NCBI GenBank assembly: GCA_005223125.1
Contig: NJBH01000021.1
Span: 1 to 63,024 of the forward strand
From: Promethearchaeota archaeon Loki_b32
GTDB lineage: Archaea > Asgardarchaeota > Lokiarchaeia > Sigyniarchaeales > SOKP01
DNA: 63,024 nucleotides
Direction: 5' to 3'
In this document: piece after piece, positions 1 to 63,024 of the stretch
Numbering within the stretch: position 1 is the stretch's first letter
How the letters are laid out: every line of letters begins with the position of its first letter
Notes under the pieces: model-generated
Database searches by the model: none
Told to the model about the DNA's origin: nothing
What the model saw: only the letters and a program-made list of their open reading frames with translations
Made by a program: the position numbers and the translations under genes

Positions 1-969
1 ACCTAATTCTTCTGCTTTATTTTGTAGAAAAATCTTGTCTAACTGTTTAACTTTCTCTTCAAGTTCTATTTCTGTGTTAGCTTCTACTGTGTAAAACATT
101 GTACCCCTTTTTCTCTTTAAGTTTTCCCATAAAGGAAAAATTCCTTTTTCTGTGCCTACCCTTACTAATAAATCCATAAAATACATCGAATCGTAAACAT
201 CAATCCCTTTAAGCCTAAATTCAGTAAAAATTTTTGCTGATATTTCTTCAGATTTTCGAGGCATAAGAAATGTTTTATAATTCGCAAATGGAGGTTTTGG
301 AAAAACTTGTAATGATACTTGGGTTTTCACTCCAAAAATTCCGTTATCACCGCAAAAAAGACTTGCGAAGTCAGGACCGTTTCCGAATCTATTAAACGGC
401 AATTTTGAATATTTATTTGCTTGCGAACCTGTTTCAATTATTTCCCCAGTAGGTAGAACGACCTCTAAAGAAACTAATTGATTCGTACATGACCCATATT
501 TAGCACATCCCCCACCTCCAACTGATTGATGAGAGATACCGCCTCCAACTGAAGCTGTCAGTCCGGATCCAGGACCTAAACATCCTGTATATAATCCGAA
601 ATTGCATAAATAATCGTTTAATTTACCCCACGATATGCCTGCTTCGACGGTAACAATAAGATTTTCTTGGTCTAGATTAAGTACGTTGTTCATTCCCTTT
701 AAGTCCAAGACAATTCCACTATCACCAATGGGTTTGCTGCCACCAAATTCACAGTCACCACCTCCACGGGATATAACAGCTATATTTTCATCGTTAGCAA
801 CTTTAAGAATTTCAGAAACTTCTCGAGCATCCGTTGGTCTTATAACGATATCTGGAACCCCTTGTAATACGGGATCTACAGTCCTCGAATAAGCGTGTCT
901 TATATATAGATTATCTGAAATGCAATTTTTTGATACAATCTTTTCAAGTTTTTGATATAATTCTGACAA
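1..969 (-). CDS. FAD-binding oxidase (GlcD/vanillyl-alcohol oxidase type), partial
   Basis: The reading frame runs open to the left window edge, so only the N-terminal 323 codons are seen. It starts at a TTG at 967-969, aligned exactly with the ATG of the paralog at 2857-4371 (SELYQKLEKIV against SDLYNKLEKIV). The PCMH-type FAD-binding signature is visible: DIVIRPTDA, then GGDCEFGGSKPIG, then the glycine-rich GSGLTASVGGGISH stretch. Family members oxidise hydroxy acids or phenolic alcohols using FAD, often with a partner Fe-S protein. No Fe-S partner is seen here. It is divergently oriented from the CPBP gene 40 bp away, the same arrangement as around the second copy. Substrate unknown. Confidence 0.88.
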   Translation of the reverse strand, partial: MSELYQKLEKIVSKNCISDNLYIRHAYSRTVDPVLQGVPDIVIRPTDAREVSEILKVANDENIAVISRGGGDCEFGGSKPIGDSGIVLDLKGMNNVLNLDQENLIVTVEAGISWGKLNDYLCNFGLYTGCLGPGSGLTASVGGGISHQSVGGGGCAKYGSCTNQLVSLEVVLPTGEIIETGSQANKYSKLPFNRFGNGPDFASLFCGDNGIFGVKTQVSLQVFPKPPFANYKTFLMPRKSEEISAKIFTEFRLKGIDVYDSMYFMDLLVRVGTEKGIFPLWENLKRKRGTMFYTVEANTEIELEEKVKQLDKIFLQNKAEELG

Positions 970-1008
970 GTCTTAAATCCTTTTAATTATGGATTAAAAT
1001 AATATATA

Positions 1009-1635
1009 ATGGAAAGCTTCCAATATATAATAATTACTTATGGCATTAGAAAATTGGAATTGAGTAGAAAATATCTGACTATTACCTTTGCAGTAATAAT
1101 CTTAATAGTTCCATTATTTTTTGGCATTTACACTGAATTCCTCATCGTTAATGATTTTTCTCTTTTTAATCTGGTATATTTACTTATAGGGTTTGTATTC
1201 CTTTTGGGTTTAGGAAAAGCGATGGAACATTTTATGTACAAAGGGGCAAGCAAAGAAACTATGAAACATCACGATGTAATTAACGCTCTATTGAATAAAG
1301 ATGGTAAAACCATCTTATTTGTTTTTTTTCCTCTAACTATGATAATGGAAGAATTCATCTTTCGCTATTATCTCATGGGACTATTATTATTCCAGCTAAA
1401 GTTAGGCTTAATCTTAGTAATTTTAATTTCGAGCGTGGTTTTTTCTCTCTATCATTTACATATCTGGTTTAAATTCAAAAATTTAAAAATCTTGATATCT
1501 TATCTCATATCCTCATTTCTATTAGCAATCTATAACGGATATCTTCTTATTACGCTCGGAATATTTGTGTGTATCATAGTTCATACTATTTTAGTATTTA
1601 TCTTATATTACAATTTTTACAAAAAACTTTCTTAA
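1009..1635 (+). CDS. CPBP-family intramembrane metalloprotease
   Basis: A small polytopic membrane protein (208 aa from the first ATG) with the three CPBP/Rce1-like motifs in order: EEFIFRYY (EExxxR), FSLYHLHIW (FxxxH) and IVHTILVF near the C-terminus. These residues bind the catalytic metal inside the membrane in characterised members. The paralog at 4835 begins at the residue matching RKYLTITF, so the true start may be TTG at 1054 or 1060 rather than the ATG at 1009. It lies between the oxidase and GNAT genes. Substrate is not predictable. Confidence 0.8.
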   Translation: MESFQYIIITYGIRKLELSRKYLTITFAVIILIVPLFFGIYTEFLIVNDFSLFNLVYLLIGFVFLLGLGKAMEHFMYKGASKETMKHHDVINALLNKDGKTILFVFFPLTMIMEEFIFRYYLMGLLLFQLKLGLILVILISSVVFSLYHLHIWFKFKNLKILISYLISSFLLAIYNGYLLITLGIFVCIIVHTILVFILYYNFYKKLS

Positions 1636-1687
1636 TATTCTCTGATTATTGTTTCTATAATTAGGTTATTTATTATTAATTGAAATC

Positions 1688-2560
1688 ATGAAATTATATT
1701 TCCGAGATTTAACAAAAAAAGATATTCCGGCAATCTTAGACATCAGCAAAGATATATGGGAAGGTGATGATTATATTCCTGATGTTATAGAGAGATGGTT
1801 AAATGAAAAAGACAAATTGGCTTACGGTGCTTTTCTTGAAGAAGAAATGAAGGAATTAATTGGACTTGGAAGAGTAAAAATGTTTCCTAATGGAGTAGCT
1901 TGGTTAGAGGGTGGTCGAGTGAAGATAACTCATCAAAAGCAAGGAATTGGACGTGATTTGATGAAATATGCTATTGATTACTCAATTCAAGTAGGTGCAA
2001 AGATCGCTCAATACGATACATCCTCTAGAAACTTTGGTTCGAAATCTCTAGCAAAATTCCACGGATTTAAAGAGAAAAAAAGGATGGAAGTCTTAGAGTG
2101 TGATGTTAACAAGTTAAAGCTAAAAGAGTACAAGTTCTCTGATATACGAGAAATCTCTAATGAAGAAGCAAAAAAAGTTTATCAAAGAATGGATATTGGT
2201 CCTGGAGATGAAATAAATATCGGATGGTCGTATATTCCATTATCAAGTTTAGAAGACAAAAATTCTGTATGGTTAACAAATTCTCAAGCAATTTTGCAAA
2301 AAAGAGACATGGGAAGTCGTGACCTTCCTGAAAAACCGAGTGAAAGAGAAATATGGATAATAGTCTATGGGACTCCCGAAGCAATCCTTGATCTAATATC
2401 TTATACACTAAGCTTCGAAATTGATAAAAATGAAATTGATGTAGTTGAGCTTTACTGTAAGGCTGAAGTAGTAAAGTATGTAAAAGAATTAGGGTTTGAA
2501 GATCCCTCTTGGGAAGAAGAACCCGTAGCTGTAGTTCTTTATGAAAAAAAATTGACTTAA
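1688..2560 (+). CDS. GNAT-family N-acetyltransferase
   Basis: 290 residues. The N-terminal half has the GNAT core: MKLYFRDLTKKDIPAI at the start, a central WLEGGRVKITHQKQGIG strand-turn that supplies the acetyl-CoA pyrophosphate loop (here K-Q-G-I-G), then SLAKFHGF. The C-terminal half (about 145-290) has no obvious second acetyl-CoA loop and may be a degenerate GNAT or a substrate domain. A close paralog lies at 7360-8226 in the same duplicated neighbourhood. Acceptor substrate unknown. Confidence 0.85.
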   Translation: MKLYFRDLTKKDIPAILDISKDIWEGDDYIPDVIERWLNEKDKLAYGAFLEEEMKELIGLGRVKMFPNGVAWLEGGRVKITHQKQGIGRDLMKYAIDYSIQVGAKIAQYDTSSRNFGSKSLAKFHGFKEKKRMEVLECDVNKLKLKEYKFSDIREISNEEAKKVYQRMDIGPGDEINIGWSYIPLSSLEDKNSVWLTNSQAILQKRDMGSRDLPEKPSEREIWIIVYGTPEAILDLISYTLSFEIDKNEIDVVELYCKAEVVKYVKELGFEDPSWEEEPVAVVLYEKKLT

Positions 2561-2589
2561 AATACTGATTGATAAATAAAAAAAGGAAA

Positions 2590-2810
2590 TTACATCTTTC
2601 TTAAAGCTTTTTTATCGACTTTGCCTACTGCCGTAAGAGGCAGCTCTTTTAGAAATTCAATGAATTTAGGAACTTTATACTTTGCTAAATTGTCTTGAGC
2701 ATATTTTAGTATGTCTGCTTTCACTTCTTCTGAAGCGTGGTAACCTTCTTTAAGCAGCACATACAATTTAACTATTTCTGAACCTGGACGATCTGCGTCC
2801 CATGCAACTC
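2590..2810 (-). pseudogene. 3' remnant of an AMP-forming acyl-CoA synthetase
   Basis: Reading the minus strand gives DRPGSEIVKLY, then after a frame change YVLLKEGYHASEEVKADIL and the terminal lysine motif AVGKVDKKALRKM before a TAA. This matches the last ~72 residues of the intact ligase at 5452-7182. Two defects are visible: a 2-nt insertion in a CACACA run (about 2758-2763) shifts the frame, and everything upstream of the last ~72 codons is missing, with a TGA at 2811-2813. It abuts the 3' end of the oxidase gene at 2857, suggesting a deletion junction. Not expected to give a functional enzyme. Confidence 0.85.
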
Positions 2811-2856
2811 ATAATAGCCTTCCATTCTTTTTTTAAGTTTTTTAACTTGCTCATTC

Positions 2857-4371
2857 TTATTTTTCACCCCAAAAGTTGAATTTTCCTCTACTTAAAATCA
2901 TTTTAGGATCTAATATTTTTTTAATTGATTTCATTAAATTATAATATTCTTCTGAATAAGCACCAATATCTACCATTAAACGCGACATAAAATCTCCCAT
3001 CATATACCATTGCACACCAGCCTCAGTAACTCTTTTTAATAATGATTCCCATAGCTTTTGATTTATATCATCTATAAATTTATGAACTTCTCCATTGTAA
3101 TAACTCCAGAAACTTGTAAATCCACATGTTATTTCCACATTATTGCCATCTATAAGCAAAACAGGACCACTTCCTGCTATAGAACGGATTTTGGTAATTT
3201 CAAATATTTTTCGTATATCCTCATTGTGTTCCATGTCCCATTGATCAATGTCATTTAATATAGCGGGATATTGATTTATGGGAGCAAAGCATTCTGCTGT
3301 TAATGGTTGCATTGATGGAAATATTCCCCAAAGATTATGATAAAATTGATAATTTCCCTCTGTATATTGCCATTTGCCAAGATTTCCATCAGAAATTTCA
3401 GGACCTAAAAACTCAGCTTTATTATTTAACATAATTTCATCTAATTGTTTGACTTTCTCATCTAATTCTGCTTCTGTGTTAGCTTCTATTGTGTAAAAAA
3501 TGACACCTCTCTTTTTCTTTAAATGTTGCCATAATGGCATGAAATTCTCTTCTATTCCATATCTTACAATAAGATCCATTATATACATCGTATCATAAAC
3601 ATCAATTCCTTTTTGTCTGATTTCAGTCATGATTTTAGCAGAGATTTCTCTTTCTTTACGTGGTAATTGGAATGTTTTATATTCTGCGAATTCTGGTTTT
3701 GGAAACACTTGTAGAGAAACTTTTGTCTTTACACCAAAGATACCATTATCCCCACAAAATAGACCTGCTAAATCAGGACCGTTACCAAATCTGTTGAATG
3801 GAAATTTTGAATATACGTTTGCTTGAGATCCTGTTTCAATGATCTCTCCAGTTGGTAAAACAACTTCTAATGAAACTAACTGATTAGTACAAACTCCATA
3901 TTTAGCACATCCACCGCCACCTACTGAATGATGAGAGATACCTCCACCTATAGACGCACTCATACCAGAACCGGGTCCCATGCAACCAGTATAAAGACCA
4001 TAATGGCAAAGATATTCATTTAATTTTCCCCAAGAAATTCCTGCTTCGACAGTTACTATAAGATTTTCCTCATCTAAATTCAGAATATTGTTCATTCTTT
4101 TCAAATATAATACAATTCCATTATCTCCAATTGGTTTACTTCCTCCAAACTCACAAATACCAGCTCCACGTGGAATAACAGCAATATTTTCTTCATTAGC
4201 AACTTTTAGAATTTCTGAGATTTCTTCTGCATCCTTTGGTCTTATTACAATATCTGGAACACCTTGTAAAACAAGATCTACATTTCGAGAATAAGCGTGA
4301 CGAACATAAATATCATTAGAAATATATTTATCAGTAACAATCTTCTCTAATTTATTATATAAATCTGACAT
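2857..4371 (-). CDS. FAD-binding oxidase (GlcD/4-cresol dehydrogenase-like)
   Basis: A 504-residue flavoprotein of the PCMH/vanillyl-alcohol-oxidase superfamily, of usual full length. Residues ~37-215 are the FAD-binding domain (PDIVIRPKDAEEISEIL; IPRGAGICEFGGSKPIG; MSASIGGGISHHSVGGGG). The remainder is the substrate cap domain, ending with the typical LDPKMILSRGKFNFW. It starts with ATG at 4371 and is paralogous to the partial gene at 1-969. Directly after its stop, an ATG opens a short frame beginning MSKLKNLKKRMEGYYE. This loosely recalls the start of the Fe-S protein that follows the oxidase at 22417, so a partner gene may have been deleted here. Confidence 0.9.
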   Translation of the reverse strand: MSDLYNKLEKIVTDKYISNDIYVRHAYSRNVDLVLQGVPDIVIRPKDAEEISEILKVANEENIAVIPRGAGICEFGGSKPIGDNGIVLYLKRMNNILNLDEENLIVTVEAGISWGKLNEYLCHYGLYTGCMGPGSGMSASIGGGISHHSVGGGGCAKYGVCTNQLVSLEVVLPTGEIIETGSQANVYSKFPFNRFGNGPDLAGLFCGDNGIFGVKTKVSLQVFPKPEFAEYKTFQLPRKEREISAKIMTEIRQKGIDVYDTMYIMDLIVRYGIEENFMPLWQHLKKKRGVIFYTIEANTEAELDEKVKQLDEIMLNNKAEFLGPEISDGNLGKWQYTEGNYQFYHNLWGIFPSMQPLTAECFAPINQYPAILNDIDQWDMEHNEDIRKIFEITKIRSIAGSGPVLLIDGNNVEITCGFTSFWSYYNGEVHKFIDDINQKLWESLLKRVTEAGVQWYMMGDFMSRLMVDIGAYSEEYYNLMKSIKKILDPKMILSRGKFNFWGEK

Positions 4372-4575
4372 TTCAGTAATATCCCATTATTTTTATATTA
4401 GAACAATTTATAATAGACACGTTTTATTACTTAAATATATTTCAAACTAAATTAATGTTAAATCTTTGAAGCAGTAACACAGATTCTAATAATAAGAAAG
4501 AGAAGGGTGTAAAATATCTATTATAGAGGTTACATACTAATTCGCTTAAAGGCAATTGGTACCGAGTGGAAAGTT

Positions 4576-4800
4576 GTGGAAAAATTAACTAATTTAAAAT
4601 CTATTGAACCAGATGAGGATTGGAAAATAACATATGCTACTCCGATTTATGGTGGTTGGGATGTAATCGTAGAGTGTTCCTTCTCTAAATTAAGAGATAT
4701 AGACAAAATAGTCACTTACTGTAGAGTAGATAAAGATTTATCTCAATGGATAGAGGAAACAACTACACTTATGGGCTCTAAAAATGATTATTCCGGTTAG
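4576..4800 (+). CDS. Lrp/AsnC ligand-binding (RAM)-like small protein, probably 5'-damaged
   Basis: The translation resembles a stand-alone RAM domain: GYILIRLKAIGTEW..VEKL, then TYATPIYGGWDVIVEC and a final WIEETTTLMG. Stand-alone RAM proteins bind amino acids or small effectors and lack the DNA-binding helix-turn-helix. The first strand lies upstream of the earliest usable start (GTG at 4576): the frame is open from 4513, just after a TAA, but has no ATG, GTG or TTG before 4576. Either a rare start is used, a frameshift separates the true start, or it is a decaying gene. It has no counterpart in the first copy of the duplicated block. Confidence 0.5.
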   Translation: MEKLTNLKSIEPDEDWKITYATPIYGGWDVIVECSFSKLRDIDKIVTYCRVDKDLSQWIEETTTLMGSKNDYSG

Positions 4801-4834
4801 ACTACTCTTAATTAATGATTAGGTTTATTAAATT

Positions 4835-5560
4835 GTGATAAACATCAAGAAATACATTATCATTTGCATTATAACAATAATACTAACTATTCCAAAATTT
4901 TTCCGTGTTTTTATTGAATACTTTTTGATAAGTGTAATCAATTTAGTTTCAATCGTAATTTTAGTTTTTGGTATATCCAGTCTTCTGCTTATAGGAATTT
5001 TAATAGAAGTTTTTGCTTATAATAATCATCTTTTTGAAATAATACAAAATCACGATGTAATAAATGCTTTAATTCATAAGAATAATAGATTAATTGTATG
5101 GATTTTCTTTTCAATCACAATGATAATGGAAGAATTAATTTTCCGATATTATTCTATCAGTATTTTAAATTCATATTTGAATTCACAATATTTCTTAATC
5201 ATCCTTATTTCAAGTATAACTTTCTCTCTTTATCATATCCATATCTGGTTTTCTTTTAAGAATTTAAAAATACTGTTCATCAATCTGATTCATCCATTCT
5301 TAATGGGATTATATCTTGGATTTATTTTTTTTTCTCTTGGGTTTATTTCATGTGTTATTGCTCATTATACTATAGCCTTTTTTATGCATTACAACCTTTA
5401 TAGACGATATTATAAGAACCAAACCAAGAATAAAATTTTAAAAAAAAAAAATTATTTATTTCTCAAAAGTTTTTTATCTACCTTTCCAATAGAGGTTAGT
5501 GGCATTTCCTTTAGGATTTCGATGAATTTTGGAATTTTATATTTAGCTAGGTTTTCTTGA
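4835..5560 (+). CDS. CPBP-family intramembrane metalloprotease, second copy with run-on C-terminus
   Basis: Starts with GTG at 4835 and is paralogous to the gene at 1009. The motifs EELIFRYY, FSLYHIHIW and IAHYTIAFFMHYN are intact, with about six hydrophobic helices. The paralog stops shortly after the equivalent of HYNLYRRYY. Here the frame passes an A11 tract (5441-5451) and continues about 36 codons into sequence antisense to the acyl-CoA synthetase 3' end. The tail is probably not a conserved part of the protein; a lost stop or a homopolymer indel would explain it. Confidence 0.75.
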   Translation: MINIKKYIIICIITIILTIPKFFRVFIEYFLISVINLVSIVILVFGISSLLLIGILIEVFAYNNHLFEIIQNHDVINALIHKNNRLIVWIFFSITMIMEELIFRYYSISILNSYLNSQYFLIILISSITFSLYHIHIWFSFKNLKILFINLIHPFLMGLYLGFIFFSLGFISCVIAHYTIAFFMHYNLYRRYYKNQTKNKILKKKNYLFLKSFLSTFPIEVSGISFRISMNFGILYLARFS

Positions 5561-7182
5561 GCAAATTTTAGAATATCTGCTTTAATTTCTTCAGAGGGTT
5601 TATATCCCTCTTTTAATAATACGTATAATTTAACCATTTCAGAGCCGGGACGATCTGGATCGGGGATACCTACAGATGAACAGAGTTCAATTGCGGGATG
5701 TTTATTCATTTTATCATCTACTTCAACACTAAATACTTTATACCCACTAACAATAATCATATCTTTTGTACGGTCTACAATAGTAATATAACCATCCTCA
5801 TCCATTATACCAACATCTCCAGAATAGAACCACCCATCTTGAAGCGCATTTTCTGTTTCCTTAGGTTTATTCCAATAGCCTTTAAAAGTTTGAGGTCCTC
5901 TTATTACAATTTCACCAGGTTCTCCTATAGGAACTTCCCGGGTTCTATCAGAAACATCTACAAGTTTAACTTCTGTGTTTGGAAAAGGGACACCAACAGT
6001 TCCAATTTTTTTAGGTCCGAGAAAAGGATTCATCGTAACTCCTGGGCTATTCTCAGTCATTCCATAAGCTTCTATAACTTTTCCTTTACCAACTACCTCT
6101 TCAAATTCTTTGATATTTTCTGTAGGAAAAGGAGCTGCTCCAGAAATGTAACCTTGAACATCACTTAAATTTAATTTTTTAAACCTTCGATTTTTTAATA
6201 GAAGAAGATAGAGCGTAGGTACATTATAAAAAAGTGAAATTTTATCCTCATATTCTTTTATTTTACTTATCATATAATTTGTATCTCTCGGATCTGGAAC
6301 TAAAATTTGTGTAGCTCCTAAAAAGGTAGTTTGAAGGCAAAATTGAAGCCCAGCTAAATGAAAAAAAGGGAATCCAGAGATATATACCGCATTTCCAGGA
6401 TTCACACCTGGCTCAAACCAATGTTCTATTATTTGTAATAAAGATATTACGTTTCTATGAGTTAATATTGCTCCTTTGGGGGGTCCAGTTGTTCCACCAG
6501 TATATTGTAGTAATAATACATCATCAGGATCTATTACAACATCTGGTGGTTTTTCATTTGAATATTTTTCTAAAATTTCATTATAAGTATAATATTTTAA
6601 TCCATCAAGAGGATCAACTTTTCCAACAGGAACTTTTCCAATCTTAATTAGTTGTTCTTTCATTGCAGGTTCCAGATCTAATACATCCGATACATTAGTA
6701 GTAATGACAATCTTTACCTCAGTTGTACCTGTTTGTAATGCCTTTCGAACTTTTTCTTCATAAAATGAATCCAGAGTAATAATGGCTTTTGCTCCGCAAT
6801 CTTTTAGTTGATATACTATTTCATTTGGTTGCAAAAGAAAATTCACCCCTGTAACAGCACATCCCGCGTAAAATGTACCAAACATTGCTACAATAAATTG
6901 AGGAACATTCGGTAAATTTATAGCAACTCTATCACCTTTTTGTAATCCGTTCTCAATAAGGCAATTTGCAAAACTAGTAACATATTTTTCAGTTTCTTGG
7001 AAGGTTGCTCGTGAACCTTGAAAATCATAACATAAACTATCAGGAAATTTATTTACAATCCTTCTAAACATTTCAGCTAAGGAATAAACTTCAATATCGA
7101 TCTCGGGTTTTACATGTTTATCAAACGATTTTAACCAAATTTTTTCTGAATAAGGACTATTTTCCATCATTTTTTCTGTCAT
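5452..7182 (-). CDS. AMP-forming acyl-CoA synthetase (fatty-acid--CoA ligase)
   Basis: 576 residues, full length for the ANL superfamily. It activates a carboxylic acid to acyl-AMP and then to acyl-CoA. Motifs in order: P-loop YTGGTTGPPKGAILTH (~227-242), substrate-site GYISGAAPFP, adenine motif YGMTENSPG, hinge YSGDVGIMDEDGYI followed by VDRTKDMIIVSGYKVF, and the C-terminal catalytic lysine in SIGKVDKKLL. The overall pattern fits medium/long-chain or aryl acyl-CoA ligases; the exact acid is not predictable. Together with the neighbouring FAD oxidases it suggests acyl or aromatic acid use. A truncated paralog lies at 2590-2810. Confidence 0.92.
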   Translation of the reverse strand: MTEKMMENSPYSEKIWLKSFDKHVKPEIDIEVYSLAEMFRRIVNKFPDSLCYDFQGSRATFQETEKYVTSFANCLIENGLQKGDRVAINLPNVPQFIVAMFGTFYAGCAVTGVNFLLQPNEIVYQLKDCGAKAIITLDSFYEEKVRKALQTGTTEVKIVITTNVSDVLDLEPAMKEQLIKIGKVPVGKVDPLDGLKYYTYNEILEKYSNEKPPDVVIDPDDVLLLQYTGGTTGPPKGAILTHRNVISLLQIIEHWFEPGVNPGNAVYISGFPFFHLAGLQFCLQTTFLGATQILVPDPRDTNYMISKIKEYEDKISLFYNVPTLYLLLLKNRRFKKLNLSDVQGYISGAAPFPTENIKEFEEVVGKGKVIEAYGMTENSPGVTMNPFLGPKKIGTVGVPFPNTEVKLVDVSDRTREVPIGEPGEIVIRGPQTFKGYWNKPKETENALQDGWFYSGDVGIMDEDGYITIVDRTKDMIIVSGYKVFSVEVDDKMNKHPAIELCSSVGIPDPDRPGSEMVKLYVLLKEGYKPSEEIKADILKFAQENLAKYKIPKFIEILKEMPLTSIGKVDKKLLRNK

Positions 7183-7359
7183 TTTTGATCAAATTAGAAT
7201 TTTTTTAGTCAGATTTAATTAGTTTTAATAGTATTCTTATTGTCAGATCTATATTTAAAATTAATTATATATTTTTAGAGTGAATATCATAAAAGATAAA
7301 TTTTACAATGGGTATTAATTTACTAAAATTAATTGTTTAACGATTTTGAAAGAATTAGC

Positions 7360-8226
7360 ATGAAAGTTTATTTCCGTGAATTAACGAGTGAAGACATCCC
7401 CGCTATTAAAGATATTAGTAAAGATATTTGGGAAGGAGATGATTATATTCCATATGTTATCCAAGAGTGGTTACAAGAGAAAAATTGTATGAATTATGGA
7501 ACTTTTAATGATGAAAAAAAAACCGAATTAATCGGATTTGGAAGAGTGAAATTATATAATAAGGATATTGCTTGGTTAGAAGGAGGAAGAATAAAAGTAT
7601 CATTTCAGGGTCAAGGTATTGGTAAATTACAGCTAGGTTATGCAGTAGAATATGCTAAAAAAGTAGGAGCAAAAATCGCTCAATATGATACGTCATCAGG
7701 TAATTTCGCATCAATATCATTGGCTAAATATTTCGGTTTTACACGGAAAAAATGTATGGATCTTGTTATTGCAAATTCTGAAGATATTAAAATAACTAAG
7801 AATATAACTCCGAAGTTTGAAGAACTTTTTGCTAAAGATGTAAGAGAGCTCTACAAGGATTTTGACATTGGCACTGGAGATGAAATTTGTATTGGTTGGT
7901 CATTTATTCCACTAAAATATATTACTGACGAACATGGAACATGGATACATAATAAAGATGCGATCTTACAAAAAATGGAGTTTAAAAGATCTCATAAGTA
8001 TGAGTTTCCAACAGAACAAGAAGTTTGGATGATTGTTTATGGAAAACCTGAAGCAGCAAGTAATTTAATTAAATACACAATTCAAAAAGAGCTTGATACC
8101 AAAAAATCCAAATCTTTCGAAATTTTTTGTAATTCTAATGTCGTCAAGCTCATAAGTGAAATTGGATTTAAGTATCATGAAAATAAACGTTTTGGTGTAA
8201 TATTATTTGAAAAATTCTTAACTTAA
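7360..8226 (+). CDS. GNAT-family N-acetyltransferase, second copy
   Basis: Paralog of the gene at 1688. The ATG at 7360 (MKVYFRELTSEDIPAI) aligns with the first gene's start and is preferred over the upstream TTG at 7333. The acetyl-CoA loop (GGRIKVSFQGQGIG) and the following GAKIAQYDTSSGNF are conserved between copies. The C-terminal half again includes EVWMIVYGKPEAA, matching EIWIIVYGTPEAI of the first copy, so the whole two-part architecture is conserved. It is divergent from the acyl-CoA synthetase across about 180 bp of AT-rich sequence. Confidence 0.85.
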   Translation: MKVYFRELTSEDIPAIKDISKDIWEGDDYIPYVIQEWLQEKNCMNYGTFNDEKKTELIGFGRVKLYNKDIAWLEGGRIKVSFQGQGIGKLQLGYAVEYAKKVGAKIAQYDTSSGNFASISLAKYFGFTRKKCMDLVIANSEDIKITKNITPKFEELFAKDVRELYKDFDIGTGDEICIGWSFIPLKYITDEHGTWIHNKDAILQKMEFKRSHKYEFPTEQEVWMIVYGKPEAASNLIKYTIQKELDTKKSKSFEIFCNSNVVKLISEIGFKYHENKRFGVILFEKFLT

Positions 8227-8325
8227 ATTACTTTACACTCATTCTTTATATATCTCATCTAATAAATAATAAAAATTGATGTATCCTCGAAAAGCCTTTA
8301 GAAAAAAAAATGAAAAAAAAAATTA

Positions 8326-8859
8326 TTAACTTTCGATACTCATTTGGTAGTCTTGAGTTTTCTTGTTTCCACAATGGATACAAAAAGCGACTCCTCTGTC
8401 TGAAAGGGTTTGAAGCATTGAATCTGTAAATTTATTACCACACTCATTACAAAAAGTTACTTCAGGCTGAACAATTTGTACGGTTTTTTGAATTGGAACA
8501 ATTGGCTCTTCTTCTTGTTTAACTTGTCTAACTTGAGGTGAGGCTTGTTGTACTGGTACTTGCTGTATCACGACAACTTGATTTTTTTCCGGTTTTGGTT
8601 TTCCTGAAATCGCGTAATATAATCCTTCAAATATCTTATAAAAGAGTAAACCAATTCCTTTCAAAAGATAATAAACACCTTTCAGTATATAGTAAACTAA
8701 ATAACCAACACCTTTCAAAATGTAATAAACTAAAATTACAGCGAGTGTTAACACCGCAAAAACTCCTATCAATACAAGAACTTGTGCGTAAATTGGCTGT
8801 ACTAAAAACCAATTAACAATTTCTTGCCAGGTGATACCAATAAAATATAAATCATCCAT
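8326..8859 (-). CDS. Membrane protein with C-terminal zinc ribbon
   Basis: 177 residues. A hydrophobic helix near residues 25-48 (VLVLIGVFAVLTLAVILVYY) is followed by repeated amphipathic units of the form YYILKGV..YYLLKGIGLLFYKIFEGLYY, then a Gln/Val/Pro-rich linker. It ends in a zinc ribbon: CNECGNKF ... CIHCGNKK. The repeated units may lie on the membrane surface or form a hairpin. The ribbon is probably cytoplasmic. Function unknown; small zinc-ribbon membrane proteins recur in this window. Confidence 0.7.
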   Translation of the reverse strand: MDDLYFIGITWQEIVNWFLVQPIYAQVLVLIGVFAVLTLAVILVYYILKGVGYLVYYILKGVYYLLKGIGLLFYKIFEGLYYAISGKPKPEKNQVVVIQQVPVQQASPQVRQVKQEEEPIVPIQKTVQIVQPEVTFCNECGNKFTDSMLQTLSDRGVAFCIHCGNKKTQDYQMSIES

Positions 8860-9003
8860 TATTTTATCACTCCAATATTTTATTTTTACTTAATTCAAAG
8901 GAGACTTAAATCAAATTAAAAAAATTTGGAGTCCAGTTTTTGAAATCGTAGTAAAAAAAAAGTAATAAATATTACTCATAAGTTTGTGTTTAATTTATTC
9001 AGG

Positions 9004-10398
9004 TTATTTCATTTTTCCAAACTCATACATCATTTTAAATGCTTTCATAGCGTGTTTTATTCTGCTCATTATTGGAATCTTAACTTCTGAATTAGATGAA
9101 GAGGCTGCTTTTCTTAGAAACTCAAATGTCCACCTGGAGCCATAACATACGCACACGCATGGCTTATTAAAGTTTTTCGTTAATTCTTTAATGAGATCAA
9201 ATTGTTGTATAGCCCATTGTGTTGCCATCGAACCCATCATTTGGAGTGGCCATCTAGGAACTGAAAAAATATATAAAATGCAATCTACATTTTTATCCCT
9301 AAAAATAGCATTAGCAGTTTTATCAAATGTCTGAAATATTGAAGGTCCTAAATCAATAGTACCTCTAATTGAAACCCAATTAGGAATTACTGATTTAATA
9401 AGAGAAATCGTGTTTTCACTTAGACTCGCAAGATTTAAATTTTGTTTTTCAATCTCATCACATGCTAAAGCCCCTAAACTACCAGAACCCGTAATAATAG
9501 CTACATTCTTCCCTTTAGGTATAGGTTGAGTAGCAAAAACATGGGCAATATTAAACATTTCATAGAAGTTATTAACTCGAAAGACTCTTGGATTCTGTTT
9601 AATGACAGCTTCATAAATTTTGTTGTTTCCCGCTATAGATCCCGTATGACTGTTAACTGCTTTTGAACCAATTTCACTTTTTCCATTTTTTAGTATTAAA
9701 ACAGGTTTTTCCATGTTCTTAAGTGTTGATATAAAATCTTTTCCTCGTTTCGTACCTTCTAAATAAAGTGTAATGATTTTGGTTTTAGGATCTTTATTCA
9801 AATAATTAAGAAGATCTACCTCATCAACATCTACTTTATTTCCTATTGTAATAGTTTTGGAAAATCCTATTCCTTTATCATGAGCCCAATCAATAAAGAT
9901 GTTTCCAAGGACACCTGATTGAGCAATAACAGCAATCTTTCCTTTAACCGCTTTATCAAAATCCATATCTGCTGATGAGAATTTATTATTAAAATCAGTC
10001 ACTCCTATACAATTTGGACCAATAATTCGGACTTGTGTCTCTTGTGCAATTTTTTCTATTTCATTTTGAATTCTAATATATTTTTCTACTCCTGTCTCAG
10101 AAAAACCTGCAGACTCTATAATTATACCTTTTACGCCTTTTTCAACACAATCTTTAACAGCTTGAAGTACGTGTTCATTTCCAACTAGTAGTATTGCTAG
10201 TTCAATTTCTTCAGGAATATCTTTTATGTTTTTATAGGTTTTATGACCATGTATTTCTTGTTTCTTGATGTTAATTGGATATGTTTTAAATTCTGATTCT
10301 AATAAATATTTCGTTGTGGCATATCCAAATTTAAAACTATCTGAAGCTCCAATTATTGCTACTGATTTAGGATTAAAAAAAACATTAAGTTCTTTCAT
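9004..10398 (-). CDS. NDP-forming acyl-CoA synthetase, alpha-subunit-like
   Basis: 464 residues resembling the alpha subunit of ADP-forming acetyl/acyl-CoA synthetases, which convert acyl-CoA, ADP and Pi to acid, ATP and CoA. The N-terminus has the CoA-binding Rossmann domain (NPKSVAIIGASDSFKFGYAT). Two succinyl-CoA-ligase-like domains follow (GIIIESAGFSETG; RIIGPNCIGV; IAVIAQSGVLGNIF). The phosphohistidine loop is NSHTGSIAGNNKIYEAVIKQ. No beta (ATP-grasp) subunit is encoded nearby, so a partner would have to come from elsewhere. It would link acyl-CoA breakdown to ATP formation. Confidence 0.87.
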   Translation of the reverse strand: MKELNVFFNPKSVAIIGASDSFKFGYATTKYLLESEFKTYPINIKKQEIHGHKTYKNIKDIPEEIELAILLVGNEHVLQAVKDCVEKGVKGIIIESAGFSETGVEKYIRIQNEIEKIAQETQVRIIGPNCIGVTDFNNKFSSADMDFDKAVKGKIAVIAQSGVLGNIFIDWAHDKGIGFSKTITIGNKVDVDEVDLLNYLNKDPKTKIITLYLEGTKRGKDFISTLKNMEKPVLILKNGKSEIGSKAVNSHTGSIAGNNKIYEAVIKQNPRVFRVNNFYEMFNIAHVFATQPIPKGKNVAIITGSGSLGALACDEIEKQNLNLASLSENTISLIKSVIPNWVSIRGTIDLGPSIFQTFDKTANAIFRDKNVDCILYIFSVPRWPLQMMGSMATQWAIQQFDLIKELTKNFNKPCVCVCYGSRWTFEFLRKAASSSNSEVKIPIMSRIKHAMKAFKMMYEFGKMK

Positions 10399-10711
10399 AA
10401 TAATATTTGGTTGATGATTTTAAATGAAAATGAGATAGATTATATGATTAATCATTGAAATTAAAGATTAATATTATATAATCAGAATAGAACAATAAAT
10501 TTATAAAAAAAATTATTTTTCTATTTAGCAGAAGTAAAAATTTGATATTTTTGGCAATAAACTTTTAATAACACATTCTTCTTAATTTTAAATATAAATA
10601 ACAATTTTTCTTTTAAAGTTTCATTTATTATATTAATTTGATTTATTAAATCTATAATTTGATTTATTAAATCTACAGAATTATAAAGTAAATCCTTAAG
10701 AGCCTTAAATA
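10399..10711. other. 313-bp AT-rich divergent intergenic region
   Basis: Separates the acyl-CoA synthetase (minus) from the ABC operon (plus). No open frame is credible. It contains the paired palindromes described separately, and T/A-rich stretches at about 10590-10640 that could hold the TATA/BRE of the ABC operon, although no single box stands out. Confidence 0.6.
10640..10673. promoter_or_regulatory. Two 13-bp palindromes 21 bp apart: probable operator
   Basis: GATTTATTAAATC occurs at 10640-10652 and again at 10661-10673. Each is a perfect inverted repeat (GATTTA / TAAATC) around a central T. The centre-to-centre distance of 21 bp is two helical turns, placing both sites on the same DNA face 39-72 bp before the ATG of the ABC operon. 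This fits binding of a dimeric archaeal regulator in pairs near the transcription start. It could also be a chance AT-rich tandem duplication of a 21-bp unit. Confidence 0.55.
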
Positions 10712-11866
10712 ATGTATCTAGGCGGTTTAATACGAAAAGAATTCGGAAGAATTAGATCAGATAAGAGAACATTAATTTTATTATTTGTAATTCCAGTAAT
10801 ATTAATTTTTGTTTTTGGTCTAACTACTGGAGGAGGTCTTACAAAATTTTTTACATCGGCTATTATAACTCTTGATGATATGCCAACATATGATAACTTT
10901 CCTTCTAATTCTTCTGAATATGATGATACTTTTATATCAATAATGCAATATAATACTTCATCATGGGGATTTCATAGTTATTATAATGCAACAGATTTAG
11001 AAGAATATGATAATGCATTCCAGAATTGTTATGATATTTTAAGAAGTGGTGATATAGATATAATCATTGTTTTACCAAGAAATTTTTCAGAATCAGTGGA
11101 AAATAAAACTAATCCTGTTCTGATTTATCACATCGATGCATCTGATCCTGCTGCAATAACGGCAATTGAAGTTGCTATTCAAGAACCTATCGCTCTATTT
11201 AGAGCAGAAACAGATATGATTGCCAATTTTACAATTATGGTTCCATATTTAGAATTTGACGTCCCATTTTGGGAATCAGCAATTTTAAATTATGCACTCC
11301 CTTTAATCTTACCTATAATAATTCTTGGAACAACTATGAACTTAACCTCGCTTTCAATAGTCTCTGAAGGTCCACTTCCTCGAATGCTTATAACTCCAAC
11401 TGCTAAAAGAGAGATAATATTGAGTAAATTAATTGCTAATTCTGTAATTATGTTGCTTCAATCAACAGAGATTTTTGTATTAACTGCATTTTTTGGATTA
11501 TACAGTTTGGGGTCATTGTTTTATTTCTTTTTAGTTTTAATTATGATTGGCTTTAGTGGAATCTGTATTGGGTTATTTATTTCTGCATTAAGCCCGACAG
11601 AACAAAGCGCAAATCAAATGTATCTAATAATGTTTATAATTATAATCCTTTTTTCGGGAAGTATTCTTCCTTTAGGCGATATTGAAGGAGGAATGCAAAT
11701 TTTTATGAATATGCTCCCATTATCTAATGCTGTTCCTCTTATAACAGATATAACATTAAAAGGATTACCTCTAAATTTAACAAGTTTATTTTGGCTTAAC
11801 TTAAGTTCCTCGATTTATGTAATATTAGCTTATATCATCTACATGTTTAAGAAATTAGAGGTGTAA
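10712..11866 (+). CDS. ABC-2 type transporter permease
   Basis: 384 residues, first gene of the ABC operon. An N-terminal helix (TLILLFVIPVILIFVFGLTTGG, ~20-42) is followed by an extracytoplasmic domain of ~150 residues with several N-x-S/T sequons. Five or six helices then end the protein, including FSGICIGLFISALSPTEQSANQMY, a typical ABC-2 loop. The family forms the membrane channel of exporters for lipids, polysaccharides, drugs or proteins. The second permease follows after 1 bp, so a heterodimer is likely. Confidence 0.88.
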   Translation: MYLGGLIRKEFGRIRSDKRTLILLFVIPVILIFVFGLTTGGGLTKFFTSAIITLDDMPTYDNFPSNSSEYDDTFISIMQYNTSSWGFHSYYNATDLEEYDNAFQNCYDILRSGDIDIIIVLPRNFSESVENKTNPVLIYHIDASDPAAITAIEVAIQEPIALFRAETDMIANFTIMVPYLEFDVPFWESAILNYALPLILPIIILGTTMNLTSLSIVSEGPLPRMLITPTAKREIILSKLIANSVIMLLQSTEIFVLTAFFGLYSLGSLFYFFLVLIMIGFSGICIGLFISALSPTEQSANQMYLIMFIIIILFSGSILPLGDIEGGMQIFMNMLPLSNAVPLITDITLKGLPLNLTSLFWLNLSSSIYVILAYIIYMFKKLEV

Positions 11867-11867
11867 T

Positions 11868-13187
11868 ATGGCAAAATTGAAGAAGAAACCTTTAACATTA
11901 AATTTTAAAAAATTTAAAGATAAGATTTCAAAAATAAAACCAAATTTTGAAACCCTCAAAAATAAAATATCCAAACCAAAACCTAATTTTAAAAAATACA
12001 TTAAAAATATTTCAAATTTAAAAATTAATGCTCTTAGAATCTTAAAACAAGTTATAAAGGAATTTAGGCTTTTATGGACAGATAAATTCAATTTACTTCT
12101 TGCAATCGTGATCCCTCCTTTAATTATAGTAATGCTAGGTCTCACAATGACGGATGCACCCTCAGAAACACAATCTATACCATGCATGTTAATATCATAT
12201 GATTCTAATACATTTATCAATCCAAATAATTTTACAGAATCAAAATTAGATAATTATACAATGCCATATGTAGAGGCTGTAAATAAGTCTAGTATGCTTG
12301 AATTAGTCCGATTTTATAATGCAACTGAAGAGATTTATGCTATGGAAGCTGCTAGAAATGCTTTAATCTCTGGTGAAATCAAGGTTATATTATCATTACC
12401 GGTAGATTTTACTGAATTACTAGAATGGGGCTTACCTGGATTAATTGATTGTGTTCTTGATGCCTCAAATATCCAATATATTCAACAGAGTCTAAACTCT
12501 GTTTATGATTCAATTAAAATATTTGTAAATGATAATAATCTAACTCCTCAATTTCAACTCCAGGGGTTTGAAGAATTTACTATTCCAGAAGGATATAGTA
12601 ACAATTTCAATTCTAGTATAGTAATGGCTCTTTCCTTTATGGTTTTTGGGATTGCTCTTGTATTATCGATATTAGTAATCGTTCAAGAGAAACCAATAGC
12701 AAGATTATTACTTACTCCTGTAAAAAGATCAGAAATTTTACTATCTAAATATATTACATATACCCTTGTATTAGTACTTCAAGTTTCTTTATTAGTAATT
12801 AGTGGTTTGTCAATGGGGTTGTATATAGCTGGTACTTTAACAGATCTATTTATTGCTTTATTCATGATAGGATTTTCTGGATTAACAATGGGTGTTTTTA
12901 TTAGCTCACAAAGTAAAACAAAGACTCAAGCGAACCAATTATTTCTCGCTGTTTTTCTTGTTGCAGTTCTTTTAAGTGGTATATTCATCCCTATTGAAAA
13001 TATGCCATTATATCTACAAGTTATTGCCTATATTCTACCTTTATCTCATGGAGATCCTTTACTTCGGGGTATTATTCAAAAAGGTCAATCTATATTAGGG
13101 CTTCATTTCATTTGGTTATTAGTAATTAGTATAGTTTTGGTAATAATTTCATTTGTAATTTTTAAAAGAAGAAAATACGAGGTGTAG
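11868..13187 (+). CDS. ABC-2 type transporter permease with basic N-terminal extension
   Basis: 439 residues. About 55 residues of Lys/Phe-rich repeats (LKKKPLTLNFKKFKDKISK and similar) precede the first helix, a basic cytoplasmic tail absent from the neighbouring permease. The rest is standard ABC-2: one helix (NLLLAIVIPPLIIVMLGLTM), an external domain with N-glycosylation-like sequons, then five or six helices with FSGLTMGVFISSQSKTKTQANQ. It starts 1 bp after the previous stop, indicating translational coupling and a paired permease. Confidence 0.88.
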   Translation: MAKLKKKPLTLNFKKFKDKISKIKPNFETLKNKISKPKPNFKKYIKNISNLKINALRILKQVIKEFRLLWTDKFNLLLAIVIPPLIIVMLGLTMTDAPSETQSIPCMLISYDSNTFINPNNFTESKLDNYTMPYVEAVNKSSMLELVRFYNATEEIYAMEAARNALISGEIKVILSLPVDFTELLEWGLPGLIDCVLDASNIQYIQQSLNSVYDSIKIFVNDNNLTPQFQLQGFEEFTIPEGYSNNFNSSIVMALSFMVFGIALVLSILVIVQEKPIARLLLTPVKRSEILLSKYITYTLVLVLQVSLLVISGLSMGLYIAGTLTDLFIALFMIGFSGLTMGVFISSQSKTKTQANQLFLAVFLVAVLLSGIFIPIENMPLYLQVIAYILPLSHGDPLLRGIIQKGQSILGLHFIWLLVISIVLVIISFVIFKRRKYEV

Positions 13188-13218
13188 TAGGATTAGTTCG
13201 CCGAAATCAAAGAAGAGA

Positions 13219-14211
13219 ATGGTAGATGTCAATAATTTAAATGTTAAATTTGGTGAAAAGCATGTTGTTCATGATGTAAGTTTTACTGTTGATAAAGGAG
13301 AGATTATAGGGTTATTTGGAATCTCAGGAGCAGGAAAGACAACTATAGTTAGAGTATTGACATGTCAAATTGAAAAGAAGCATTGGACCGGAAATGTTAT
13401 GGTTACTGGTTTATCTCCTGAAAAAAAAAGCAATCATTCAAAGATTCTTAGCAATATTGGTTATGTTCCACAACTTGAGCTGTTAAATTTGTATTTCGAA
13501 TTAGATCCGATGGTAAACGTTGAAGTCTTTACGTCTACATATGGAATGAATAAGAAAAGAGCAAAAGAAACAGCAGAAGAATTGTTTAAAATCCTTGATA
13601 TCCCCCGAGATACATGGAAAAAGAGAGTTGAAAAGATGAGTGGGGGAGAAAAAAAGCGATTATCAATGGCTATCGGACTAATTCATAATCCGGATGTTTT
13701 ATTCCTAGATGAGCCAACAACAGGCGTTGATGCATCCAAACGCTATGATATATTAAGTTACTTAAAGAAATTAAACCAAAAATTAAATACTACGATGTTT
13801 ATAATTACTCATGATTTAGAATCTGCATTAATTTGTGATAAAGTTGCTATTTTAAAGGACGGCCGGTTGTTAGAATTTGACACTTCTCAAAACCTGATAT
13901 CTTCCTTGCCAAGTGAAGGATTAATAGCAAGGTTTACAATTGAAGATCTAAATGAAAAATTAATTGCATTTATTAAAAAATTTCCATCTATAAGAAGAAT
14001 AATAAGGGTTGGGAATGAGGCAATTGAAGTTTTAATGGAAAATTTTGAGGAAAATCTTCCAAAATTAATTGAATATATGGTTGATAATAATATAACAATT
14101 ACCTCAATGAGTAAAGATATTGCTACTTTTAGAAGATATTTTCAAATTAGAATTCAAAAGGAGGAAGAAGAAGAAAGTAGTTTGAAGGAAGTGAAGGTGA
14201 TTCGAAAATAA
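13219..14211 (+). CDS. ABC transporter ATP-binding protein
   Basis: 330 residues with all nucleotide-binding motifs: Walker A GISGAGKTT (~34-42), Q-loop IGYVPQLE, signature MSGGEKKRLSMA (~140), Walker B VLFLDEPTTGVD and switch His in FIITHDLESAL. A C-terminal ~100-residue extension ends in an acidic and basic tail. It energises the ABC-2 permeases upstream. The ABC domain fused into the next gene is a likely second, non-identical NBD. It lies 31 bp after permease 2 and 5 bp before the fusion gene. Confidence 0.93.
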   Translation: MVDVNNLNVKFGEKHVVHDVSFTVDKGEIIGLFGISGAGKTTIVRVLTCQIEKKHWTGNVMVTGLSPEKKSNHSKILSNIGYVPQLELLNLYFELDPMVNVEVFTSTYGMNKKRAKETAEELFKILDIPRDTWKKRVEKMSGGEKKRLSMAIGLIHNPDVLFLDEPTTGVDASKRYDILSYLKKLNQKLNTTMFIITHDLESALICDKVAILKDGRLLEFDTSQNLISSLPSEGLIARFTIEDLNEKLIAFIKKFPSIRRIIRVGNEAIEVLMENFEENLPKLIEYMVDNNITITSMSKDIATFRRYFQIRIQKEEEEESSLKEVKVIRK

Positions 14212-14216
14212 TTGAG

Positions 14217-17200
14217 TTGAGTCGCAAATCAAAGCGATTGTTGAAAAATATAATAGCATTGGGCATTCTAGTTTGTGCACCTATATTATCTATAATTCTA
14301 GTGAATGTTAATTATATTGAATATATAGACGATAACGAGGTTCGATTCATTAAAGACAATGCTGTTTTTTTCACATGGACTCATCAAAATGATCATGGGT
14401 TGTTTATTGAACCTAGTTTAGATTCAAACTTCAGAGCGATTGATTCAATAAATTTCTCTTTTGTTAGCATATATTCATCCGATTTAATAAATCCAAATAA
14501 TGTTTCAAATGAACATGTAAAGGTAAATAAACCAAATATTTTTTTTGATTATATTTTTGAAAAACAAAATTCAGATGGTTCATATTCAGATATAGGTGGT
14601 TTTGGTAATATGATTTCTACACATCAAGCGATAAAAACTTTAGAGATCGCTAATGGATCTTATTTAAATAATAAAATGCAACAAGGAGATACCAATAATA
14701 TTATAAATTATTTAAAAAATTCCTTAAAAGAGGAGGGAGGGGGATTTATGTTGATTCCCTTTTTAAATGAATCTGATATAATATCTACTTCATGTGCGAT
14801 TGATTTAGCAAATACCTTAAATGGTGGTTCTGTTCTCGAAAATGATAATATTTCAATATTTATCAATTCAACTTGGGTAGATGGAAGTTACAAATTGTCG
14901 AATGATATTATGAGCATACCAACAGCAGAAACAACGTATTATGGAATTAACGCATTTTTAGGAATGAATATGACCTATACTACAGTGGAACTAAACGCTA
15001 CATGGTCATATTTTAATTTACTTTATAGTAGTATTGACGGTGGATTTTCAAATTTTATTGGTGAACCTTCTGATGTTCAATCGACATATTATGCCCTCTC
15101 GTCATTGAAAACACTAGGGCTAGGACTTCCTCCATTTTTTGATGAACAAAAGACTTTATCCTTTATATTTAGTTGTTCAAAGGTAGATGGGGGTTTTGGA
15201 TTTAGTTCAGAGCCAAGTGATAATTCAGATTTTAAATCTGGGTGGGCTGCTATGAAATCAATTGATATTCTGAAACAAGAAACCTTGACAGATAAAAATT
15301 ATTCTGATATTATTGATCTTACGATTGAGTATTACGATTGGCTTCATTTTTTTCAGGGTAAAAATTCATTATTTGGTAGTACCACTATTGAGGCAAATTA
15401 TTATGGTGTATCAGCCCTTTATAATTATAATCCTAAAATTTTTACTGAATTTATTAATAAAGAGATTATGAATAAGGAAATATTAGATAACATAATAAAA
15501 TTTGTTGATAAATGTTATAATCAATATGAGGGAGGTTTTGCTTCAACTCCAGATGAAAACGCGACTCTTTATGCAACTTTTTGTGGATTGAACATTTATA
15601 AACAACTTTTTCCCTTTACTAATAAATGGCCTGATGAGTATGAAATTGGGAATATAACAAATTATTTAGTAGATCTTCAAAATCCAGATGGCGGTTTTAG
15701 TGTAGGTCAAGATGTAGATGCTGTTTTAAGTATGTACGGAGCAGTCTATCAAATTTTCTTATATTTAATTAATTCAAATATTTCAACTATTGAAAGTACA
15801 AATTGGGCTTTAAATTCACTATATATCATTAATGGATTAAGTTATATCGATCATGTTAATCTTACTCATTGGATGAGATCGTGCCAAAATCCAGATGGTG
15901 GGTTTTCAGTATTTATAGGATTCCATAGTGATGTAATTTCAACATATTATGGTCTTGAGATATTTACTGATTTGTTACATTCTGAACCAATGTCTAAAAT
16001 AGCTGCTATTGAATTCCTAAAAAACTCACAAAATTCTGATGGCTCATTTTCAGTTTTACCCGCTCTAGGAGCTTTTCTAGACTTACCATCAAACTTTTTA
16101 ATCACATATTTTGGATCAAAAGGTCTTTATGATTATAGATTTCAACCAGAAAATATTAAGAATACCTTGAATTGGTATGCTCAATGTGTTAGTTTTAATA
16201 CAGGAGGAATTGGTGATAATCCTGGATTTGGGGGTGATTTAAGGAATGTAGCTAATGCTATTATTATAATAGATGAATTGCAATATGATCAGAGCTTTGA
16301 TTCTAAACCTTGGACCCAATTATTGACTTACATATTAATTATCGAAGGCGCTTGTATTGGTTTATTTATATTATTAAAATTATATCAAAGACTTTCAATA
16401 CCACAAAGAATAAAGCTATTATTAAGAATTGGTGGAAAACTTAATGAATCATATTTAAAAAAGTTTCCAGCTATTAATTGTGAAAATTTAAGTATCTTTG
16501 CAGGAGGAACATTAATTGTTGATTCAGTTTCTATGAATATAAAACATGGCAAAATTTTAGGAATTTTAGGAGAGAGCGGTGCTGGTAAATCAACGTTTAT
16601 TAAAGGTTTGTTGGGTATGAGAAAAACCACAGGTTTTTGTCAAATTTATGGAATGAATATGAATAAAAGAACTTCAAGAAGAATTAGACCAATATATGGT
16701 TATGTTCCACAAGATTTAGGAAAAATTTACCATAATTTTACAACCTTTGAGAATCTATTATATTTTGGAAATCAATACGGGCTTACCGAAAAAGAAATCA
16801 TGAGTAGAGCTAAAAGAATTTTAGGTAGCTTAGAAATTGAAGATAAAATGGATGAATTAGTCAAAAATCTTTCTGGTGGACAAAAAAGACGAGTTAGCAT
16901 TGCAATTGGTTTAATACATTCACCCATGTTTCTTATATTAGACGAACCTACATCAGGTTTAGATCCAGTTGTGAGAGAAAATTTGTGGTTAGTTTTTACC
17001 AAAATTAATGAACAATTTAAAACTACTTTAGTTGTAATTACTCACTATCCTGAAGAATCCCGATTTTGTAATCTTGTTGCAATATTTGGTAGAAAACGTG
17101 GAATGATAGATTTTGGACAACCAAAAACGCTTTTAGTTAATTTACCAGGAAAGGGAAGATCAATTGAGATTTCATTTACTGATGTAAAAGAAAATGTTAT

Positions 17201-17420
17201 TGCTAGACTTGAATTGATTGAAGGAATTGAGAAAGTTTTAGAAAACAAGGCAGGTATAAGTTTTTCAATATTTACTAATTCAAATCTCGATAAGGTGATT
17301 AAAAAAATAGAAGAAGAGATGGGTAAGAATTCAATTCAAGAAGTCAAACAAATAGATTCTAAAATGGAACAATATTTTCGTTATAAAGCAATGGAGGTGC
17401 CAAAAGTTGAAGAAATCTAG
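14217..17420 (+). CDS. Fusion: membrane-anchored alpha/alpha-toroid repeat ectodomain + ABC ATPase
   Basis: 1067 residues from a TTG start. An N-terminal helix (IIALGILVCAPILSIILVNV, ~12-31) is a signal anchor. Residues ~100-690 carry at least seven repeats of prenyltransferase/squalene-cyclase type (QNSDGSYSDIGGFG; KVDGGFGFS; QYEGGFASTPDENATLY; QNPDGGFSVGQDVDAV; QNPDGGFSVFIGFHSDVI; QNSDGSFSV; NPGFGGDLRNVANA). Such QNxDGGF repeats form an alpha/alpha barrel. A second helix follows (~700-725), then a complete ABC ATPase: GESGAGKST (~785), GYVPQDLG, LSGGQKRRVSIA (~885), LILDEPTSGLD and VITHYPEE. The inferred topology is an extracytoplasmic toroid bound through two helices to a cytoplasmic NBD. 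No catalytic Asp or zinc residues of true prenyltransferases were confirmed, so the toroid may bind rather than modify a ligand. Confidence 0.85.
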   Translation: MSRKSKRLLKNIIALGILVCAPILSIILVNVNYIEYIDDNEVRFIKDNAVFFTWTHQNDHGLFIEPSLDSNFRAIDSINFSFVSIYSSDLINPNNVSNEHVKVNKPNIFFDYIFEKQNSDGSYSDIGGFGNMISTHQAIKTLEIANGSYLNNKMQQGDTNNIINYLKNSLKEEGGGFMLIPFLNESDIISTSCAIDLANTLNGGSVLENDNISIFINSTWVDGSYKLSNDIMSIPTAETTYYGINAFLGMNMTYTTVELNATWSYFNLLYSSIDGGFSNFIGEPSDVQSTYYALSSLKTLGLGLPPFFDEQKTLSFIFSCSKVDGGFGFSSEPSDNSDFKSGWAAMKSIDILKQETLTDKNYSDIIDLTIEYYDWLHFFQGKNSLFGSTTIEANYYGVSALYNYNPKIFTEFINKEIMNKEILDNIIKFVDKCYNQYEGGFASTPDENATLYATFCGLNIYKQLFPFTNKWPDEYEIGNITNYLVDLQNPDGGFSVGQDVDAVLSMYGAVYQIFLYLINSNISTIESTNWALNSLYIINGLSYIDHVNLTHWMRSCQNPDGGFSVFIGFHSDVISTYYGLEIFTDLLHSEPMSKIAAIEFLKNSQNSDGSFSVLPALGAFLDLPSNFLITYFGSKGLYDYRFQPENIKNTLNWYAQCVSFNTGGIGDNPGFGGDLRNVANAIIIIDELQYDQSFDSKPWTQLLTYILIIEGACIGLFILLKLYQRLSIPQRIKLLLRIGGKLNESYLKKFPAINCENLSIFAGGTLIVDSVSMNIKHGKILGILGESGAGKSTFIKGLLGMRKTTGFCQIYGMNMNKRTSRRIRPIYGYVPQDLGKIYHNFTTFENLLYFGNQYGLTEKEIMSRAKRILGSLEIEDKMDELVKNLSGGQKRRVSIAIGLIHSPMFLILDEPTSGLDPVVRENLWLVFTKINEQFKTTLVVITHYPEESRFCNLVAIFGRKRGMIDFGQPKTLLVNLPGKGRSIEISFTDVKENVIARLELIEGIEKVLENKAGISFSIFTNSNLDKVIKKIEEEMGKNSIQEVKQIDSKMEQYFRYKAMEVPKVEEI

Positions 17421-19161
17421 TATTTCAAAGAAAACTAGTACATTGAAGAAATCTAGAAACATCGAATTAGAACGTCTTAGATTAAAAATTTTAGATGCAG
17501 TTAGATTTTCCAAACGCTTTTGGATGACTTATAGGGAACACACATTTGGAATTGCATCAATTCTAAATTTAATTTATAAAAAATCCTTTTTCGAAGTATT
17601 GTTTTTTACTAACAAAGATGTAATGGGCAGGGGTGTACCTTTATTAAAAATTAACACTCCACTCTTAGATGAAATTGATTTCAATGAAATTATCGTTGAA
17701 CCTGATTTTGATGAGGATGGGCTTGTTAGTCCTAAAAAGATTATTGAACGTATGAGGAAACTCATTATAAATGAATTTCAAAAACATATAATGATACTAA
17801 ACAAAGAAGTAGAATTATTAGATGAAAGATTTGAAAATAACATAATTGAGAACAATCCTTACTATAGAGAGATTAGATTTTCTTTTCCTCATTTTGATAT
17901 AGAATTGAAAGTAAATTTCGAAAAATACCCTCTCTTACCATCGGTTTCTTTTTCAAGAACACTTTTAAAAATCATAGGTGAAAGAGAATTTAATAAGGAG
18001 GATATTATTAAAAATTGGAATGAGCTAAATCCTCCTCACATCTATCAATTAATCGAGAAAGTATGTAATATTGTTGCAAGCCATCTAAAATTGGACAAAT
18101 TATCCAATAATTCCCAACACTTAGTATTAAAAAATGTATCTATAGAGAATGGAATACAGAATATCTCTTTTAAGATTCATCGAGGAATATCATTAGGAAT
18201 ACTTTATGATGAAGAACAGTTATCTGATGTAGATCATAAATATGATTTATTTTATCTATTCTGGGCAATTTCTGGAAATTATGCTGATTTTTCAGGGAAA
18301 ATTGAGATTTTTGGAAAAGAAGTTCAATTTTTAAATAAAAAAGATTTAGCAAAAATAGTTATCTTGCCTGAAGCGTATGAATCAAAAATAATAAATATGA
18401 AAGTTAAGAAAGCAATTAAATATAAAATAAACATCAAGGAAATTCAAAAATCTAAAAAAAATAAACTGCAATTACTATTAAAAACTGCTGGTTTTGTACC
18501 AAAAATTGATGAAATAATGGGAGAAATATTTGTAAGACCTTCAAAGAGAATTATCTATAGAAAAACCAATATTAAAAATGCTTTAGAAGTTACTGGTTTG
18601 TCATTAAAGAAGAATCAAAAATGTTCCGAATTGAACCATTTAGATTTCCTCTTATTTTCAATTGCTAGAGCTTTAGTAAAAGTTCCCTCAATAATTATGT
18701 TCTTTATTCCCTTTGAAATATTAGATCGATTAGAATATGAAAAATTTAATAATTATATGCAAAAAATTAAAGAGAAGTTCCATGTGATTTTAATCTTTCA
18801 TGCTCCAGAAGGAATAATATCTAACTGCGATAATATATTAACTATTGGTAAAGAAGAATCAAAAATTGGAACATTCAATAAATTAATCGAAGAATTACCT
18901 CAATCAGGTGAAATTATTACAATACAATTAAATAATCCTGATAAAAGACTTATTAAAACCCTCTACAAATTTGATGAAATCGCTAAGATTCAAGAAGAAA
19001 GAAAAAATGAAAAATATAAAATATTTCTGAAAGACGACCCTAACAAGATGATAATTCGATTAACAAAATTATTTGGACAATATCTTTTCAGCTTTAAAAA
19101 GTATAAAGCATCATTAGAAGATTATAAAGAATTTTTTGAAAAAAGGTATAAATATAATTAA
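17407..19161 (+). CDS. Degenerate ABC-like protein with possible E2/RWD-like segment
   Basis: 584 residues from a TTG overlapping the previous gene by 14 bp. The second half (~235-520) follows the layout of an ABC ATPase (HRGISLGILYDEEQL where Walker A should be; DFLLFSIARALVKVPSII where signature and Walker B should be; VILIFHAPEGI for the H-loop). It lacks GxxGxGKS/T, LSGGQ and DE, so ATP hydrolysis is unlikely. Before it, ~152-220 reads IRFSFPHFDIELKVNFEKYP.LPSVSF...KNWNELNPPHIYQLIEKV, the strand, YP-loop, Trp and helix order of the UBC/RWD fold, with no evident catalytic Cys. The fold assignment is inference. Its place in the operon suggests a structural or regulatory subunit. Confidence 0.65.
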   Translation: MKKSSISKKTSTLKKSRNIELERLRLKILDAVRFSKRFWMTYREHTFGIASILNLIYKKSFFEVLFFTNKDVMGRGVPLLKINTPLLDEIDFNEIIVEPDFDEDGLVSPKKIIERMRKLIINEFQKHIMILNKEVELLDERFENNIIENNPYYREIRFSFPHFDIELKVNFEKYPLLPSVSFSRTLLKIIGEREFNKEDIIKNWNELNPPHIYQLIEKVCNIVASHLKLDKLSNNSQHLVLKNVSIENGIQNISFKIHRGISLGILYDEEQLSDVDHKYDLFYLFWAISGNYADFSGKIEIFGKEVQFLNKKDLAKIVILPEAYESKIINMKVKKAIKYKINIKEIQKSKKNKLQLLLKTAGFVPKIDEIMGEIFVRPSKRIIYRKTNIKNALEVTGLSLKKNQKCSELNHLDFLLFSIARALVKVPSIIMFFIPFEILDRLEYEKFNNYMQKIKEKFHVILIFHAPEGIISNCDNILTIGKEESKIGTFNKLIEELPQSGEIITIQLNNPDKRLIKTLYKFDEIAKIQEERKNEKYKIFLKDDPNKMIIRLTKLFGQYLFSFKKYKASLEDYKEFFEKRYKYN

Positions 19162-19184
19162 TAACCAAAAAGTAGGCAAATATT

Positions 19185-19988
19185 ATGTTAAAAAGTATTT
19201 ATTTCTTGAATGAGAATGGAATTTTATTATATTCCAAAAATTTTATGGAAAAAAAATATGATGAAGATATATTAATAGGCTTTTTCTCATCAATCGTCAA
19301 TTTTAGCAGAGAAGCACTAGGAAGTATAGTTAAAAATATTGATCTCGGGGAAAGTAATAAACTCATTTTAATTCCTCATTCAGAAGAACCAATTCTCGTA
19401 GCTGCTGTTGTAGACGCTAGCGATAATAACATTTTGGTAACATCAATTGTTACTAATACAATGCAAGATTTCGTTGATTCTTACTCTCCGGACTATGACC
19501 CTGAAACAATATTCCCTGATGAAATGGAAAGCAAAATTAATAATAATTTAAAAGGGAAAGTTATGCATTCTCCAATGATTAGAATATTATTATCATGGTT
19601 GATTGTTGGATCTATATCCTATTTTTTAATTCTTTTAAGTATAAATGCAACCTATTTCATATATGATTATTATAATTTAGGGCAATTCATTACTCAAGAG
19701 CAATTATTCACAAGATTCATGCCAATTTTAATATTATTATCAACAGTAAATATTATTATATTATTTTTACCTCCAAACCTTATTTTCGGTTTTCTGGCTC
19801 CCAATTGGAAAATTGCCCTTTTGAATTCTTTCATTTTTTTAGGTGTAACAATTACATTGTATTTCTATTCTATAGAACCTAATTTCGCTTATATTATTAT
19901 TGGACAATTACCATTGACGTTAATATTTTCTCTATTTTTTCTCTTTATTGGTATAAGATATTCATCAAAAATGTTCTTAAAAAGATAA
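19185..19988 (+). CDS. Possible longin-domain protein with four membrane helices
   Basis: 267 residues, last gene of the ABC operon, 23 bp after the previous stop. Residues 1-115 look like a longin/roadblock-type sensor: MLKSIYFLNENGILLYSKNF, then DILIGFFSSIVNFSREAL, then IVLVAAVVD-like strands. Asgard genomes carry many such domains next to small GTPases. Residues ~130-265 contain four hydrophobic helices separated by short loops. No GTPase is encoded nearby. It may place a trafficking-type domain at the membrane beside the transporter. The longin fold is inferred by eye and needs a profile search. Confidence 0.6.
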   Translation: MLKSIYFLNENGILLYSKNFMEKKYDEDILIGFFSSIVNFSREALGSIVKNIDLGESNKLILIPHSEEPILVAAVVDASDNNILVTSIVTNTMQDFVDSYSPDYDPETIFPDEMESKINNNLKGKVMHSPMIRILLSWLIVGSISYFLILLSINATYFIYDYYNLGQFITQEQLFTRFMPILILLSTVNIIILFLPPNLIFGFLAPNWKIALLNSFIFLGVTITLYFYSIEPNFAYIIIGQLPLTLIFSLFFLFIGIRYSSKMFLKR

Positions 19989-20108
19989 TTTTTTATTCTT
20001 CTTTGTATATTAAGAGTATTTTGAAAAAATTGAGAATTACAGAAGTTTAAATATTCCAATTTAGAGATATATCAAATACTTGAAATCATTTTTATTTTGT
20101 GATTCCTA

Positions 20109-20648
20109 ATGAGCATTATTAAAAAAACAAATAAGATTCAAGTAATATGCCCTATCTGTAAGACAAGAGACCTCGTTGGCATATCGCGATCAAGCTTAAA
20201 TAGAAACTCTCAATTAACCACGATTTCAATCCAAAAAGGACTTATCTGCCCTCATCACTTTCAGTTTTTCATGGACAATCAGTTTCAAATTAGAGGATAT
20301 CAGAAAGTTGATTTGGAATTAAACCAAGAAAACTCTAAAATTTTAACGAATGGTGTAAAAGCTTTTAAACAAAATGAGAATCAAAGTAAGAATCTTTTTG
20401 AAAAACTAATAATCGATGATGATATTGTTAAATACCAACCATTAAATCGGAATAATATTAAGGAAAGGACTAATTCAACACCAGAAAGGATATCAAAAAG
20501 GAAAAAAATGACTCTAAAGGAAATTTATGAAGAATTCTGGGAATTCGTTGATGATGAAAATGAATTTTTTCATGAATTTATAATTAAAGATAATAGACGT
20601 CAAAAATCTTCAATAAATTCTAACAGAAATGAATATATAACTGTCTAA
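20109..20648 (+). CDS. Small zinc-finger-like protein with charged tail
   Basis: 179 residues. The N-terminal 70 residues contain a probable metal site: CPICKTRDLVGISRSSL, then ICPHHFQFFMDNQFQIRGY, four Cys/His-rich ligand positions with an FxxFxDxQFxxRGY motif. The remainder is a charged, probably flexible tail ending in acidic and basic clusters (FVDDENEFFHEF; KDNRRQKSS). No membrane segment. It lies 120 bp after the ABC operon in the same direction and may or may not belong to it. Family not recognised. Confidence 0.6.
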   Translation: MSIIKKTNKIQVICPICKTRDLVGISRSSLNRNSQLTTISIQKGLICPHHFQFFMDNQFQIRGYQKVDLELNQENSKILTNGVKAFKQNENQSKNLFEKLIIDDDIVKYQPLNRNNIKERTNSTPERISKRKKMTLKEIYEEFWEFVDDENEFFHEFIIKDNRRQKSSINSNRNEYITV

Positions 20649-20879
20649 TATTAGATTAAAAAACTCAATATATAAGTTATTATTACTATATTGATGTTTA
20701 CACCACTCTTAAAAAATAATTTCGACTTTTAGAAATAAAACATAATTTCTATAAGAAAAAATCTTAGTTTATATGCAAAAGATATAAGAAAATTTAAAAT
20801 TCAGTACTTAATTTTCCAAAATAATAATTTCAATTATAAAAAATCAAAAATATAGAGATTAATTAATAGGTTGAAAAAT

Positions 20880-22396
20880 ATGAGTTATAAATTGCCAGAT
20901 AACAAGGACCTTGATGCTATGGTAGGCATTGTGGGAAAAGAGTACGCTACAAATAACAAAGCGATTACTGCGTCTTACTTGGCGAAATCAGTAATGGGTT
21001 TAGAAATCAATTATCCAAAATCGGATAATGACTAAAGAGCCAAATCCCTGATATCGTCATTCGACCTAAATACGTTGAAGAGATTCGCAAAATCTTAATC
21101 TACTGTTCCGCGGAGAAGATTGCAGTAAGTCCCGTCTCTGGTGGATTGTCTGGTGGATTTTCATGCCCAACAATCAAACCTGGCGGAGTTCTCCTTGATT
21201 TAGGAAGAATGAAAAGAATCATTGAAATCGATGAAGAAAATCGATTCGCAATTGTAGAACCTGGAGTAACAATAGGAGAACTCTGGGCATATATGCATAA
21301 AAATCATCCTGATTGGGCACCACCAATACCAGATGGAGCTCCACCAGCCTCTACAGTTATGGGTGATGCTATTGATAGAGGATTTTCATTATACACTTCA
21401 AGTGTGGGGCCACAAGGAGACAATTTTATGTGTGCTGAAGTTGTGTTTCCAAATGGCGATGTTTTAAGGACTGGTTCTTGGGCATTACCAACTGCGAAAC
21501 CATTCTACAAATATGGACTTGGTCCTGATATATGGTCTTTTTTGATGGGCAGTCAAGGGACTATGGGAGTAATCACAAAAGTGGTGGTAAAGATTTATCC
21601 ACATCCCGAATTTAAAACAGTAGTTGTATGGGGTATGTCAAATCCTTATGACATGCAGAATTTAACATTGGAAATCCAAAAGCAAGAATTTGGGATTGCA
21701 CATAATACTGTTATGGTGCAAGGTGGGAATTACCCTTTAGTAATGACCCGATGGCCTAAAGATAAAGTTCCACATGATTATGAATTCTATGAGGAAATAG
21801 GTATTTCGAAATGGTGGATGAATTTTGAAATATGGTGTCAAACCGCTGAGGAACTTGATTATGTGGTCAATAGAATTGATAAGATGGCAAAGGATTATAA
21901 GAAGAATAGAGCTAAAGACCCCGATTCAATAAAATCTCAGGAACTCCATCCAAAACAAATCGCAAGTAGATTAAAAAAGCCAAATAAAATTGCAATACCT
22001 TATGGTTTCTGGGACGCTGGTTTCTTATTTATTACTTGGTATACTCCATGGCCAGAATGTGCCCATTTCTGTGAAATATATTGTAACGCAATGGAAAAAT
22101 ATGGTTTTCCACCCACGATGTGGGTTGCTTCAATTGAGCGTGCTAGACAAGCAATTTGTATGCCTATCATTTGCTTTGATAGCACAAAGACAGAAGAACT
22201 CGAAAGAGTACAAGATTTGAATAGAGAGACTACTGAATATGGTCTGAAACAAGGATGGTTGAATTATCGACCAGATCCATACATTCACATCCAAGCTTAT
22301 TACCAAGCGGGAATGTACTGGAAATACTTGCGCATGTTTAAAAAACTGGTTGATCCAAATGGAATTTTACATCCTGGGAGGCTTGCTCTTCCATAA
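20880..22396 (+). pseudogene. FAD-binding oxidoreductase gene with a frameshift near codon 50
   Basis: A GlcD/D-lactate-dehydrogenase-type flavoprotein. From ATG 20880 the frame gives MSYKLPDNKDLDAMVGIVGK ... GLEINYPKSDND and hits TAA at 21033-21035. The adjacent frame, from 21032, continues the protein without a gap (LKSQIPDIVIRPKYVEEIRK; PVSGGLSGGF; GDAIDRGFSLYTSSVGPQGD; MGSQGTMGVITKVVVKIYP; final DPNGILHPGRLALP). One missing base at 21026-21032 restores the full ~505 residues. The later in-frame TTG at 21146 would lose part of the FAD-binding fold, so it is not a credible start. The Fe-S partner follows after 20 bp. It could be true decay, programmed shifting or a sequencing error. Confidence 0.8.
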
Positions 22397-22416
22397 ATAA
22401 AGGAGGTTAATAAAAA

Positions 22417-23841
22417 ATGGCTAAAACAGGAATGGAAAGATTAGAAGAGTTAAAAAAAGATATATATCGTTGTATTCATTGTAAAGCTTGTAAATTTGCT
22501 TATTCTGGTGAACCAAGTAGAGAGGGAATTGGTGAATGGAAAGGTAAAACGGATAGAACCTTTTTATATGAAGGAATGGTGGATGCTTGTCCAGCAGGTA
22601 TCGAATATGGATGGGAAGCTTTCTGGAATGCAGGTAAAATGTGGATTGCCCGATCAATTTTAAGTGGGGACTTAGAATTTAGTGATGAAGTTAGGGATGT
22701 CATTCTACCATGCATTACGTGTGGTCAATGTACAGCTCAATGTGATAATAAAATTCGTACTGTTGATATTATTGAATCTTTAAGAGCAGCATGTATAGAA
22801 TCTGGAGTGCCAATGATAGAAAAACATGAATTAGTAGACAAACTAGTGAAAGAGCGAAATAACCCATACGGTGGTGCTGCTGCTGATAGATTTAAATGGG
22901 CTAAAGATGCCGGCCTGGAGAAGTTTATCAATAATAAAGATGCGAAAATTGCATATTATGTAGGATGTACAGCAAGTTACCGTCAAATAGAGGTTGCTGT
23001 TTCGACTGCTAAGTTATTCGAGCTATTTGGTATGAATTTTACGATAGTTGAAGATGAGGTATGTTGTGGAAGTCCATTTTTCAGGATAGGAGCAGTTGAT
23101 ACCGCACAGGGATTAATGAGGAAAAATCTTGAAGCTTTCAAAGATATAGACATGGTATATTTCAGCTGTGCTGGGTGTTATAGAACGCTTACCATTGATT
23201 ACCCCAAATGGATGGCTGAAGACGAAGAACTTCCTTTTAAAACACAACATGCATTTGAACTAGTAGCAAGGTTAGTCCAACAAGAGAAAATCAAATTCAA
23301 ACTAAATAAGGAATTAAAAGGAAAGGTGGTTACCTATCATGATCCCTGTCATACTGGTAGACATTTTGCAGTTGATATGGAACAAGATATAATCGCGAAA
23401 TCTAAGAATCTTTTGATGGACAGTCGAAAAATTAAAAGAGCAATTGATGAATGGTATGAGGTCCCACGTATTATTCTTAGAAAACTTGAAGAAGACGTAG
23501 GGATAGTATTCAAAGAGATGTATCGAATAAAAATTGATAGCATGTGTTGCGGGGCTGGTGGAGGTGTAAGAGCAGGATATCCTGAATTTTCTCTCAGAAC
23601 CGCAAGTCTTCGATGTGATGAAGCGAATGCAGTAGGTGCGGATATTCTAACAACCGAATGCCCATTTTGCTGGAGGAATTTATCCGATGCAAATGATATG
23701 TACAATCACGGTATGAAAGTTTTAGGAATTCTTCAGATGATCACAGAATATAATCTTTTGGAGATTTTAGAAAAGCCTAACGAGAAAGATTTCTTAACAC
23801 CATCTATTAGAGAAAATATGGAAGAGAAACCTAATAAATGA
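22417..23841 (+). CDS. Fe-S oxidoreductase with two CCG domains (GlpC/HdrD/GlcF-like)
   Basis: 474 residues. The N-terminal ferredoxin-like part holds two [4Fe-4S] sites: CIHCKACKF...DACPAG and CITCGQCTAQC. Two CCG (DUF224) modules follow: YYVGCTASYR ... EVCCGSPFF, then TYHDPCHTGRH ... DSMCCGAGGGVRAGYPE, ending at TTECPFCWRN. In characterised systems these modules bind a non-cubane cluster and transfer electrons from a partner flavoprotein to quinone, thiol-disulfide or ferredoxin. The gene has a good ribosome site (aaaggaggtt at about 22399) and follows the FAD oxidase gene, so together they form an electron-transferring hydroxy-acid oxidase module. Confidence 0.92.
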   Translation: MAKTGMERLEELKKDIYRCIHCKACKFAYSGEPSREGIGEWKGKTDRTFLYEGMVDACPAGIEYGWEAFWNAGKMWIARSILSGDLEFSDEVRDVILPCITCGQCTAQCDNKIRTVDIIESLRAACIESGVPMIEKHELVDKLVKERNNPYGGAAADRFKWAKDAGLEKFINNKDAKIAYYVGCTASYRQIEVAVSTAKLFELFGMNFTIVEDEVCCGSPFFRIGAVDTAQGLMRKNLEAFKDIDMVYFSCAGCYRTLTIDYPKWMAEDEELPFKTQHAFELVARLVQQEKIKFKLNKELKGKVVTYHDPCHTGRHFAVDMEQDIIAKSKNLLMDSRKIKRAIDEWYEVPRIILRKLEEDVGIVFKEMYRIKIDSMCCGAGGGVRAGYPEFSLRTASLRCDEANAVGADILTTECPFCWRNLSDANDMYNHGMKVLGILQMITEYNLLEILEKPNEKDFLTPSIRENMEEKPNK

Positions 23842-24020
23842 GCAATGGCTCATTAAAATCTTATTTCTTTTTTTAAATTATCTAGAACTCAGGAATTTTA
23901 TTTTTTTGGTATTAAATAATCTTTAACATAGAAATGTTTTCAAATTGAGATATCACATTTAAAAATTAAATAATCTTAATGTTAATTTAGATAGTTTTAT
24001 TTTCTTGAGAGTGAAATTTC

Positions 24021-24891
24021 ATGGACCGTAAAAAATTAATACCAATTATAGCAGCAGGAATTATTGTGATACTGGTAATCGCCTTAATTGTAATATTTAT
24101 TCCACCCGGGGTAAAACCAACACCAGATACTCGGAAAGCAATCATACTCAGCAGTGCAAATGATTATTATAGAAGAGATGGGGAACCTGATTTTAATGAT
24201 GGAGAAGATGCGATATTTGATAGTGAACCTTTCCCTCCCAAGTGGATGGAAAATTACAGAAATAATAGTTATGGAGGAATTGATTCCTCTATACCGGTCA
24301 TGAGACTCCTGGAGTTATACAATTAATTGTATATAGTCCTGCTAATCCCAAATATGTTAATGCGGAGTTCGTATATAATTGGACAAAGTATTATCCATTA
24401 CTTAAATTTGCAGCATATAATCTTTCTGCTTGGGTTAATATAACAACTAATGCTTGGGCGCCTACTACAATAGTACCTCCAGGAACAGGGGCAAGAATAG
24501 GATTACGTTGGTTAAATTCTACTAATGATATTTTAAGAGAAGATTGGTCAATGGGTTTATTTAATACCTTTACAGGTTGGACTTTTCTAAATGTAACAGC
24601 CATAGCTGATAATTCCTCTCTAACCGAAATAACTCAATTACATTTAGTTTTAGCAGTTGAAGGTAATATGACTGGCACTGATATGGTACTTTTTGATGAT
24701 ATTCGAGTAGAAAGATGGTTCCCACCTCCAATTCCTATCCCAATTCCAAGTAATACAGATGCTGATGGCTTTCCTGCCCAAGCACTCCAGGTTTATTGGG
24801 TTTTAAAAAATCATATCTAGCACCTCTAATTCAAGATAATCTAGGTATAAAGGATACTTGGAGCTTCAATAACAGCAATCCACAATTATAA
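24021..24891 (+). pseudogene. Secreted/anchored protein gene broken by two frameshifts
   Basis: ATG 24021 opens with a signal-anchor helix (LIPIIAAGIIVILVIALIVI) and KAIILSSANDYYRRDGEPDF. The frame breaks near 24296-24300 and continues as GHETPGVIQLIVYSPANPKY through a beta-sandwich-like region (FAAYNLSAWVNITTNAW; MVLFDDIRVERWFPPP). It breaks again at a T4A6 run near 24806-24812 and ends with YLAPLIQDNLGIKDTWSF before TAA at 24889-24891. The C-terminal sequence is repeated in the fragment at 25035-25392. The middle of the family protein may also be deleted. The family could be an extracytoplasmic hydrolase with a carbohydrate-binding-like front part; not recognised with certainty. Confidence 0.7.
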
Positions 24892-25034
24892 TTAATTTTT
24901 ATTTTACATTTCTATATATTATTCTGGCAGTTCTTTTAAAAGAATTTTTTAAATATTAGTAAGTTTCTTGTAGTGGAGGATTTTTTAAACATTTATGGAT
25001 GGTATTACTTAAAATTTAAATTAATATTAGTCTT

Positions 25035-25392
25035 ATGTCCGATCATAGCTCGAATAAAGAGATTGCTGACGGGAATGTTACATTTCATTTCGAAGTAGAG
25101 GATAGTTATATCTCTGAAACAGAATTCTATTATAATAACCTCAACAACAGATGTTTTTGCATGGTTCTGGCGTGATAATAATAATGGAGATGGATTTGCG
25201 GGATCATGGTTCTTTCATCAATTTTGGAAGCAATTAAATCAGAGTCACACAATAGGAGACGCTTTCAATTTGGCAAGTAATTTCATTCCAGCAGGTCAGG
25301 TCAAATCTATATTTGAAATTCAATCTCCATTAATTCAAGATAATTTAGGAACTAAAGATGTTTGGAGTTTTACCAGTAATCCTCCGTTATAA
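25035..25392 (+). pseudogene. C-terminal fragment of a paralogous secreted protein
   Basis: From ATG 25035 the translation is SDHSSNKEIADGNVTFHFEV, and the frame shifts near 25140. It continues as TDVFAWFWRDNNNGDGFAGS, then HTIGDAFNLASNFIPAGQV, and ends PLIQDNLGTKDVWSF before TAA at 25390-25392. The ending matches the previous pseudogene (PLIQDNLGIKDTWSF). The pattern of a WFF..FW segment followed by IGDAFNLA recalls the end of caspase/legumain-like secreted peptidases, but no catalytic His or Cys is present here and the assignment is weak. Confidence 0.65.
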
Positions 25393-25542
25393 ATCCTTTT
25401 CTTTTGGAATTATGGATTTTTAATATAGCATTGATAATTTCATTTTAATTGAGATTTCTGAACAAATGCAGTTATCTTCACTTAAATTTATATTACAATT
25501 ACAATTAATTCTAATTTAATACAACAATGACAAAAGATCATA

Positions 25543-26178
25543 ATGAAAAGAGTGTTGAAGAAGAATAATAAAAGGAATCTTCTTAAGCCAATTATCTTTA
25601 TAACACTATTTTTAGCAATTATATCTTTTCAGATTTTCAATTATTTAGGGAATCTAAACGAGAATCAAAACAACTACTTTAATAACGAAGATCTATTGAT
25701 CGCTCAAGACACTACAGCACCAATTATTATTTTTCTCCAACCACTTGTAAACAATACAATAATAAAACCTACCACATACACCATAAAAGCGAATATAAGT
25801 GATGATAACCCTCCATTGTATGGGAATGTTACACTACAAATGTCAAATCATACAGCCTTCTTATTCAATGTTACAATGGAGTATGATGGTGAAAATCTAT
25901 GGAGCTTTAAATGGGATAATATAAGCTCTTATTCTAACCTAGATGTATATATAATTCAGGTGTGGGCTAAGGATTCTTCCCCAGATGAAAATCAAGGTAA
26001 ATCGAATGAATTTTATATATATTTAAGTATTATAACTGATGCTCCAGGGATATTAACTATACTTCTTTATGTTTTCGCTGTTTCGATAATTTTTGCAGGA
26101 GTAATTGTATGTTTAAATAAAAAATTGATGCCTAAATCATTAAGAAAAAAAAGAGGGAAAGAATTAAAGGTGTTTTAA
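25543..26178 (+). CDS. Surface-anchored Ig-like domain protein
   Basis: 211 residues. An N-terminal basic stretch and helix (LKPIIFITLFLAIISFQIFN) serves as signal or anchor. A bacterial Ig-like domain follows (DTTAPIIIFLQPLVNNTIIK ... ISDDNPPLYGNVTLQM ... WSFKWDNISSYSNLDVYIIQ), with several N-x-S/T sequons. A C-terminal helix (GILTILLYVFAVSIIFAGVIV) and a basic tail end the protein. The topology places the Ig domain outside the cell. It is probably a cell-surface structural or adhesion component; not tied to a known family. Confidence 0.7.
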   Translation: MKRVLKKNNKRNLLKPIIFITLFLAIISFQIFNYLGNLNENQNNYFNNEDLLIAQDTTAPIIIFLQPLVNNTIIKPTTYTIKANISDDNPPLYGNVTLQMSNHTAFLFNVTMEYDGENLWSFKWDNISSYSNLDVYIIQVWAKDSSPDENQGKSNEFYIYLSIITDAPGILTILLYVFAVSIIFAGVIVCLNKKLMPKSLRKKRGKELKVF

Positions 26179-26376
26179 AAGACTAGGAACCTTATTTTCA
26201 CTGGCTCTTATTTTGAACAAATATCAATAAATAAAAGGATAGTAATTAAACTTGTTGATGTTAACCCTTATATTAGAAAGTTCAATGAATCCCATATTTT
26301 CGATTCCAAAAAAATAAATGTATATATTTTCATTAATTACAAAAAATAAAATTAACTTCTTCGGGGATTTTTTACA

Positions 26377-29300
26377 TTGAGTAATGTGGAAAAGAAATTT
26401 GCTTATCCTTATATTACTAAATTTAAAAAGGAGCCATTTAAATCATTTACAAATATCAAAAGAAGAAAGATTCGAAACTATTATTATAGTGAATATAGTA
26501 AATTAGTTGAATTCTATCAACATTTTAATCACATCCTAGTAAATGATTTTAACCTCAATCTAGAGAATATTTTTTGGCTTATTTTACTAAGGAAATACCT
26601 CAAAGAAGAAAAGAGAAAAAATAGAGATGATATATTTAATTTCATTAAGAAGTGTGAAATTCGACAACATGATCAAATAGGATTCAAAAATACACCACTT
26701 TCTGAAAAAAAACCTGATATTTGTTCTACTTATTTTGCGTTATCCAGCTTAAAAAATCTAGGTCTTCTAAATGAATATCTAATTTCCGAAGGCCGGACTC
26801 AAGTAAAAGAACAAATAAAAAATTTCATGTTATCATTAATAAAGAATCACAGATTTTTACACTGTCAAGATAAGGAATGTGAGATTTGTAAAAGCATCTC
26901 ATCTACAAGATTGTTATTTTATGTCTTGGAAATTTTCACAATCCTCGGAGTTGATGTTCGTGTCAATAGGGATCAATTCCGCTCTTATGTGGATGAAAAA
27001 AAAAGAGATTCTTCTTTAATTTTTAGATTACTTTGTCTTAAATATTTAGATCTGGACTTAGAAGTAAAAGATAAAGAAATTCAATTGATTCAACAGCTTC
27101 AGAAGGAAAGTGGCGACTATAGTTTTGATCAGAGTGAAAATATTGATATCACTTTTTGGTCGGTTTATAGTCTTGAATTACATTCATGGCTATTGGATTA
27201 TAATCCTGCAGGAATCTATTCTTTTATTAATCGAAAATTAAAAGAAATCTTAATAACTCAAGATAATTGGAATCCTAGTTTATTAAATGAAACTTCAAAA
27301 TTAATCATTCTTTTATCCATTGTCTGGAAGAAGTTCATTGGAGAAATCGAAAGAGTGTTATTTAAGCATTTAGAAAGAGATAAATATATAGATATGAATC
27401 AGTTAAAGTCAACCTTTGGTTTAGCAGATAACATTGAGGAACTGGTTTTATATATTAACCTAAATTATAATTTTAAATTAAAGATTATAGATAATGAGAT
27501 TGAATTCAAGAATTATATTAATAATTTTAGTCAGGGTAAGAAAGAATTCTTTCAAAATTTCTATGATAAACTCAATAATAATAGTATCGTTTCTCTTTCT
27601 GATCTTTTTAAAAGATATAAAACACATGATCTAGAACCATTAAAATTGAAGGAAGAAGTTTTCCCAATAATCCGTGATATGGTTGAAAAAAGATTTTTTA
27701 TAGGTAACATTAGAACTAAGAAGGTTTTTTTTGGATTTAAAACAAGATATTTATTTTATTTAAAATTCTTATTAAAGAAAATAATTACAAGTGATGTAGA
27801 TTTAAATACGGAAAGTCTATATAAAGAAAAAGAAAAGTTGGATGATATTAAGAATGATATTTACAATATGACTTTAAAATTAAAAAATGTATCTTCTCAA
27901 ATACGAGAAGAAATAGAAAGCTATCTTTTAATTAATGAGGTTGATTATGCCAGGGCACGCTTAAAATTTATTCTACGCGATGCTTTAATGGAAGCCGATT
28001 TTTTAAATGAAAATATTGAGAGCTCTTTTAATGAAGTTCTTAAATATGTTAACATTCAAGCGAGTTTAGGTTCAGAGATTTCTCAATGGAAAAAAGCGTA
28101 TTCTATATTACAAAAAAGATTAATAGAAGTTGAATCATATCTCAAAGGAAAAATTCAAGAAAAGGAGGAATTAAGAAATTTAAATAGCTTATTAGAAAAT
28201 CTAAAAGAAAAAATTAATATCATAGAAGAAGATTTAATTAAAAAGTTAGATTCGTTCAGAAAAGATTTTACTGAAAACCTTGAAAAAGGATTTAATAACG
28301 AAATATTAGATCTCATTATTCAAAGTTTAGATAGACTTTCTCAGAATATAAGAAAGTATGACCACGTAATTTATAGTGTCTCTCAAAAGATTACTGTTAA
28401 AGAAAAAAAAATTGTTAAGAAGCACAAGAAAATAATAGATAATTGGATAAGAGTTAAAGAACAGTTTGATATCGAATTTAATTTTTATACCGATGGTTTC
28501 CAATTTTTTAACATTAACTTACAAAAAATTGACGAAATCAATGAGCGAATAAAATCGGATATAACAGAAATTGGAGTGAGAGCTAAAAGTAAAATAAAGG
28601 AGAATAAATTTCAGGAAGCATTCAATTTTACCAAAAGAGAATATGATCTTTTAATGAAAGATAGATTAACTGAAATTAAAGAACTTCAATCAATTACAAA
28701 ACATGAAATAAAAAAGAAGCAGAAACTCTATTTACTTTATCGTCACTTGCAAGAGAAGTTAAAGCATTTAGAAACTGAATTAATTGAATTAATAGCTAAT
28801 CAAGTAAAAACTTTAAAAAACTATATTATAGAAGAAAGAAATAAATCCAAAATAGAAGATTTTGATAATTTTATTTCACAAGAAAGTGTAAAATTAAAAT
28901 CTCAATTAAATCTGATCAAAAGAAATTTTGATCAATCTGATAGGTTAAAAATAGATTATGTTATTAAAGAATTTGATAATGTCCAGACTAATTTTAACAA
29001 AGTAGATAAATTGTATTCGAAAAAATTATATGATTGTAGTCGAAATATTGAGAATTTTAAGGAAAAGTCAGAATTAAGTATCATCCAATGGGAAAAATTC
29101 AAAGATTTTTTTAGCAACGAAATATCAGTTTTAAAAGATGATTATGTCAATAAAATTATTTCAAATAAAATTAACTTAATGGCAATTGAGAATAAAACAA
29201 ATGTTATTAAATTAGCTGATTTAAAGGATGAAGTAAATCTATCGTGCAAAGTTATTATAAATAGATTAAAAGAAATGATAGATATTTCAAAAATTAATGC

Positions 29301-30786
29301 AGAACTTAATGAAGAGGAAAAATTTATTTTGGTATATACAGAATACTATTATTTAAATAAAGAAATTAAGAACTATATTGATAATCAACTATTAAAATTA
29401 AACAGAGAGAGAATTGGTAAAATTTTAGCTTTATATGATTCAAGCATAAGGAATAGAACCTTAAATGTAAATATGTTAGAGCTTCAAAACAGAATTAATG
29501 AATTAAGAATTTTTGATGATTATTTCCCAAACCAATTCTATGAAAAAGTTAAAGAACTACGAATTAATCAAGAGAGAGAAGAATTCCTTGAAACCAAAAA
29601 ACGATTTGAGTCAATTTTAGAAAATGAGAGAACTGCAATAAATAATATAAAAAACAACTTGAGTTTGTTTAATAAAAAGCAAACCTTTATCGAAAAGCAA
29701 TTTACTACCCTGAATGTTAAATTAAGAGAATATGCTAATAAAGTTTTCACAAAAGTTGAAGGTTATGATAATTATATAAAAATTCAAGAGATATTTGAGA
29801 GTAAGAAACTAGAATTAAAGGATAATTTGAAAAAAGCTCAAGATAAAATTGATATGCAAATAAATTCAATTATGGAGGCAACACCAGATTCAAATAAGTT
29901 AATTCCTGAAATCAGAGAATCATATGTGAGAATAAAAAACTCTTTTACAAATGAATATGAAAATAAAATAAAAAAAATTAATGATCAGATTATTGTATTG
30001 AAGAATGAATCATTTCGCGAACAAATACTTAATATCATTAATGATACTAAAATACATTTGAGCCAATTACTTGGTAATTTAGAAAGAAAAGTAGAAGACA
30101 ACATTGAAATCAAAGAATTCAAGAAAATTAATATACTAATTCAAAGAAGAGCAAAAAGTATTGAATTGGAAACAAAGGAAGTTAAAAAACACATCTATGC
30201 CAAGTTTAAAAATTTTTCTAAAGAATCGAAAAATTTTAAACAAATATCAAAATTTATAATGGATGATTTTGATAAATTTATCGACGAATATTCAGAGATT
30301 TTAAATGAAAAAGTAAAAGCTTTGGAACGATTAATATTAAAATCATATATTGATATGACAATAAAGGCTGTAGCGAATGAATACTTGACAATTGGTTTTT
30401 TAAACAATGAATTGAAAATAAAAAAACAAAATATTCAAGATCATTTATTTTTCTTGATTAGTTCAGGAGAATTAAAAGGAAAGTTTGATCCTCGAATTTC
30501 CATATATTTCGAAAACCCAGAAATCTTAGATGAATTAGATGTAGCTGAATTAGAAGTAATAAAAAGTACTAACTATAAAGTAAATATGATGTTGCGCCAC
30601 ATAAAAAATTTAGCCAGTCAATATGGTAGTGTAATCGCTTTTTTTGCATCAATTATAACTATCTCGTATTATTTATTCCTTTTTAGTGGAAATAACCCTA
30701 CTGTAATTGCCATCCCTATAATTATTGCGATCCTTATTTTAGTGTTTTACGTTTTGAGAAAAGAAAAAGAGGACCAAGTTAAATGA
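26377..30786 (+). CDS. Giant membrane-anchored coiled-coil protein with toroid-like N-terminus
   Basis: 1469 residues from a TTG start. Residues ~100-320 resemble prenyltransferase/cyclase-type helical repeats (KPDICSTYFALSSLKNLGLL; STRLLFYVLEIFTILG; SGDYSFDQSENIDITFWSVY). Residues ~400-450 have winged-helix character (IVSLSDLFKRYKTHDLEPLK). About 470-1300 is Lys/Glu/Ile-rich and largely coiled coil. Residues ~1330-1385 look like another winged helix (YLTIGFLNNELKIKKQNIQD), reminiscent of PCI or UFL1-like wings. Two C-terminal helices (~1410-1460) anchor it. It is likely a long cytoplasmic tether or scaffold. A second toroid protein is encoded at 14217. Function not known. Confidence 0.8.
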   Translation: MSNVEKKFAYPYITKFKKEPFKSFTNIKRRKIRNYYYSEYSKLVEFYQHFNHILVNDFNLNLENIFWLILLRKYLKEEKRKNRDDIFNFIKKCEIRQHDQIGFKNTPLSEKKPDICSTYFALSSLKNLGLLNEYLISEGRTQVKEQIKNFMLSLIKNHRFLHCQDKECEICKSISSTRLLFYVLEIFTILGVDVRVNRDQFRSYVDEKKRDSSLIFRLLCLKYLDLDLEVKDKEIQLIQQLQKESGDYSFDQSENIDITFWSVYSLELHSWLLDYNPAGIYSFINRKLKEILITQDNWNPSLLNETSKLIILLSIVWKKFIGEIERVLFKHLERDKYIDMNQLKSTFGLADNIEELVLYINLNYNFKLKIIDNEIEFKNYINNFSQGKKEFFQNFYDKLNNNSIVSLSDLFKRYKTHDLEPLKLKEEVFPIIRDMVEKRFFIGNIRTKKVFFGFKTRYLFYLKFLLKKIITSDVDLNTESLYKEKEKLDDIKNDIYNMTLKLKNVSSQIREEIESYLLINEVDYARARLKFILRDALMEADFLNENIESSFNEVLKYVNIQASLGSEISQWKKAYSILQKRLIEVESYLKGKIQEKEELRNLNSLLENLKEKINIIEEDLIKKLDSFRKDFTENLEKGFNNEILDLIIQSLDRLSQNIRKYDHVIYSVSQKITVKEKKIVKKHKKIIDNWIRVKEQFDIEFNFYTDGFQFFNINLQKIDEINERIKSDITEIGVRAKSKIKENKFQEAFNFTKREYDLLMKDRLTEIKELQSITKHEIKKKQKLYLLYRHLQEKLKHLETELIELIANQVKTLKNYIIEERNKSKIEDFDNFISQESVKLKSQLNLIKRNFDQSDRLKIDYVIKEFDNVQTNFNKVDKLYSKKLYDCSRNIENFKEKSELSIIQWEKFKDFFSNEISVLKDDYVNKIISNKINLMAIENKTNVIKLADLKDEVNLSCKVIINRLKEMIDISKINAELNEEEKFILVYTEYYYLNKEIKNYIDNQLLKLNRERIGKILALYDSSIRNRTLNVNMLELQNRINELRIFDDYFPNQFYEKVKELRINQEREEFLETKKRFESILENERTAINNIKNNLSLFNKKQTFIEKQFTTLNVKLREYANKVFTKVEGYDNYIKIQEIFESKKLELKDNLKKAQDKIDMQINSIMEATPDSNKLIPEIRESYVRIKNSFTNEYENKIKKINDQIIVLKNESFREQILNIINDTKIHLSQLLGNLERKVEDNIEIKEFKKINILIQRRAKSIELETKEVKKHIYAKFKNFSKESKNFKQISKFIMDDFDKFIDEYSEILNEKVKALERLILKSYIDMTIKAVANEYLTIGFLNNELKIKKQNIQDHLFFLISSGELKGKFDPRISIYFENPEILDELDVAELEVIKSTNYKVNMMLRHIKNLASQYGSVIAFFASIITISYYLFLFSGNNPTVIAIPIIIAILILVFYVLRKEKEDQVK

Positions 30787-30814
30787 CGATTGATTTTGAT
30801 TTTCATTGTATAAA

Positions 30815-32965
30815 TTAATCATAATCCATAATAAATTGAATTTGATTATCTATTTTTTTAAGATATCCAAGATAGAACGCTTGATTTAGATGAACATAAA
30901 ACTTTTTATCATCAATATCTTCATCTTGAGCAAGTTCTTGAAATTTCTTGTAATCTAATGCTCCATTTATACTATAAGTCTTAACTATATTAATCAAAGA
31001 TTTTACATTTTTATTTAAATAGGTTTTATGTTTATTAGGTTGCTTACTTTTCTTACTTTTCAAATTTAGTATTTTTTCACGCAGAATAGGTTCATCAAAT
31101 TTTACTACATCAGAATAAAAAGTTATACCACAATTTTTGAGATTTTTATATTCATCACTATTACAGAAATCATCAAGCTGAATAAGAATATCTTCTATAG
31201 AGCGATTTGCTAAATATTTTAGTTCTAATTCTCTCCTTTCTCTAAAGTTTTTTATTTGAGGTATTAAACTTAAATCATTTTGTGGGGTTAATTCAATATT
31301 CTTACGTTTTAAACTGCTAATTAAAACTAATTGTTCAGGAGTAGATAGTATTGAATTCATAGAACGTTCTTTTCGTCTAGCAACGATATAAAAAGGAACA
31401 TCAACAGTTTCTTCTGTAACTAGTATATAGCATCTCCCCGGAGCATATCTGCCAGTTCTTCCCCGTCTTTGAATCAATCTGATTTCAGAAGGAACAGGCT
31501 CAAAAAAAATAATCGCATCAACATTTGGAATATCTAAACCTTCTTCAGCTACACTTGTAGCGATCAGAATGTTTATGAGTCCTTCTCTAAATTTTTCTAA
31601 TATTTCTATTTGTAATCGTTGGGAATATCCATTATCATTCATTTTAGTCGCTTGTCCAATGAATTTTTCAATTTTCAGTTGATTATTAAATTCTTTTTGT
31701 AATAGATTCTTAAGAAACTCTGCCATTTCACGATATTGTGTGAAAACAAGTATTTTTTTATTGTCAAATTCTTCAAATTCCTCTTTTATGATTGATATAA
31801 TCTTTTTTAATTTGGGATGAGAGAACTTAATTTGTTCTTCACTTTCAATTACTGAATTTATATGATTAAAGTGCTCTGAATTAATAATTCTTTTGGCAGA
31901 TAAAATATCTTTGCTTGCTTTATACTTAATTCTATCTAAAAAAGATTTAAAAAGAGTTATATCTTGAGTTTCTAATAAATCTTTAGCATGAAGTATAGAT
32001 ATACAACTAGAACAGTATGAGTATACAGAAGGAATATCAAGTTGATTTTCTTTAACTATATCAATAATTTTTGGTGATTTATAATATAACCTCTCAATAA
32101 ATTCTTCCTCGGATAATTCTAATCCATTTTCGTTTTCAAAATGTAAAGATAGTGTTAAATCACGAGAGATCCCTAAAAAATCTAATTTTGAATAGTATGG
32201 TTTATTTGGAGTAATAAGTTTATTTTTAATGAAAAATCTTAAATATTTTTCAAATAAATTGTACCATACAGCACTTAATTCCCTCAATTCGAGGGGTAAA
32301 TCAACTAAATTGATAAAAGTATCAATATCGTAAATATAATCTTTTACATCTTTATCTTGATAATTTTTAAAGACTATATTCTCAATATATAAGTTATCAC
32401 ATATTTGTTGAATGCGGTCATAATCCTTCCCTGGGGAAGCTGTTAATCCTAATATTAATGGATCGGAGCATGTACTAACATATTCTTCTGAGATAAAGGT
32501 ATAGGCATAATTGCCTTTAGTCTTATGGGCTTCATCGAAAATTATTAGTGAAACTTGCTTTAAATTGTATCTACCCCTCATTAAGTCATTTTTGATTACT
32601 TGCGGTGTAGATATTATAATCCTTGAGCTTTGAAATAAGGATATTCTTTTTTCGGGAGCAATTTTCCCTGTAAATGAAGTGATTTCTTTTAAATCAATAT
32701 CAAGGAATTTCTCACAAGAAGCCCTATGCTGTGAAACTAATGGTCGCGTTGGCGCAAGAATAATGATTTTTGCTTTTAAGTATTTTTTTAAACAATTAGA
32801 TATCAACAAAATACCAATTATTGTTTTTCCTAAACCAGTTGGTAAAACCACTAAAGAATTTTTGTTTTTACAATTAGTTACAATATTTTTCTGATAATCT
32901 CTATAAATAATAAGATTTTTTTTCAAAAAAGGTCCATTAATATATTGTATTAGCTCTTTTTGCAT
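30815..32965 (-). CDS. Hef/FANCM/Mph1-family DNA helicase lacking the nuclease domain
   Basis: 716 residues. SF2 helicase motifs: Walker A LPTGLGKTIIG (~41), motif Ia APTRPLVSQH, DEAH box IIFDEAHKTKGNYAY, motif III LGLTASPG, motif V SVAEEGLDIPNVDAIIF and motif VI QRRGRTGRYAPGR. The insertion between the two RecA lobes (~220-400) is the helical domain of Hef/FANCM proteins, which remodel stalled forks. Euryarchaeal Hef continues into an XPF-type nuclease (ERKxxxD) and HhH domain. Here the C-terminus instead ends in a helical/winged-helix-like region with no nuclease motif. It converges with the coiled-coil gene, 28 bp apart. Confidence 0.9.
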   Translation of the reverse strand: MQKELIQYINGPFLKKNLIIYRDYQKNIVTNCKNKNSLVVLPTGLGKTIIGILLISNCLKKYLKAKIIILAPTRPLVSQHRASCEKFLDIDLKEITSFTGKIAPEKRISLFQSSRIIISTPQVIKNDLMRGRYNLKQVSLIIFDEAHKTKGNYAYTFISEEYVSTCSDPLILGLTASPGKDYDRIQQICDNLYIENIVFKNYQDKDVKDYIYDIDTFINLVDLPLELRELSAVWYNLFEKYLRFFIKNKLITPNKPYYSKLDFLGISRDLTLSLHFENENGLELSEEEFIERLYYKSPKIIDIVKENQLDIPSVYSYCSSCISILHAKDLLETQDITLFKSFLDRIKYKASKDILSAKRIINSEHFNHINSVIESEEQIKFSHPKLKKIISIIKEEFEEFDNKKILVFTQYREMAEFLKNLLQKEFNNQLKIEKFIGQATKMNDNGYSQRLQIEILEKFREGLINILIATSVAEEGLDIPNVDAIIFFEPVPSEIRLIQRRGRTGRYAPGRCYILVTEETVDVPFYIVARRKERSMNSILSTPEQLVLISSLKRKNIELTPQNDLSLIPQIKNFRERRELELKYLANRSIEDILIQLDDFCNSDEYKNLKNCGITFYSDVVKFDEPILREKILNLKSKKSKQPNKHKTYLNKNVKSLINIVKTYSINGALDYKKFQELAQDEDIDDKKFYVHLNQAFYLGYLKKIDNQIQFIMDYD

Positions 32966-33116
32966 CTTAAGAATAACTGAAGTTAATTGCTTTTAAAAAT
33001 AATATCGCTGTGAGATTTTTATAATATTATTCGATAAATTGATAATAGAAGTTATTTATTAATTTAGAAATAAGTCAACTGATCCATTATCAATTAAGGA
33101 TGTGGAAAATCCAACT

Positions 33117-33412
33117 TTACTCAACTGGGAAAAATAAAATTTTATTTTTTGCATCTTGTCGATTTACTAATTTCTTTTCTTCTAACATTTTTATAGTCAA
33201 AACAATCCATCCACGAGCAACTTGATGGAGAAATCTACTACGATTAGGATAAATGGCTCTAATAATGCTTTTTGGAGATATTCCATTTTCTGAATTTTCA
33301 TAAATTATATCTAATACTTGATTTTCTAGAGCTTTTAAATATTCAACAAAAAGTTTTTAGCCTTTTTAAGGATTTTAGAGCTGAATCTTCTCCGACAATA
33401 TGGGTTCCTCAT
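33117..33412 (-). pseudogene. Small winged-helix-like protein gene with a frameshift
   Basis: On the minus strand an open segment of about 79 codons reads FVEYLKALENQVLDIIYENS, NGISPKSIIRAIYPNRSRF, VARGWIVLTIKMLEEKKLVN and ends KILFFPVE before TAA (33117-33119). This is the helix pattern of a winged-helix DNA-binding protein. The segment lacks a start. An ATG at 33410-33412 in another frame (MRNPYCRRRFSSKILKKAKN) would join it through a one-base shift near the AAAAACTTTTTG tract at ~33350. Either a damaged gene or a homopolymer sequencing error. It lies upstream of the helicase gene on the same strand. Confidence 0.45.
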
Positions 33413-33840
33413 TGTACCCTCAGAATGTATGTTTAAAAGAAAAATATCGCAAAAAAAATTGATATAATCAAAGAAGAGATTATTCTGAAAAAAGAAAAAC
33501 CTTTTTTAAATCACTACTAAAACAATTTCACTTGTTAAATTTGAAAAAAATCCTTGGAAAATTGATTTTTGGTTAAATTATGCACTTAAAGGATGAATTT
33601 TTTAAAATGCTTTAATTTTCTAAAAAGTAAAATAAAAAAAAATATCTAAAAGAGGACTAAAGAATAGTCAGATTCTGAATTGCTAAAGTAATTTTCGACT
33701 AAATTCATTATATCAAAATTTCTTTTCTTTATTTTTTGTATAATACTATAAATTTTTATAGGTGAAAAATTATTCTTTTCATTAATTATTCTTTGAATTT
33801 ACAATAATCAAAGTTATAAAGTTAAAAAACGAGTGTAAAA
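33413..33840. other. 428-bp AT-rich intergenic region
   Basis: No gene is supported. A minus-strand segment of about 45 codons at 33640-33790 is open but has no start codon. The stretch just before 33841 probably contains the promoter of the beta-helix protein gene. Confidence 0.5.
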
Positions 33841-35304
33841 ATGTTTTCATCTTTTAAAAAAAAAAAGGTTTTGTTTTGCATTTTAATGCTTCTTTTAACA
33901 GTATATATATTCATCCCAAGTAAATTTGATATTACTGATAATAACATTCTGATTAATAAAGATAAAGAAAATCCTTTTTTGATAAATTCCGTTTTTTATA
34001 ATCTTACAGGATCTTCAATATTTATTGATGATTTAGATCCTGAATATAATTGGAGTAAAACTGCAGCTGAAAATGACTGGTGTAGCGGCACAGGTACATG
34101 GAATGACCCTTATATTATTGAAAATGTTATAATTGATGCTAAAAATCCTTTTAATATTGAGACAGTTATTATTGATCTTGAAAACTCTACATCTTGCATT
34201 ACTATACAAAATTCTAATGTCAATTTTATTATTAGAAATTGTACAATTTGCAATTCAGGAGCAAGATTTTTAGATAGTGGAATTAAGCTGATTAATGTCA
34301 ATAATAGCCGATTAATTAATAATAATTGTTCGTCAAATACTTATGGAATGATTTTAATTTTAGATTATAATAACTCAATATCCAACTACAATAGTAATAA
34401 CACAATTTCTTATAATATTTTACAGAATAACTATGCCGGAGTAGCTTCTTATAGTAATAACAATACAATTTCAAATAATATTATTACAAGCAACCTTATT
34501 GGTCTAGTTGAATCGGGAATGAATGATATAATTTCTTTAAATTTATTAGATAATAACTATGCTGGGATATTTCTATTTGATGGTTATAAAAATAAAATTT
34601 CTAAAAATAACTTAACTCATAATATCGAGGGTCTAAGGTTGCTATATTCTAATAATAACTCAATAATTGAAAATTCTATAAATAATAATGAAGAAAATGG
34701 AATTTTCTTACAAACTAGTCATTATAACAATATCTCTAAAAATGAGTGCAACAGTAATAGAAATAATGGAATCCATTTACAAGGAGGATTTTACCCTTAT
34801 ATGGGACCATATCAGTCCTGTGATTATAATTGGATCTCAGAAAATAATCTATATAATAATTCATGTGGCATTCTGCTTAACTATACAAAATTTAATCATA
34901 TCATTAATAATATAATAAATTATAACGAATTTAGTGGTATTGAATTAAACAATAGTGATAATATCGACATTTTAAACAATAAAATTGATGGAAATTACTA
35001 TGGAATCAATATGAAAGAATCAAATTGGAATGACATTATCCAAAACACTATAAATAATAATTATTATGGAATATCTCTTACTTCTTCCCATTTGAATAGT
35101 ATAATTGGAAATGTACTGCATTATAATCGGATCTGTTATATAGAAAATGACTATTGTAGTGGTAATAGGTATGAAGATAATGATTGCATAGAAATAAAAA
35201 TTAATGAAATTAATTGGGTGTTAATTTTTATAATTATTTCATTAATTGGGTTAGTAGTTTTATTATTTGTTCTCTTGGGACGAAAAAGAACAACAATTGA
35301 TTAA
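33841..35304 (+). CDS. Surface right-handed beta-helix (NosD/PbH1-type) repeat protein
   Basis: 487 residues. It has an N-terminal signal/anchor helix (KVLFCILMLLLTVYIFI). The front part contains SIFIDDLDPEYNWSKTAAEN and SGTGTWNDPYIIENVIIDA, typical of archaeal secreted NosD-like proteins. Then come at least ten Asn-rich coils of the form NNSIIENSINNNEENGIFL and NDIIQNTINNNYYGISL, each a rung of a parallel beta-helix. A single C-terminal helix (WVLIFIIISLIGLVVLLFVL) and basic tail fix it in the membrane, facing outward. Likely a cell-surface carbohydrate-binding or structural protein. Confidence 0.85.
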   Translation: MFSSFKKKKVLFCILMLLLTVYIFIPSKFDITDNNILINKDKENPFLINSVFYNLTGSSIFIDDLDPEYNWSKTAAENDWCSGTGTWNDPYIIENVIIDAKNPFNIETVIIDLENSTSCITIQNSNVNFIIRNCTICNSGARFLDSGIKLINVNNSRLINNNCSSNTYGMILILDYNNSISNYNSNNTISYNILQNNYAGVASYSNNNTISNNIITSNLIGLVESGMNDIISLNLLDNNYAGIFLFDGYKNKISKNNLTHNIEGLRLLYSNNNSIIENSINNNEENGIFLQTSHYNNISKNECNSNRNNGIHLQGGFYPYMGPYQSCDYNWISENNLYNNSCGILLNYTKFNHIINNIINYNEFSGIELNNSDNIDILNNKIDGNYYGINMKESNWNDIIQNTINNNYYGISLTSSHLNSIIGNVLHYNRICYIENDYCSGNRYEDNDCIEIKINEINWVLIFIIISLIGLVVLLFVLLGRKRTTID

Positions 35305-35366
35305 TAGAATTAATAGGATTAAAATTAGTTCAATTTACATCTGAATTTCTATTTTAATAGTGCAAA

Positions 35367-35608
35367 CTAATATAAAAAAGGGTTTTTTATACCTAAATAT
35401 TTTTCAATAACGCCTTGGATTTCTTGTTTTGTGCCAAAATTTAGTTTACTTCCCCAATTAAATGTTTTATTGCTTTTTTTGTTCCATAACCGGCATCATA
35501 GATTATGCCATCAGAACCAGCTAAAACATAGATATTTTCGGGTGGTTTTATTGCTCCAGAAGTCCCTTTTTCTTTTATTAAAAAAATACCGGGATAAAAT
35601 TCAATCAC
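35367..35608 (-). pseudogene. N-terminal fragment of a metallo-beta-lactamase-fold protein
   Basis: Minus-strand translation from GTG 35608 gives EFYPGIFLIKEKGTSGAIKP, then NIYVLAGSDGIIYDAGYGTK, and stops at 35441-35443. The LxGSDGxIxDAGYG segment is the first beta-strand pair of MBL-fold hydrolases. A neighbouring frame continues to 35367 as FGTKQEIQGVIEKYLGIKNP. The HxHxDH zinc motif that should follow is absent, so this is a truncated remnant. The opposite-strand open frame over the same bases is judged a shadow. Confidence 0.55.
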
Positions 35609-35811
35609 GAATTTAATAAATTATAGTAGAAAAAAAATTTTATGATTCAAAACAACCTCTTTCTTATTGTGCTCAAAACGATTACGTAGTATGTTATTGC
35701 AAGTAATAAAATTTGATTCTTCATTTCTTGCACATTTAAATTTGAAAGTTACTTTATTTATTTTATATTTAATAATAAAGGTAAATTCAACAATTTAAAT
35801 TAGGAATTAAA

Positions 35812-36225
35812 ATGTATTGTACAAAATGCGGTTCTGAAATACCTGATGATGCAAAATTTTGTCCTTTTTGTGCAGAACTTATTGATCGCTCAACTAGCCC
35901 TCAAATTCAACCGACCTCTCAGGCTCAACCAACACCAACACCCTATCAGGGACCCACCCATATACCTCTAAAGTCATCAAGTTCTACAGGCGCAAAAATA
36001 GCTGTTGTTCTCGTGGTAATAATAATTGGAATTGTTTTAATATATGCTGGATTCCAAACAATGTTTAGAGTACCTACTACTGGTATCACCATGCTTATAA
36101 TAGGTATTATAATACTTTGTATAGTATGTACTGTAAGTAGTTCGGGATCACGCCGTGGAGGATATAGTGGTGGTGGTTGCGATTGTAGTGGATGTGATTG
36201 TGATTGTGGAGATTGTGGTAGTTAG
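35812..36225 (+). CDS. Zinc-ribbon membrane protein with Cys/Asp-rich tail
   Basis: 137 residues. An N-terminal zinc ribbon (MYCTKCGSEIPDDAKFCPFC) is followed by a Pro/Gln/Thr linker, two membrane helices (IAVVLVVIIIGIVLIYAGF and GITMLIIGIIILCIVC) and a short glycine-rich tail ending GGGCDCSGCDCDCGDCGS. The tail has six Cys in alternating CxC/CxxC spacing, a plausible metal- or cluster-binding or redox tag. Function unknown. 46 bp upstream of the next membrane protein gene. Confidence 0.75.
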   Translation: MYCTKCGSEIPDDAKFCPFCAELIDRSTSPQIQPTSQAQPTPTPYQGPTHIPLKSSSSTGAKIAVVLVVIIIGIVLIYAGFQTMFRVPTTGITMLIIGIIILCIVCTVSSSGSRRGGYSGGGCDCSGCDCDCGDCGS

Positions 36226-36271
36226 ATATCATTTTCTTACGAGAGAGATATAAAATTAACAATCGAACAAA

Positions 36272-36778
36272 ATGATGGATAACCAAAAAGATAAACGTCA
36301 AAATGATAAAAAAGTAATTATCAATTGGTTAGCACATCATAATCCAAATCGCAATGATTTCGATGATCACGTAATTTATATATTTAACCATGCTATATGT
36401 TTAGGATGTTTTGCTTTTCTTTTAGGAGCTACTGTCGCGTTAATAATAGGAAATGGATTTTATTTTTACATTATAAATTTTATTAGTCTGCCTATTACTC
36501 TCATGTTCTTCTTGTTATGTTGGAGCCCCTCAATTTTCCAGTATTTAATTCAAATAATAAGAAATAAGCCATTCAAAAATCGAAGAGTAAAATTCCTATG
36601 TCGTGTACTTTACCCAATTGGGAGTATCATATTTGTATTTAAATCTCCATTCTGGGGTCTAGGTATTTCTATTGCTGCTGGTTATATGATAATAGGTATT
36701 AGAAAAATATTCTATAAAAACAAAACTTTAATCTCAAAACGTAAATTAAGAAATCAAAATTTTACTCCAGAAATCTAA
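36272..36778 (+). CDS. DUF2085-like small membrane protein
   Basis: 168 residues with four to five hydrophobic segments. The N-terminal region HHNPNRNDFDDHVIYIFNHA, followed by ICLGCFAFLLGA, recalls DUF2085 proteins, which carry a conserved His/Cys pattern before the first helix and a CxGC motif. The tail is basic. It follows the zinc-ribbon membrane protein in the same direction and may be co-transcribed. Function unknown; the DUF match is by eye. Confidence 0.6.
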   Translation: MMDNQKDKRQNDKKVIINWLAHHNPNRNDFDDHVIYIFNHAICLGCFAFLLGATVALIIGNGFYFYIINFISLPITLMFFLLCWSPSIFQYLIQIIRNKPFKNRRVKFLCRVLYPIGSIIFVFKSPFWGLGISIAAGYMIIGIRKIFYKNKTLISKRKLRNQNFTPEI

Positions 36779-37034
36779 GACTTTGTCATGCGAGGCTATT
36801 TTTTTTTAGTATTGATATCAGAAAATCAACAGTTCAAATAATTAATTTTTATCTAAGATTTTAGAAGCTGATTAGTAGAATCTGATGAGAATTTAATAAC
36901 ACTTTTCTTTAAAATTAAAGAAATAAATTTATAAAATGATAACAATTTTAATAATTTCTTAACGACTATTGCTTAAAACAAAGGAAATAATAAAAAAAAA
37001 GAAAAATTAGGATTTTGTATTAAAATGGGATGAT

Positions 37035-37244
37035 TTAAAAATACTTAATTGCAAGTAAAATGTCGTCCCTTGTTATTTTCTTACGCTTTGCATGCTTCGT
37101 GAGTGTTAGGGCAGTTTTGGTAAGTTTTTCAGCGCTTTTACTCATCCAATCAACTAACTCATTAACGGCATCTCGAGCAACAATAACAGCTCCATTGTGC
37201 TTCATTAGCCGTCTGATAGGACTCCACGAAATATATTCGGCCAT
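37035..37244 (-). CDS. Archaeal histone
   Basis: 69 residues with a complete histone fold: helix 1 (SPIRRLMKHNG), loop 1, long helix 2 (RDAVNELVDWMSKSAEKLTK), loop 2 with KRKKITRDD and helix 3 (ILLAIKYF). The length and KKxTRDDI motif match HMf-type archaeal histones, which dimerise and wrap DNA. The residues before helix 2 read GAVIVARDA, aligned with GAERVSDDA of HMfB. It starts with ATG at 37244. A second copy lies 0.87 kb away within a tandem duplication. Confidence 0.95.
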   Translation of the reverse strand: MAEYISWSPIRRLMKHNGAVIVARDAVNELVDWMSKSAEKLTKTALTLTKHAKRKKITRDDILLAIKYF

Positions 37245-37338
37245 TTTTTTTTTCCTCTACTATATAGTTATTTTCTTTAATTTTTATTGAAATTTGTTAT
37301 TTTTTAAGAGTTTGTTACATACATATACATCTTTTAGA

Positions 37339-37346
37339 TATTTAAA
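37339..37346 (-). promoter_or_regulatory. Probable TATA element of histone gene 1
   Basis: On the minus strand, AAAAATC precedes TTTAAATA about 95 bp before the histone ATG. The same sequence is preserved in the duplicated copy at 38240-38247 within an otherwise diverged leader, supporting a BRE/TATA role. The position implies a long 5' leader of roughly 65-70 nt. It could instead be conserved only by recent duplication. Confidence 0.45.
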
Positions 37347-37907
37347 GATTTTTATTCATACATAGTTTTATGGAGAAAAAAATAGAAACAATTGAACGAC
37401 AAAATTCGGAATTAAGAAGATGATCAATCTCGTGAAAGTTAAGATTTTTTCATGGAAATTATTATTTCTGCTTGAAATTGAAACTGTGTATTATATTATC
37501 TTTTCAATTTTCTGTCAGTTATGCAAAAAAAGTAAAATTGAAAAAAATAAAGAAAAAATAATCAAATTGTGAAACGTAAAATTATCTTTTTTTTAAGAAT
37601 CTGTGACATAAAAACTGATATTTTCATATTAAAAATTAGAGCGATAGAGTCATTAACATTAAAGAATTAGGGATAAGTATTCTGTTAATAAACTCTTCCT
37701 CAGTAAAAGATGCTTTTTCAATCAACCCCTCATATTCAAAGAAACTAGTTGCCCAGTAAATTCCGTATTATATTATTTGTATAAATTTAACTATTTTGTT
37801 AGGAAAAGATTATCAACTAAAAAATCAAGAATAGAAAAAAAAAGAAAAAATTATAAGATTTTTATAGGTTCATTAATTTCCTCGAAGGCTTGGCTGAACC
37901 AAAAAAG

Positions 37908-38147
37908 CTAAAAATACTTAATTGCAAGTAAAATGTCGTTCCTTGTTATTTTCTTACGCTTTGCATGTTTTGTGAGTGTTAGGGCTGTTTTGGTAAGTTT
38001 TTCAGCGCTTTTACTCATCCAATCAACTAACTCATTAACGGCATCTCGGGCAACAATTTTAGCTGGCGAATAAGAGTTTTATTAACCTAAAGCTCCATTG
38101 TGCTTCATTAGCCGTCTAATAGGACTCCAACTAATATAATCTGACAT
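37908..38147 (-). pseudogene. Histone gene 2, interrupted by a 30-nt in-frame insertion with two stop codons
   Basis: ATG at 38147 gives MSDYISWSPIRRLMKHNGA (19 codons, ending in GCT). A 30-nt segment with tandem TAA TAA at codons 22-23 follows. Then, in the same frame, KIVARDAVNELVDWMSKSAE continues through TRNDILLAIKYF to TAG at 37908-37910. Removing exactly 30 nt restores a 69-residue histone differing from copy 1 by only four residues (A2S, E3D, V20K, D/N in the third helix). No other defect is present. It may be a recent pseudogene, or expressed through an unusual step such as intron removal or ribosome bypass. Call depends on expression data. Confidence 0.75.
38061..38090 (-). other. 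30-nt insertion flanked by AGCT direct repeats, hairpin-forming
   Basis: AGCT lies at 38061-38064 and 38091-38094, so the insert is one unit of a 4-bp direct-repeat-flanked block. In coding orientation a GCT codon (codon 19) precedes it and an identical GCT (codon 29) ends it. Between them lie TTA GGT TAA TAA and a potential hairpin with stem AATAA/TTATT, loop AACTC, and an outer GG/CC pair. Matched codons around a stop-containing hairpin are the layout of known ribosome-bypass elements; a repeat-flanked insertion is the simpler explanation. Confidence 0.7.
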
Positions 38148-38239
38148 AATAAATTTTTCCTCCACGTTTTTTTATTTTTGATTTTAATTTTTAATTTTTG
38201 ATTAAATTAAATTAACTAAATATATATAGATCTTTTGTA

Positions 38240-38247
38240 TATTTAAA
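38240..38247 (-). promoter_or_regulatory. Probable TATA element of histone gene 2
   Basis: TTTAAATA (minus strand) preceded by AAAAATC, at the same place relative to the start codon as in histone gene 1. It is intact despite divergence of flanking bases, so the second copy may still be transcribed. Confidence 0.4.
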
Positions 38248-38671
38248 GATTTTTATTCATACTTAGTGTAATAGAAAAAAAAATAAAAAAGATCAAACGA
38301 CAAAATTCGAAATTATAAAAATATTCAATCTCGTGTAAGTTAGAACATTTTCATGGAATTATTATTTCTGCTTGAAATTGAGACTTTGAATTATATTATC
38401 GTTTCAAAATTCTCTCAGATATGCAAAAAAGATGATGGTGAAAAAAACAAAGGAAAAATAATCAAATAGTGAAACACAGGATAAATAAATTTTTGAAGAT
38501 CTACTATATGATTTAATTTTAAAATTAGGGACTATAGCTTCTTTAAGATTAAATTACTCTATCATATTGAAAAAATTGAAGAAAATTTTAATGTAATACC
38601 ATTTAACTTAATCAATTTTTAATTGAAAAGAAAATTCAATTAAATTATTACAGTTAAGAATTTAAGTACAC

Positions 38672-39115
38672 TTAATATCTTGGTAAATCTTTCGTTTCTT
38701 GATAATATGATTCGATACCTATTTCTTTCATTCGATTATTAATTTGAATCCATCTTTGCTTAAGATGGGAATCAAAATTAGTTTTTTCGCAAGGAAACTC
38801 ATCACATTGGAAGCAAAAATCTACACCTTTATCTTCATAACAGTCTCTAACACCACAGTCAGGATACAAGCAAGAACCTTTTCTACATCCAAGACAATTC
38901 TCTTCTGTTAAATAAGTGAGTAATGCTTTGAAAGAAGGATATTCTTTAAATATCGGGAGGAATGATGAAAATCTTTCAGCGTATATATCGAAGGACCCTA
39001 ATAGCTCTTGAAGTTTAACACTACTTTTTCTTATTCCACCTTCAGAGTTAGCAAAACATTTATAACAATTAAGCCCACATGGGGCAAGCTTGTTTAATAT
39101 ATCTTTATATTCCAT
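38672..39115 (-). CDS. DUF3795 cysteine-rich protein
   Basis: 147 residues with the DUF3795 pattern: LAPCGLNCYKCFANSEGG at the N-terminus, CLGCRKGSCLYPDCGVRDC in the middle and FCFQCDEFPCEKT near the C-terminus. The many paired Cys suggest zinc or cluster binding. The family is common in archaea and anaerobic bacteria, with no assigned reaction. It stands alone, with no operon partner. Confidence 0.85.
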   Translation of the reverse strand: MEYKDILNKLAPCGLNCYKCFANSEGGIRKSSVKLQELLGSFDIYAERFSSFLPIFKEYPSFKALLTYLTEENCLGCRKGSCLYPDCGVRDCYEDKGVDFCFQCDEFPCEKTNFDSHLKQRWIQINNRMKEIGIESYYQETKDLPRY

Positions 39116-39238
39116 TTTCTTTTCTTATTTCATTTTTTTTCTTATTTTATACGTGAGTAATTGAAATATTCACAAGAAGATTTACCTTGTCTATAGAAGA
39201 TTTTAAATAGGTAAATTAAAAATATTGTTTTAATCTTT

Positions 39239-40240
39239 TTACCAGACGTTTTGTTCGTAATTACAATTTTGACATTCAACAGACTCGTTTTTTTGAGGAA
39301 AATACGGAAGAATTGCTCCACAATTCTTACACTCTAAATCATGAACTTTATCTTTAGAGTTTACAACTCCATTCAATATCAAAAATTGTTTGAAATCATT
39401 TGTAACTTGGGTTAAAAAGGATATTAATAGATATTGATTTGGTGATGAAGCTATTATTTCAATTTTATTTGACACTATTCGTCCGACTGCTAGAATATCT
39501 TCTTTAATTACAGATTCCGTACCAAAATACCATAATATTCTTTTTTCAACATCTTTAGCAACTAACTGAAAATTATGGATTGAAAAAAGTTGTTCTAAAA
39601 TGTCATAAATTATTTCAGAATGTACTTGGTGCTCAATTCCGATGCCCATACTCTTAATAACTTTCTTAATTCTCGGTTGTTGTGAGAATTCTCTTATGTA
39701 ACTTGAAGGAACTACTTTAGGCTCAATTGATATTTTATCAATAGATATTTCTACTGGTCTTGAATCCAATACTCTAACGGTATCTTTATTATTTACATAA
39801 GTAACAATTGTTCTAAGTTCTCCTGTTTTATCTAGAGCATTTGGGGCAAGATGAAGATGAATTTGTTTACTGCTCTTTTCATTTAATTCATCGAATTCTA
39901 AATTTATTTGATTAGTATCTTCATCAGATGTCATACGAGGAATACTGATTGTAGGAGGAAAGGCTCTTATGAGTGTTAAAAATTCTGGTAACTTTATTTT
40001 AATTTTCATTTCGGTTATGGGGGCTAAACTTTGATTAACGATTAATATTGAGTATCGGAAATGACCTCCAAAAGGAGAATAAGTACACCTGCACAAAATT
40101 TTATTCTCTTGATCTACACTCTCAAATGAGTATTGATCTGCTTTTTTTCTTTTAGTATCTTCTTTCTCTTTAAAAAGTACTAAATCCTGTGTCTTGAATT
40201 GGCTTAATCCTTTCTCTTTTTTAGGCATAATATTATACAA
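39239..40240 (-). CDS. Ig-like/adaptin-appendage-like protein with C-terminal zinc ribbon
   Basis: 333 residues; ATG at 40228 is an alternative start. Residues ~55-175 read as a beta-sandwich (FRYSILIVNQSLAPITEMKI; ISIPRMTSDEDTNQINLEF; ELRTIVTYVNN), with a conserved-neighbour pattern typical of clathrin-adaptor and coatomer appendages. Residues ~205-300 form a mixed alpha/beta module (EIIYDILEQLFSIHNFQLVA; NKIEIIASSPNQYLLISFLT), like the appendage platform. The end is a zinc ribbon (CKNCGAIL..VECQNCNYE). The appendage comparison is inference from strand order only. No membrane segment, so probably cytoplasmic. Confidence 0.6.
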   Translation of the reverse strand: MYNIMPKKEKGLSQFKTQDLVLFKEKEDTKRKKADQYSFESVDQENKILCRCTYSPFGGHFRYSILIVNQSLAPITEMKIKIKLPEFLTLIRAFPPTISIPRMTSDEDTNQINLEFDELNEKSSKQIHLHLAPNALDKTGELRTIVTYVNNKDTVRVLDSRPVEISIDKISIEPKVVPSSYIREFSQQPRIKKVIKSMGIGIEHQVHSEIIYDILEQLFSIHNFQLVAKDVEKRILWYFGTESVIKEDILAVGRIVSNKIEIIASSPNQYLLISFLTQVTNDFKQFLILNGVVNSKDKVHDLECKNCGAILPYFPQKNESVECQNCNYEQNVW

Positions 40241-40359
40241 AAATTTCTTGTCATGGATTGCTGAATTGAATTTTCGGAGACTAGATAATTAATAAAATTA
40301 CATTCTGATTTAAATTTTTTTTTAACTTATATTATTTAATTATATACTTGATTGCAATA

Positions 40360-41034
40360 ATGTTTGAAGAATTAGATACTTTATTCCAAAGTCCTACAAT
40401 AAAGCCATCATTTGAAAAAGTCCATGTTATTTTAGCTTTATTTATATTTGAGGAAAATAAGGACGGTATTGGAAGATATCGTTTACAAAAAGAATTATTA
40501 ATTGGTTCTGGAACAGCAAGATCTCTTATTAAGAAATTGAACGAAATTATTAATTTTATAACAGTATTAGATGATGAAAATAAGAAAAAAGGTCATGTTC
40601 TTACTAAAAATGGTATGAATTTCCTAAAAAGAATTAAACAGAAAATCCCACTAATAGAGGGGGGAGATCCATCAGAATTAGAGGATATAATTATTAAATC
40701 AGAAGGTTTTAATCCTTGTTTTTGCTTAATAAGAAATGCTTCTAATAAAATAACAAATGGAATTGAGCAGAGAGATGCTGCTATTAAAATTGGTGGTGTT
40801 GGAGCAACTTGTTTGATCTTTAATGGTAGAGATTTAATTTTTCCTTCACAAATAATTTCTGAAAATGAAAAAGATCAAATGAGAGTTGCAAATACAACTT
40901 TCAATTATATCGTTAATCTATTTGATAAGAAAAATTCTCAATTAGAAGAAAATGATGTTGTTATTATAGGACTAGACGAGAATCCTGAAAAAGCAAGGTT
41001 AGCAGCTCTGAATGCTGCTTTAACAATATTGTAA
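40360..41034 (+). CDS. DUF4443-type winged-helix transcriptional regulator
   Basis: Start chosen at ATG 40360 (MFEELDTLFQSPTIKPSFEK) over the TTG 12 bp upstream. Residues ~15-95 are a winged helix (GRYRLQKELLIGSGTARSLI; GHVLTKNGMNFLKRI). Residues ~110-220 fit the archaeal DUF4443 domain (RDAAIKIGGVGATCLIFNGR; EENDVVIIGLDENPEKARLA). Such proteins are presumed transcription factors with an effector domain. The JAMM protease gene follows after 24 bp, so the two are probably co-transcribed. Confidence 0.8.
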   Translation: MFEELDTLFQSPTIKPSFEKVHVILALFIFEENKDGIGRYRLQKELLIGSGTARSLIKKLNEIINFITVLDDENKKKGHVLTKNGMNFLKRIKQKIPLIEGGDPSELEDIIIKSEGFNPCFCLIRNASNKITNGIEQRDAAIKIGGVGATCLIFNGRDLIFPSQIISENEKDQMRVANTTFNYIVNLFDKKNSQLEENDVVIIGLDENPEKARLAALNAALTIL

Positions 41035-41058
41035 TATAGGGGGTTAGATGTTTATCAA

Positions 41059-41550
41059 TTGAAAGTTGAAAAAGATATAATTCTATTTGTCAATCTTGAC
41101 GTTTTAGACGAAATTAAACGATGTGTTAAGAAAGCGTACCCTAATGAAGCCTGTGGCTTAATTTTTGGTACAATTCTTGAAAAAAAAAAACTCAATAGTG
41201 AAAATGAATATTCTTATCACTATTATGGTTATAAATTTGAATGTATTGAATCTTCACGAAAAAGTCCAGTTGCTTTTTTAATGGATGATTATAATAAATT
41301 AGTAGAAATCTCGAGTAAATATTCTAATGACTACAATTATCAATTACTTAGTATATTTCATTCTCATCCGGGTAGTGCTTATCCAAGTGGAGTAGATATT
41401 CCATATATGAAAAGTTATTATAAGAGTGGTATATCTAAATTTAAATATTTAATTTGGACCATTATGGATATGAATAGTGAAGAATTAAATGGGTTTATAT
41501 ATATTTTTGATGAACTTAAGCAAATATCAATTCAGATTAAAAAAGAATAA
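41059..41550 (+). CDS. JAMM/MPN+ metalloprotease
   Basis: 163 residues from a TTG start. The zinc protease motif is complete: Glu in PNEACGLIFG, then FHSHPGSAYPSGVD (HxH...S..D), one residue shorter between H and S than the usual HxHPx6SxxD. In known members this site removes ubiquitin-like proteins or cleaves peptides and cysteine adducts. A stand-alone domain of this size resembles archaeal and bacterial JAB proteins. It converges on the proteasome beta gene, with only 15 bp between the stops, which hints at but does not prove a link to ubiquitin-like/proteasome turnover. Confidence 0.88.
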   Translation: MKVEKDIILFVNLDVLDEIKRCVKKAYPNEACGLIFGTILEKKKLNSENEYSYHYYGYKFECIESSRKSPVAFLMDDYNKLVEISSKYSNDYNYQLLSIFHSHPGSAYPSGVDIPYMKSYYKSGISKFKYLIWTIMDMNSEELNGFIYIFDELKQISIQIKKE

Positions 41551-41565
41551 TCTATTAAAAAAGAA

Positions 41566-42207
41566 TCATTCCGTTTGAGAAAAACCGTTTTTATCAATTG
41601 TACATAATTGAATTTTATATCCAGAGCCAGCATCTCTTTCTCGGGAGCTAGAAATTGCTGTTTTTATAAGCTCAATACCCTTAGCTTTAGTTAAATTAGG
41701 CTTCCAGTCCGCTTCTAGCACACCAAGACTAAAAGGGCTACCGCTTCCAAATGATATAAAGCTATCCTCCTCATACAACGTACCTAGAAGATCGATCCCA
41801 TAAAGTTTTCCAGATTTTTCTTTACGTGAAAAACCGCCGATTAAGATCATTGAAACGAAAAAACTTCTGCCGCTGAATAATATATTACGACAAATGCTAG
41901 CTACATATTTTGGTTCGGGAACTCTCTCTTCCTCAACTTCTTTTAACCGAGATAATGCCTTTAATTGATTAACTACATATGAACAATCTGCCACACCCCC
42001 GGCAATAGTTGCAGCGGTATATTTATTAATTTCAAATAACTTCTGGGCTTGTTTGGACACTACGAAGGTTCCTGCAGTCGCCTGACTATCTGTGGCAACA
42101 ACTACTCCGTCTTTAATCATAATCCCGACTGTTGTTGTTCCTGTTTGAAGCATCTTCTCATATTGTTCATGATCCAATTGTTTCTTATTAAAATTATTTT
42201 CCATCAT
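41566..42207 (-). CDS. psmB: Proteasome beta subunit
   Basis: 213 residues. A propeptide of about 24 residues ends in G before the catalytic Thr (QTG|TTTVGIMIKDG). Catalytic Asp17 and Lys33 are in ATDSQATAG and KQAQKLFEI, and the SRERDAGSG segment provides the distal Asp/Ser. It forms the proteolytic beta rings of the 20S core after self-cleavage. No alpha subunit lies in the window. Transcribed divergently from the S8e gene. Confidence 0.96.
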   Translation of the reverse strand: MMENNFNKKQLDHEQYEKMLQTGTTTVGIMIKDGVVVATDSQATAGTFVVSKQAQKLFEINKYTAATIAGGVADCSYVVNQLKALSRLKEVEEERVPEPKYVASICRNILFSGRSFFVSMILIGGFSRKEKSGKLYGIDLLGTLYEEDSFISFGSGSPFSLGVLEADWKPNLTKAKGIELIKTAISSSRERDAGSGYKIQLCTIDKNGFSQTE

Positions 42208-42386
42208 TTTGCTTAGATTTAGAAACTGTTTTATTGAATAGCTAAATTAGTGATACATAATAAATAAAAATTTGTTCTATATTTATTTTACTTTAATAAA
42301 TCATAACTCACTGATATTTACAAAAAATTTTAAAGATATAATTTCTTATCTTACCTATTAAATGGAATAAGTTTGGTAATTCTTAA

Positions 42387-42764
42387 ATGGCTCGTAGTCA
42401 AGCGCGGAGTAGAAGAAAATATACTGGAAAAAAATATAAGCATTTTAGAAAGAAAAGAAAAAGAGAATTAGAACGTCCTAGAATAGCTACCATCATAGGC
42501 GAAGAGAAAAAAAAGAAAGAACGTGTCTTAGGTGGTAATATGAAGCTAAAATTATTTTCTACGAAGTTTATTAATGTAACAGATCTGAGTACAAATAAAA
42601 CTCAAAAGGTTAGAATATTAAGCTTTGAAGAGAATCTTGCTTCAAAAGATTTTAATCGAAGGCACATCCTAACAAAAGGAGCCATAGTTGAAACAGAATT
42701 AGGTAATGTAAAAATTACAAGTCGTCCTGGTCAACATGGAGTTCTAAATGGGGTTCTAGAATAA
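42387..42764 (+). CDS. rps8e: 30S ribosomal protein S8e
   Basis: 125 residues with the S8e signature: MARSQARSRRKYTGKKYKHF at the N-terminus, VRILSFEENLASKDFNRRHI in the middle and ITSRPGQHGVLNGVLE at the end. The length is normal for the archaeal short form. Shared by archaea and eukaryotes, absent from bacteria. It is a single gene with no ribosomal neighbours here. Confidence 0.96.
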   Translation: MARSQARSRRKYTGKKYKHFRKKRKRELERPRIATIIGEEKKKKERVLGGNMKLKLFSTKFINVTDLSTNKTQKVRILSFEENLASKDFNRRHILTKGAIVETELGNVKITSRPGQHGVLNGVLE

Positions 42765-42932
42765 GAATTCAAAAACATTGATTTAGAACGTTTTTCACTA
42801 CTTCAATCTTGGTACTTGATATTGAGTACCAGGTACCCCAAGTCCTTCTTTTACAGGAATTTTTTTTTACCATATAAGTAGCAGTAGAAAATTTCATAAA
42901 ACTTTTTGAAAAGGGGTAAATAGTGATCAAAA

Positions 42933-43304
42933 TTATTCTTGAATTTTAATATTCTTTACATTTGCTTTTTTACCTTCAATTATTTCTGTATTATTACTCC
43001 CACAATGAGAACACTTGAATAACTGAAGTCCGGTCAATTGTGCTTCTCGAGTCAAAGATATTTCTGAAGTTTTATTACATTCTCGACATTTGACTTTACC
43101 AGGAGTTATTTTAATTACTAATTCTGCACCTTCTGCAATTGATCCTTTCGTAGCCATTTCAAAAGATCGTTGAAGGAGTTCAGGAACTATAAGTGTTAAC
43201 TCCCCAATTTCAAGTAAGACTTCAGAAATTTTTTTAGCATTATATTTTAGTGCTGTAGCTTCAGCCACCTTAAAAATATTATAAGCAAAGGCAAATTCAT
43301 GCAT
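42933..43304 (-). CDS. hypA: HypA-like hydrogenase nickel-insertion protein
   Basis: Start set at ATG 43304 so the protein begins MHEFAFAYNIF; the Met-His-Glu start with His2 is the nickel-binding site of HypA. The upstream extension of the frame is discarded. Then come GELTLIVPELLQRSFE and a zinc site with two pairs, CRECNKT and CSHCGSN. In known systems HypA delivers nickel to [NiFe]-hydrogenase with HypB. No other hyp or hydrogenase gene is visible here. It lies 10 bp after SRP19 on the same strand. Confidence 0.9.
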   Translation of the reverse strand: MHEFAFAYNIFKVAEATALKYNAKKISEVLLEIGELTLIVPELLQRSFEMATKGSIAEGAELVIKITPGKVKCRECNKTSEISLTREAQLTGLQLFKCSHCGSNNTEIIEGKKANVKNIKIQE

Positions 43305-43314
43305 GATAGGAAAA

Positions 43315-43611
43315 TTAAGCTTTCGTGTGTAGCTTTCTAATTTCTTTAGCAACTTCAAGCAGTACTTTATTCTTTTTTTTGCCTTTTAAATCTATTAACA
43401 CTCTTCCAGCGTCATCCCACCATGTTCTAGAATATTTATAATTTCTCTCTATTTCCACATTATAACCAAGATTCCTTGCTGCTTTAGATATATCTTCTAA
43501 ACTCACTTTATCGATCGCAAATTTTTTAGAAAGTCGTCTTCCATTACTCCGGCTTCTTTTTGCATCAAAATATTGCGGCCAAAAGATAATATATGGTTTT
43601 CTAGAACGCAT
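43315..43611 (-). CDS. srp19: Signal recognition particle 19 kDa protein
   Basis: Start placed at ATG 43611 (MRSRKPYIIFWPQYFDAKRS) rather than the upstream in-frame Met. The family features are clear: FWPQYFDAKRSRSNGRRLSK, DKVSLEDISKAARNLGYNVE, YSRTWWDDAGRVLID. SRP19 binds SRP RNA helices 6 and 8 and allows SRP54 to dock, guiding proteins to the membrane. About 98 residues, archaeal size. In an apparent operon with hypA. Confidence 0.93.
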   Translation of the reverse strand: MRSRKPYIIFWPQYFDAKRSRSNGRRLSKKFAIDKVSLEDISKAARNLGYNVEIERNYKYSRTWWDDAGRVLIDLKGKKKNKVLLEVAKEIRKLHTKA

Positions 43612-43895
43612 GATTTTAATTAATATAGAAAACAAAAATATAGAATTTAATATAAAAAACCCTTAAAAGAATATAAAAATTATCAGAATAGTTAATTTGT
43701 TTTATTTTATTTGAACTTAAAGTTTTATATGGTATAATAAAAAACATAATTTTTAACGGTAAAACTCTTTTATAATATTAGTTTTACTTGTCTATACCAG
43801 CACTTTAATAAGATTAGTTATTTAATTCTTTGATTATCTCTTGATTATAAGAGATAATTGATAAAATCTTTGAAAAGAGAAGCCTGTTTAGCAAA

Positions 43896-43999
43896 GGGAG
43901 GGTGGTCTAGCTTGGTATGATACTCGGCTGGGGGCCGAGTGGTCGGGGGTTCAACGGGCTTCCCGTTTCGGGCATCCCGAAAAAATCCCCCCTCTCCCA
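43896..43999 (+). tRNA. tRNA-Pro (GGG) with an intron in the T-loop
   Basis: Acceptor GGGAGGG (43896-43902) pairs with CTCTCCC (43992-43998), discriminator A at 43999. The anticodon arm is CTCGG-CTGGGGG-CCGAG with anticodon GGG. The T stem is GGGGG (43945-43949) with CCCCC (43987-43991). The T-loop is interrupted after TTCAA: about 30 nt (roughly 43955-43984) intervene before ATCCCCC. Removing them gives a standard TTCAAAT loop. The intervening segment folds as CGGG..CCCG..CGGG..CCCG. The exact junction is ambiguous by a few bases because of flanking A residues. CCA is not encoded; a T run follows. Confidence 0.93.
43955..43984 (+). other. Non-canonical tRNA intron (~30 nt, T-loop)
   Basis: Sequence between T-loop positions 58 and 59/60 of tRNA-Pro. 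It contains CGGGCTTCCCG and CGGGCATCCCG separated by TTT, able to form one long hairpin with a 3x3 internal loop. This resembles the bulge-helix-bulge elements cut by the archaeal splicing endonuclease, but the exact motif was not confirmed. Confidence 0.8.
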
Positions 44000-44106
44000 T
44001 TTTTTTTTCAATAATTCCCAAATGACATAAATTACTTTTCCTTGAGTATCTTAATATTTTTTACAGTGTATTATTGTTAATTACTCAAAATAATTAAAAA
44101 CAGAGA

Positions 44107-44331
44107 ATGGGGTTGTTAAAAATTATACAAATAGAAGATTTTCAAGATTATGAATGGGCAAATGATTGGAATACTATCGTAGAATTATTTAATGTGATTA
44201 AGAAATTGAAAGAATTATTTAATTGTTTAGATGTCCCTTATCTTCGAGAAGTAGAGCAGAGAATTCTAATATTAAATCTTGAAAAATATGTATGTTCCCT
44301 ACAAAACTATATAATTGAAAAATACTCTTAA
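44107..44331 (+). CDS. Small hypothetical protein
   Basis: 74 residues, ATG start, mostly helical with leucine-rich amphipathic pattern (WNTIVELFNVIKKLKELFN; VEQRILILNLEKYVCSLQNY). No motif, membrane helix or recognisable family. It lies downstream of tRNA-Pro and 133 bp before the next gene. The composition is compatible with a real soluble helical protein, but chance is possible in AT-rich DNA. Confidence 0.4.
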   Translation: MGLLKIIQIEDFQDYEWANDWNTIVELFNVIKKLKELFNCLDVPYLREVEQRILILNLEKYVCSLQNYIIEKYS

Positions 44332-44464
44332 TTTCTTTTCATATGAGATAAGCAAAACCTTCTACCATATATTAATGGAGTCTTATTTATTTAGTTAAAA
44401 TTTATAAATTTACGTAGTCTATTTTTTGATAAAAAACACATAAAAAAATAAAGTTGAGTTTAAA

Positions 44465-44767
44465 ATGGTATGGAGTAAGTTGCAAGCGTCTGATAAATTA
44501 ATGTGTGTTGTAGCCATAATTGGTGGAATTATAAGTCTAATAGAATCAGGATTACATATGTTAGATTTATTTGAATTTTGGAGTTTTGGAATAATCTTTG
44601 ACCTAATTGCTCTTGTCCTCGCAATCATTGCAATATTATTAGGAATAAAACCAGTACATTATACTCCCTCGATTTTAGTATTACTAGGACTATTTTTGAT
44701 TATATTTGGAAGTTGGATTGGTGGAATAGTCGTACTAATCGCCGCGCTTATTGGAATTCTAAGTTAA
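44465..44767 (+). CDS. Small three-helix membrane protein
   Basis: 100 residues with three hydrophobic segments (LMCVVAIIGGIISLIESGLH; IIFDLIALVLAIIAILLGI; ILVLLGLFLIIFGSWIGGIV). No conserved functional residues are evident. The ATG is preceded by an AT-rich region without a clear ribosome site. Possibly related to small Asgard membrane proteins of unknown role. Confidence 0.6.
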   Translation: MVWSKLQASDKLMCVVAIIGGIISLIESGLHMLDLFEFWSFGIIFDLIALVLAIIAILLGIKPVHYTPSILVLLGLFLIIFGSWIGGIVVLIAALIGILS

Positions 44768-44936
44768 TTATTTTTTTTCCTATTTTTTGTTTTAACCTTT
44801 AGTGGTGTTCTTCTAATGTCTTTAAAAAAAATTAAAAAAATTGTTCAGACTATTTCAATTTATAAATATTCGTAATATATAACCATAATATATTTGCATA
44901 ATTTGAAGTAAAACTAGTCAATCTTTAAGATCTATA

Positions 44937-45806
44937 ATGAGATTACGAAAATTAGGGAAAACAGGTTTAGAAGTAAGTGAAATTGGTTTGGGAACGGAAT
45001 TTTTACGAGAGCAATCGAAGAATACTGTTATTTCTGTAATACAAGAGGCTATAAAACACGGTATTAATTATTTTGATATTGTTTTTAATATTTCTGAATA
45101 CATTAATAATATCAGTTTAGCCATTAAGGATTATAGAGATCAAATAATACTTACTTGTCATTTAGGAGCAATAGAAAAAAACGGTAAACATCAAAGAACA
45201 CGGAGTATTGAAGCATGTGAACAAACTTTTTTAAAAACCCTTTCACAATTTGGAAAAGGTTATATCGATATTGTAAATATACAATTTGTTAAGGAAAATG
45301 AATATGAATCAATAATTGCTTCAGGAGGTTTATTAGATCTAGCAAAAAGGTTACAGCAAGAAGGAAAAGCAAAATTTATAGGGATAAGTACACATGATAT
45401 TTCCATATGCCAAAAAGCAGTCATGAGTGGTCATTTTGATCTAATAATGAATCAGATAAATTTAGCAAATCATACACTGCCAGGAAGAAAAGTCTTTTTA
45501 GAAACATGCAAGAAAGAAGAGGTGGGTCTTGTAGCCATGAAACCCTTTGCAAGGGGAAAATTACTACAAAGAAATAGAACTGTAAATATAGCAAAATATC
45601 AATCGGGAGGTATTAGTATTAAGAAGAAAATACCTCGAGATATTACACCAATAAAATGCTTAAGTTATACTCTTTCTCAAACGAGTGTTTCAACAACTAT
45701 CCCTGGAGTTAAAAATATTCAAGAATTAAAAGAGAACCTTACATATTTAAATGCTTCAGATGAAGAAAAGGATTTTACGAGTATAATAAATGAATTTAGT
45801 GTGTAA
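44937..45806 (+). CDS. Aldo/keto reductase family protein
   Basis: 289 residues with AKR landmarks: N-terminal LRKLGKTGLEVSEIGLG, GINYFDIVFNISEYIN where the catalytic Asp and Tyr normally lie, RDQIILTCHLGA carrying the conserved His, KAKFIGISTHDI and a C-terminal TTIPGVKNIQELKENL nucleotide-binding loop. The usual D-x5-Y-G spacing is altered (D..EY), so activity is plausible but not certain. No C-terminal ferredoxin motif is present. Members reduce aldehydes and ketones with NAD(P)H; substrate unknown. Confidence 0.86.
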   Translation: MRLRKLGKTGLEVSEIGLGTEFLREQSKNTVISVIQEAIKHGINYFDIVFNISEYINNISLAIKDYRDQIILTCHLGAIEKNGKHQRTRSIEACEQTFLKTLSQFGKGYIDIVNIQFVKENEYESIIASGGLLDLAKRLQQEGKAKFIGISTHDISICQKAVMSGHFDLIMNQINLANHTLPGRKVFLETCKKEEVGLVAMKPFARGKLLQRNRTVNIAKYQSGGISIKKKIPRDITPIKCLSYTLSQTSVSTTIPGVKNIQELKENLTYLNASDEEKDFTSIINEFSV

Positions 45807-45846
45807 TTAAATCTTTGTTTTTAAAATTTTTGATAAAAATTTATAA

Positions 45847-46704
45847 TTATTTTGATAAAGCAAGTGCTAATAATAAAGCTCCATGTATTTCAGAAAAATC
45901 ACCTACTCGAGATGTGTCTATAATTGTATGCTTTAATCCCATGTAAATAGCACCATATGCCTTTCCCCCTCCTAAGTGAACTAATGTACGATAAATCAGG
46001 TTTCCAGAGATACCGTCAGGAGCTATAATTAAATTCGATTTATTTTCGATAGCTTTTTCTATTAATATTTCATCATGAGTTACCGTTATGTTAACAAATT
46101 TCCTTTTCATTAATTCAACAATTTTATTGGCATCCTGAATGGTTTTATCAACTTTGGCATCTCTTCCAGTATCACTGATTCTACCCCCACTTAAAACACT
46201 TATTTTTGGAATAATATTAATTTCATTTAATTCTCTTACGGCTAATTCTAAGAATTTAATTTTTTTTTCTAGATTATTACACTCATCAATCCCAACCGGA
46301 CCGTAGAAGAATTGATAATTATTATATGTTTCCAATAAGGCTAATCTATTAATTTCTCTTGAATTTAAATATATTTTGAGATTCTTAAGGAATTTAGTTG
46401 AGCTTATAGAACCTCTTACAATAGAATTGATAGACTTGTTAAGTAAATATTCAAAAATAGATTTCTCTGGTTCTTGACATTCAATAAATTTCAATTGTAA
46501 TTCAATATTGCTTATTTGCATTTGTTCACGAACTTTATTCACAGAACTTTTTTTTCCAAAAATAAAAACGCTGGAATTTCGTGTTTCTAAAAAATTCAAA
46601 CTTGCTTTCAAGATTTTATTATTATGGTATTCAGAATCTCCTAATCCAATTCCAATATTACTCTTTTTTTCTTTTGCGGCTTCTTCAAATTTCTGTAGTA
46701 TCAT
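45847..46704 (-). CDS. mtxX: MtxX-like (methanogenesis marker 4) phosphotransacetylase-fold protein
   Basis: 285 residues resembling MtxX/Mmp4: FFYGPVGIDECNN, ISVLSGGRISDTGRDAKVDK, NLIIAPDGISGNLIYRTLVH and a final IDTSRVGDFSEIHGALLLAL. These are hallmarks of the family, which has the phosphate acetyl/butyryltransferase fold and is widespread in methanogens. Its reaction is not settled. No methanogenesis genes occur in the window. It lies 19 bp downstream of the CPBP gene on the same strand. Confidence 0.8.
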   Translation of the reverse strand: MILQKFEEAAKEKKSNIGIGLGDSEYHNNKILKASLNFLETRNSSVFIFGKKSSVNKVREQMQISNIELQLKFIECQEPEKSIFEYLLNKSINSIVRGSISSTKFLKNLKIYLNSREINRLALLETYNNYQFFYGPVGIDECNNLEKKIKFLELAVRELNEINIIPKISVLSGGRISDTGRDAKVDKTIQDANKIVELMKRKFVNITVTHDEILIEKAIENKSNLIIAPDGISGNLIYRTLVHLGGGKAYGAIYMGLKHTIIDTSRVGDFSEIHGALLLALALSK

Positions 46705-46723
46705 ATTAGATTAAGAATAATAA

Positions 46724-47848
46724 TTAGAATATATTATAAAAAAAGAAAGCTAGAATAATAGTTAGTGCATTATATACACCATGCGTAATTATGACTGCTA
46801 TTAAATTTTCCTTACGCCAATAATAAATTAGCCCTAATAAAAGCGAGATTGCGAAATAAGGTAAAAATGATAGAAGAAATGAGATAAATAAAACTAATGG
46901 GCTTTCTAATATATATAGAAACACTACTAATACATGAATCATTGCAAAAATAAAAGCAGTAATTAATATTCCACCCCATTTCCCTAAGCTTCGGGTTAAT
47001 CCTTTTTGCATAAAACCTCGAAATAAAATTTCTTCAGAGGTTCCGATAATAAGTATCATTATTAACGATAAGAGGACTAAACTAAGAATATCTGAAGAAG
47101 ATATTAATATATCTACATCAGATGTGGCACCACTAACATCTCTAATAATCTCACTATCAAAAATAGATTCCAGAAGTATTGCAGTTAAAATTGTAATTCC
47201 AAATACTATTATTACTCCTGCTATTGCGAATCCTAAACCTATTAGAATTTCTTTAATTAAACCTACTCTATTAAAACCTTTTCGAGTAAATCCTAGTAAT
47301 CCTAATCTATTTTTTAGAGTAGGCCTTTGGAGATATTTTCCTACATATAATACTGGAACTAATATAAAAATCAGTTCAAAAAATGAACTAAAAATTAAAA
47401 AATAGGGATTTGAAATGAGATCATATAGAATCTCTAAATTAAAGGAAAAGAAAACTATTATAACGATTAATCCAGCAGTTATAAAATCCATTAAAAGAAA
47501 AGCACCTAAAGGAACCCCAATCGAAGGCATTGTTCCCCATAATTCATGATCTTTTGTATTAAGTATTTCTTCGTCTAAAATTTTTTTAGGTCCAATTTTA
47601 ATTGGATGGCGATAGGATTGGGGAGATAGAGTTGGGATTATATAAGGATTTAATACTTTTTTTGGGTGTAATTGTTTATGTTCCCTAATATATTGAAGAT
47701 TTACACCGCAACTTATGCAAAATTTAAGTTTATTAATTTCAGGAATCTTTTTTCCACAAACTGGACAAAATGACCATTTTTTTTCGACTATTTTAATTCC
47801 TTTTTTAGAATTTGTGGAATCTTGAACATCTTTATTGTTCATTTTCAA
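46724..47848 (-). CDS. CPBP-family membrane protease with N-terminal zinc ribbon
   Basis: 374 residues. A zinc ribbon (FCPVCGKKIPEI...FCISCGVNL, ~28-55) is followed by a linker and about eight helices. CPBP motifs: EEILFRGFMQKGL (EExxxR), FAMIHVLVVF (FxxxH) and IITHGVYNAL (HxxxN). It is larger than the two CPBP proteins at the start of the window and is not a recent copy of them. Likely an intramembrane metalloprotease with a cytoplasmic ribbon; substrate unknown. Confidence 0.87.
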   Translation of the reverse strand: MKMNNKDVQDSTNSKKGIKIVEKKWSFCPVCGKKIPEINKLKFCISCGVNLQYIREHKQLHPKKVLNPYIIPTLSPQSYRHPIKIGPKKILDEEILNTKDHELWGTMPSIGVPLGAFLLMDFITAGLIVIIVFFSFNLEILYDLISNPYFLIFSSFFELIFILVPVLYVGKYLQRPTLKNRLGLLGFTRKGFNRVGLIKEILIGLGFAIAGVIIVFGITILTAILLESIFDSEIIRDVSGATSDVDILISSSDILSLVLLSLIMILIIGTSEEILFRGFMQKGLTRSLGKWGGILITAFIFAMIHVLVVFLYILESPLVLFISFLLSFLPYFAISLLLGLIYYWRKENLIAVIITHGVYNALTIILAFFFYNIF

Positions 47849-47911
47849 AATAAAAAAAGAAATTAAATTACTAAAAGATTTACATTTCTAATTAGACTTA
47901 TAGGGAAACAT

Positions 47912-49876
47912 TTAAATATAATTTCTTATAAATTTGACTCTATTAACTTCAATCTCACCTTGAAATAGACTTGAACTTGGTATTTGATAATAATTATATT
48001 TAACAAGTTCTTCAGCTCTTTCTACTTCAAATTCTAGTTTTATTGAAGGCATCCAAAATGTTTTATTAGTGAGCTGATATTCTGCCATTACCAAAAAAAG
48101 AGAGGTTCCTGGAGCTTTTGGGATAATTTTTGTTTTGATTTTTCTCCTTTCGTTTGCTTTTAATCTCTTAATATTTGTAAATTTCAATTTGGATTGAAAC
48201 GAGTTTGGCATAAAAAAGTAAATTTTTATATCTTTTATATCAGTCAAATTTGGATTCTCTATAATTAGGCTAATAATTTCTGGATGATTCAACTTTAATT
48301 TCTTATTTTCTACTTTTATATCGAAAAAAAGAGGGTATGATAATACTTTCTCATCTAAATTAAAACTTGAATTAAGGAGTTTTTTAAGATTAGGTTTTAA
48401 TTCTAAGCTGAATTGATTTTTCTGTTCTTCCAAGGATAAGATTTTTTTACTTCTAATTTCTTCGAAATTTAGAAATATACGATTAACATATTTTAAGATA
48501 TATTTGTCAAATTCAGTATGTTTAACTGAAATAAGAGAAATAAATTTCTTACAATATTCTGATTTAAAATTTCGAAGTAATGGCTTTTGAAAAATATCTT
48601 TAATAAATTTCTTTAATAGTTCATCTAAATTTAATAAATCCTTATATTCAATTTCAGTTCTCTCAATAACTTTCTCATTAAAGATGTCATCTTGTAAAAA
48701 ATCACTCAGAGTGTTCATTAGTTCAACTGCTTCAGAGTTGTAAACTTCAAAAGCCTTTATAATCATATCTTCTAACAAACTATTGAACTTCTTAATATTT
48801 TTATTATTATAATTAATAAATTCTGTACGATATGATTCTAAATAATTTATTAATTTTCCAGAATGTAATTTTAAAAGGTCTCTTTGATAAATTTGATATT
48901 TTTCAGAAATATCTTTTATCCAATTTCTAACATTATTTAATTTTTCAAGATTTTCCTCAGTATTAAATATAATATTTTCTTCTACAGAATAAGAAGAAGA
49001 AAAAGGATTATCTATTTTCACTTTTTCTAATAATACACTAGTATCGCGTACCAGTTGATAGATACTTTCAATTTGAGAATATAAATTATATTTCTGAAAA
49101 TCTTCTGTTTCAATTTTGTTTAGTTTATTTAATAATAATTCGAATTTTTCTGAATAGTACTTAGGGTTTTTATTCAAGATTCCCCGTAATATTGCAGCAA
49201 ACTCGGTAATAATCTCATATATTTCTTTTTTCTTACATATTTTAGAATAATTATTTTCTAATCTTGTAATATTACAAAAATCAACAATATTTTTATAATT
49301 CCTTTCAGCAAGTTGATAGTATTCAGTGCATTTTTCAAGATAAGATGATTTTTTGGCTAGATAACTATAATATAATCCCAATAATGATTTGTTAATTATG
49401 TAAGAGAGATCTTTATACTCTTGATATTTTTTTCTAATATTTTCTTCTTGTAAATGAGTTAATAGAAATTCTTCTACTATAATCTCAAAATTACCAGCAG
49501 AACGAATTAAATAATACAATTTTATAGGATCAATATTAATGTTGTCTAATTTTGTTATAATTAAATGTCTATACTCATTAAAATCAGTATTTAGCTTATA
49601 AAAAAAAGATTGAATTAAAGATTTACGTCTTTCGATTTCTGAATCTTTAATATTTCCTTTCTGTTTTATTGATGTAAGATGTAGAATTTCATTCAAATAA
49701 TATTTGAAAGAGTATAATGATTCCATATATAAAGTTTTGGCACCACAATAAGGACACTTAGCTACTGAGCCTTTTAAAATAGGGAGACCGCAACCACATT
49801 TCTTACATGGGAAATACAGAATCAAGACTAGAGTTCCTACTGAAAGTAATTTATTATATTTCTTATAGAGTAACAA
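47912..49876 (-). CDS. Large helical protein with N-terminal zinc ribbon and C-terminal Ig-like domain
   Basis: 654 residues from ATG 49876. TTG at 49825 would begin MILYFPCKKCGCGLP and remove a doubtful hydrophobic lead. The zinc ribbon is CKKCGCGLP...CPYCGAKT. Residues ~80-510 are helical, Lys/Glu/Leu-rich, with coiled-coil stretches. The last ~110 residues form a beta-sandwich-like domain (HPEIISLIIENPNLTDIKDI; IYFFMPNSFQ; IKRLKANERRKIKTKIIPKA; ISLFLVMAEYQLT-like). Its Ig-like domain resembles that of the protein at 39239. It may be an adaptor or scaffold; function unknown. Confidence 0.7.
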   Translation of the reverse strand: MLLYKKYNKLLSVGTLVLILYFPCKKCGCGLPILKGSVAKCPYCGAKTLYMESLYSFKYYLNEILHLTSIKQKGNIKDSEIERRKSLIQSFFYKLNTDFNEYRHLIITKLDNINIDPIKLYYLIRSAGNFEIIVEEFLLTHLQEENIRKKYQEYKDLSYIINKSLLGLYYSYLAKKSSYLEKCTEYYQLAERNYKNIVDFCNITRLENNYSKICKKKEIYEIITEFAAILRGILNKNPKYYSEKFELLLNKLNKIETEDFQKYNLYSQIESIYQLVRDTSVLLEKVKIDNPFSSSYSVEENIIFNTEENLEKLNNVRNWIKDISEKYQIYQRDLLKLHSGKLINYLESYRTEFINYNNKNIKKFNSLLEDMIIKAFEVYNSEAVELMNTLSDFLQDDIFNEKVIERTEIEYKDLLNLDELLKKFIKDIFQKPLLRNFKSEYCKKFISLISVKHTEFDKYILKYVNRIFLNFEEIRSKKILSLEEQKNQFSLELKPNLKKLLNSSFNLDEKVLSYPLFFDIKVENKKLKLNHPEIISLIIENPNLTDIKDIKIYFFMPNSFQSKLKFTNIKRLKANERRKIKTKIIPKAPGTSLFLVMAEYQLTNKTFWMPSIKLEFEVERAEELVKYNYYQIPSSSLFQGEIEVNRVKFIRNYI

Positions 49877-50005
49877 ATTTATAATTACTTATTAAAATGT
49901 TATCCTTATACTTCTTAAAATCAGAATATTTTGATAGATTTTTAAAGGTAATAAAAAAAAAGATTCATTTGATAAAAATAACACTTTGAATATAAAAAGA
50001 ATTAA

Positions 50006-51766
50006 TTAGTGAGTAAAATAACAATAAAGATGATTTTTTTCAAGTCGATCAGGATTTACAAATCCATAACGTTCGAATTGAATTGTCTTATTCATAGGTA
50101 TTTTTAACAGATCTATCTCACCATTTCCTTTCGAAATTGTTCCATCTGGTTGAAGAATAGAAACTTTTACATTTTCATCCTTTGGAACCCATTGAATAAT
50201 TGAAAATTCACGATTTAGTTCCTTACTATGATATATTGCTTCTAAATTTTTATTAGCGATATCAATAGAGGATATTTGAATATTTATTAAGTCTTTTAAT
50301 CGAATTACTTGATCTTTTTTTAGAGTTTTGACATCTGATAGGGTTATTAACAATCTCAATTGATTATTTTTAGGAGTACATTTAATTCTTCTCTTTCCTT
50401 TTTCTGGACTTGTTGGAAGTAAAAATGGTTCAGCAATATATATACCATTTGGAATTTGATTTATCGTAAGTGAAACTGGATCTTCTACGTAAAAATATCG
50501 GTTGGAAATATCATCAATAATATCTTGATTTTTTGAATATAACCAATTAACTGAAAAATTTATACTTGACTGAGACATTGATAAATCCAATAAACTTTCT
50601 TTCAGGGCTTCTGGTTTTATTCCTCTTCTTTTAAGTGATTGCAAACTCCAAGTTCTCGGATCATCCCACCCATCATATATCCCTTTTTGGATTTGATTTC
50701 TAGCCTCAGTTTTGCTTAATTTTAGATCAGGGAATTTTAATCTACCATAATAAAGTAATTCTGCTTTTTTCCAACCAAAATGATCCCAAATAAATTCTTC
50801 GATAATGCCTTCCTTTACTAAATCTATTCCTCGTATAATATGAGACGCATCTATTAAATGATCATCAATAGCCCACGAATATTCTAACAGTGGCCACACA
50901 ATATATTTATTACCTACTTTTGGATGTTCCGCTTCAGAAATTCTCATTATTATTTGATCTCTTAAAGCAGGATCTTTTTGATCCATACCTGTTCTTAGTC
51001 TTACAACTGCCTCACCCTCATGGTATTTCCTATTAAGCATATTTTCCCATTCTTCAAGGTTTTTTTCAATTGAATGATTTCTATGTGGACAATCTTTTTT
51101 ATTTTTTTTATATTCTTCCCTAAATTTATTTGCGGAACAAAAACAAACATAAGCGATATTATCTTGAATTAATTTTTCGCAGTACTCATAAAATATTTCT
51201 AATCGATCACTTTTATAATATATTTTACTATATTTTACCCCCAACCACTCTAGTCCTTCTTTAATTAAATCATAAGATTCAGTTAATACATACTTAGCTT
51301 TAGGACTATCACGTAATGATTTTGGGCTTCCAATTGTATCATCATAGAAGAGGATAAGTTCTCCATTATACTTTTTTACATATTCATCATTCAGTACAAT
51401 CATCCTAGCATTTCCAATATGTAATGCCCCACTTGGATAAGGAGCTAAACGCATAACAATTTTTTTATAATTAGAAACATTAGGTAAATCTGGTAATACT
51501 TTTGTATCTTCAATTTTTTCTTCCTTATCTAACGCATGTGGGTCTAATTCTAATAACCGTTCTTCCTGTTGTTCAATAGATAGATTTAAAATTTCCTCAA
51601 TAATTTGATCTAAAATAGGAATAATAATTTTAGCTTTAGATCTTAAATCAGGTTTTGTAGCCATAAGTTTTCCCATTATTGCCTTTTTATTTGGTTTTCC
51701 ATTGAATTTAACTGCATTCTTCAAACCGCTTAACCATAAGATCTTTCTTATTTCTTCATCATTCAT
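50006..51766 (-). CDS. gltX: Glutamyl-tRNA synthetase (archaeal type)
   Basis: 586 residues, usual archaeal length. The class I catalytic site is RLAPYPSGALHIGNARMIVL (HIGH-type HIGN) with the second motif LKLSKTEARNQI (KLSKT in place of KMSKS). The editing-free archaeal insertion region IIRGIDLVKEGIIEEFIWDH and the C-terminal beta-barrel anticodon-binding domain are present. The archaeal form resembles eukaryotic GluRS/GlnRS and normally also charges tRNA-Gln with Glu for later amidation. The gene is single, not in an operon with its neighbours. Confidence 0.95.
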   Translation of the reverse strand: MNDEEIRKILWLSGLKNAVKFNGKPNKKAIMGKLMATKPDLRSKAKIIIPILDQIIEEILNLSIEQQEERLLELDPHALDKEEKIEDTKVLPDLPNVSNYKKIVMRLAPYPSGALHIGNARMIVLNDEYVKKYNGELILFYDDTIGSPKSLRDSPKAKYVLTESYDLIKEGLEWLGVKYSKIYYKSDRLEIFYEYCEKLIQDNIAYVCFCSANKFREEYKKNKKDCPHRNHSIEKNLEEWENMLNRKYHEGEAVVRLRTGMDQKDPALRDQIIMRISEAEHPKVGNKYIVWPLLEYSWAIDDHLIDASHIIRGIDLVKEGIIEEFIWDHFGWKKAELLYYGRLKFPDLKLSKTEARNQIQKGIYDGWDDPRTWSLQSLKRRGIKPEALKESLLDLSMSQSSINFSVNWLYSKNQDIIDDISNRYFYVEDPVSLTINQIPNGIYIAEPFLLPTSPEKGKRRIKCTPKNNQLRLLITLSDVKTLKKDQVIRLKDLINIQISSIDIANKNLEAIYHSKELNREFSIIQWVPKDENVKVSILQPDGTISKGNGEIDLLKIPMNKTIQFERYGFVNPDRLEKNHLYCYFTH

Positions 51767-51866
51767 TTAAAATTTACATCTAATCTATTATTTTGAGACT
51801 TGTATTCTAAATTTATAATTATAAATGGTTCAACGCTAAAAAATAATTTTCCCTCTTAGTATATAT

Positions 51867-52832
51867 TTATGATTTAAAAAGATTTTGAACAATATCAGTA
51901 GCTTCTTTCATGATTTGGTCAATTAATTCTTTAACGGTAGGGATATTGTGAATAAGTCCTACACCTTGGCCACATGAAACTATTCCAGCAGTTAAATCTC
52001 CTTGTTCATACATGAGTTTCGATTTGGAGCCCGCGGCGATATCGAATATCTCCATCTGGTCGATTTTTGAAGATTCTAATTCGAGAACTTTCTTTGCTAC
52101 CTGATTATTCCACACTCGATGAGCGGCACCAAGTGATCGCATGACTAGAGTTGTATCATAAATTGTAGCGTTTAAAAGTGCTTGTTTTAATTTATCATGA
52201 ATAGGACATTCCTGTGTGGTTAAAAGACGAGTACCTATTAATGCCGCTTCAGCTCCTAATGCTAAAGCTGCCACCACACCTCTTCCATCTGAAATCCCTC
52301 CTCCAGCGACAACAGGAATATTTAAGGCATCAACAGTGGCAGGTGTTAACACAAGTGTTCCGATATCAAAAAGTCCTACTGAACCCCCATTTTCCCAGCC
52401 GACTACTTCAACAATATCAGCTCCTAATGACGCTGCTTTTTTTGCATATCTCACACCGGCACATTTATGAATCCAAATTATATCATTCTTTTTAAATAAT
52501 GGAATATATTTTTCAGGAGCTTGATGACCAGAAGTTTCAATAATTTTAACACCCTCCTCAATCATAACTTTAACTAAATCAATTTGCTTTATAGGTTTAA
52601 GCATAGGAAATAAATTTACATTAACTGCGAATGGATTATTAGTTAAATTAAATAATTCATTTAGTGCTTGACGTAGGGGCTCAGGTTTACGGTACATCAC
52701 TGAAGCAAGGATTCCAAGTGCTCCAGAATTTGAACACTTAGCCGTAAAGGAAGGATAACTTATATTCATCATAGTTCCACAAAAAATTGGGTATTTTATA
52801 CCTAAAAGTTCAGTTACTTTTGTTTTTAACAT
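51867..52832 (-). CDS. NAD(P)H-dependent flavin oxidoreductase (nitronate monooxygenase family)
   Basis: 321 residues, TIM-barrel FMN protein. Features: KYPIFCGTMMNISYPSFTA at the N-terminus, IWIHKCAGVRYAKKAASLGA and VVGWENGGSVGLFDIGTL in the centre, and the FMN phosphate loop VVAGGGISDGRGVVAALALG. Family enzymes oxidise nitronates or reduce enoyl compounds (FabK-like). The substrate cannot be assigned. Confidence 0.87.
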   Translation of the reverse strand: MLKTKVTELLGIKYPIFCGTMMNISYPSFTAKCSNSGALGILASVMYRKPEPLRQALNELFNLTNNPFAVNVNLFPMLKPIKQIDLVKVMIEEGVKIIETSGHQAPEKYIPLFKKNDIIWIHKCAGVRYAKKAASLGADIVEVVGWENGGSVGLFDIGTLVLTPATVDALNIPVVAGGGISDGRGVVAALALGAEAALIGTRLLTTQECPIHDKLKQALLNATIYDTTLVMRSLGAAHRVWNNQVAKKVLELESSKIDQMEIFDIAAGSKSKLMYEQGDLTAGIVSCGQGVGLIHNIPTVKELIDQIMKEATDIVQNLFKS

Positions 52833-52961
52833 AATCTCATTTTATCCACTTTTTTTTCTTATCGTATTAAATTACATTTTTAATATTGAAATATTAAGAT
52901 AAATTAAATACTTATTATAGAAAAGTATTATTTATCAAAAATTACACATAAACATTTTAAA

Positions 52962-53036
52962 GGCCTGGTAGTCTAGTATGGATAGGGCGCTGGCTTGCGG
53001 AGCCAGATAGCGAGGGTTCAAATCCCCCCCAGGCCA
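52962..53036 (+). tRNA. tRNA-Arg (GCG)
   Basis: Acceptor GGCCTGG (52962-52968) pairs with CCAGGCC (53029-53035), discriminator A at 53036. The anticodon arm is CTGGC-TTGCGGA-GCCAG with anticodon GCG, reading CGC/CGU. The T stem GAGGG/CCCCC has one A-C mismatch with loop TTCAAAT. No intron and no encoded CCA. Confidence 0.95.
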
Positions 53037-53073
53037 CTAAATTTTAAATTCCTTTCTTATCATAAAATTTAAT

Positions 53074-53844
53074 CTATTCGATGACATCTAAGATTTCAGA
53101 GATATTACTGATTTTTCTTAGATTTGATATATTAATTTCTTTCTCAAAAGGAAATTTGTATTTCCTTTCAAGTAAAATTGATTGTAAATTAGCTCTTTGA
53201 GCGCCAATAATATCAGCATATTCATCTCCACACACAATCACCGAATTAGCATGATTTTTTAAGCCCATTTTCTCGAGAGTGAAGAGAAATATATCGGGAT
53301 CTGGTTTCCTTTTCCCATATTTGGCAGATGTCATTATATAATTAAAATAAATCGCTAAATCATGCTTATTTAGCATGTTTTCTATTGTTTGGTGATTAGG
53401 ATGATTAGAAATTAAAGCGATCTTTATATTCTTTTCTGAAAGTGTTTTTAGTGTCTCTCTTGTGTTTTCAAAAGGTTCCCACTCATCTTCCTCGCAGGAG
53501 TGGTAAATTTCAGCTAATTTATCATAAGTATGTTGATCGATATGATCTATGCCATTAATGATATTTTCTTCTCTAAGCGATTCTAATACATTTTGAAAAA
53601 TCAAAGATGTAGGAAATTCAGTTTTAGTCTTAATACTTTTTCTAAAAAAATGTTCTCTCCTTTTAGTAAACTTCTTAATAAACGCCTCATTCGATACTTC
53701 TTCCCTCCAAATTTGCTTTTCTTTTAAAATATCAATGGATTTCACCAATCCTTTTTTAAAACATTCATAATATCTTTCAACTGAAGGATTATCAAAGTAG
53801 AATAAAGTAAAGCCGAAATCAAAAATAATTCCTTTAACCATCAT
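53074..53844 (-). CDS. HAD-superfamily hydrolase
   Basis: 256 residues. Motif I is IFDFGFTLFYF, so the nucleophile Asp is present but the usual second Asp is Gly. Motif II is ALISNHPNHQ, motif III has Lys in AKYGKRKPDPDIF, and motif IV is VIVCGDEYADI. A helical cap (~20-110) sits between motifs I and II. Loss of the second Asp occurs in several HAD branches and changes the acid/base chemistry, so phosphatase activity should not be assumed. The gene lies just downstream of tRNA-Arg on the opposite strand. Confidence 0.86.
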   Translation of the reverse strand: MMVKGIIFDFGFTLFYFDNPSVERYYECFKKGLVKSIDILKEKQIWREEVSNEAFIKKFTKRREHFFRKSIKTKTEFPTSLIFQNVLESLREENIINGIDHIDQHTYDKLAEIYHSCEEDEWEPFENTRETLKTLSEKNIKIALISNHPNHQTIENMLNKHDLAIYFNYIMTSAKYGKRKPDPDIFLFTLEKMGLKNHANSVIVCGDEYADIIGAQRANLQSILLERKYKFPFEKEINISNLRKISNISEILDVIE

Positions 53845-53982
53845 CGTGCTAATAATTATAAAGATTGATTCTCAATTTTAATTTATCTGAAATAAATTGT
53901 AGGTAATATTTCTTTCGTTTCTGTTAAATACTTAATAAAAAATAAATTATTAACATAGAAATTAATAATAATGAGACTTAAC

Positions 53983-54516
53983 ATGTCGATCGATAAATGG
54001 ATCTCCGATAAAGATTCTAAGGAAGAGAGAATTAAAAGAGAGAAAGCTTTTAAGCAACTTTCAAAGGAAGAAGTCCAGGAGTTAAAAAAAACTAAAATTC
54101 GAGATATTGTTAAAAAAGAAGAACAAAAAACTGGTGAAGATTCAGAAAGGGAAAAATTAATACATGGTATAAATGAATTTAAAAATTGGTTAAACCAGAG
54201 AACTTATCTAAAAGGAGATATCGATAAAATCGAAACATGGATTAAAAATCTTTATTTAACAGTCAAACTTGACTCTGAGCAGAAGTCTAAACTAGCGTTA
54301 TCTAATGAAAAAAAGAAAATTGTTGAAAAATATAAAGAAATTCCACCAACATTTTTGGATGAAAAAACAAGAGTAGCCTTAAACAAACTTTTACGTGGTA
54401 CAAAAAGAACTAATTCAGATACATATTATTTAAGAAAGTTGAAAAGAAATATTCAAGAAAAGCTAAAGGAAGCAGAATATTATAAGCTTTTAAGTGAAAT
54501 ATTAAAGATATTTTGA
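53983..54516 (+). CDS. Charged helical protein of unknown function
   Basis: Start at ATG 53983 (MSIDKWISDKDSKEERIKRE); an earlier ATG at 53971 is possible. About 177 residues, strongly charged and helical throughout (AFKQLSKEEVQELKKTKIRD; FKNWLNQRTYLKGDIDKIET; RKLKRNIQEKLKEAEYYKLL). No cysteines, membrane helix or recognised motif. Probably a soluble coiled-coil or nucleic-acid-associated protein. 86 bp upstream of the nucleotidyltransferase gene in the same direction. Confidence 0.6.
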   Translation: MSIDKWISDKDSKEERIKREKAFKQLSKEEVQELKKTKIRDIVKKEEQKTGEDSEREKLIHGINEFKNWLNQRTYLKGDIDKIETWIKNLYLTVKLDSEQKSKLALSNEKKKIVEKYKEIPPTFLDEKTRVALNKLLRGTKRTNSDTYYLRKLKRNIQEKLKEAEYYKLLSEILKIF

Positions 54517-54602
54517 AATTACCAGAAAAATTCAAAATACTTTTTATTTTATAGAATTTTATATCTTCTATATTAAAAATTAGACTTCTCTTGAATTAAT
54601 AT

Positions 54603-55691
54603 ATGTGGCTTATTTGTCCTATTGCTGGCGTTGGCAAAAGATTGCAACCTTTTACCTATTCTAAGCCAAAAGCCTTCATAAAAATAGCAGGAAAACGGTT
54701 AATTGATCATATTTTAATAAAACTGAAAAGTTCTTTTCCAAAAGGAACAAATATCTGTTTTATTGTTGGTTATAAAAAAAGACAGATAACTGAATACCTT
54801 AAAAAAAATCATTCAGATTATTTTAATCTTCATTTTATAGAACAGAAACCATTAGGATATGAGGCAGATACACCATATTTTAGTGGTCTTGGAGATGCTA
54901 TATTATTAACTAAAAGTCTTACTGAAAATGATGACTGTTTTATATTTTTGAGTGATAGGCTTCCATTAGAAGATTATTCACAAATCTTATTAAATTTTCA
55001 TCAAGATATTTGTGATGGTGTAATTAATGTTAAGCAGGTTGAGAATCCACAATTTTATGGTGTAATTGAATTAGATGAAAATGGAACTGTTAAAAGTATT
55101 GTTGAGAAACCTAAAAATCCTAAATCTAATTATGCCGTATCTGGGGCATATTTGTTTGGAATGAATATGACACCACGATTATTTGAGTTATTAGAGAAAC
55201 AAAATAAGATACCACTAGAAAATGGGCAAGAACATGCCATCACACCTATCATACAGCAATTAATTGAAGAAGGTTTTAAATTAAAAATAAATGAAATGAA
55301 AAAAGAGATATTAGATTTTGGCCGACCTGAAAGCTTAATAGCCGGCAATCGTCTTTTACTAGCAGAAGTTAAAATACAGGATCCCACTTATGAAAAATTG
55401 TATCAATCTGGTAATATAGTTGATTCGAAAATCGTTCCTCCTGTTCTCATTGGTGAGAATACCAAAATAATTGATTCAGTTATAGGTCCAAATGTCTCTA
55501 TTGGAGATAATGTAGTTTTAGAAAAATGTATTTTATCTGAATCCGTTATTGGAGATGGAGCAAACTTGAAAAAAATAATTTCTTCAGTGAGTATTGTTGG
55601 TGATTATACAATTTTAGAGGATTTAATTAAGAAAAGCATTACTATTGGAGATTCATCATATATTACTACTTCTAATATGAAATCTTTTTAG
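54603..55691 (+). CDS. NDP-sugar nucleotidyltransferase with left-handed beta-helix C-terminus
   Basis: 362 residues. The N-terminal transferase domain has the glycine-rich loop (CPIAGVGKRLQPFTYSKPKA, where Lys contacts the nucleotide phosphate), a DRLPLED metal site and VIELDENGTVKSIVEKPKNP. The C-terminal ~100 residues have hexapeptide-like rungs (VIGPNVSIGDNVVLEKCILS; SVSIVGDYTILEDLI). The layout is that of GlmU/glucose-1-phosphate thymidylyltransferase-like enzymes, which join a sugar-1-phosphate to NTP for glycan synthesis. The sugar is not defined. Confidence 0.9.
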   Translation: MWLICPIAGVGKRLQPFTYSKPKAFIKIAGKRLIDHILIKLKSSFPKGTNICFIVGYKKRQITEYLKKNHSDYFNLHFIEQKPLGYEADTPYFSGLGDAILLTKSLTENDDCFIFLSDRLPLEDYSQILLNFHQDICDGVINVKQVENPQFYGVIELDENGTVKSIVEKPKNPKSNYAVSGAYLFGMNMTPRLFELLEKQNKIPLENGQEHAITPIIQQLIEEGFKLKINEMKKEILDFGRPESLIAGNRLLLAEVKIQDPTYEKLYQSGNIVDSKIVPPVLIGENTKIIDSVIGPNVSIGDNVVLEKCILSESVIGDGANLKKIISSVSIVGDYTILEDLIKKSITIGDSSYITTSNMKSF

Positions 55692-55711
55692 AATTTAAAA
55701 AAAAAAGGAAT

Positions 55712-57133
55712 TTAATCAAATTTTGGTTTTTTATCTTGCCAAGGAGAAATTTCTTCAAAAGCTTTAGATACTTGAAGTACAGTTAAATCATCAAATCTTT
55801 TTCCAATTATTTGCATACCAATCGGTAAACCCCCACTCGACCAGCCACAAGGAATTGAGGCTGCAGGATTACCAATTAAATTAACAGGGAATGAAAATGC
55901 TTGCCATGCTGTAGGCGAGACATTTTTTTCATTTATTTTAGTGGGAAAACTTATTCCAATGTCAAATGCAGGTATCGCAGTTGTAGGTGTTATTAGAATA
56001 TCATAATCCTTGAATACCTTATAGAAACCCTCATAAACTGCTTTTCTCGCTTTCATAGAAGTAATTATAGCCATTCCATCATACCCCAATCCACCCTCAA
56101 CCATTTTAAGTAGTGCGGGATCTATTTTGTCCCGCCATTCTTTTAATTTTGGTTTTAAACTAAATGCAATTTCTGAAGTCCATATCGTATAAAATGGTAA
56201 TTCTGGTTTTCTAAGCCTCATTTTAACGTGTTCTGGTTCCCATCCATATTTAGTGAACTTCTCTAGAGCACTAAGAATTGCCTTTTCAACTTCAGAGTCA
56301 ATTACTTTAGCATATCCCATATTTAGTGAGTAGGCTATTTTTAATTTTTCTGGTTTCTCATCAGTTCGTTCAAAATAGCTGATTTTATCACTTGGAAGGG
56401 AATATCTATATCCTTCAAAAGGTCCTTTCATCACATCTAACATTAGAGCCGCGTCTTTCACATATCGAGTAAGGGGTCCTACAGCTTCTAATGTATGAGC
56501 AAAAATATATTCTTTAGGGTAAACTGGGACCCTTCCAAAGGTAGGTTTTATCCCATAAATACCATTCAAACAAGCTGGGATTCTTATTGAACCTCCACCG
56601 TCAGATCCTTGAGCTAAAGGACTAATTCCTGAGGCAACCGCAGCTGCCGCTCCTCCACTTGAGCCTCCACAAGTTTTATTCAGATTCCATGGATTATAAG
56701 TTTCACCAAAAATAGCATTATCCGTAACGCCTTTAAATCCGAATTCGGGAGTATTAGTCTTTCCTAAAATTACACAACCTGCATCTTTCAATCTTGTAAC
56801 ATACACACTATCTTCATTAGGGATAAAATTTTCATAAATTTTTGAACCAAATGTGGTCCGTATCCCCTTAGTCAAGGATAAATCTTTTATAGATATTGGA
56901 ATACCATTAATTATACCCCCTTCACTGCTTTTTACAGAATTATCAGCATTTTTCGCCATTTCTCTTGCTAAATCAAAAGTCAGTGTACAGTATGCATTCA
57001 ATTTAGGGTTGATTTCCTCAATCCTTTCTATTATGACCTCTGTGATTTCTACTGAACTTAATTCTTGTGTTTTTATTTTCTCTGCCATTTCATAGGCAGA
57101 CATATAACAAATATCTTCTTTATTCATCTTCAT
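55712..57133 (-). CDS. Amidase signature enzyme
   Basis: 473 residues with the Ser-cisSer-Lys triad: Lys in GIPISIKDLSLTKGI, the Gly/Ser motif KTCGGSSGGAAAAVASG, and QGSDGGGSIRIPACLNG with the catalytic Ser. The C-terminal PAASIPCGWSSGGLPIGMQI is typical of the family. These enzymes hydrolyse amides; GatA is a special case, but no GatB or GatC is adjacent and this is probably a general amidase. It converges with the nucleotidyltransferase gene. Confidence 0.92.
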   Translation of the reverse strand: MKMNKEDICYMSAYEMAEKIKTQELSSVEITEVIIERIEEINPKLNAYCTLTFDLAREMAKNADNSVKSSEGGIINGIPISIKDLSLTKGIRTTFGSKIYENFIPNEDSVYVTRLKDAGCVILGKTNTPEFGFKGVTDNAIFGETYNPWNLNKTCGGSSGGAAAAVASGISPLAQGSDGGGSIRIPACLNGIYGIKPTFGRVPVYPKEYIFAHTLEAVGPLTRYVKDAALMLDVMKGPFEGYRYSLPSDKISYFERTDEKPEKLKIAYSLNMGYAKVIDSEVEKAILSALEKFTKYGWEPEHVKMRLRKPELPFYTIWTSEIAFSLKPKLKEWRDKIDPALLKMVEGGLGYDGMAIITSMKARKAVYEGFYKVFKDYDILITPTTAIPAFDIGISFPTKINEKNVSPTAWQAFSFPVNLIGNPAASIPCGWSSGGLPIGMQIIGKRFDDLTVLQVSKAFEEISPWQDKKPKFD

Positions 57134-57241
57134 TTTCCTTTTTAATATTTATAATAGGATAAATTGTGATATTAAATAATATAAAAATTTCTCTTTAAAA
57201 TAAGGATCTAGAAAATTAATTTTTTTCATTTTTAATTTATC

Positions 57242-57649
57242 TTAAAATTTAAAATCAGATTGCCACTTTTTATAGCCAATTTGCCATAACTTCAATCGAG
57301 GTTTATTCACTTTATTATCCAATTCAATCCCAGGTTTAGGATTATTCATCAACTCACGGTAGCGAAAATAATATTCATTTGCACTTGGATTCTCTCTAAT
57401 TAAATCCAAGATTGCTTTTTCAGTGAAATATAAAATCAAATCTGGTTTAATTCCTGGATTTTCTTTTGTCATCTCTAAATGATTTTCATCTTTTTTATAT
57501 AAAAAATAGTGTAATTTAGTGATTTCTTCGTATGTAGAATATTCAGTAATTAAATACTCCCAACAAGCATTAATTTTAAGATGTCTCATTAAATCTGAAT
57601 TATTTGGAAAATAAGATTTCAATTTATGATACAATTCTTCGGGCTCCAT
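57242..57649 (-). CDS. Small SCP2-like lipid-carrier protein (1)
   Basis: 135 residues. The region GIKPDLILYFTEKAILDLIR, then SANEYYFRYRELMNNPKPGI and RLKLWQIGYKKWQ, resembles the SCP2 sterol/lipid-binding fold. No membrane helix. It follows the aldehyde dehydrogenase after 12 bp, last of the four-gene operon. Together with the sibling at 59205 it suggests a protein-bound hydrophobic substrate. The fold is inferred by eye. Confidence 0.6.
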   Translation of the reverse strand: MEPEELYHKLKSYFPNNSDLMRHLKINACWEYLITEYSTYEEITKLHYFLYKKDENHLEMTKENPGIKPDLILYFTEKAILDLIRENPSANEYYFRYRELMNNPKPGIELDNKVNKPRLKLWQIGYKKWQSDFKF

Positions 57650-57661
57650 CGCAAATTAGAC

Positions 57662-59155
57662 TTATTTTATTTTTTCTAAATTCAGCGGTGTACCATCATA
57701 AATATATTTTCCATAAACTAATTCCTGAGGATAATATTTACAACCTGCGGGATAAGCAGAATCTTTAATTCCGCCTAATGAAACTGTAATGTCTACAAGC
57801 ATAGGTCTTGCGTTAATATAAATGTTTGCAGCTTCTAATTGATTCTTAAAAACATCAATATTTTTTAAATTAGAAGTGTAAACTACTGCTCTCATACCGT
57901 AATTACTCGCATTTGCTAACCTTATTGCATCTTTCATGTCTTTAGCTTTAGTAACAGATCGAACTGGTCCAAAAGCCTCTTCTCGCCATAAAAATGGAGC
58001 TTTAGTTAGATCTTCACACAATTCAGGTTTTATTTCTACCAAAGTAGGCTTGTAAAATAACCCATAATCTTCACCAGTATCGATCTTATCACCACCTGTA
58101 TATATTTTGGCATTGTATTTCTTTGCATCTTCTACCATTACCTCCATCATCATCAAGATTCTCCTACTTCCCAACGGCCCGATATCCACATCTGGATCGG
58201 TTGGATCTCCGTATTTTAACTTTTCAATTTCTTTTATAAGACATTCTATATATTCATCATATATATCTTGGTGGATTATAATTCGCTTCATTGAAAAACA
58301 TTGTTGTCCAGAATTAGTATAACTAGCCATGACATTCCATTTTGCTACTTTTTCTAAATTTACGTCATCCATAACTATACCTGCATCGTTACCAGCACAT
58401 TCGAAAAAAAAGTTTTTAAATGGCTGAGTATACATAGCAACACCCATTGATTTATCAACAGTCTTTTTTAGGAATCTACCATAACGTACTAAGATATCTT
58501 TTGCCGTATGAGACGATGTAATCGTCATTATAGTTTTAATTAAGGGGGATTTGAGGAATTCATCTACGGCCCATTCTCCAGGAGCTATAACTATATTTAA
58601 GGCTTCAAGACCAGGTAAATTCATTTCTTCCATCATAGAATAAGCTTCTAACATAGTTAGAGGACATGCTGTAGATGGTTTCACTATAGCCCCGTTTCCA
58701 ACTAAATAGTTTGCACCCAATTGATAGAGGGGTAGACTTAGTGGAGTGTTACGAGGAGAAATACAGGCGGCCATACCATGTGGGATATATCTAATTTTGA
58801 CGAGTTGTTCTCCTTCTATACTTGTTAAAGATTTTTCTTCTAAGAACTGGTAATACCAATCACAAAATTTAAAACCGGTCATTACAATGTTTAGTTCCCA
58901 TTCAGAATACTTGATTGGTAACCCACCTTCTGCAACAACCAAATCCTTCAATTGGGCTTTTTTAAAACGCAATTTAGTAGCAAATTTAGAAAGAAGTTGA
59001 GAACGTTCAAAAAAATCCATTTCTTTTAATAGATGTTCATTCCTATGTGCTTTTTTTATTTTTGCACGAACTGTTTCCGGTGTGTCGGCTGGTATAGTTC
59101 TTATAACCTCACCGGTGTATTTATTTTTAATTTCTAATTCTTGTGATTTTGACAT
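57662..59155 (-). CDS. Aldehyde dehydrogenase
   Basis: 497 residues of the ALDH superfamily. The Rossmann region is IPHGMAACISPRNTPLSLPL, the general-base Glu lies in FFECAGNDAGIVMDD, the catalytic Cys is in NSGQQCFSMKRIII, and the late ALDH motif is FLWREEAFGPVRSV. It oxidises an aldehyde to acid (or acyl-CoA) with NAD(P). It is flanked in a tight operon by SCP2-like proteins and a 3-beta-HSD-like dehydrogenase, so a hydrophobic aldehyde is likely. Confidence 0.93.
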   Translation of the reverse strand: MSKSQELEIKNKYTGEVIRTIPADTPETVRAKIKKAHRNEHLLKEMDFFERSQLLSKFATKLRFKKAQLKDLVVAEGGLPIKYSEWELNIVMTGFKFCDWYYQFLEEKSLTSIEGEQLVKIRYIPHGMAACISPRNTPLSLPLYQLGANYLVGNGAIVKPSTACPLTMLEAYSMMEEMNLPGLEALNIVIAPGEWAVDEFLKSPLIKTIMTITSSHTAKDILVRYGRFLKKTVDKSMGVAMYTQPFKNFFFECAGNDAGIVMDDVNLEKVAKWNVMASYTNSGQQCFSMKRIIIHQDIYDEYIECLIKEIEKLKYGDPTDPDVDIGPLGSRRILMMMEVMVEDAKKYNAKIYTGGDKIDTGEDYGLFYKPTLVEIKPELCEDLTKAPFLWREEAFGPVRSVTKAKDMKDAIRLANASNYGMRAVVYTSNLKNIDVFKNQLEAANIYINARPMLVDITVSLGGIKDSAYPAGCKYYPQELVYGKYIYDGTPLNLEKIK

Positions 59156-59204
59156 AATTCTTATTCAGTTTTTTAATTATAATTTAAAAGAAAAAGTTTA
59201 ATTC

Positions 59205-59672
59205 TTATTTATCGTCGTCATCTTCGAGGATACCAGCAGTTTTAGCAAATCTTCCATAACCCATATTAATTAAGGTTTGTGTTCTTTTGTGCAAGACAAA
59301 ATCAATCCATCCCTTTTTCTCATCTGGATTATTATAAAAAGATCCAAGAAGTTTTGCATATTCCTCTTTTGTTTTTGTTTGGATTAATTTTTCAATAGCA
59401 TCTATTGATAGTGCGAGTTCTAGATCTGAATCAACAGCGCACCCTGGTTTTATTTCAATACCATTTCCATTTCTATACACATTAAAGATATCCACAGGAG
59501 ATTCTTTAATATAGGATTCAAGTGAATCATAAAGAGCAAAATCAAAATCTGACCCAAAAATAAGATCAGAAAAAATCTCAGGATATTGTGACAGAAATGT
59601 GGTGTATTTTCTGGCTATTTCTGTCTTATATGCTTTTTTATCTATAATTTGACTCGTTAATTCTTCTTCCAA
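59205..59672 (-). CDS. Small SCP2-like lipid-carrier protein (2)
   Basis: 155 residues. Residues ~70-150 (NGIEIKPGCAVDSDLELALS; AIEKLIQTKTKEEYAKLLGS; INMGYGRFAKTAGIL) resemble an SCP2-type domain; the front part is helical. No membrane helix. It begins 4 bp after the epimerase stop and precedes the aldehyde dehydrogenase. The pairing of two carriers with redox enzymes is unusual. Fold inferred by eye. Confidence 0.6.
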   Translation of the reverse strand: MEEELTSQIIDKKAYKTEIARKYTTFLSQYPEIFSDLIFGSDFDFALYDSLESYIKESPVDIFNVYRNGNGIEIKPGCAVDSDLELALSIDAIEKLIQTKTKEEYAKLLGSFYNNPDEKKGWIDFVLHKRTQTLINMGYGRFAKTAGILEDDDDK

Positions 59673-59676
59673 AATT

Positions 59677-60711
59677 TTAACACATCCTTATTCCTATTTT
59701 TTTTTTATTTTTTCCATTGATTTTAATAAAATCCTTATACCATTCGACAGTGTTCATCAAACCTTCACGAATAGGAGTGATTTGGTATCCCAATTTTTCA
59801 ATCGCACTTTTTGAAGTAAAGGCCCAATTGTATTTCATTCCTATAATCATATCAGGAGTTATATAAGGGATTCTTTTTTTTGATATGTTTGCTTTAAATC
59901 TACAAAATCGTCCATATAGAAGTCCTGCCCACATTGGAAGCTTTCTAGGCTTTTTAACTTCAGCTAATTCAGCAATTAAATTAAGAAATTCTACTATTTT
60001 TATATTTTCACCACCTAAAACAAAACCTTGCCCAATTAAGTCCTCTCTATCAATAACACTAATCATTCCATTAATAACATCATCAAAATATGACATACAA
60101 AAGAGTGATTCCCCATTCCCAGGAAGCCCTAAAAATTGCCCTGCTACGATATCGAACACCATCTCACCATATATATTGAAATCCCCAGGACCATACACAA
60201 ATCCAGGATAAAATATTACGGTTTTAAGACCCTTTTCAATATATTCGTTTATTTTTTCACGTCCAAGAAATTTAGTTCTTTCATATTCATTAATAAAGAA
60301 GTCAGCATGAGGAAAGGATTCGTCTGTTGGTTCCGTGCTATTTTTTGGATTTGTGCCAAGTGCTCCAAAAGAACTCATATAAAATAGAACTAAATTATTC
60401 TTTAGAGCTACTTCTGCAATATTTTCTGTTCCCTGAACATTTATGTCGTAAAAATCTTTTTTATCTTTTGCCCAAACTTGAACTTGTCCTGCTAGATGAT
60501 AAATAATTTGAACACCATTTATTGCATCATATAAGCTATCGATATCCCGAACATCACCAACAATATATTCAATATTTTTAAGCTCTTGGAAAGGTGTTAT
60601 ATCACTCGTATCTCGTATTAATAGTTTTAAGTTATGTCCTAAACTTTGTAGCTTTTTTACTAAAGGAACTCCAATAAAACCCGTACCACCAGTTATTAAT
60701 ATAGTTGCCAT
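59677..60711 (-). CDS. NAD(P)-dependent epimerase/3-beta-HSD-like short-chain dehydrogenase
   Basis: 344 residues. NAD(P)-binding ITGGTGFIGVPLVKKLQ (GxxGxxG) at the N-terminus, YIVGDVRDIDSLYDAINGVQ, catalytic YERTK (YxxxK) in FFINEYERTKFLGRE, and YPGFVYGPGDFNIYG. The pattern fits extended SDRs such as 3-beta-hydroxysteroid, dihydroflavonol or nucleoside-sugar enzymes. First gene of the four-gene operon with the SCP2-like proteins and ALDH, favouring a lipid alcohol or ketone. Confidence 0.9.
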   Translation of the reverse strand: MATILITGGTGFIGVPLVKKLQSLGHNLKLLIRDTSDITPFQELKNIEYIVGDVRDIDSLYDAINGVQIIYHLAGQVQVWAKDKKDFYDINVQGTENIAEVALKNNLVLFYMSSFGALGTNPKNSTEPTDESFPHADFFINEYERTKFLGREKINEYIEKGLKTVIFYPGFVYGPGDFNIYGEMVFDIVAGQFLGLPGNGESLFCMSYFDDVINGMISVIDREDLIGQGFVLGGENIKIVEFLNLIAELAEVKKPRKLPMWAGLLYGRFCRFKANISKKRIPYITPDMIIGMKYNWAFTSKSAIEKLGYQITPIREGLMNTVEWYKDFIKINGKNKKKIGIRMC

Positions 60712-60938
60712 GACTAGAATGCTAATGCAATAAAAAGAAATTTTAAAATATTAAAAGGTTACATCGTATTAAAGTTAGATCTTAGAGATGTATAGGTTTT
60801 ATACCTTTTAATATTAGGAAACCTCGGAATAAATCTTAATATATTTTATTGTCAATTTCAGAAGGCATTTATTAAAGAAATTCAATTATTATATCTTAGA
60901 TCTTCCATAATTTTAACAAAAAGGTTAATGAATATAGA

Positions 60939-61496
60939 TTGAAAAAGAAACAAAAGAATTTTGAGAAATTTCATTCACAATTAGATTTACCATTTTTAGA
61001 GACAGATAATGAATTTATAAAAGAGATATTTCAAACTCTTGAGTTTGAATTTGGCTTGAAAAGTAACTCAAAACAAAAATTGATTGATTTAGGGGTAGGA
61101 AATGGAACCATTGTGATTTTTTCTGCTTTAAATCATAATATTAAATCCTATGGAATTGAAATTAATCAGAAATTAATCAATGAGGCAAAAATCCGAATAA
61201 AATCATTGAAAAAAGAAGGTAATTATAAAAAGAAACTTTTTAAAAAAATAAAAATTAAGCAGGGAGATTTTTATTTACTTAATTTAAAATTTTATGATTT
61301 TATTTATATCTATTCTTTACCTACGATGCAGAGATATCTTAAACATGTATTTAATACAGCAAAAAAAAATGCAGTTATTATTTCTTTTAAATATCAACTA
61401 AAAAATTTTAATTCTATATTTACGCTTCAAAAAAGATTAATCCTTAATAAAAATAAAAAAGAATTTAGCACGTTTTTTTATAAAAAAATTTCATAA
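60939..61496 (+). CDS. SAM-dependent methyltransferase-like protein
   Basis: 185 residues from TTG 60939 (an ATG at 60927 runs straight into a stop). Motif I is LIDLGVGNGTIVIFSA, followed by the acidic YGIEIN, and motif IV-like QGDFYLLNLKFYDFIYIYSL. The sequence is consistent with a small class I methyltransferase of the FAM173/ATPSCKMT-like lysine-methyltransferase sort. It lacks a long C-terminal domain. Substrate unknown. Confidence 0.75.
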   Translation: MKKKQKNFEKFHSQLDLPFLETDNEFIKEIFQTLEFEFGLKSNSKQKLIDLGVGNGTIVIFSALNHNIKSYGIEINQKLINEAKIRIKSLKKEGNYKKKLFKKIKIKQGDFYLLNLKFYDFIYIYSLPTMQRYLKHVFNTAKKNAVIISFKYQLKNFNSIFTLQKRLILNKNKKEFSTFFYKKIS

Positions 61497-61661
61497 AATC
61501 GAGAGTATTACCAGCGAAATTCTAACTTAAAAGTAATATTTCTACAAATAATATATGCTTTTAATACAGCAAAAAATATAATTATAAATAAAATCAAAAT
61601 AAATAAATATATAATTTTAAAAATTGAATAATTTATGCTATAAAATAAGGTGTAATATGAA

Positions 61662-62363
61662 ATGGTAATTCATTTTGAAGGTATATTAGATGGAACAACG
61701 GCAACTTTAATTATTCTTTCTTCAACGATTTTTGGGTTATTATCATTATATAAATCAATAAAATTAAAGGCTAAACTTCTTACTATAGCAGCATTGATGA
61801 TGTTTTTTGTTGGCTGTTTATGGTTAGGACCAACAGTAGATTTTTTTATGGTTTTATTGTCGGGGGAGAATATTAGTCCAATTGAAGTGTATTCCTTATT
61901 AAGTTATCTTTGGGTTGCTCCCGCGTTGATTTTCGCGATTTGGCTTGGTGGTGAGCTAATTTTTCCGAAAAGAAAATGGATTTTCGTTGGGATTTTTATA
62001 GTCTTAGGAGTAATCTTTGAATACTTTTTATGGTTTCAAACAGATGCTTCATTTACATGGGAATTAGTAAATCCAGGTGAAGATTTAATAGATGCTCATT
62101 TTGTACGAACTCATCCAACATTTTTAATGATTGCTGTTTTTCTAGTATCCGCACTTGTGTTTTTAGGTATTGGTTTTGCAATAAAGGCGAAGCAATCAAC
62201 AGGACAATTGAGAAGAAAATTTACGTATTTGTCTATAGGAAATATAATATTTGTATTATGCGGTGCTTTAGATTCAATTCTTACAATACCTCTTGCTATA
62301 GGGGTTGTTAGAATCGTAATGGCTACGTTTGCTTTATGGATGTATTTGGGTTTGAAAACCTAA
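61662..62363 (+). CDS. Polytopic membrane protein (seven predicted helices)
   Basis: 233 residues with about seven hydrophobic helices (TATLIILSSTIFGLLSLYKS; LLTIAALMMFFVGCLWLGP; YLWVAPALIFAIWLGGELIF; WIFVGIFIVLGVIFEYFLWF; FLMIAVFLVSALVFLGIGFA; a late ISLG..LCGALDSILTIP pair) and short loops. No known transporter motif. The layout recalls Asgard 7-helix proteins of unknown function. Confidence 0.75.
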   Translation: MVIHFEGILDGTTATLIILSSTIFGLLSLYKSIKLKAKLLTIAALMMFFVGCLWLGPTVDFFMVLLSGENISPIEVYSLLSYLWVAPALIFAIWLGGELIFPKRKWIFVGIFIVLGVIFEYFLWFQTDASFTWELVNPGEDLIDAHFVRTHPTFLMIAVFLVSALVFLGIGFAIKAKQSTGQLRRKFTYLSIGNIIFVLCGALDSILTIPLAIGVVRIVMATFALWMYLGLKT

Positions 62364-62434
62364 AAGAGTTTAATTAATTTTTCTTTTCTTTTTTTTATTT
62401 TTTATATCATTCAATAACCGTAGTCCATAAAGAA

Positions 62435-62914
62435 TCAAGCTTCATTAAGTTTTATAACGAGTTCTTTCAAATACAATTTCATGAAATATCTTTGATTATT
62501 ACAAAAATCAAGTTTCTGTATATTATTCAATTCCGGGCAATTAGATAAAATCGAGTGGATATCATTTGATATGGCTAGATATTCATTTTTAGAGTCGTTT
62601 AAATCATAATCCAATGTTTTAAATTTATTATTATGAATTTTCTCAATACTGAATTCCTTCTGTTCAGTATAATTCTCAATTGAAAGATTATTTTTATATT
62701 CACTGAGAGAAGAAATTAATAATTCTGAAATGTAACTAAAAGATTCTTGAGAGTTTATATGGTTAAATAACTCCGAGACAAGTTCAGTAATTACATTATT
62801 ATTTTTATTTTGAAGTCTGTTTTCATTGAAATTTTCTCTTTTTAATAGTGTTGGATTTTTTTCTGATGCTATTTCAGTATGTTCTTTATTAATAAAGCCT
62901 TTTGAAATTATATT
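62435..62914 (-). pseudogene. Open reading frame of ~159 codons without a start codon
   Basis: The minus strand is open for 159 codons (62435-62914) between TGA stops: SKGFINKEHTEIASEKNPTL, then ITELVSELFNHINSQESFSY, then FKTLDYDLNDSKNEYLAISN and a final MKLYLKELVIKLNEA. Such a length is unlikely by chance in AT-rich DNA. No ATG, GTG or TTG precedes the coding body. An ATG in another frame at about 62918 (MKYNFKR) would join it by a frameshift. Probably a damaged or frameshifted gene of unknown family. Confidence 0.5.
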
Positions 62915-63024
62915 TCATCTCAGAGAAAATTCAATTTGATATATGAAAAATCAATTTGGTATTTAAAAAAAAAGCCTCTCTGAATTTAGTGGAAATTTGA
63001 ACAACTAGAAGTTAGATTATATCG

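Follow-up and report, generated by a model that had tools for sequence, protein, structure and literature searches.

An ABC ATPase fused to a putative extracytoplasmic toroid in a six-gene operon of Lokiarchaeia

Introduction

The α/α toroids of prenyltransferases and terpene cyclases and the ATPase subunits of ABC transporters are both familiar, and the question raised by this locus is whether one archaeal protein really joins the two, where its parts lie relative to the membrane and what such a protein might do. The protein, called TOR here, is encoded in a 63,024-nucleotide stretch of DNA (the window) from Promethearchaeota archaeon Loki_b32. An earlier note, made from the sequence alone, had proposed an N-terminal anchor, at least seven repeats, a second helix and a full ABC ATPase in a single polypeptide, placed in an operon with transporter genes. 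In the following sections the fusion, its operon, the toroid and the two accessory proteins are described, and the possible functions are weighed. Coordinates given without a locus handle are those of the window, and the six operon genes with their domains lie on the plus strand.

The Fusion Gene and Its Distribution

TOR (14217..17420) is a single open frame of 1067 amino acids with a TTG start and without internal stops. It begins with an N-terminal transmembrane segment (TM), continues with about 600 residues of prenyltransferase-type α/α repeats and, after another TM, ends in an intact ABC ATPase. In Pfam, PF00432 (Prenyltrans) matches three stretches (E 2.5e-36; 126.1 bits against a gathering score of 26.5) and PF00005 (ABC_tran) matches residues 769-913 (E 2.8e-27). 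Both domains and their motifs were found, and the architecture proposed in the earlier note is therefore upheld.

The source is only a metagenome-assembled genome (MAG), which speaks for an artefact of gene merging, assembly or frameshift. This explanation was rejected and is practically excluded, because the identical fusion occurs in dozens of independent MAGs and the frame is single and free of stops. Both Pfam domains are present in 26/26 aligned relatives (36-90% identity), the homologues are full-length frames of >1000 amino acids from several families and orders of the class, and the fusion is retained while toroid identity falls from 88% to about 30%. Absence of the fusion from relatives, which had been named as a possible refutation, was not encountered: all relatives examined carry it.

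A toroid profile detected TOR in 47 of the 228 genomes of the phylum, all of them in the class of the window and spread over several families and orders; within the genus of the source, 8 of 19 genomes have it. When more distant genomes were added, with non-Asgard organisms lightly sampled, no match was obtained at E<=1e-20. The ABC-fusion toroids form one clade (support 100/100) apart from two other Asgard double-toroid groups, and this single clade is consistent with one fusion event. Searches of papers for another ABC ATPase with its own extracytoplasmic toroid found none, and none was found in the genomes searched either; the text available from a published survey of Asgard transporters (PMC7997004) does not mention the architecture. 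ABC-2 transporters and toroids are known kinds of protein, and it is the architecture of TOR together with its set of partners that is undescribed in the searched literature.

The Six-Gene Operon

The operon has the order P1, P2, A1, TOR, DEG and LON, with gaps of 2, 32, 6, -13 and 24 nt. P1, the first gene (10712..11866, 384 amino acids), and P2 (11868..13187, 439 amino acids) encode ABC-2 permeases, as both match PF12698 above the cut-off (E 1.5e-26 and 2.4e-27) and adjoin genes for nucleotide-binding domains (NBDs). A1 (13219..14211, 330 amino acids) is a cytoplasmic, DrrA-type ABC ATPase (PF00005, E 2.6e-24) with the complete motifs GISGAGKT (Walker A), MSGG and VLFLDEP. The NBD of TOR (16452..17417), predicted to be cytoplasmic and having a DrrA-type C-terminal extension, carries GESGAGKST (Walker A), LSGGQ, DEPTSGLD and the H-loop THYPEE, the residues of which are invariant or nearly so across 26 relatives. 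Walker A, signature, Walker B and H-loop are all present in A1 and in the TOR NBD. A1 matches the drrA model TIGR01188 at E 5.8e-58, but neither A1 (196.5 bits) nor TOR (158.2 bits) reaches the curated cut-off of 312 for this subfamily. In Foldseek, the TOR NBD is matched to NosF of NosDFY, TM_1403 and ABCA4. Since two permeases lie beside two complete NBDs, a heteromeric 2+2 set, accompanied by a pseudo-ATPase, is the probable composition.

TOR, DEG and LON occur in 47, 47 and 42 of the 228 genomes, respectively, and their co-occurrence is highly significant (Fisher ~1e-40). DEG (E<=1e-12) is accompanied by TOR in 45 of its 47 genomes, and full-length LON (E<1e-70) is confined to TOR carriers in all 42. 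TOR carriers that lack DEG or LON are mostly explained by contig ends, and near-complete congeners without TOR are also without DEG and full-length LON. The six-gene order is preserved at nearly all loci, with the exception of L075 (G052), where the order is altered: DEG is inverted and LON lies at another place. From this distribution, the operon appears to be gained and lost as a unit. Conservation of the gene order across Asgard archaea had been suggested as a check; the order is conserved within the Lokiarchaeial class and not across Asgard. As for the content of the operon, the two ABC-2 permeases, the second ATPase, the degenerate ABC subunit and the membrane protein claimed previously are all there, while the longin fold assigned to the last is unsupported by Pfam or PDB profiles. 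A promoter and terminator scan gave no excess over shuffled sequences, and a plasmid comparison gave no match.

Downstream, window positions 20109-20648 encode a small protein with a zinc-ribbon-like start (CPxC...CPHH). In many relatives its homologues adjoin the operon, before P1 or after LON, and the gene may therefore be a seventh member of the set that changes its place.

Membrane Topology and the Toroid

Hydropathy gives two strong TMs in TOR, one before the toroid (TM1, residues 11-29, 14247..14303, N-terminus predicted inside) and one after it (TM2, residues 702-720, 16320..16376), and no segment of the toroid is equally hydrophobic. The mean net flank charges are +4.8 (N) and -1.5 (C) for TM1, over 13 relatives, and -2.3 (N) and +3.9 (C) for TM2, over 26 relatives. 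Because of these charges, the toroid is placed outside, and the N-terminus and the NBD inside, in the predicted topology; the extracytoplasmic position claimed for the toroid before is thereby backed. N-glycosylation sequons were also tried as topology evidence and were discarded: the toroid has the higher density, yet both it and the NBD contain more of them than shuffled sequences do.

The predicted extracytoplasmic toroid region comprises residues ~56-667 (14382..16217) and is supported by PF00432, a repeat HMM of the family, a match to the RabGGTase β profile and an AlphaFold2 (AF2) model. The repeat HMM finds 9 copies in TOR (domain E<=0.01) and 7-10 in relatives, and none in either shuffled toroids or NBDs. 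By eye, QNxDGGF-type glycines recur at a spacing of about 55 residues at G61, 121, 175, 223, 275, 325, 387, 440, 492, 561, 609 and 664, that is, at 12 positions, three of them degenerate. Twelve positions equal 2 x 6 hairpins, which suggests two six-hairpin toroids.

In a PDB profile search, the toroid matches RabGGTase β at E 5.6e-26 and squalene cyclases more weakly. The AF2 model shows helical hairpins, confident for most of residues 130-560, and is weak overall (mean pLDDT 56.5, pTM 0.38). Foldseek with the toroid model also returned RabGGTase β first, with poor global superposition (rmsd ~19 Å). A test for an α6/α6 ring found the predicted hairpin array and no properly closed ring in this low-confidence model. 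Membership of the toroid in the repeat family is therefore sure, and the closed ring is predicted only. A structure prediction lacking an α/α toroid had been named as a refutation, and this refutation failed: the prediction is an α-hairpin array with RabGGTase β as top PDB match, within the limit that the modelled ring is not properly closed.

As to catalysis, a check of conserved columns in the relatives found no histidine conserved at >=90% anywhere in the toroid. The histidine of the prenyltransferase zinc site falls on S575 in the aligned repeat, and the Asp/Cys/His zinc ligands are not conserved. The DxDD motif of class II terpene/squalene cyclases is absent as a conserved motif; D499 is conserved, and the positions following it are not D. 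Invariant residues down to 30% identity are E65, W375, C433, W653, C657, D667 and D674. Because the zinc site and DxDD are unconserved, a binding or mechanical toroid appears likelier than a known enzyme.

The Accessory Proteins DEG and LON

DEG (17407..19161, 584 amino acids) overlaps the end of TOR and is by its sequence a pseudo-ABC ATPase. Its C-terminal half matches ABC ATPases in the PDB (E 3.1e-5), and Walker A, signature and Walker B are present in none of 18/18 DEG homologues. Residues ~113-235 (17743..18111) resemble the E2-fold (UBC/RWD) superfamily. The N-terminal profile of DEG (A6/d2) matches Asgard proteins in which UBC/RWD domains in tandem are combined with a RING-like finger (L154, 6.5e-28; L156, 1.4e-22; L153, 3.6e-22) and, in the genome from which the window comes, a JAB protein (L157, 4.8e-11). 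Above the Pfam cut-off, RWD is found in L154 and L156 and UQ_con in L153 and L154. In such proteins it is mostly the C-terminal repeat that these Pfam models recognize, while the DEG profile matches best on the first repeats and more weakly on the C-terminal one (domain E 0.0007-0.03). The direct Pfam RWD match in a DEG homologue (that of L075) is only sub-threshold. The domain is hence assigned to the UBC/RWD superfamily by transitivity within the repeat family, together with this sub-threshold match. The list of conserved columns contains no conserved cysteine in the domain, and hence no catalytic E2 cysteine. The structure prediction of DEG is weak (pLDDT 52), so the E2-fold was found through profiles instead; fold matches of the model include ABCA exporters. 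The first 90 residues were considered as a second UBC-like domain and dropped (E 0.09 to L154, no profile-profile match).

The RING-type proteins (L153, L154, L155, L156, L159 and L160) make up an Asgard family in which as many as three or four UBC/RWD-like domains stand in tandem, with a cysteine/histidine RING-like finger at the C-terminus. In the JAB protein (L157:528-1202, own genome, contig C5) a UBC/RWD-like domain is joined to a Prok-JAB (JAMM) domain.

LON (19185..19988, 267 amino acids) has a longin-like N-terminal domain (residues ~1-118) and about 4 TMs according to its family alignment (A5); no Pfam or PDB profile of the longin or roadblock families matches it. A protein of 254 amino acids (L158:480-1241, G054) combines a LON-type N-terminal domain (E 4e-13) with a DEG-type UBC/RWD domain (E 2e-17), and this fusion links DEG and LON as partners. 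Toroid-free paralogous systems were sought by way of LON and rejected, as LON paralogues sit in unrelated contexts. At L134, L135 and L136, longin-like 4-TM paralogues of the LON type are arranged as tandem pairs away from any ABC operon.

Other Asgard Toroid Proteins

In other Asgard classes, an anchored double toroid (~780 amino acids) lies beside a fusion of toroid, 7TM_transglut and ATPgrasp_ST (~1390 amino acids). This pair is found at L113:6113-13683 and also at L112, L114, L115 and L125, and partially at L116 and L124; at L113 a transglutaminase-like protein follows it. The 7TM part matches RloB. RloB of Pseudomonas is an inactive transglutaminase-7TM protein and the partner of the ATP-grasp protein RloC (PMC12239564). 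By these matches, the L113-type pair is probably a Rlo-like system with toroids in place of the inactive transglutaminase.

Furthermore, the window's own genome encodes a toroid protein of 365 amino acids with TM anchors at both ends (L127:9445-10539, contig C2), relatives of which are widespread in Asgard. Two proteins of 1493 and 1236 amino acids (L118:3245-7723 and L119:8784-12491) have N-terminal toroid repeats and winged-helix/PCI-like stretches with weak to moderate scores.

Proposed Mechanism and Its Alternatives

The reading that we prefer, at about an even chance of being right, is a heteromeric, type V-like ABC-2 complex in which TOR supplies one of the two ATPase subunits and, with it, a non-catalytic outer toroid. 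P1 and P2 would form the membrane core, and A1 and the TOR NBD the ATPase pair at its cytoplasmic face. The two extra TM helices of TOR would hold a double α/α toroid on the outer face as a binding module tied physically to one NBD. ATP binding and hydrolysis could then move the toroid, or the NBD pair could receive signals from it; a moved toroid might receive or release an exported substrate or act mechanically on an extracytoplasmic partner. The earlier note had suggested that the toroid may capture a hydrophobic ligand. The machine would work like NosDFY or the ABCA exporters, the toroid replacing the β-helix or the extracellular domain (ECD). DEG, presumably cytoplasmic with its E2-fold, and the membrane-bound LON would be regulators or adaptors that set when and where it works. 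What the sequence shows is the fusion, the repeats, the charge-based topology, the intact NBD motifs, the pseudo-ATPase state of DEG, the operon and the co-occurrence; the stoichiometry, the non-catalytic toroid, the mechanical coupling and the regulation by DEG and LON are inferred. The TMs flanking the toroid might be a separate module, which counts against this explanation.

An extracytoplasmic enzyme that modifies a substrate delivered by the ABC machinery, by prenyl transfer, cyclization or otherwise, would agree with the prenyltransferase β subunits and squalene cyclases as best sequence and fold matches, and the seven invariant residues could make a site; the lack of a conserved histidine, zinc ligands and DxDD described above makes it unlikely. 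A transmembrane sensor, in which a toroid ligand controls the ATPase and, via DEG and LON, signalling or membrane remodelling with little or no transport, is likewise improbable, as ABC-2 permeases and NBDs, two of each and all complete, favour transport or mechanical work. It stays alive because an outer domain is wired to an inner ATP-using enzyme in the toroid-7TM-ATP-grasp and Rlo proteins, the former with a sister toroid beside a transglutaminase, and it would suit the eukaryote-type signalling relatives of the DEG and LON domains. Least credible of the three is an ordinary ABC-2 drug or lipid exporter that acquired a surface domain of little functional weight. The NBDs are indeed DrrA-like, and in the text available from the Asgard inventory, ABC-2 exporters assigned to drug and peptide export predominate (PMC7997004); but the toroid is complete, conserved class-wide with invariant residues at 30% identity, and nearly always accompanied by DEG.

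Going beyond the preferred complex, the outer double toroid, the ABC-2 motor and the inner E2-fold/longin-like module might together be a new ATP-driven trans-envelope machine of Lokiarchaeia, acting as one signalling or cargo device, which we regard as a tentative, somewhat doubtful proposal. If true, components of the proto-eukaryotic toolkit for ubiquitin and trafficking would be linked to an archaeal ABC motor. In TOR, ATP use inside is joined covalently to a predicted binding ring outside, a connection that lends itself to testing. In these archaea, the closest to eukaryotes, the operon brings eukaryote-type domains (E2-fold, longin-like) together with a membrane machine. Moreover, the parallel with toroid-7TM-ATP-grasp proteins suggests that outer toroids may be a general Asgard route from the envelope to cytoplasmic ATP-using enzymes.

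Comparison with Known Systems

DrrAB-type exporters share with the operon NBDs that match TIGR01188 and permeases that match PF12698, but TOR and A1 stay below the drrA cut-off, and DrrAB has no toroid, E2-fold or longin-like partner. RabGGTase β and the squalene-hopene cyclases share the PF00432 repeats; unlike them, the TOR toroid is predicted to be extracytoplasmic, has about 12 repeats and does not conserve the zinc site or DxDD. In RloB/RloC and the Asgard toroid version of it, an outer binding or pseudo-enzyme domain is also linked to an inner ATP-using enzyme, which is, however, an ATP-grasp ligase and not an ABC ATPase, and the Asgard toroids there form a separate clade. The Asgard UBC/RWD-RING proteins have the UBC/RWD-like domain in common with DEG residues ~113-235, whereas DEG is without RING and its domain is carried by a pseudo-ABC ATPase.

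By analogy, NosDFY and the ABCA exporters are the nearest working systems, each with an extracytoplasmic domain coupled to an ABC-2/type V motor. NosDFY has an ABC-2 permease, a DrrA-like NBD, with NosF among the best fold matches of the TOR NBD, and, outside the cytoplasm, a repeat protein that is coupled to the ATPase. NosD is a β-helix and a separate soluble subunit, whereas the Lokiarchaeial toroid is all-α, contains no β-helix and is covalently part of the ATPase subunit, and the Lokiarchaeial operon has two different permeases and NBDs, plus a pseudo-ATPase and LON. ABCA1/4/7 are type V ABC proteins with a large extracellular domain, and both the TOR and the DEG model gave fold matches to this family; the ABCA extracellular domain, however, lies within the polypeptide of the transmembrane domains and has a fold other than the toroid.

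Follow-up and report, generated by a model that had tools for sequence, protein, structure and literature searches.

The tandem histone genes and their 30-nt insert

The window, a 63,024-nt stretch of DNA, is a contig of a Lokiarchaeal genome whose closest named relatives are Candidatus Lokiarchaeota/Lokiarchaeia MAGs. Its minus strand carries a tandem pair of archaeal histone genes (Pfam PF00808): copy 1 spans 37244-37035 and copy 2 spans 38147-37908. The pair is part of a duplication whose period is about 0.9 kb (Table 1). The two copies align end to end at 94% identity, and the sole interruption is a 30-nt in-frame insert in copy 2 that contains two in-frame stops, TAA TAA; the remainder of the gene is open. 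This alignment bears out the preliminary description of copy 2 as intact but for the insert. Upon removal of 38059-38088, copy 2 encodes 69 residues with four substitutions relative to copy 1 (A2S, E3D, V20L and D60N), in agreement with the length and number of changes described before. The insert had been placed at 38061-38090 between AGCT repeats, which is one among several near-equivalent alignments; structure and protein family favour 38059-38088, two nucleotides off that register. An Rfam search gave no match in 36500-39500.

Table 1. Features of the histone locus and of the predicted intron in copy 2.
Feature	Position	Strand	Remarks
Histone copy 2, predicted exon 1	38089..38147	-	59 nt; ATG to GCT TT, the last two nt being the first two of the 5' bulge
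BHB mini-intron AGGTTAATAAAACTCTTATTCGCCAGCTAA (predicted)	38059..38088	-	30 nt; in-frame TAA TAA; unique in 19 same-genus genomes at <=3 mismatches
Histone copy 2, predicted exon 2	37908..38058	-	151 nt including the TAG stop
BHB central helix, 5' strand AGCU	38091..38094	-	within exon 1
5' bulge UU|A	38088..38090	-	predicted cut between 38089 and 38088
Intron stem, 5' arm GGUUAAUAA	38079..38087	-	8/9 paired with 38065-38073
5-nt loop AACUC	38074..38078	-	identical to the loop of site A in genome G014
Intron stem, 3' arm UUAUUCGCC	38065..38073	-	
BHB central helix, 3' strand AGCU	38061..38064	-	within the intron
3' bulge AA|A	38058..38060	-	predicted cut between 38059 and 38058
Histone copy 1, uninterrupted tandem duplicate	37035..37244	-	69 aa, Pfam PF00808
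Copy 2 upstream region	38148..38502	-	Shine-Dalgarno-like GTGGAGG and TATA-like CTTTAAATAT, both common to copy 1

Synonymous and non-synonymous changes between the two copies number 7 each (omega 0.25). Half of the differences are therefore synonymous, not most of them as had been stated; amino-acid changes still fall below the neutral expectation. The duplicated flanks are 79-82% identical, compared with 88-95% for the coding stretches, and all four residues in which copy 2 differs from copy 1 are present in other family members. Taken together, these values argue that copy 2 has been under constraint during much of its history at the least. Beyond the one insert it contains no second lesion, and it retains its start as well as the Shine-Dalgarno-like and TATA-like elements. 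We thus found neither relaxed selection nor further disabling mutations in copy 2.

A predicted BHB fold and the residue restored by excision

The BHB motif consists of two 3-nt bulges and a separating 4-bp helix, with relaxed forms in which some bulge or helix is missing (PMC3978253), and its cleavage position lies between bulge residues 2 and 3 (PMC2738675). The RNAfold minimum-energy structure of the unspliced copy 2 RNA includes a BHB core (z = -2.5) made up of a 4-bp helix AGCU/AGCU, 3-nt bulges UUA and AAA on opposite strands, and a stem-loop within the insert. The fold does not take the strict hBHBh' form, a subtype that is not required of the family: the inner helix is present (GGU/GCC), and the outer helix CAAU/AUUG is displaced by an unpaired GG. 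Relaxed BHB forms have been documented among the natural substrates of alpha2beta2 endonucleases.

Among 21 registers of the copy 2 insert, the one that combines a fully Watson-Crick helix (4/4) with a family residue places Leu at position 20. In 63 distinct relatives this position is occupied by I (26), V (23), L (8), E (5) or M (1), whereas Lys, the residue that results from the excision originally proposed, occurs in 0/63. Cutting between bulge nucleotides 2 and 3 restores both the reading frame and the conserved protein: GGA GCU UU is joined to A AUU, and the product reads ...KHNGALIVARDAV..., in which residue 20 is Leu.

The genome encodes two EndA paralogs, one of the catalytic and one of the non-catalytic type. 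In EndA alpha the Tyr, His and Lys positions are retained, and its best matches are EndA chains 3p1z and 3ajv, the Aeropyrum pernix enzyme; EndA beta is devoid of the catalytic His. The presence of both paralogs points to a hetero-oligomeric (alpha-beta)2 EndA, and the genome also encodes one RtcB ligase. The alpha/beta arrangement has been tied to broad specificity, to non-canonical tRNA introns and to the cbf5 intron (PMC4090602, PMC12397907, PMC2738675).

In the proposed pathway, the copy 2 transcript would fold by pairing the AGCU of exon 1 with the one close to the insert's 3' end, so that UUA and AAA bulge out. A heteromeric EndA of alpha plus beta would cleave each bulge between nucleotides 2 and 3, and RtcB would ligate the exons into ...GGA GCU UUA AUU..., which would encode the 69-residue histone (NGALIVARD); the predicted spliced junction is GGAGCTTT joined to AATTGTTGCC. 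From these sequences we infer that the RNA may be cut and joined, and the histone produced, in the cell.

Inserts in related histone genes and introns in tRNA genes

The preliminary description had proposed looking for the insert in relatives. The copy 2 insert itself did not occur elsewhere in 19 same-genus genomes (<=3 mismatches); two of these genomes, G008 and G014, have 30-nt histone inserts at other positions. In both, an orthologous histone gene is interrupted by two such inserts (sites A and B), neither at the position used in copy 2; the inserts carry three TAA stops and one TAG. The gene has 72 codons (L037:1001-1264 and L036:1264-1001, from two species), and the two loci are 97% identical over 150 bp upstream and 83% over 150 bp downstream. 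Between L036 and L037 there are 2 synonymous and 4 non-synonymous changes, too few for a selection test. Among the genomes searched, interrupted histone genes of the copy 2 type are present in only 3/19 of the genus and 3/79 of the order, a count that rests on exact patterns and that divergent cases could escape.

Site A has the helix TGAA/TTCA and the bulges AC|U and AA|A, and its excision restores K-H-N. For site B the helix is CACG/CGTG, the bulges are AG|C and AA|A, and excision restores T-R-N. Both flanks contribute to each of the junction codons, C|AT at site A and AG|A at site B. At both G014 sites and at G008 site A, the perfect-helix register is unique among 21 and coincides with the residue-restoring one, while G008 site B has a G.A in place of one central pair, which leaves 3/4 paired. 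A 4-bp helix between two opposite-strand 3-nt bulges was found in copy 2 and at both sites of G014. At site A a 2x2 mismatch adjoins the 5' bulge, the flanking helices of site B are weak, and the BHB fold at these two sites lies 1.8-1.9 kcal/mol above the free minimum. Comparison of G008 with G014 reveals two changes at site A, both in the loop, and two at site B, one in the bulge and one that breaks an end pair of the central helix. The layout 1+9+5+9+4+2 nt and the 3' bulge AA|A are common to all three histone insert types. The structure exceeds what chance would give: when each insert was shuffled, a Watson-Crick BHB helix of 4 bp combined with 7/9 or more stem pairs, at most 3 nt away from the correct register, arose at frequencies of 7.6e-4 (copy 2), 6.0e-4 (site A) and 6e-5 (site B), which are partly post hoc because the 9-5-9 layout was first noticed in the same sequences. 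Since the interrupted copies are placed apart from each other in the histone tree and the uninterrupted copy 1 is sister to copy 2, the simplest reading of the sequences is that histone genes would have gained inserts at least two separate times.

At least three tRNA genes of the genome that contains the window, those for tRNA-Arg(CCU), Ala(CGC) and Gly(UCC), have 30-nt introns with the same 1+9+5+9+4+2 layout. A layout scan of DNA from this genome, performed without tRNA input, recovered the tRNA-Arg(CCU) gene (L055:5920-6023; G000:C37, about 65920-66023) with its 30-nt T-loop intron in the context ...GGGGGTTCAA|TGTGAAATGTACTTCACATTTCATGAACAA|ATCCCC..., and ARAGORN recognises this gene solely after excision of the 30 nt. 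In their shared size and architecture, the histone inserts thus match the organism's own tRNA introns. A MAFFT alignment of the 37-nt intron cores was not gap-free.

Several further tRNA genes in this and related genomes exceed the usual length by about 30 nt, with relaxed motifs, and many tRNA genes of the genus measure about 101-105 nt (L082, L084, L086, L089, L090, L223-L240), consistent with introns near 30 nt. When the loops at 38074-38078, at L037 sites A and B, and in L055, L078, L083 and L090 were compared, the 5-nt loop began with A and ended with C in 6/7 distinct 9-5-9 30-nt introns (AACUC, AACUC, AAUUC, ACUUC, AUUUC and AGGAC), the exception being AUUUA in the L090 candidate. This pattern may reflect common origin or recognition.

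To look for other interrupted genes, 1.18-1.23 Mb was sampled from this genome and its relatives. A de novo scan of 1.18 Mb for BHB-interrupted coding frames (16-45 nt) returned 148 candidates, compared with 104 in a parallel-complement control, and none was convincing. The strict 30-nt layout scan of 1.23 Mb yielded no further convincing interrupted gene, and syntenic tblastn for stop-bearing inserts returned the histones and antisense noise and nothing else. Since about a fifth of this genome was sampled, further interrupted protein genes may exist.

Interpretation and relation to known BHB introns

The BHB geometry, the restored protein and the related inserts together argue that the copy 2 insert is very probably a tRNA-type archaeal BHB intron within a histone pre-mRNA, as in the mini-intron option of the preliminary description. 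The alternative of a pseudogene, in which a redundant tandem copy was broken by a random 30-bp insertion and yields no full-length histone, draws on the intact copy 1 just 0.9 kb away and on the uninterrupted histone copies that G008 and G014 also retain. Because each genome has such a copy and the inserts keep the frame at 30 nt, the cell could afford to lose the interrupted gene. Random insertion, however, would not be expected to produce two more histone inserts in the genus with exactly 30 nt, the same layout and restored residues, nor is the absence of a second lesion in copy 2, with its expression-signal-like elements kept and its four specific residues all drawn from the family, what decay would predict. 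We consider a pseudogene unlikely.

Identical GCT codons on both sides of the insert and a hairpin over the stops had also suggested programmed ribosome bypass, as in phage T4 gene 60, with take-off at one GCT, skipping of the stops and landing at the second. Matched in-frame codons are limited to the copy 2 insert: at sites A and B, CAT and AGA straddle the junction, and codons assembled from both flanks make codon hopping impossible and cut-and-join possible. Bypass would also leave the Lys that no relative has at position 20. Moreover, AGCU is self-complementary, so both strands of the palindromic central helix read alike and give the appearance of a direct repeat with matched GCT codons. 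These observations render bypass very improbable. The same palindrome is a simpler explanation of the 4-bp direct repeat at the insert borders than the AGCT target duplication of a fresh insertion, which had been raised as well and which we considered as a small, unspliced mobile element. Sites A and B show no border repeat, no second copy of the copy 2 insert exists in the 19 same-genus genomes, and the site A insert is confined to its own locus in the same genomes (<=3 mismatches in both searches); we give a mobile element next to no credence.

As a BHB intron, the insert would belong to a kind that is already known and that includes the cbf5 mRNA. The cbf5 pre-mRNA intron occurs in Crenarchaeota (Sulfolobales and Desulfurococcales) (PMC2738675) and its splicing has been demonstrated, whereas splicing of the histone transcripts is predicted. 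The putative histone introns further differ from it in their gene and host (the Lokiarchaeota/Asgard phylum), in their size of always exactly 30 nt, and in having more than one insertion site per gene family, with two introns in one gene of ~70 codons. They share the motif and the predicted enzymes with archaeal tRNA BHB introns, including those at non-canonical positions (PMC4090602), but interrupt an mRNA and build the outer helix from coding sequence instead of tRNA arms. HVO_1309 of Haloferax volcanii likewise has an mRNA BHB site, in that case processed by EndA, but it lies in the 5' UTR and leaves the reading frame uninterrupted (PMC7714728). The archaeal-virus elements of Peng et al., as cited in PMC2738675, resemble the histone inserts as short, fixed-size, frame-keeping inserts proposed to be introns; they are viral and 12 bp long rather than 30, and their splicing, as cited there, is proposed only, as it is here. 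According to a 2020 study, cbf5 was at that time the sole other reported BHB intron in archaeal mRNA besides that study's own 5' UTR site (PMC7714728). Within the open-access literature searched, splicing of an archaeal protein-gene mRNA by tRNA enzymes is confirmed for only one gene, and we found no report of BHB introns in histone genes or Asgard mRNAs.

Asgard archaea are not known to have spliceosomal introns. A broader proposal, which we regard as possible though rather doubtful, is that tRNA-type BHB introns recently and repeatedly entered Lokiarchaeia histone mRNAs as a standard 30-nt module with 9-nt arms and a 5-nt loop. If true, this would imply an intron-gain process in a eukaryote relative, for example one in which excised tRNA introns are reverse-spliced and then reintegrated, and the amount of histone made may hinge on EndA splicing. 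The three histone insertion sites in Asgard would add a second gene for tests of archaeal mRNA splicing in the archaea nearest to eukaryotes, and would permit tests of mRNA intron gain. Gene callers will label genes that bear such inserts as truncated or as pseudogenes, which calls for caution in annotation. Elsewhere in the window, a JAMM-like ORF (41059-41550) adjoins a proteasome beta-subunit-like ORF (41566-42207) on the opposite strand, as judged by eye from their translations.
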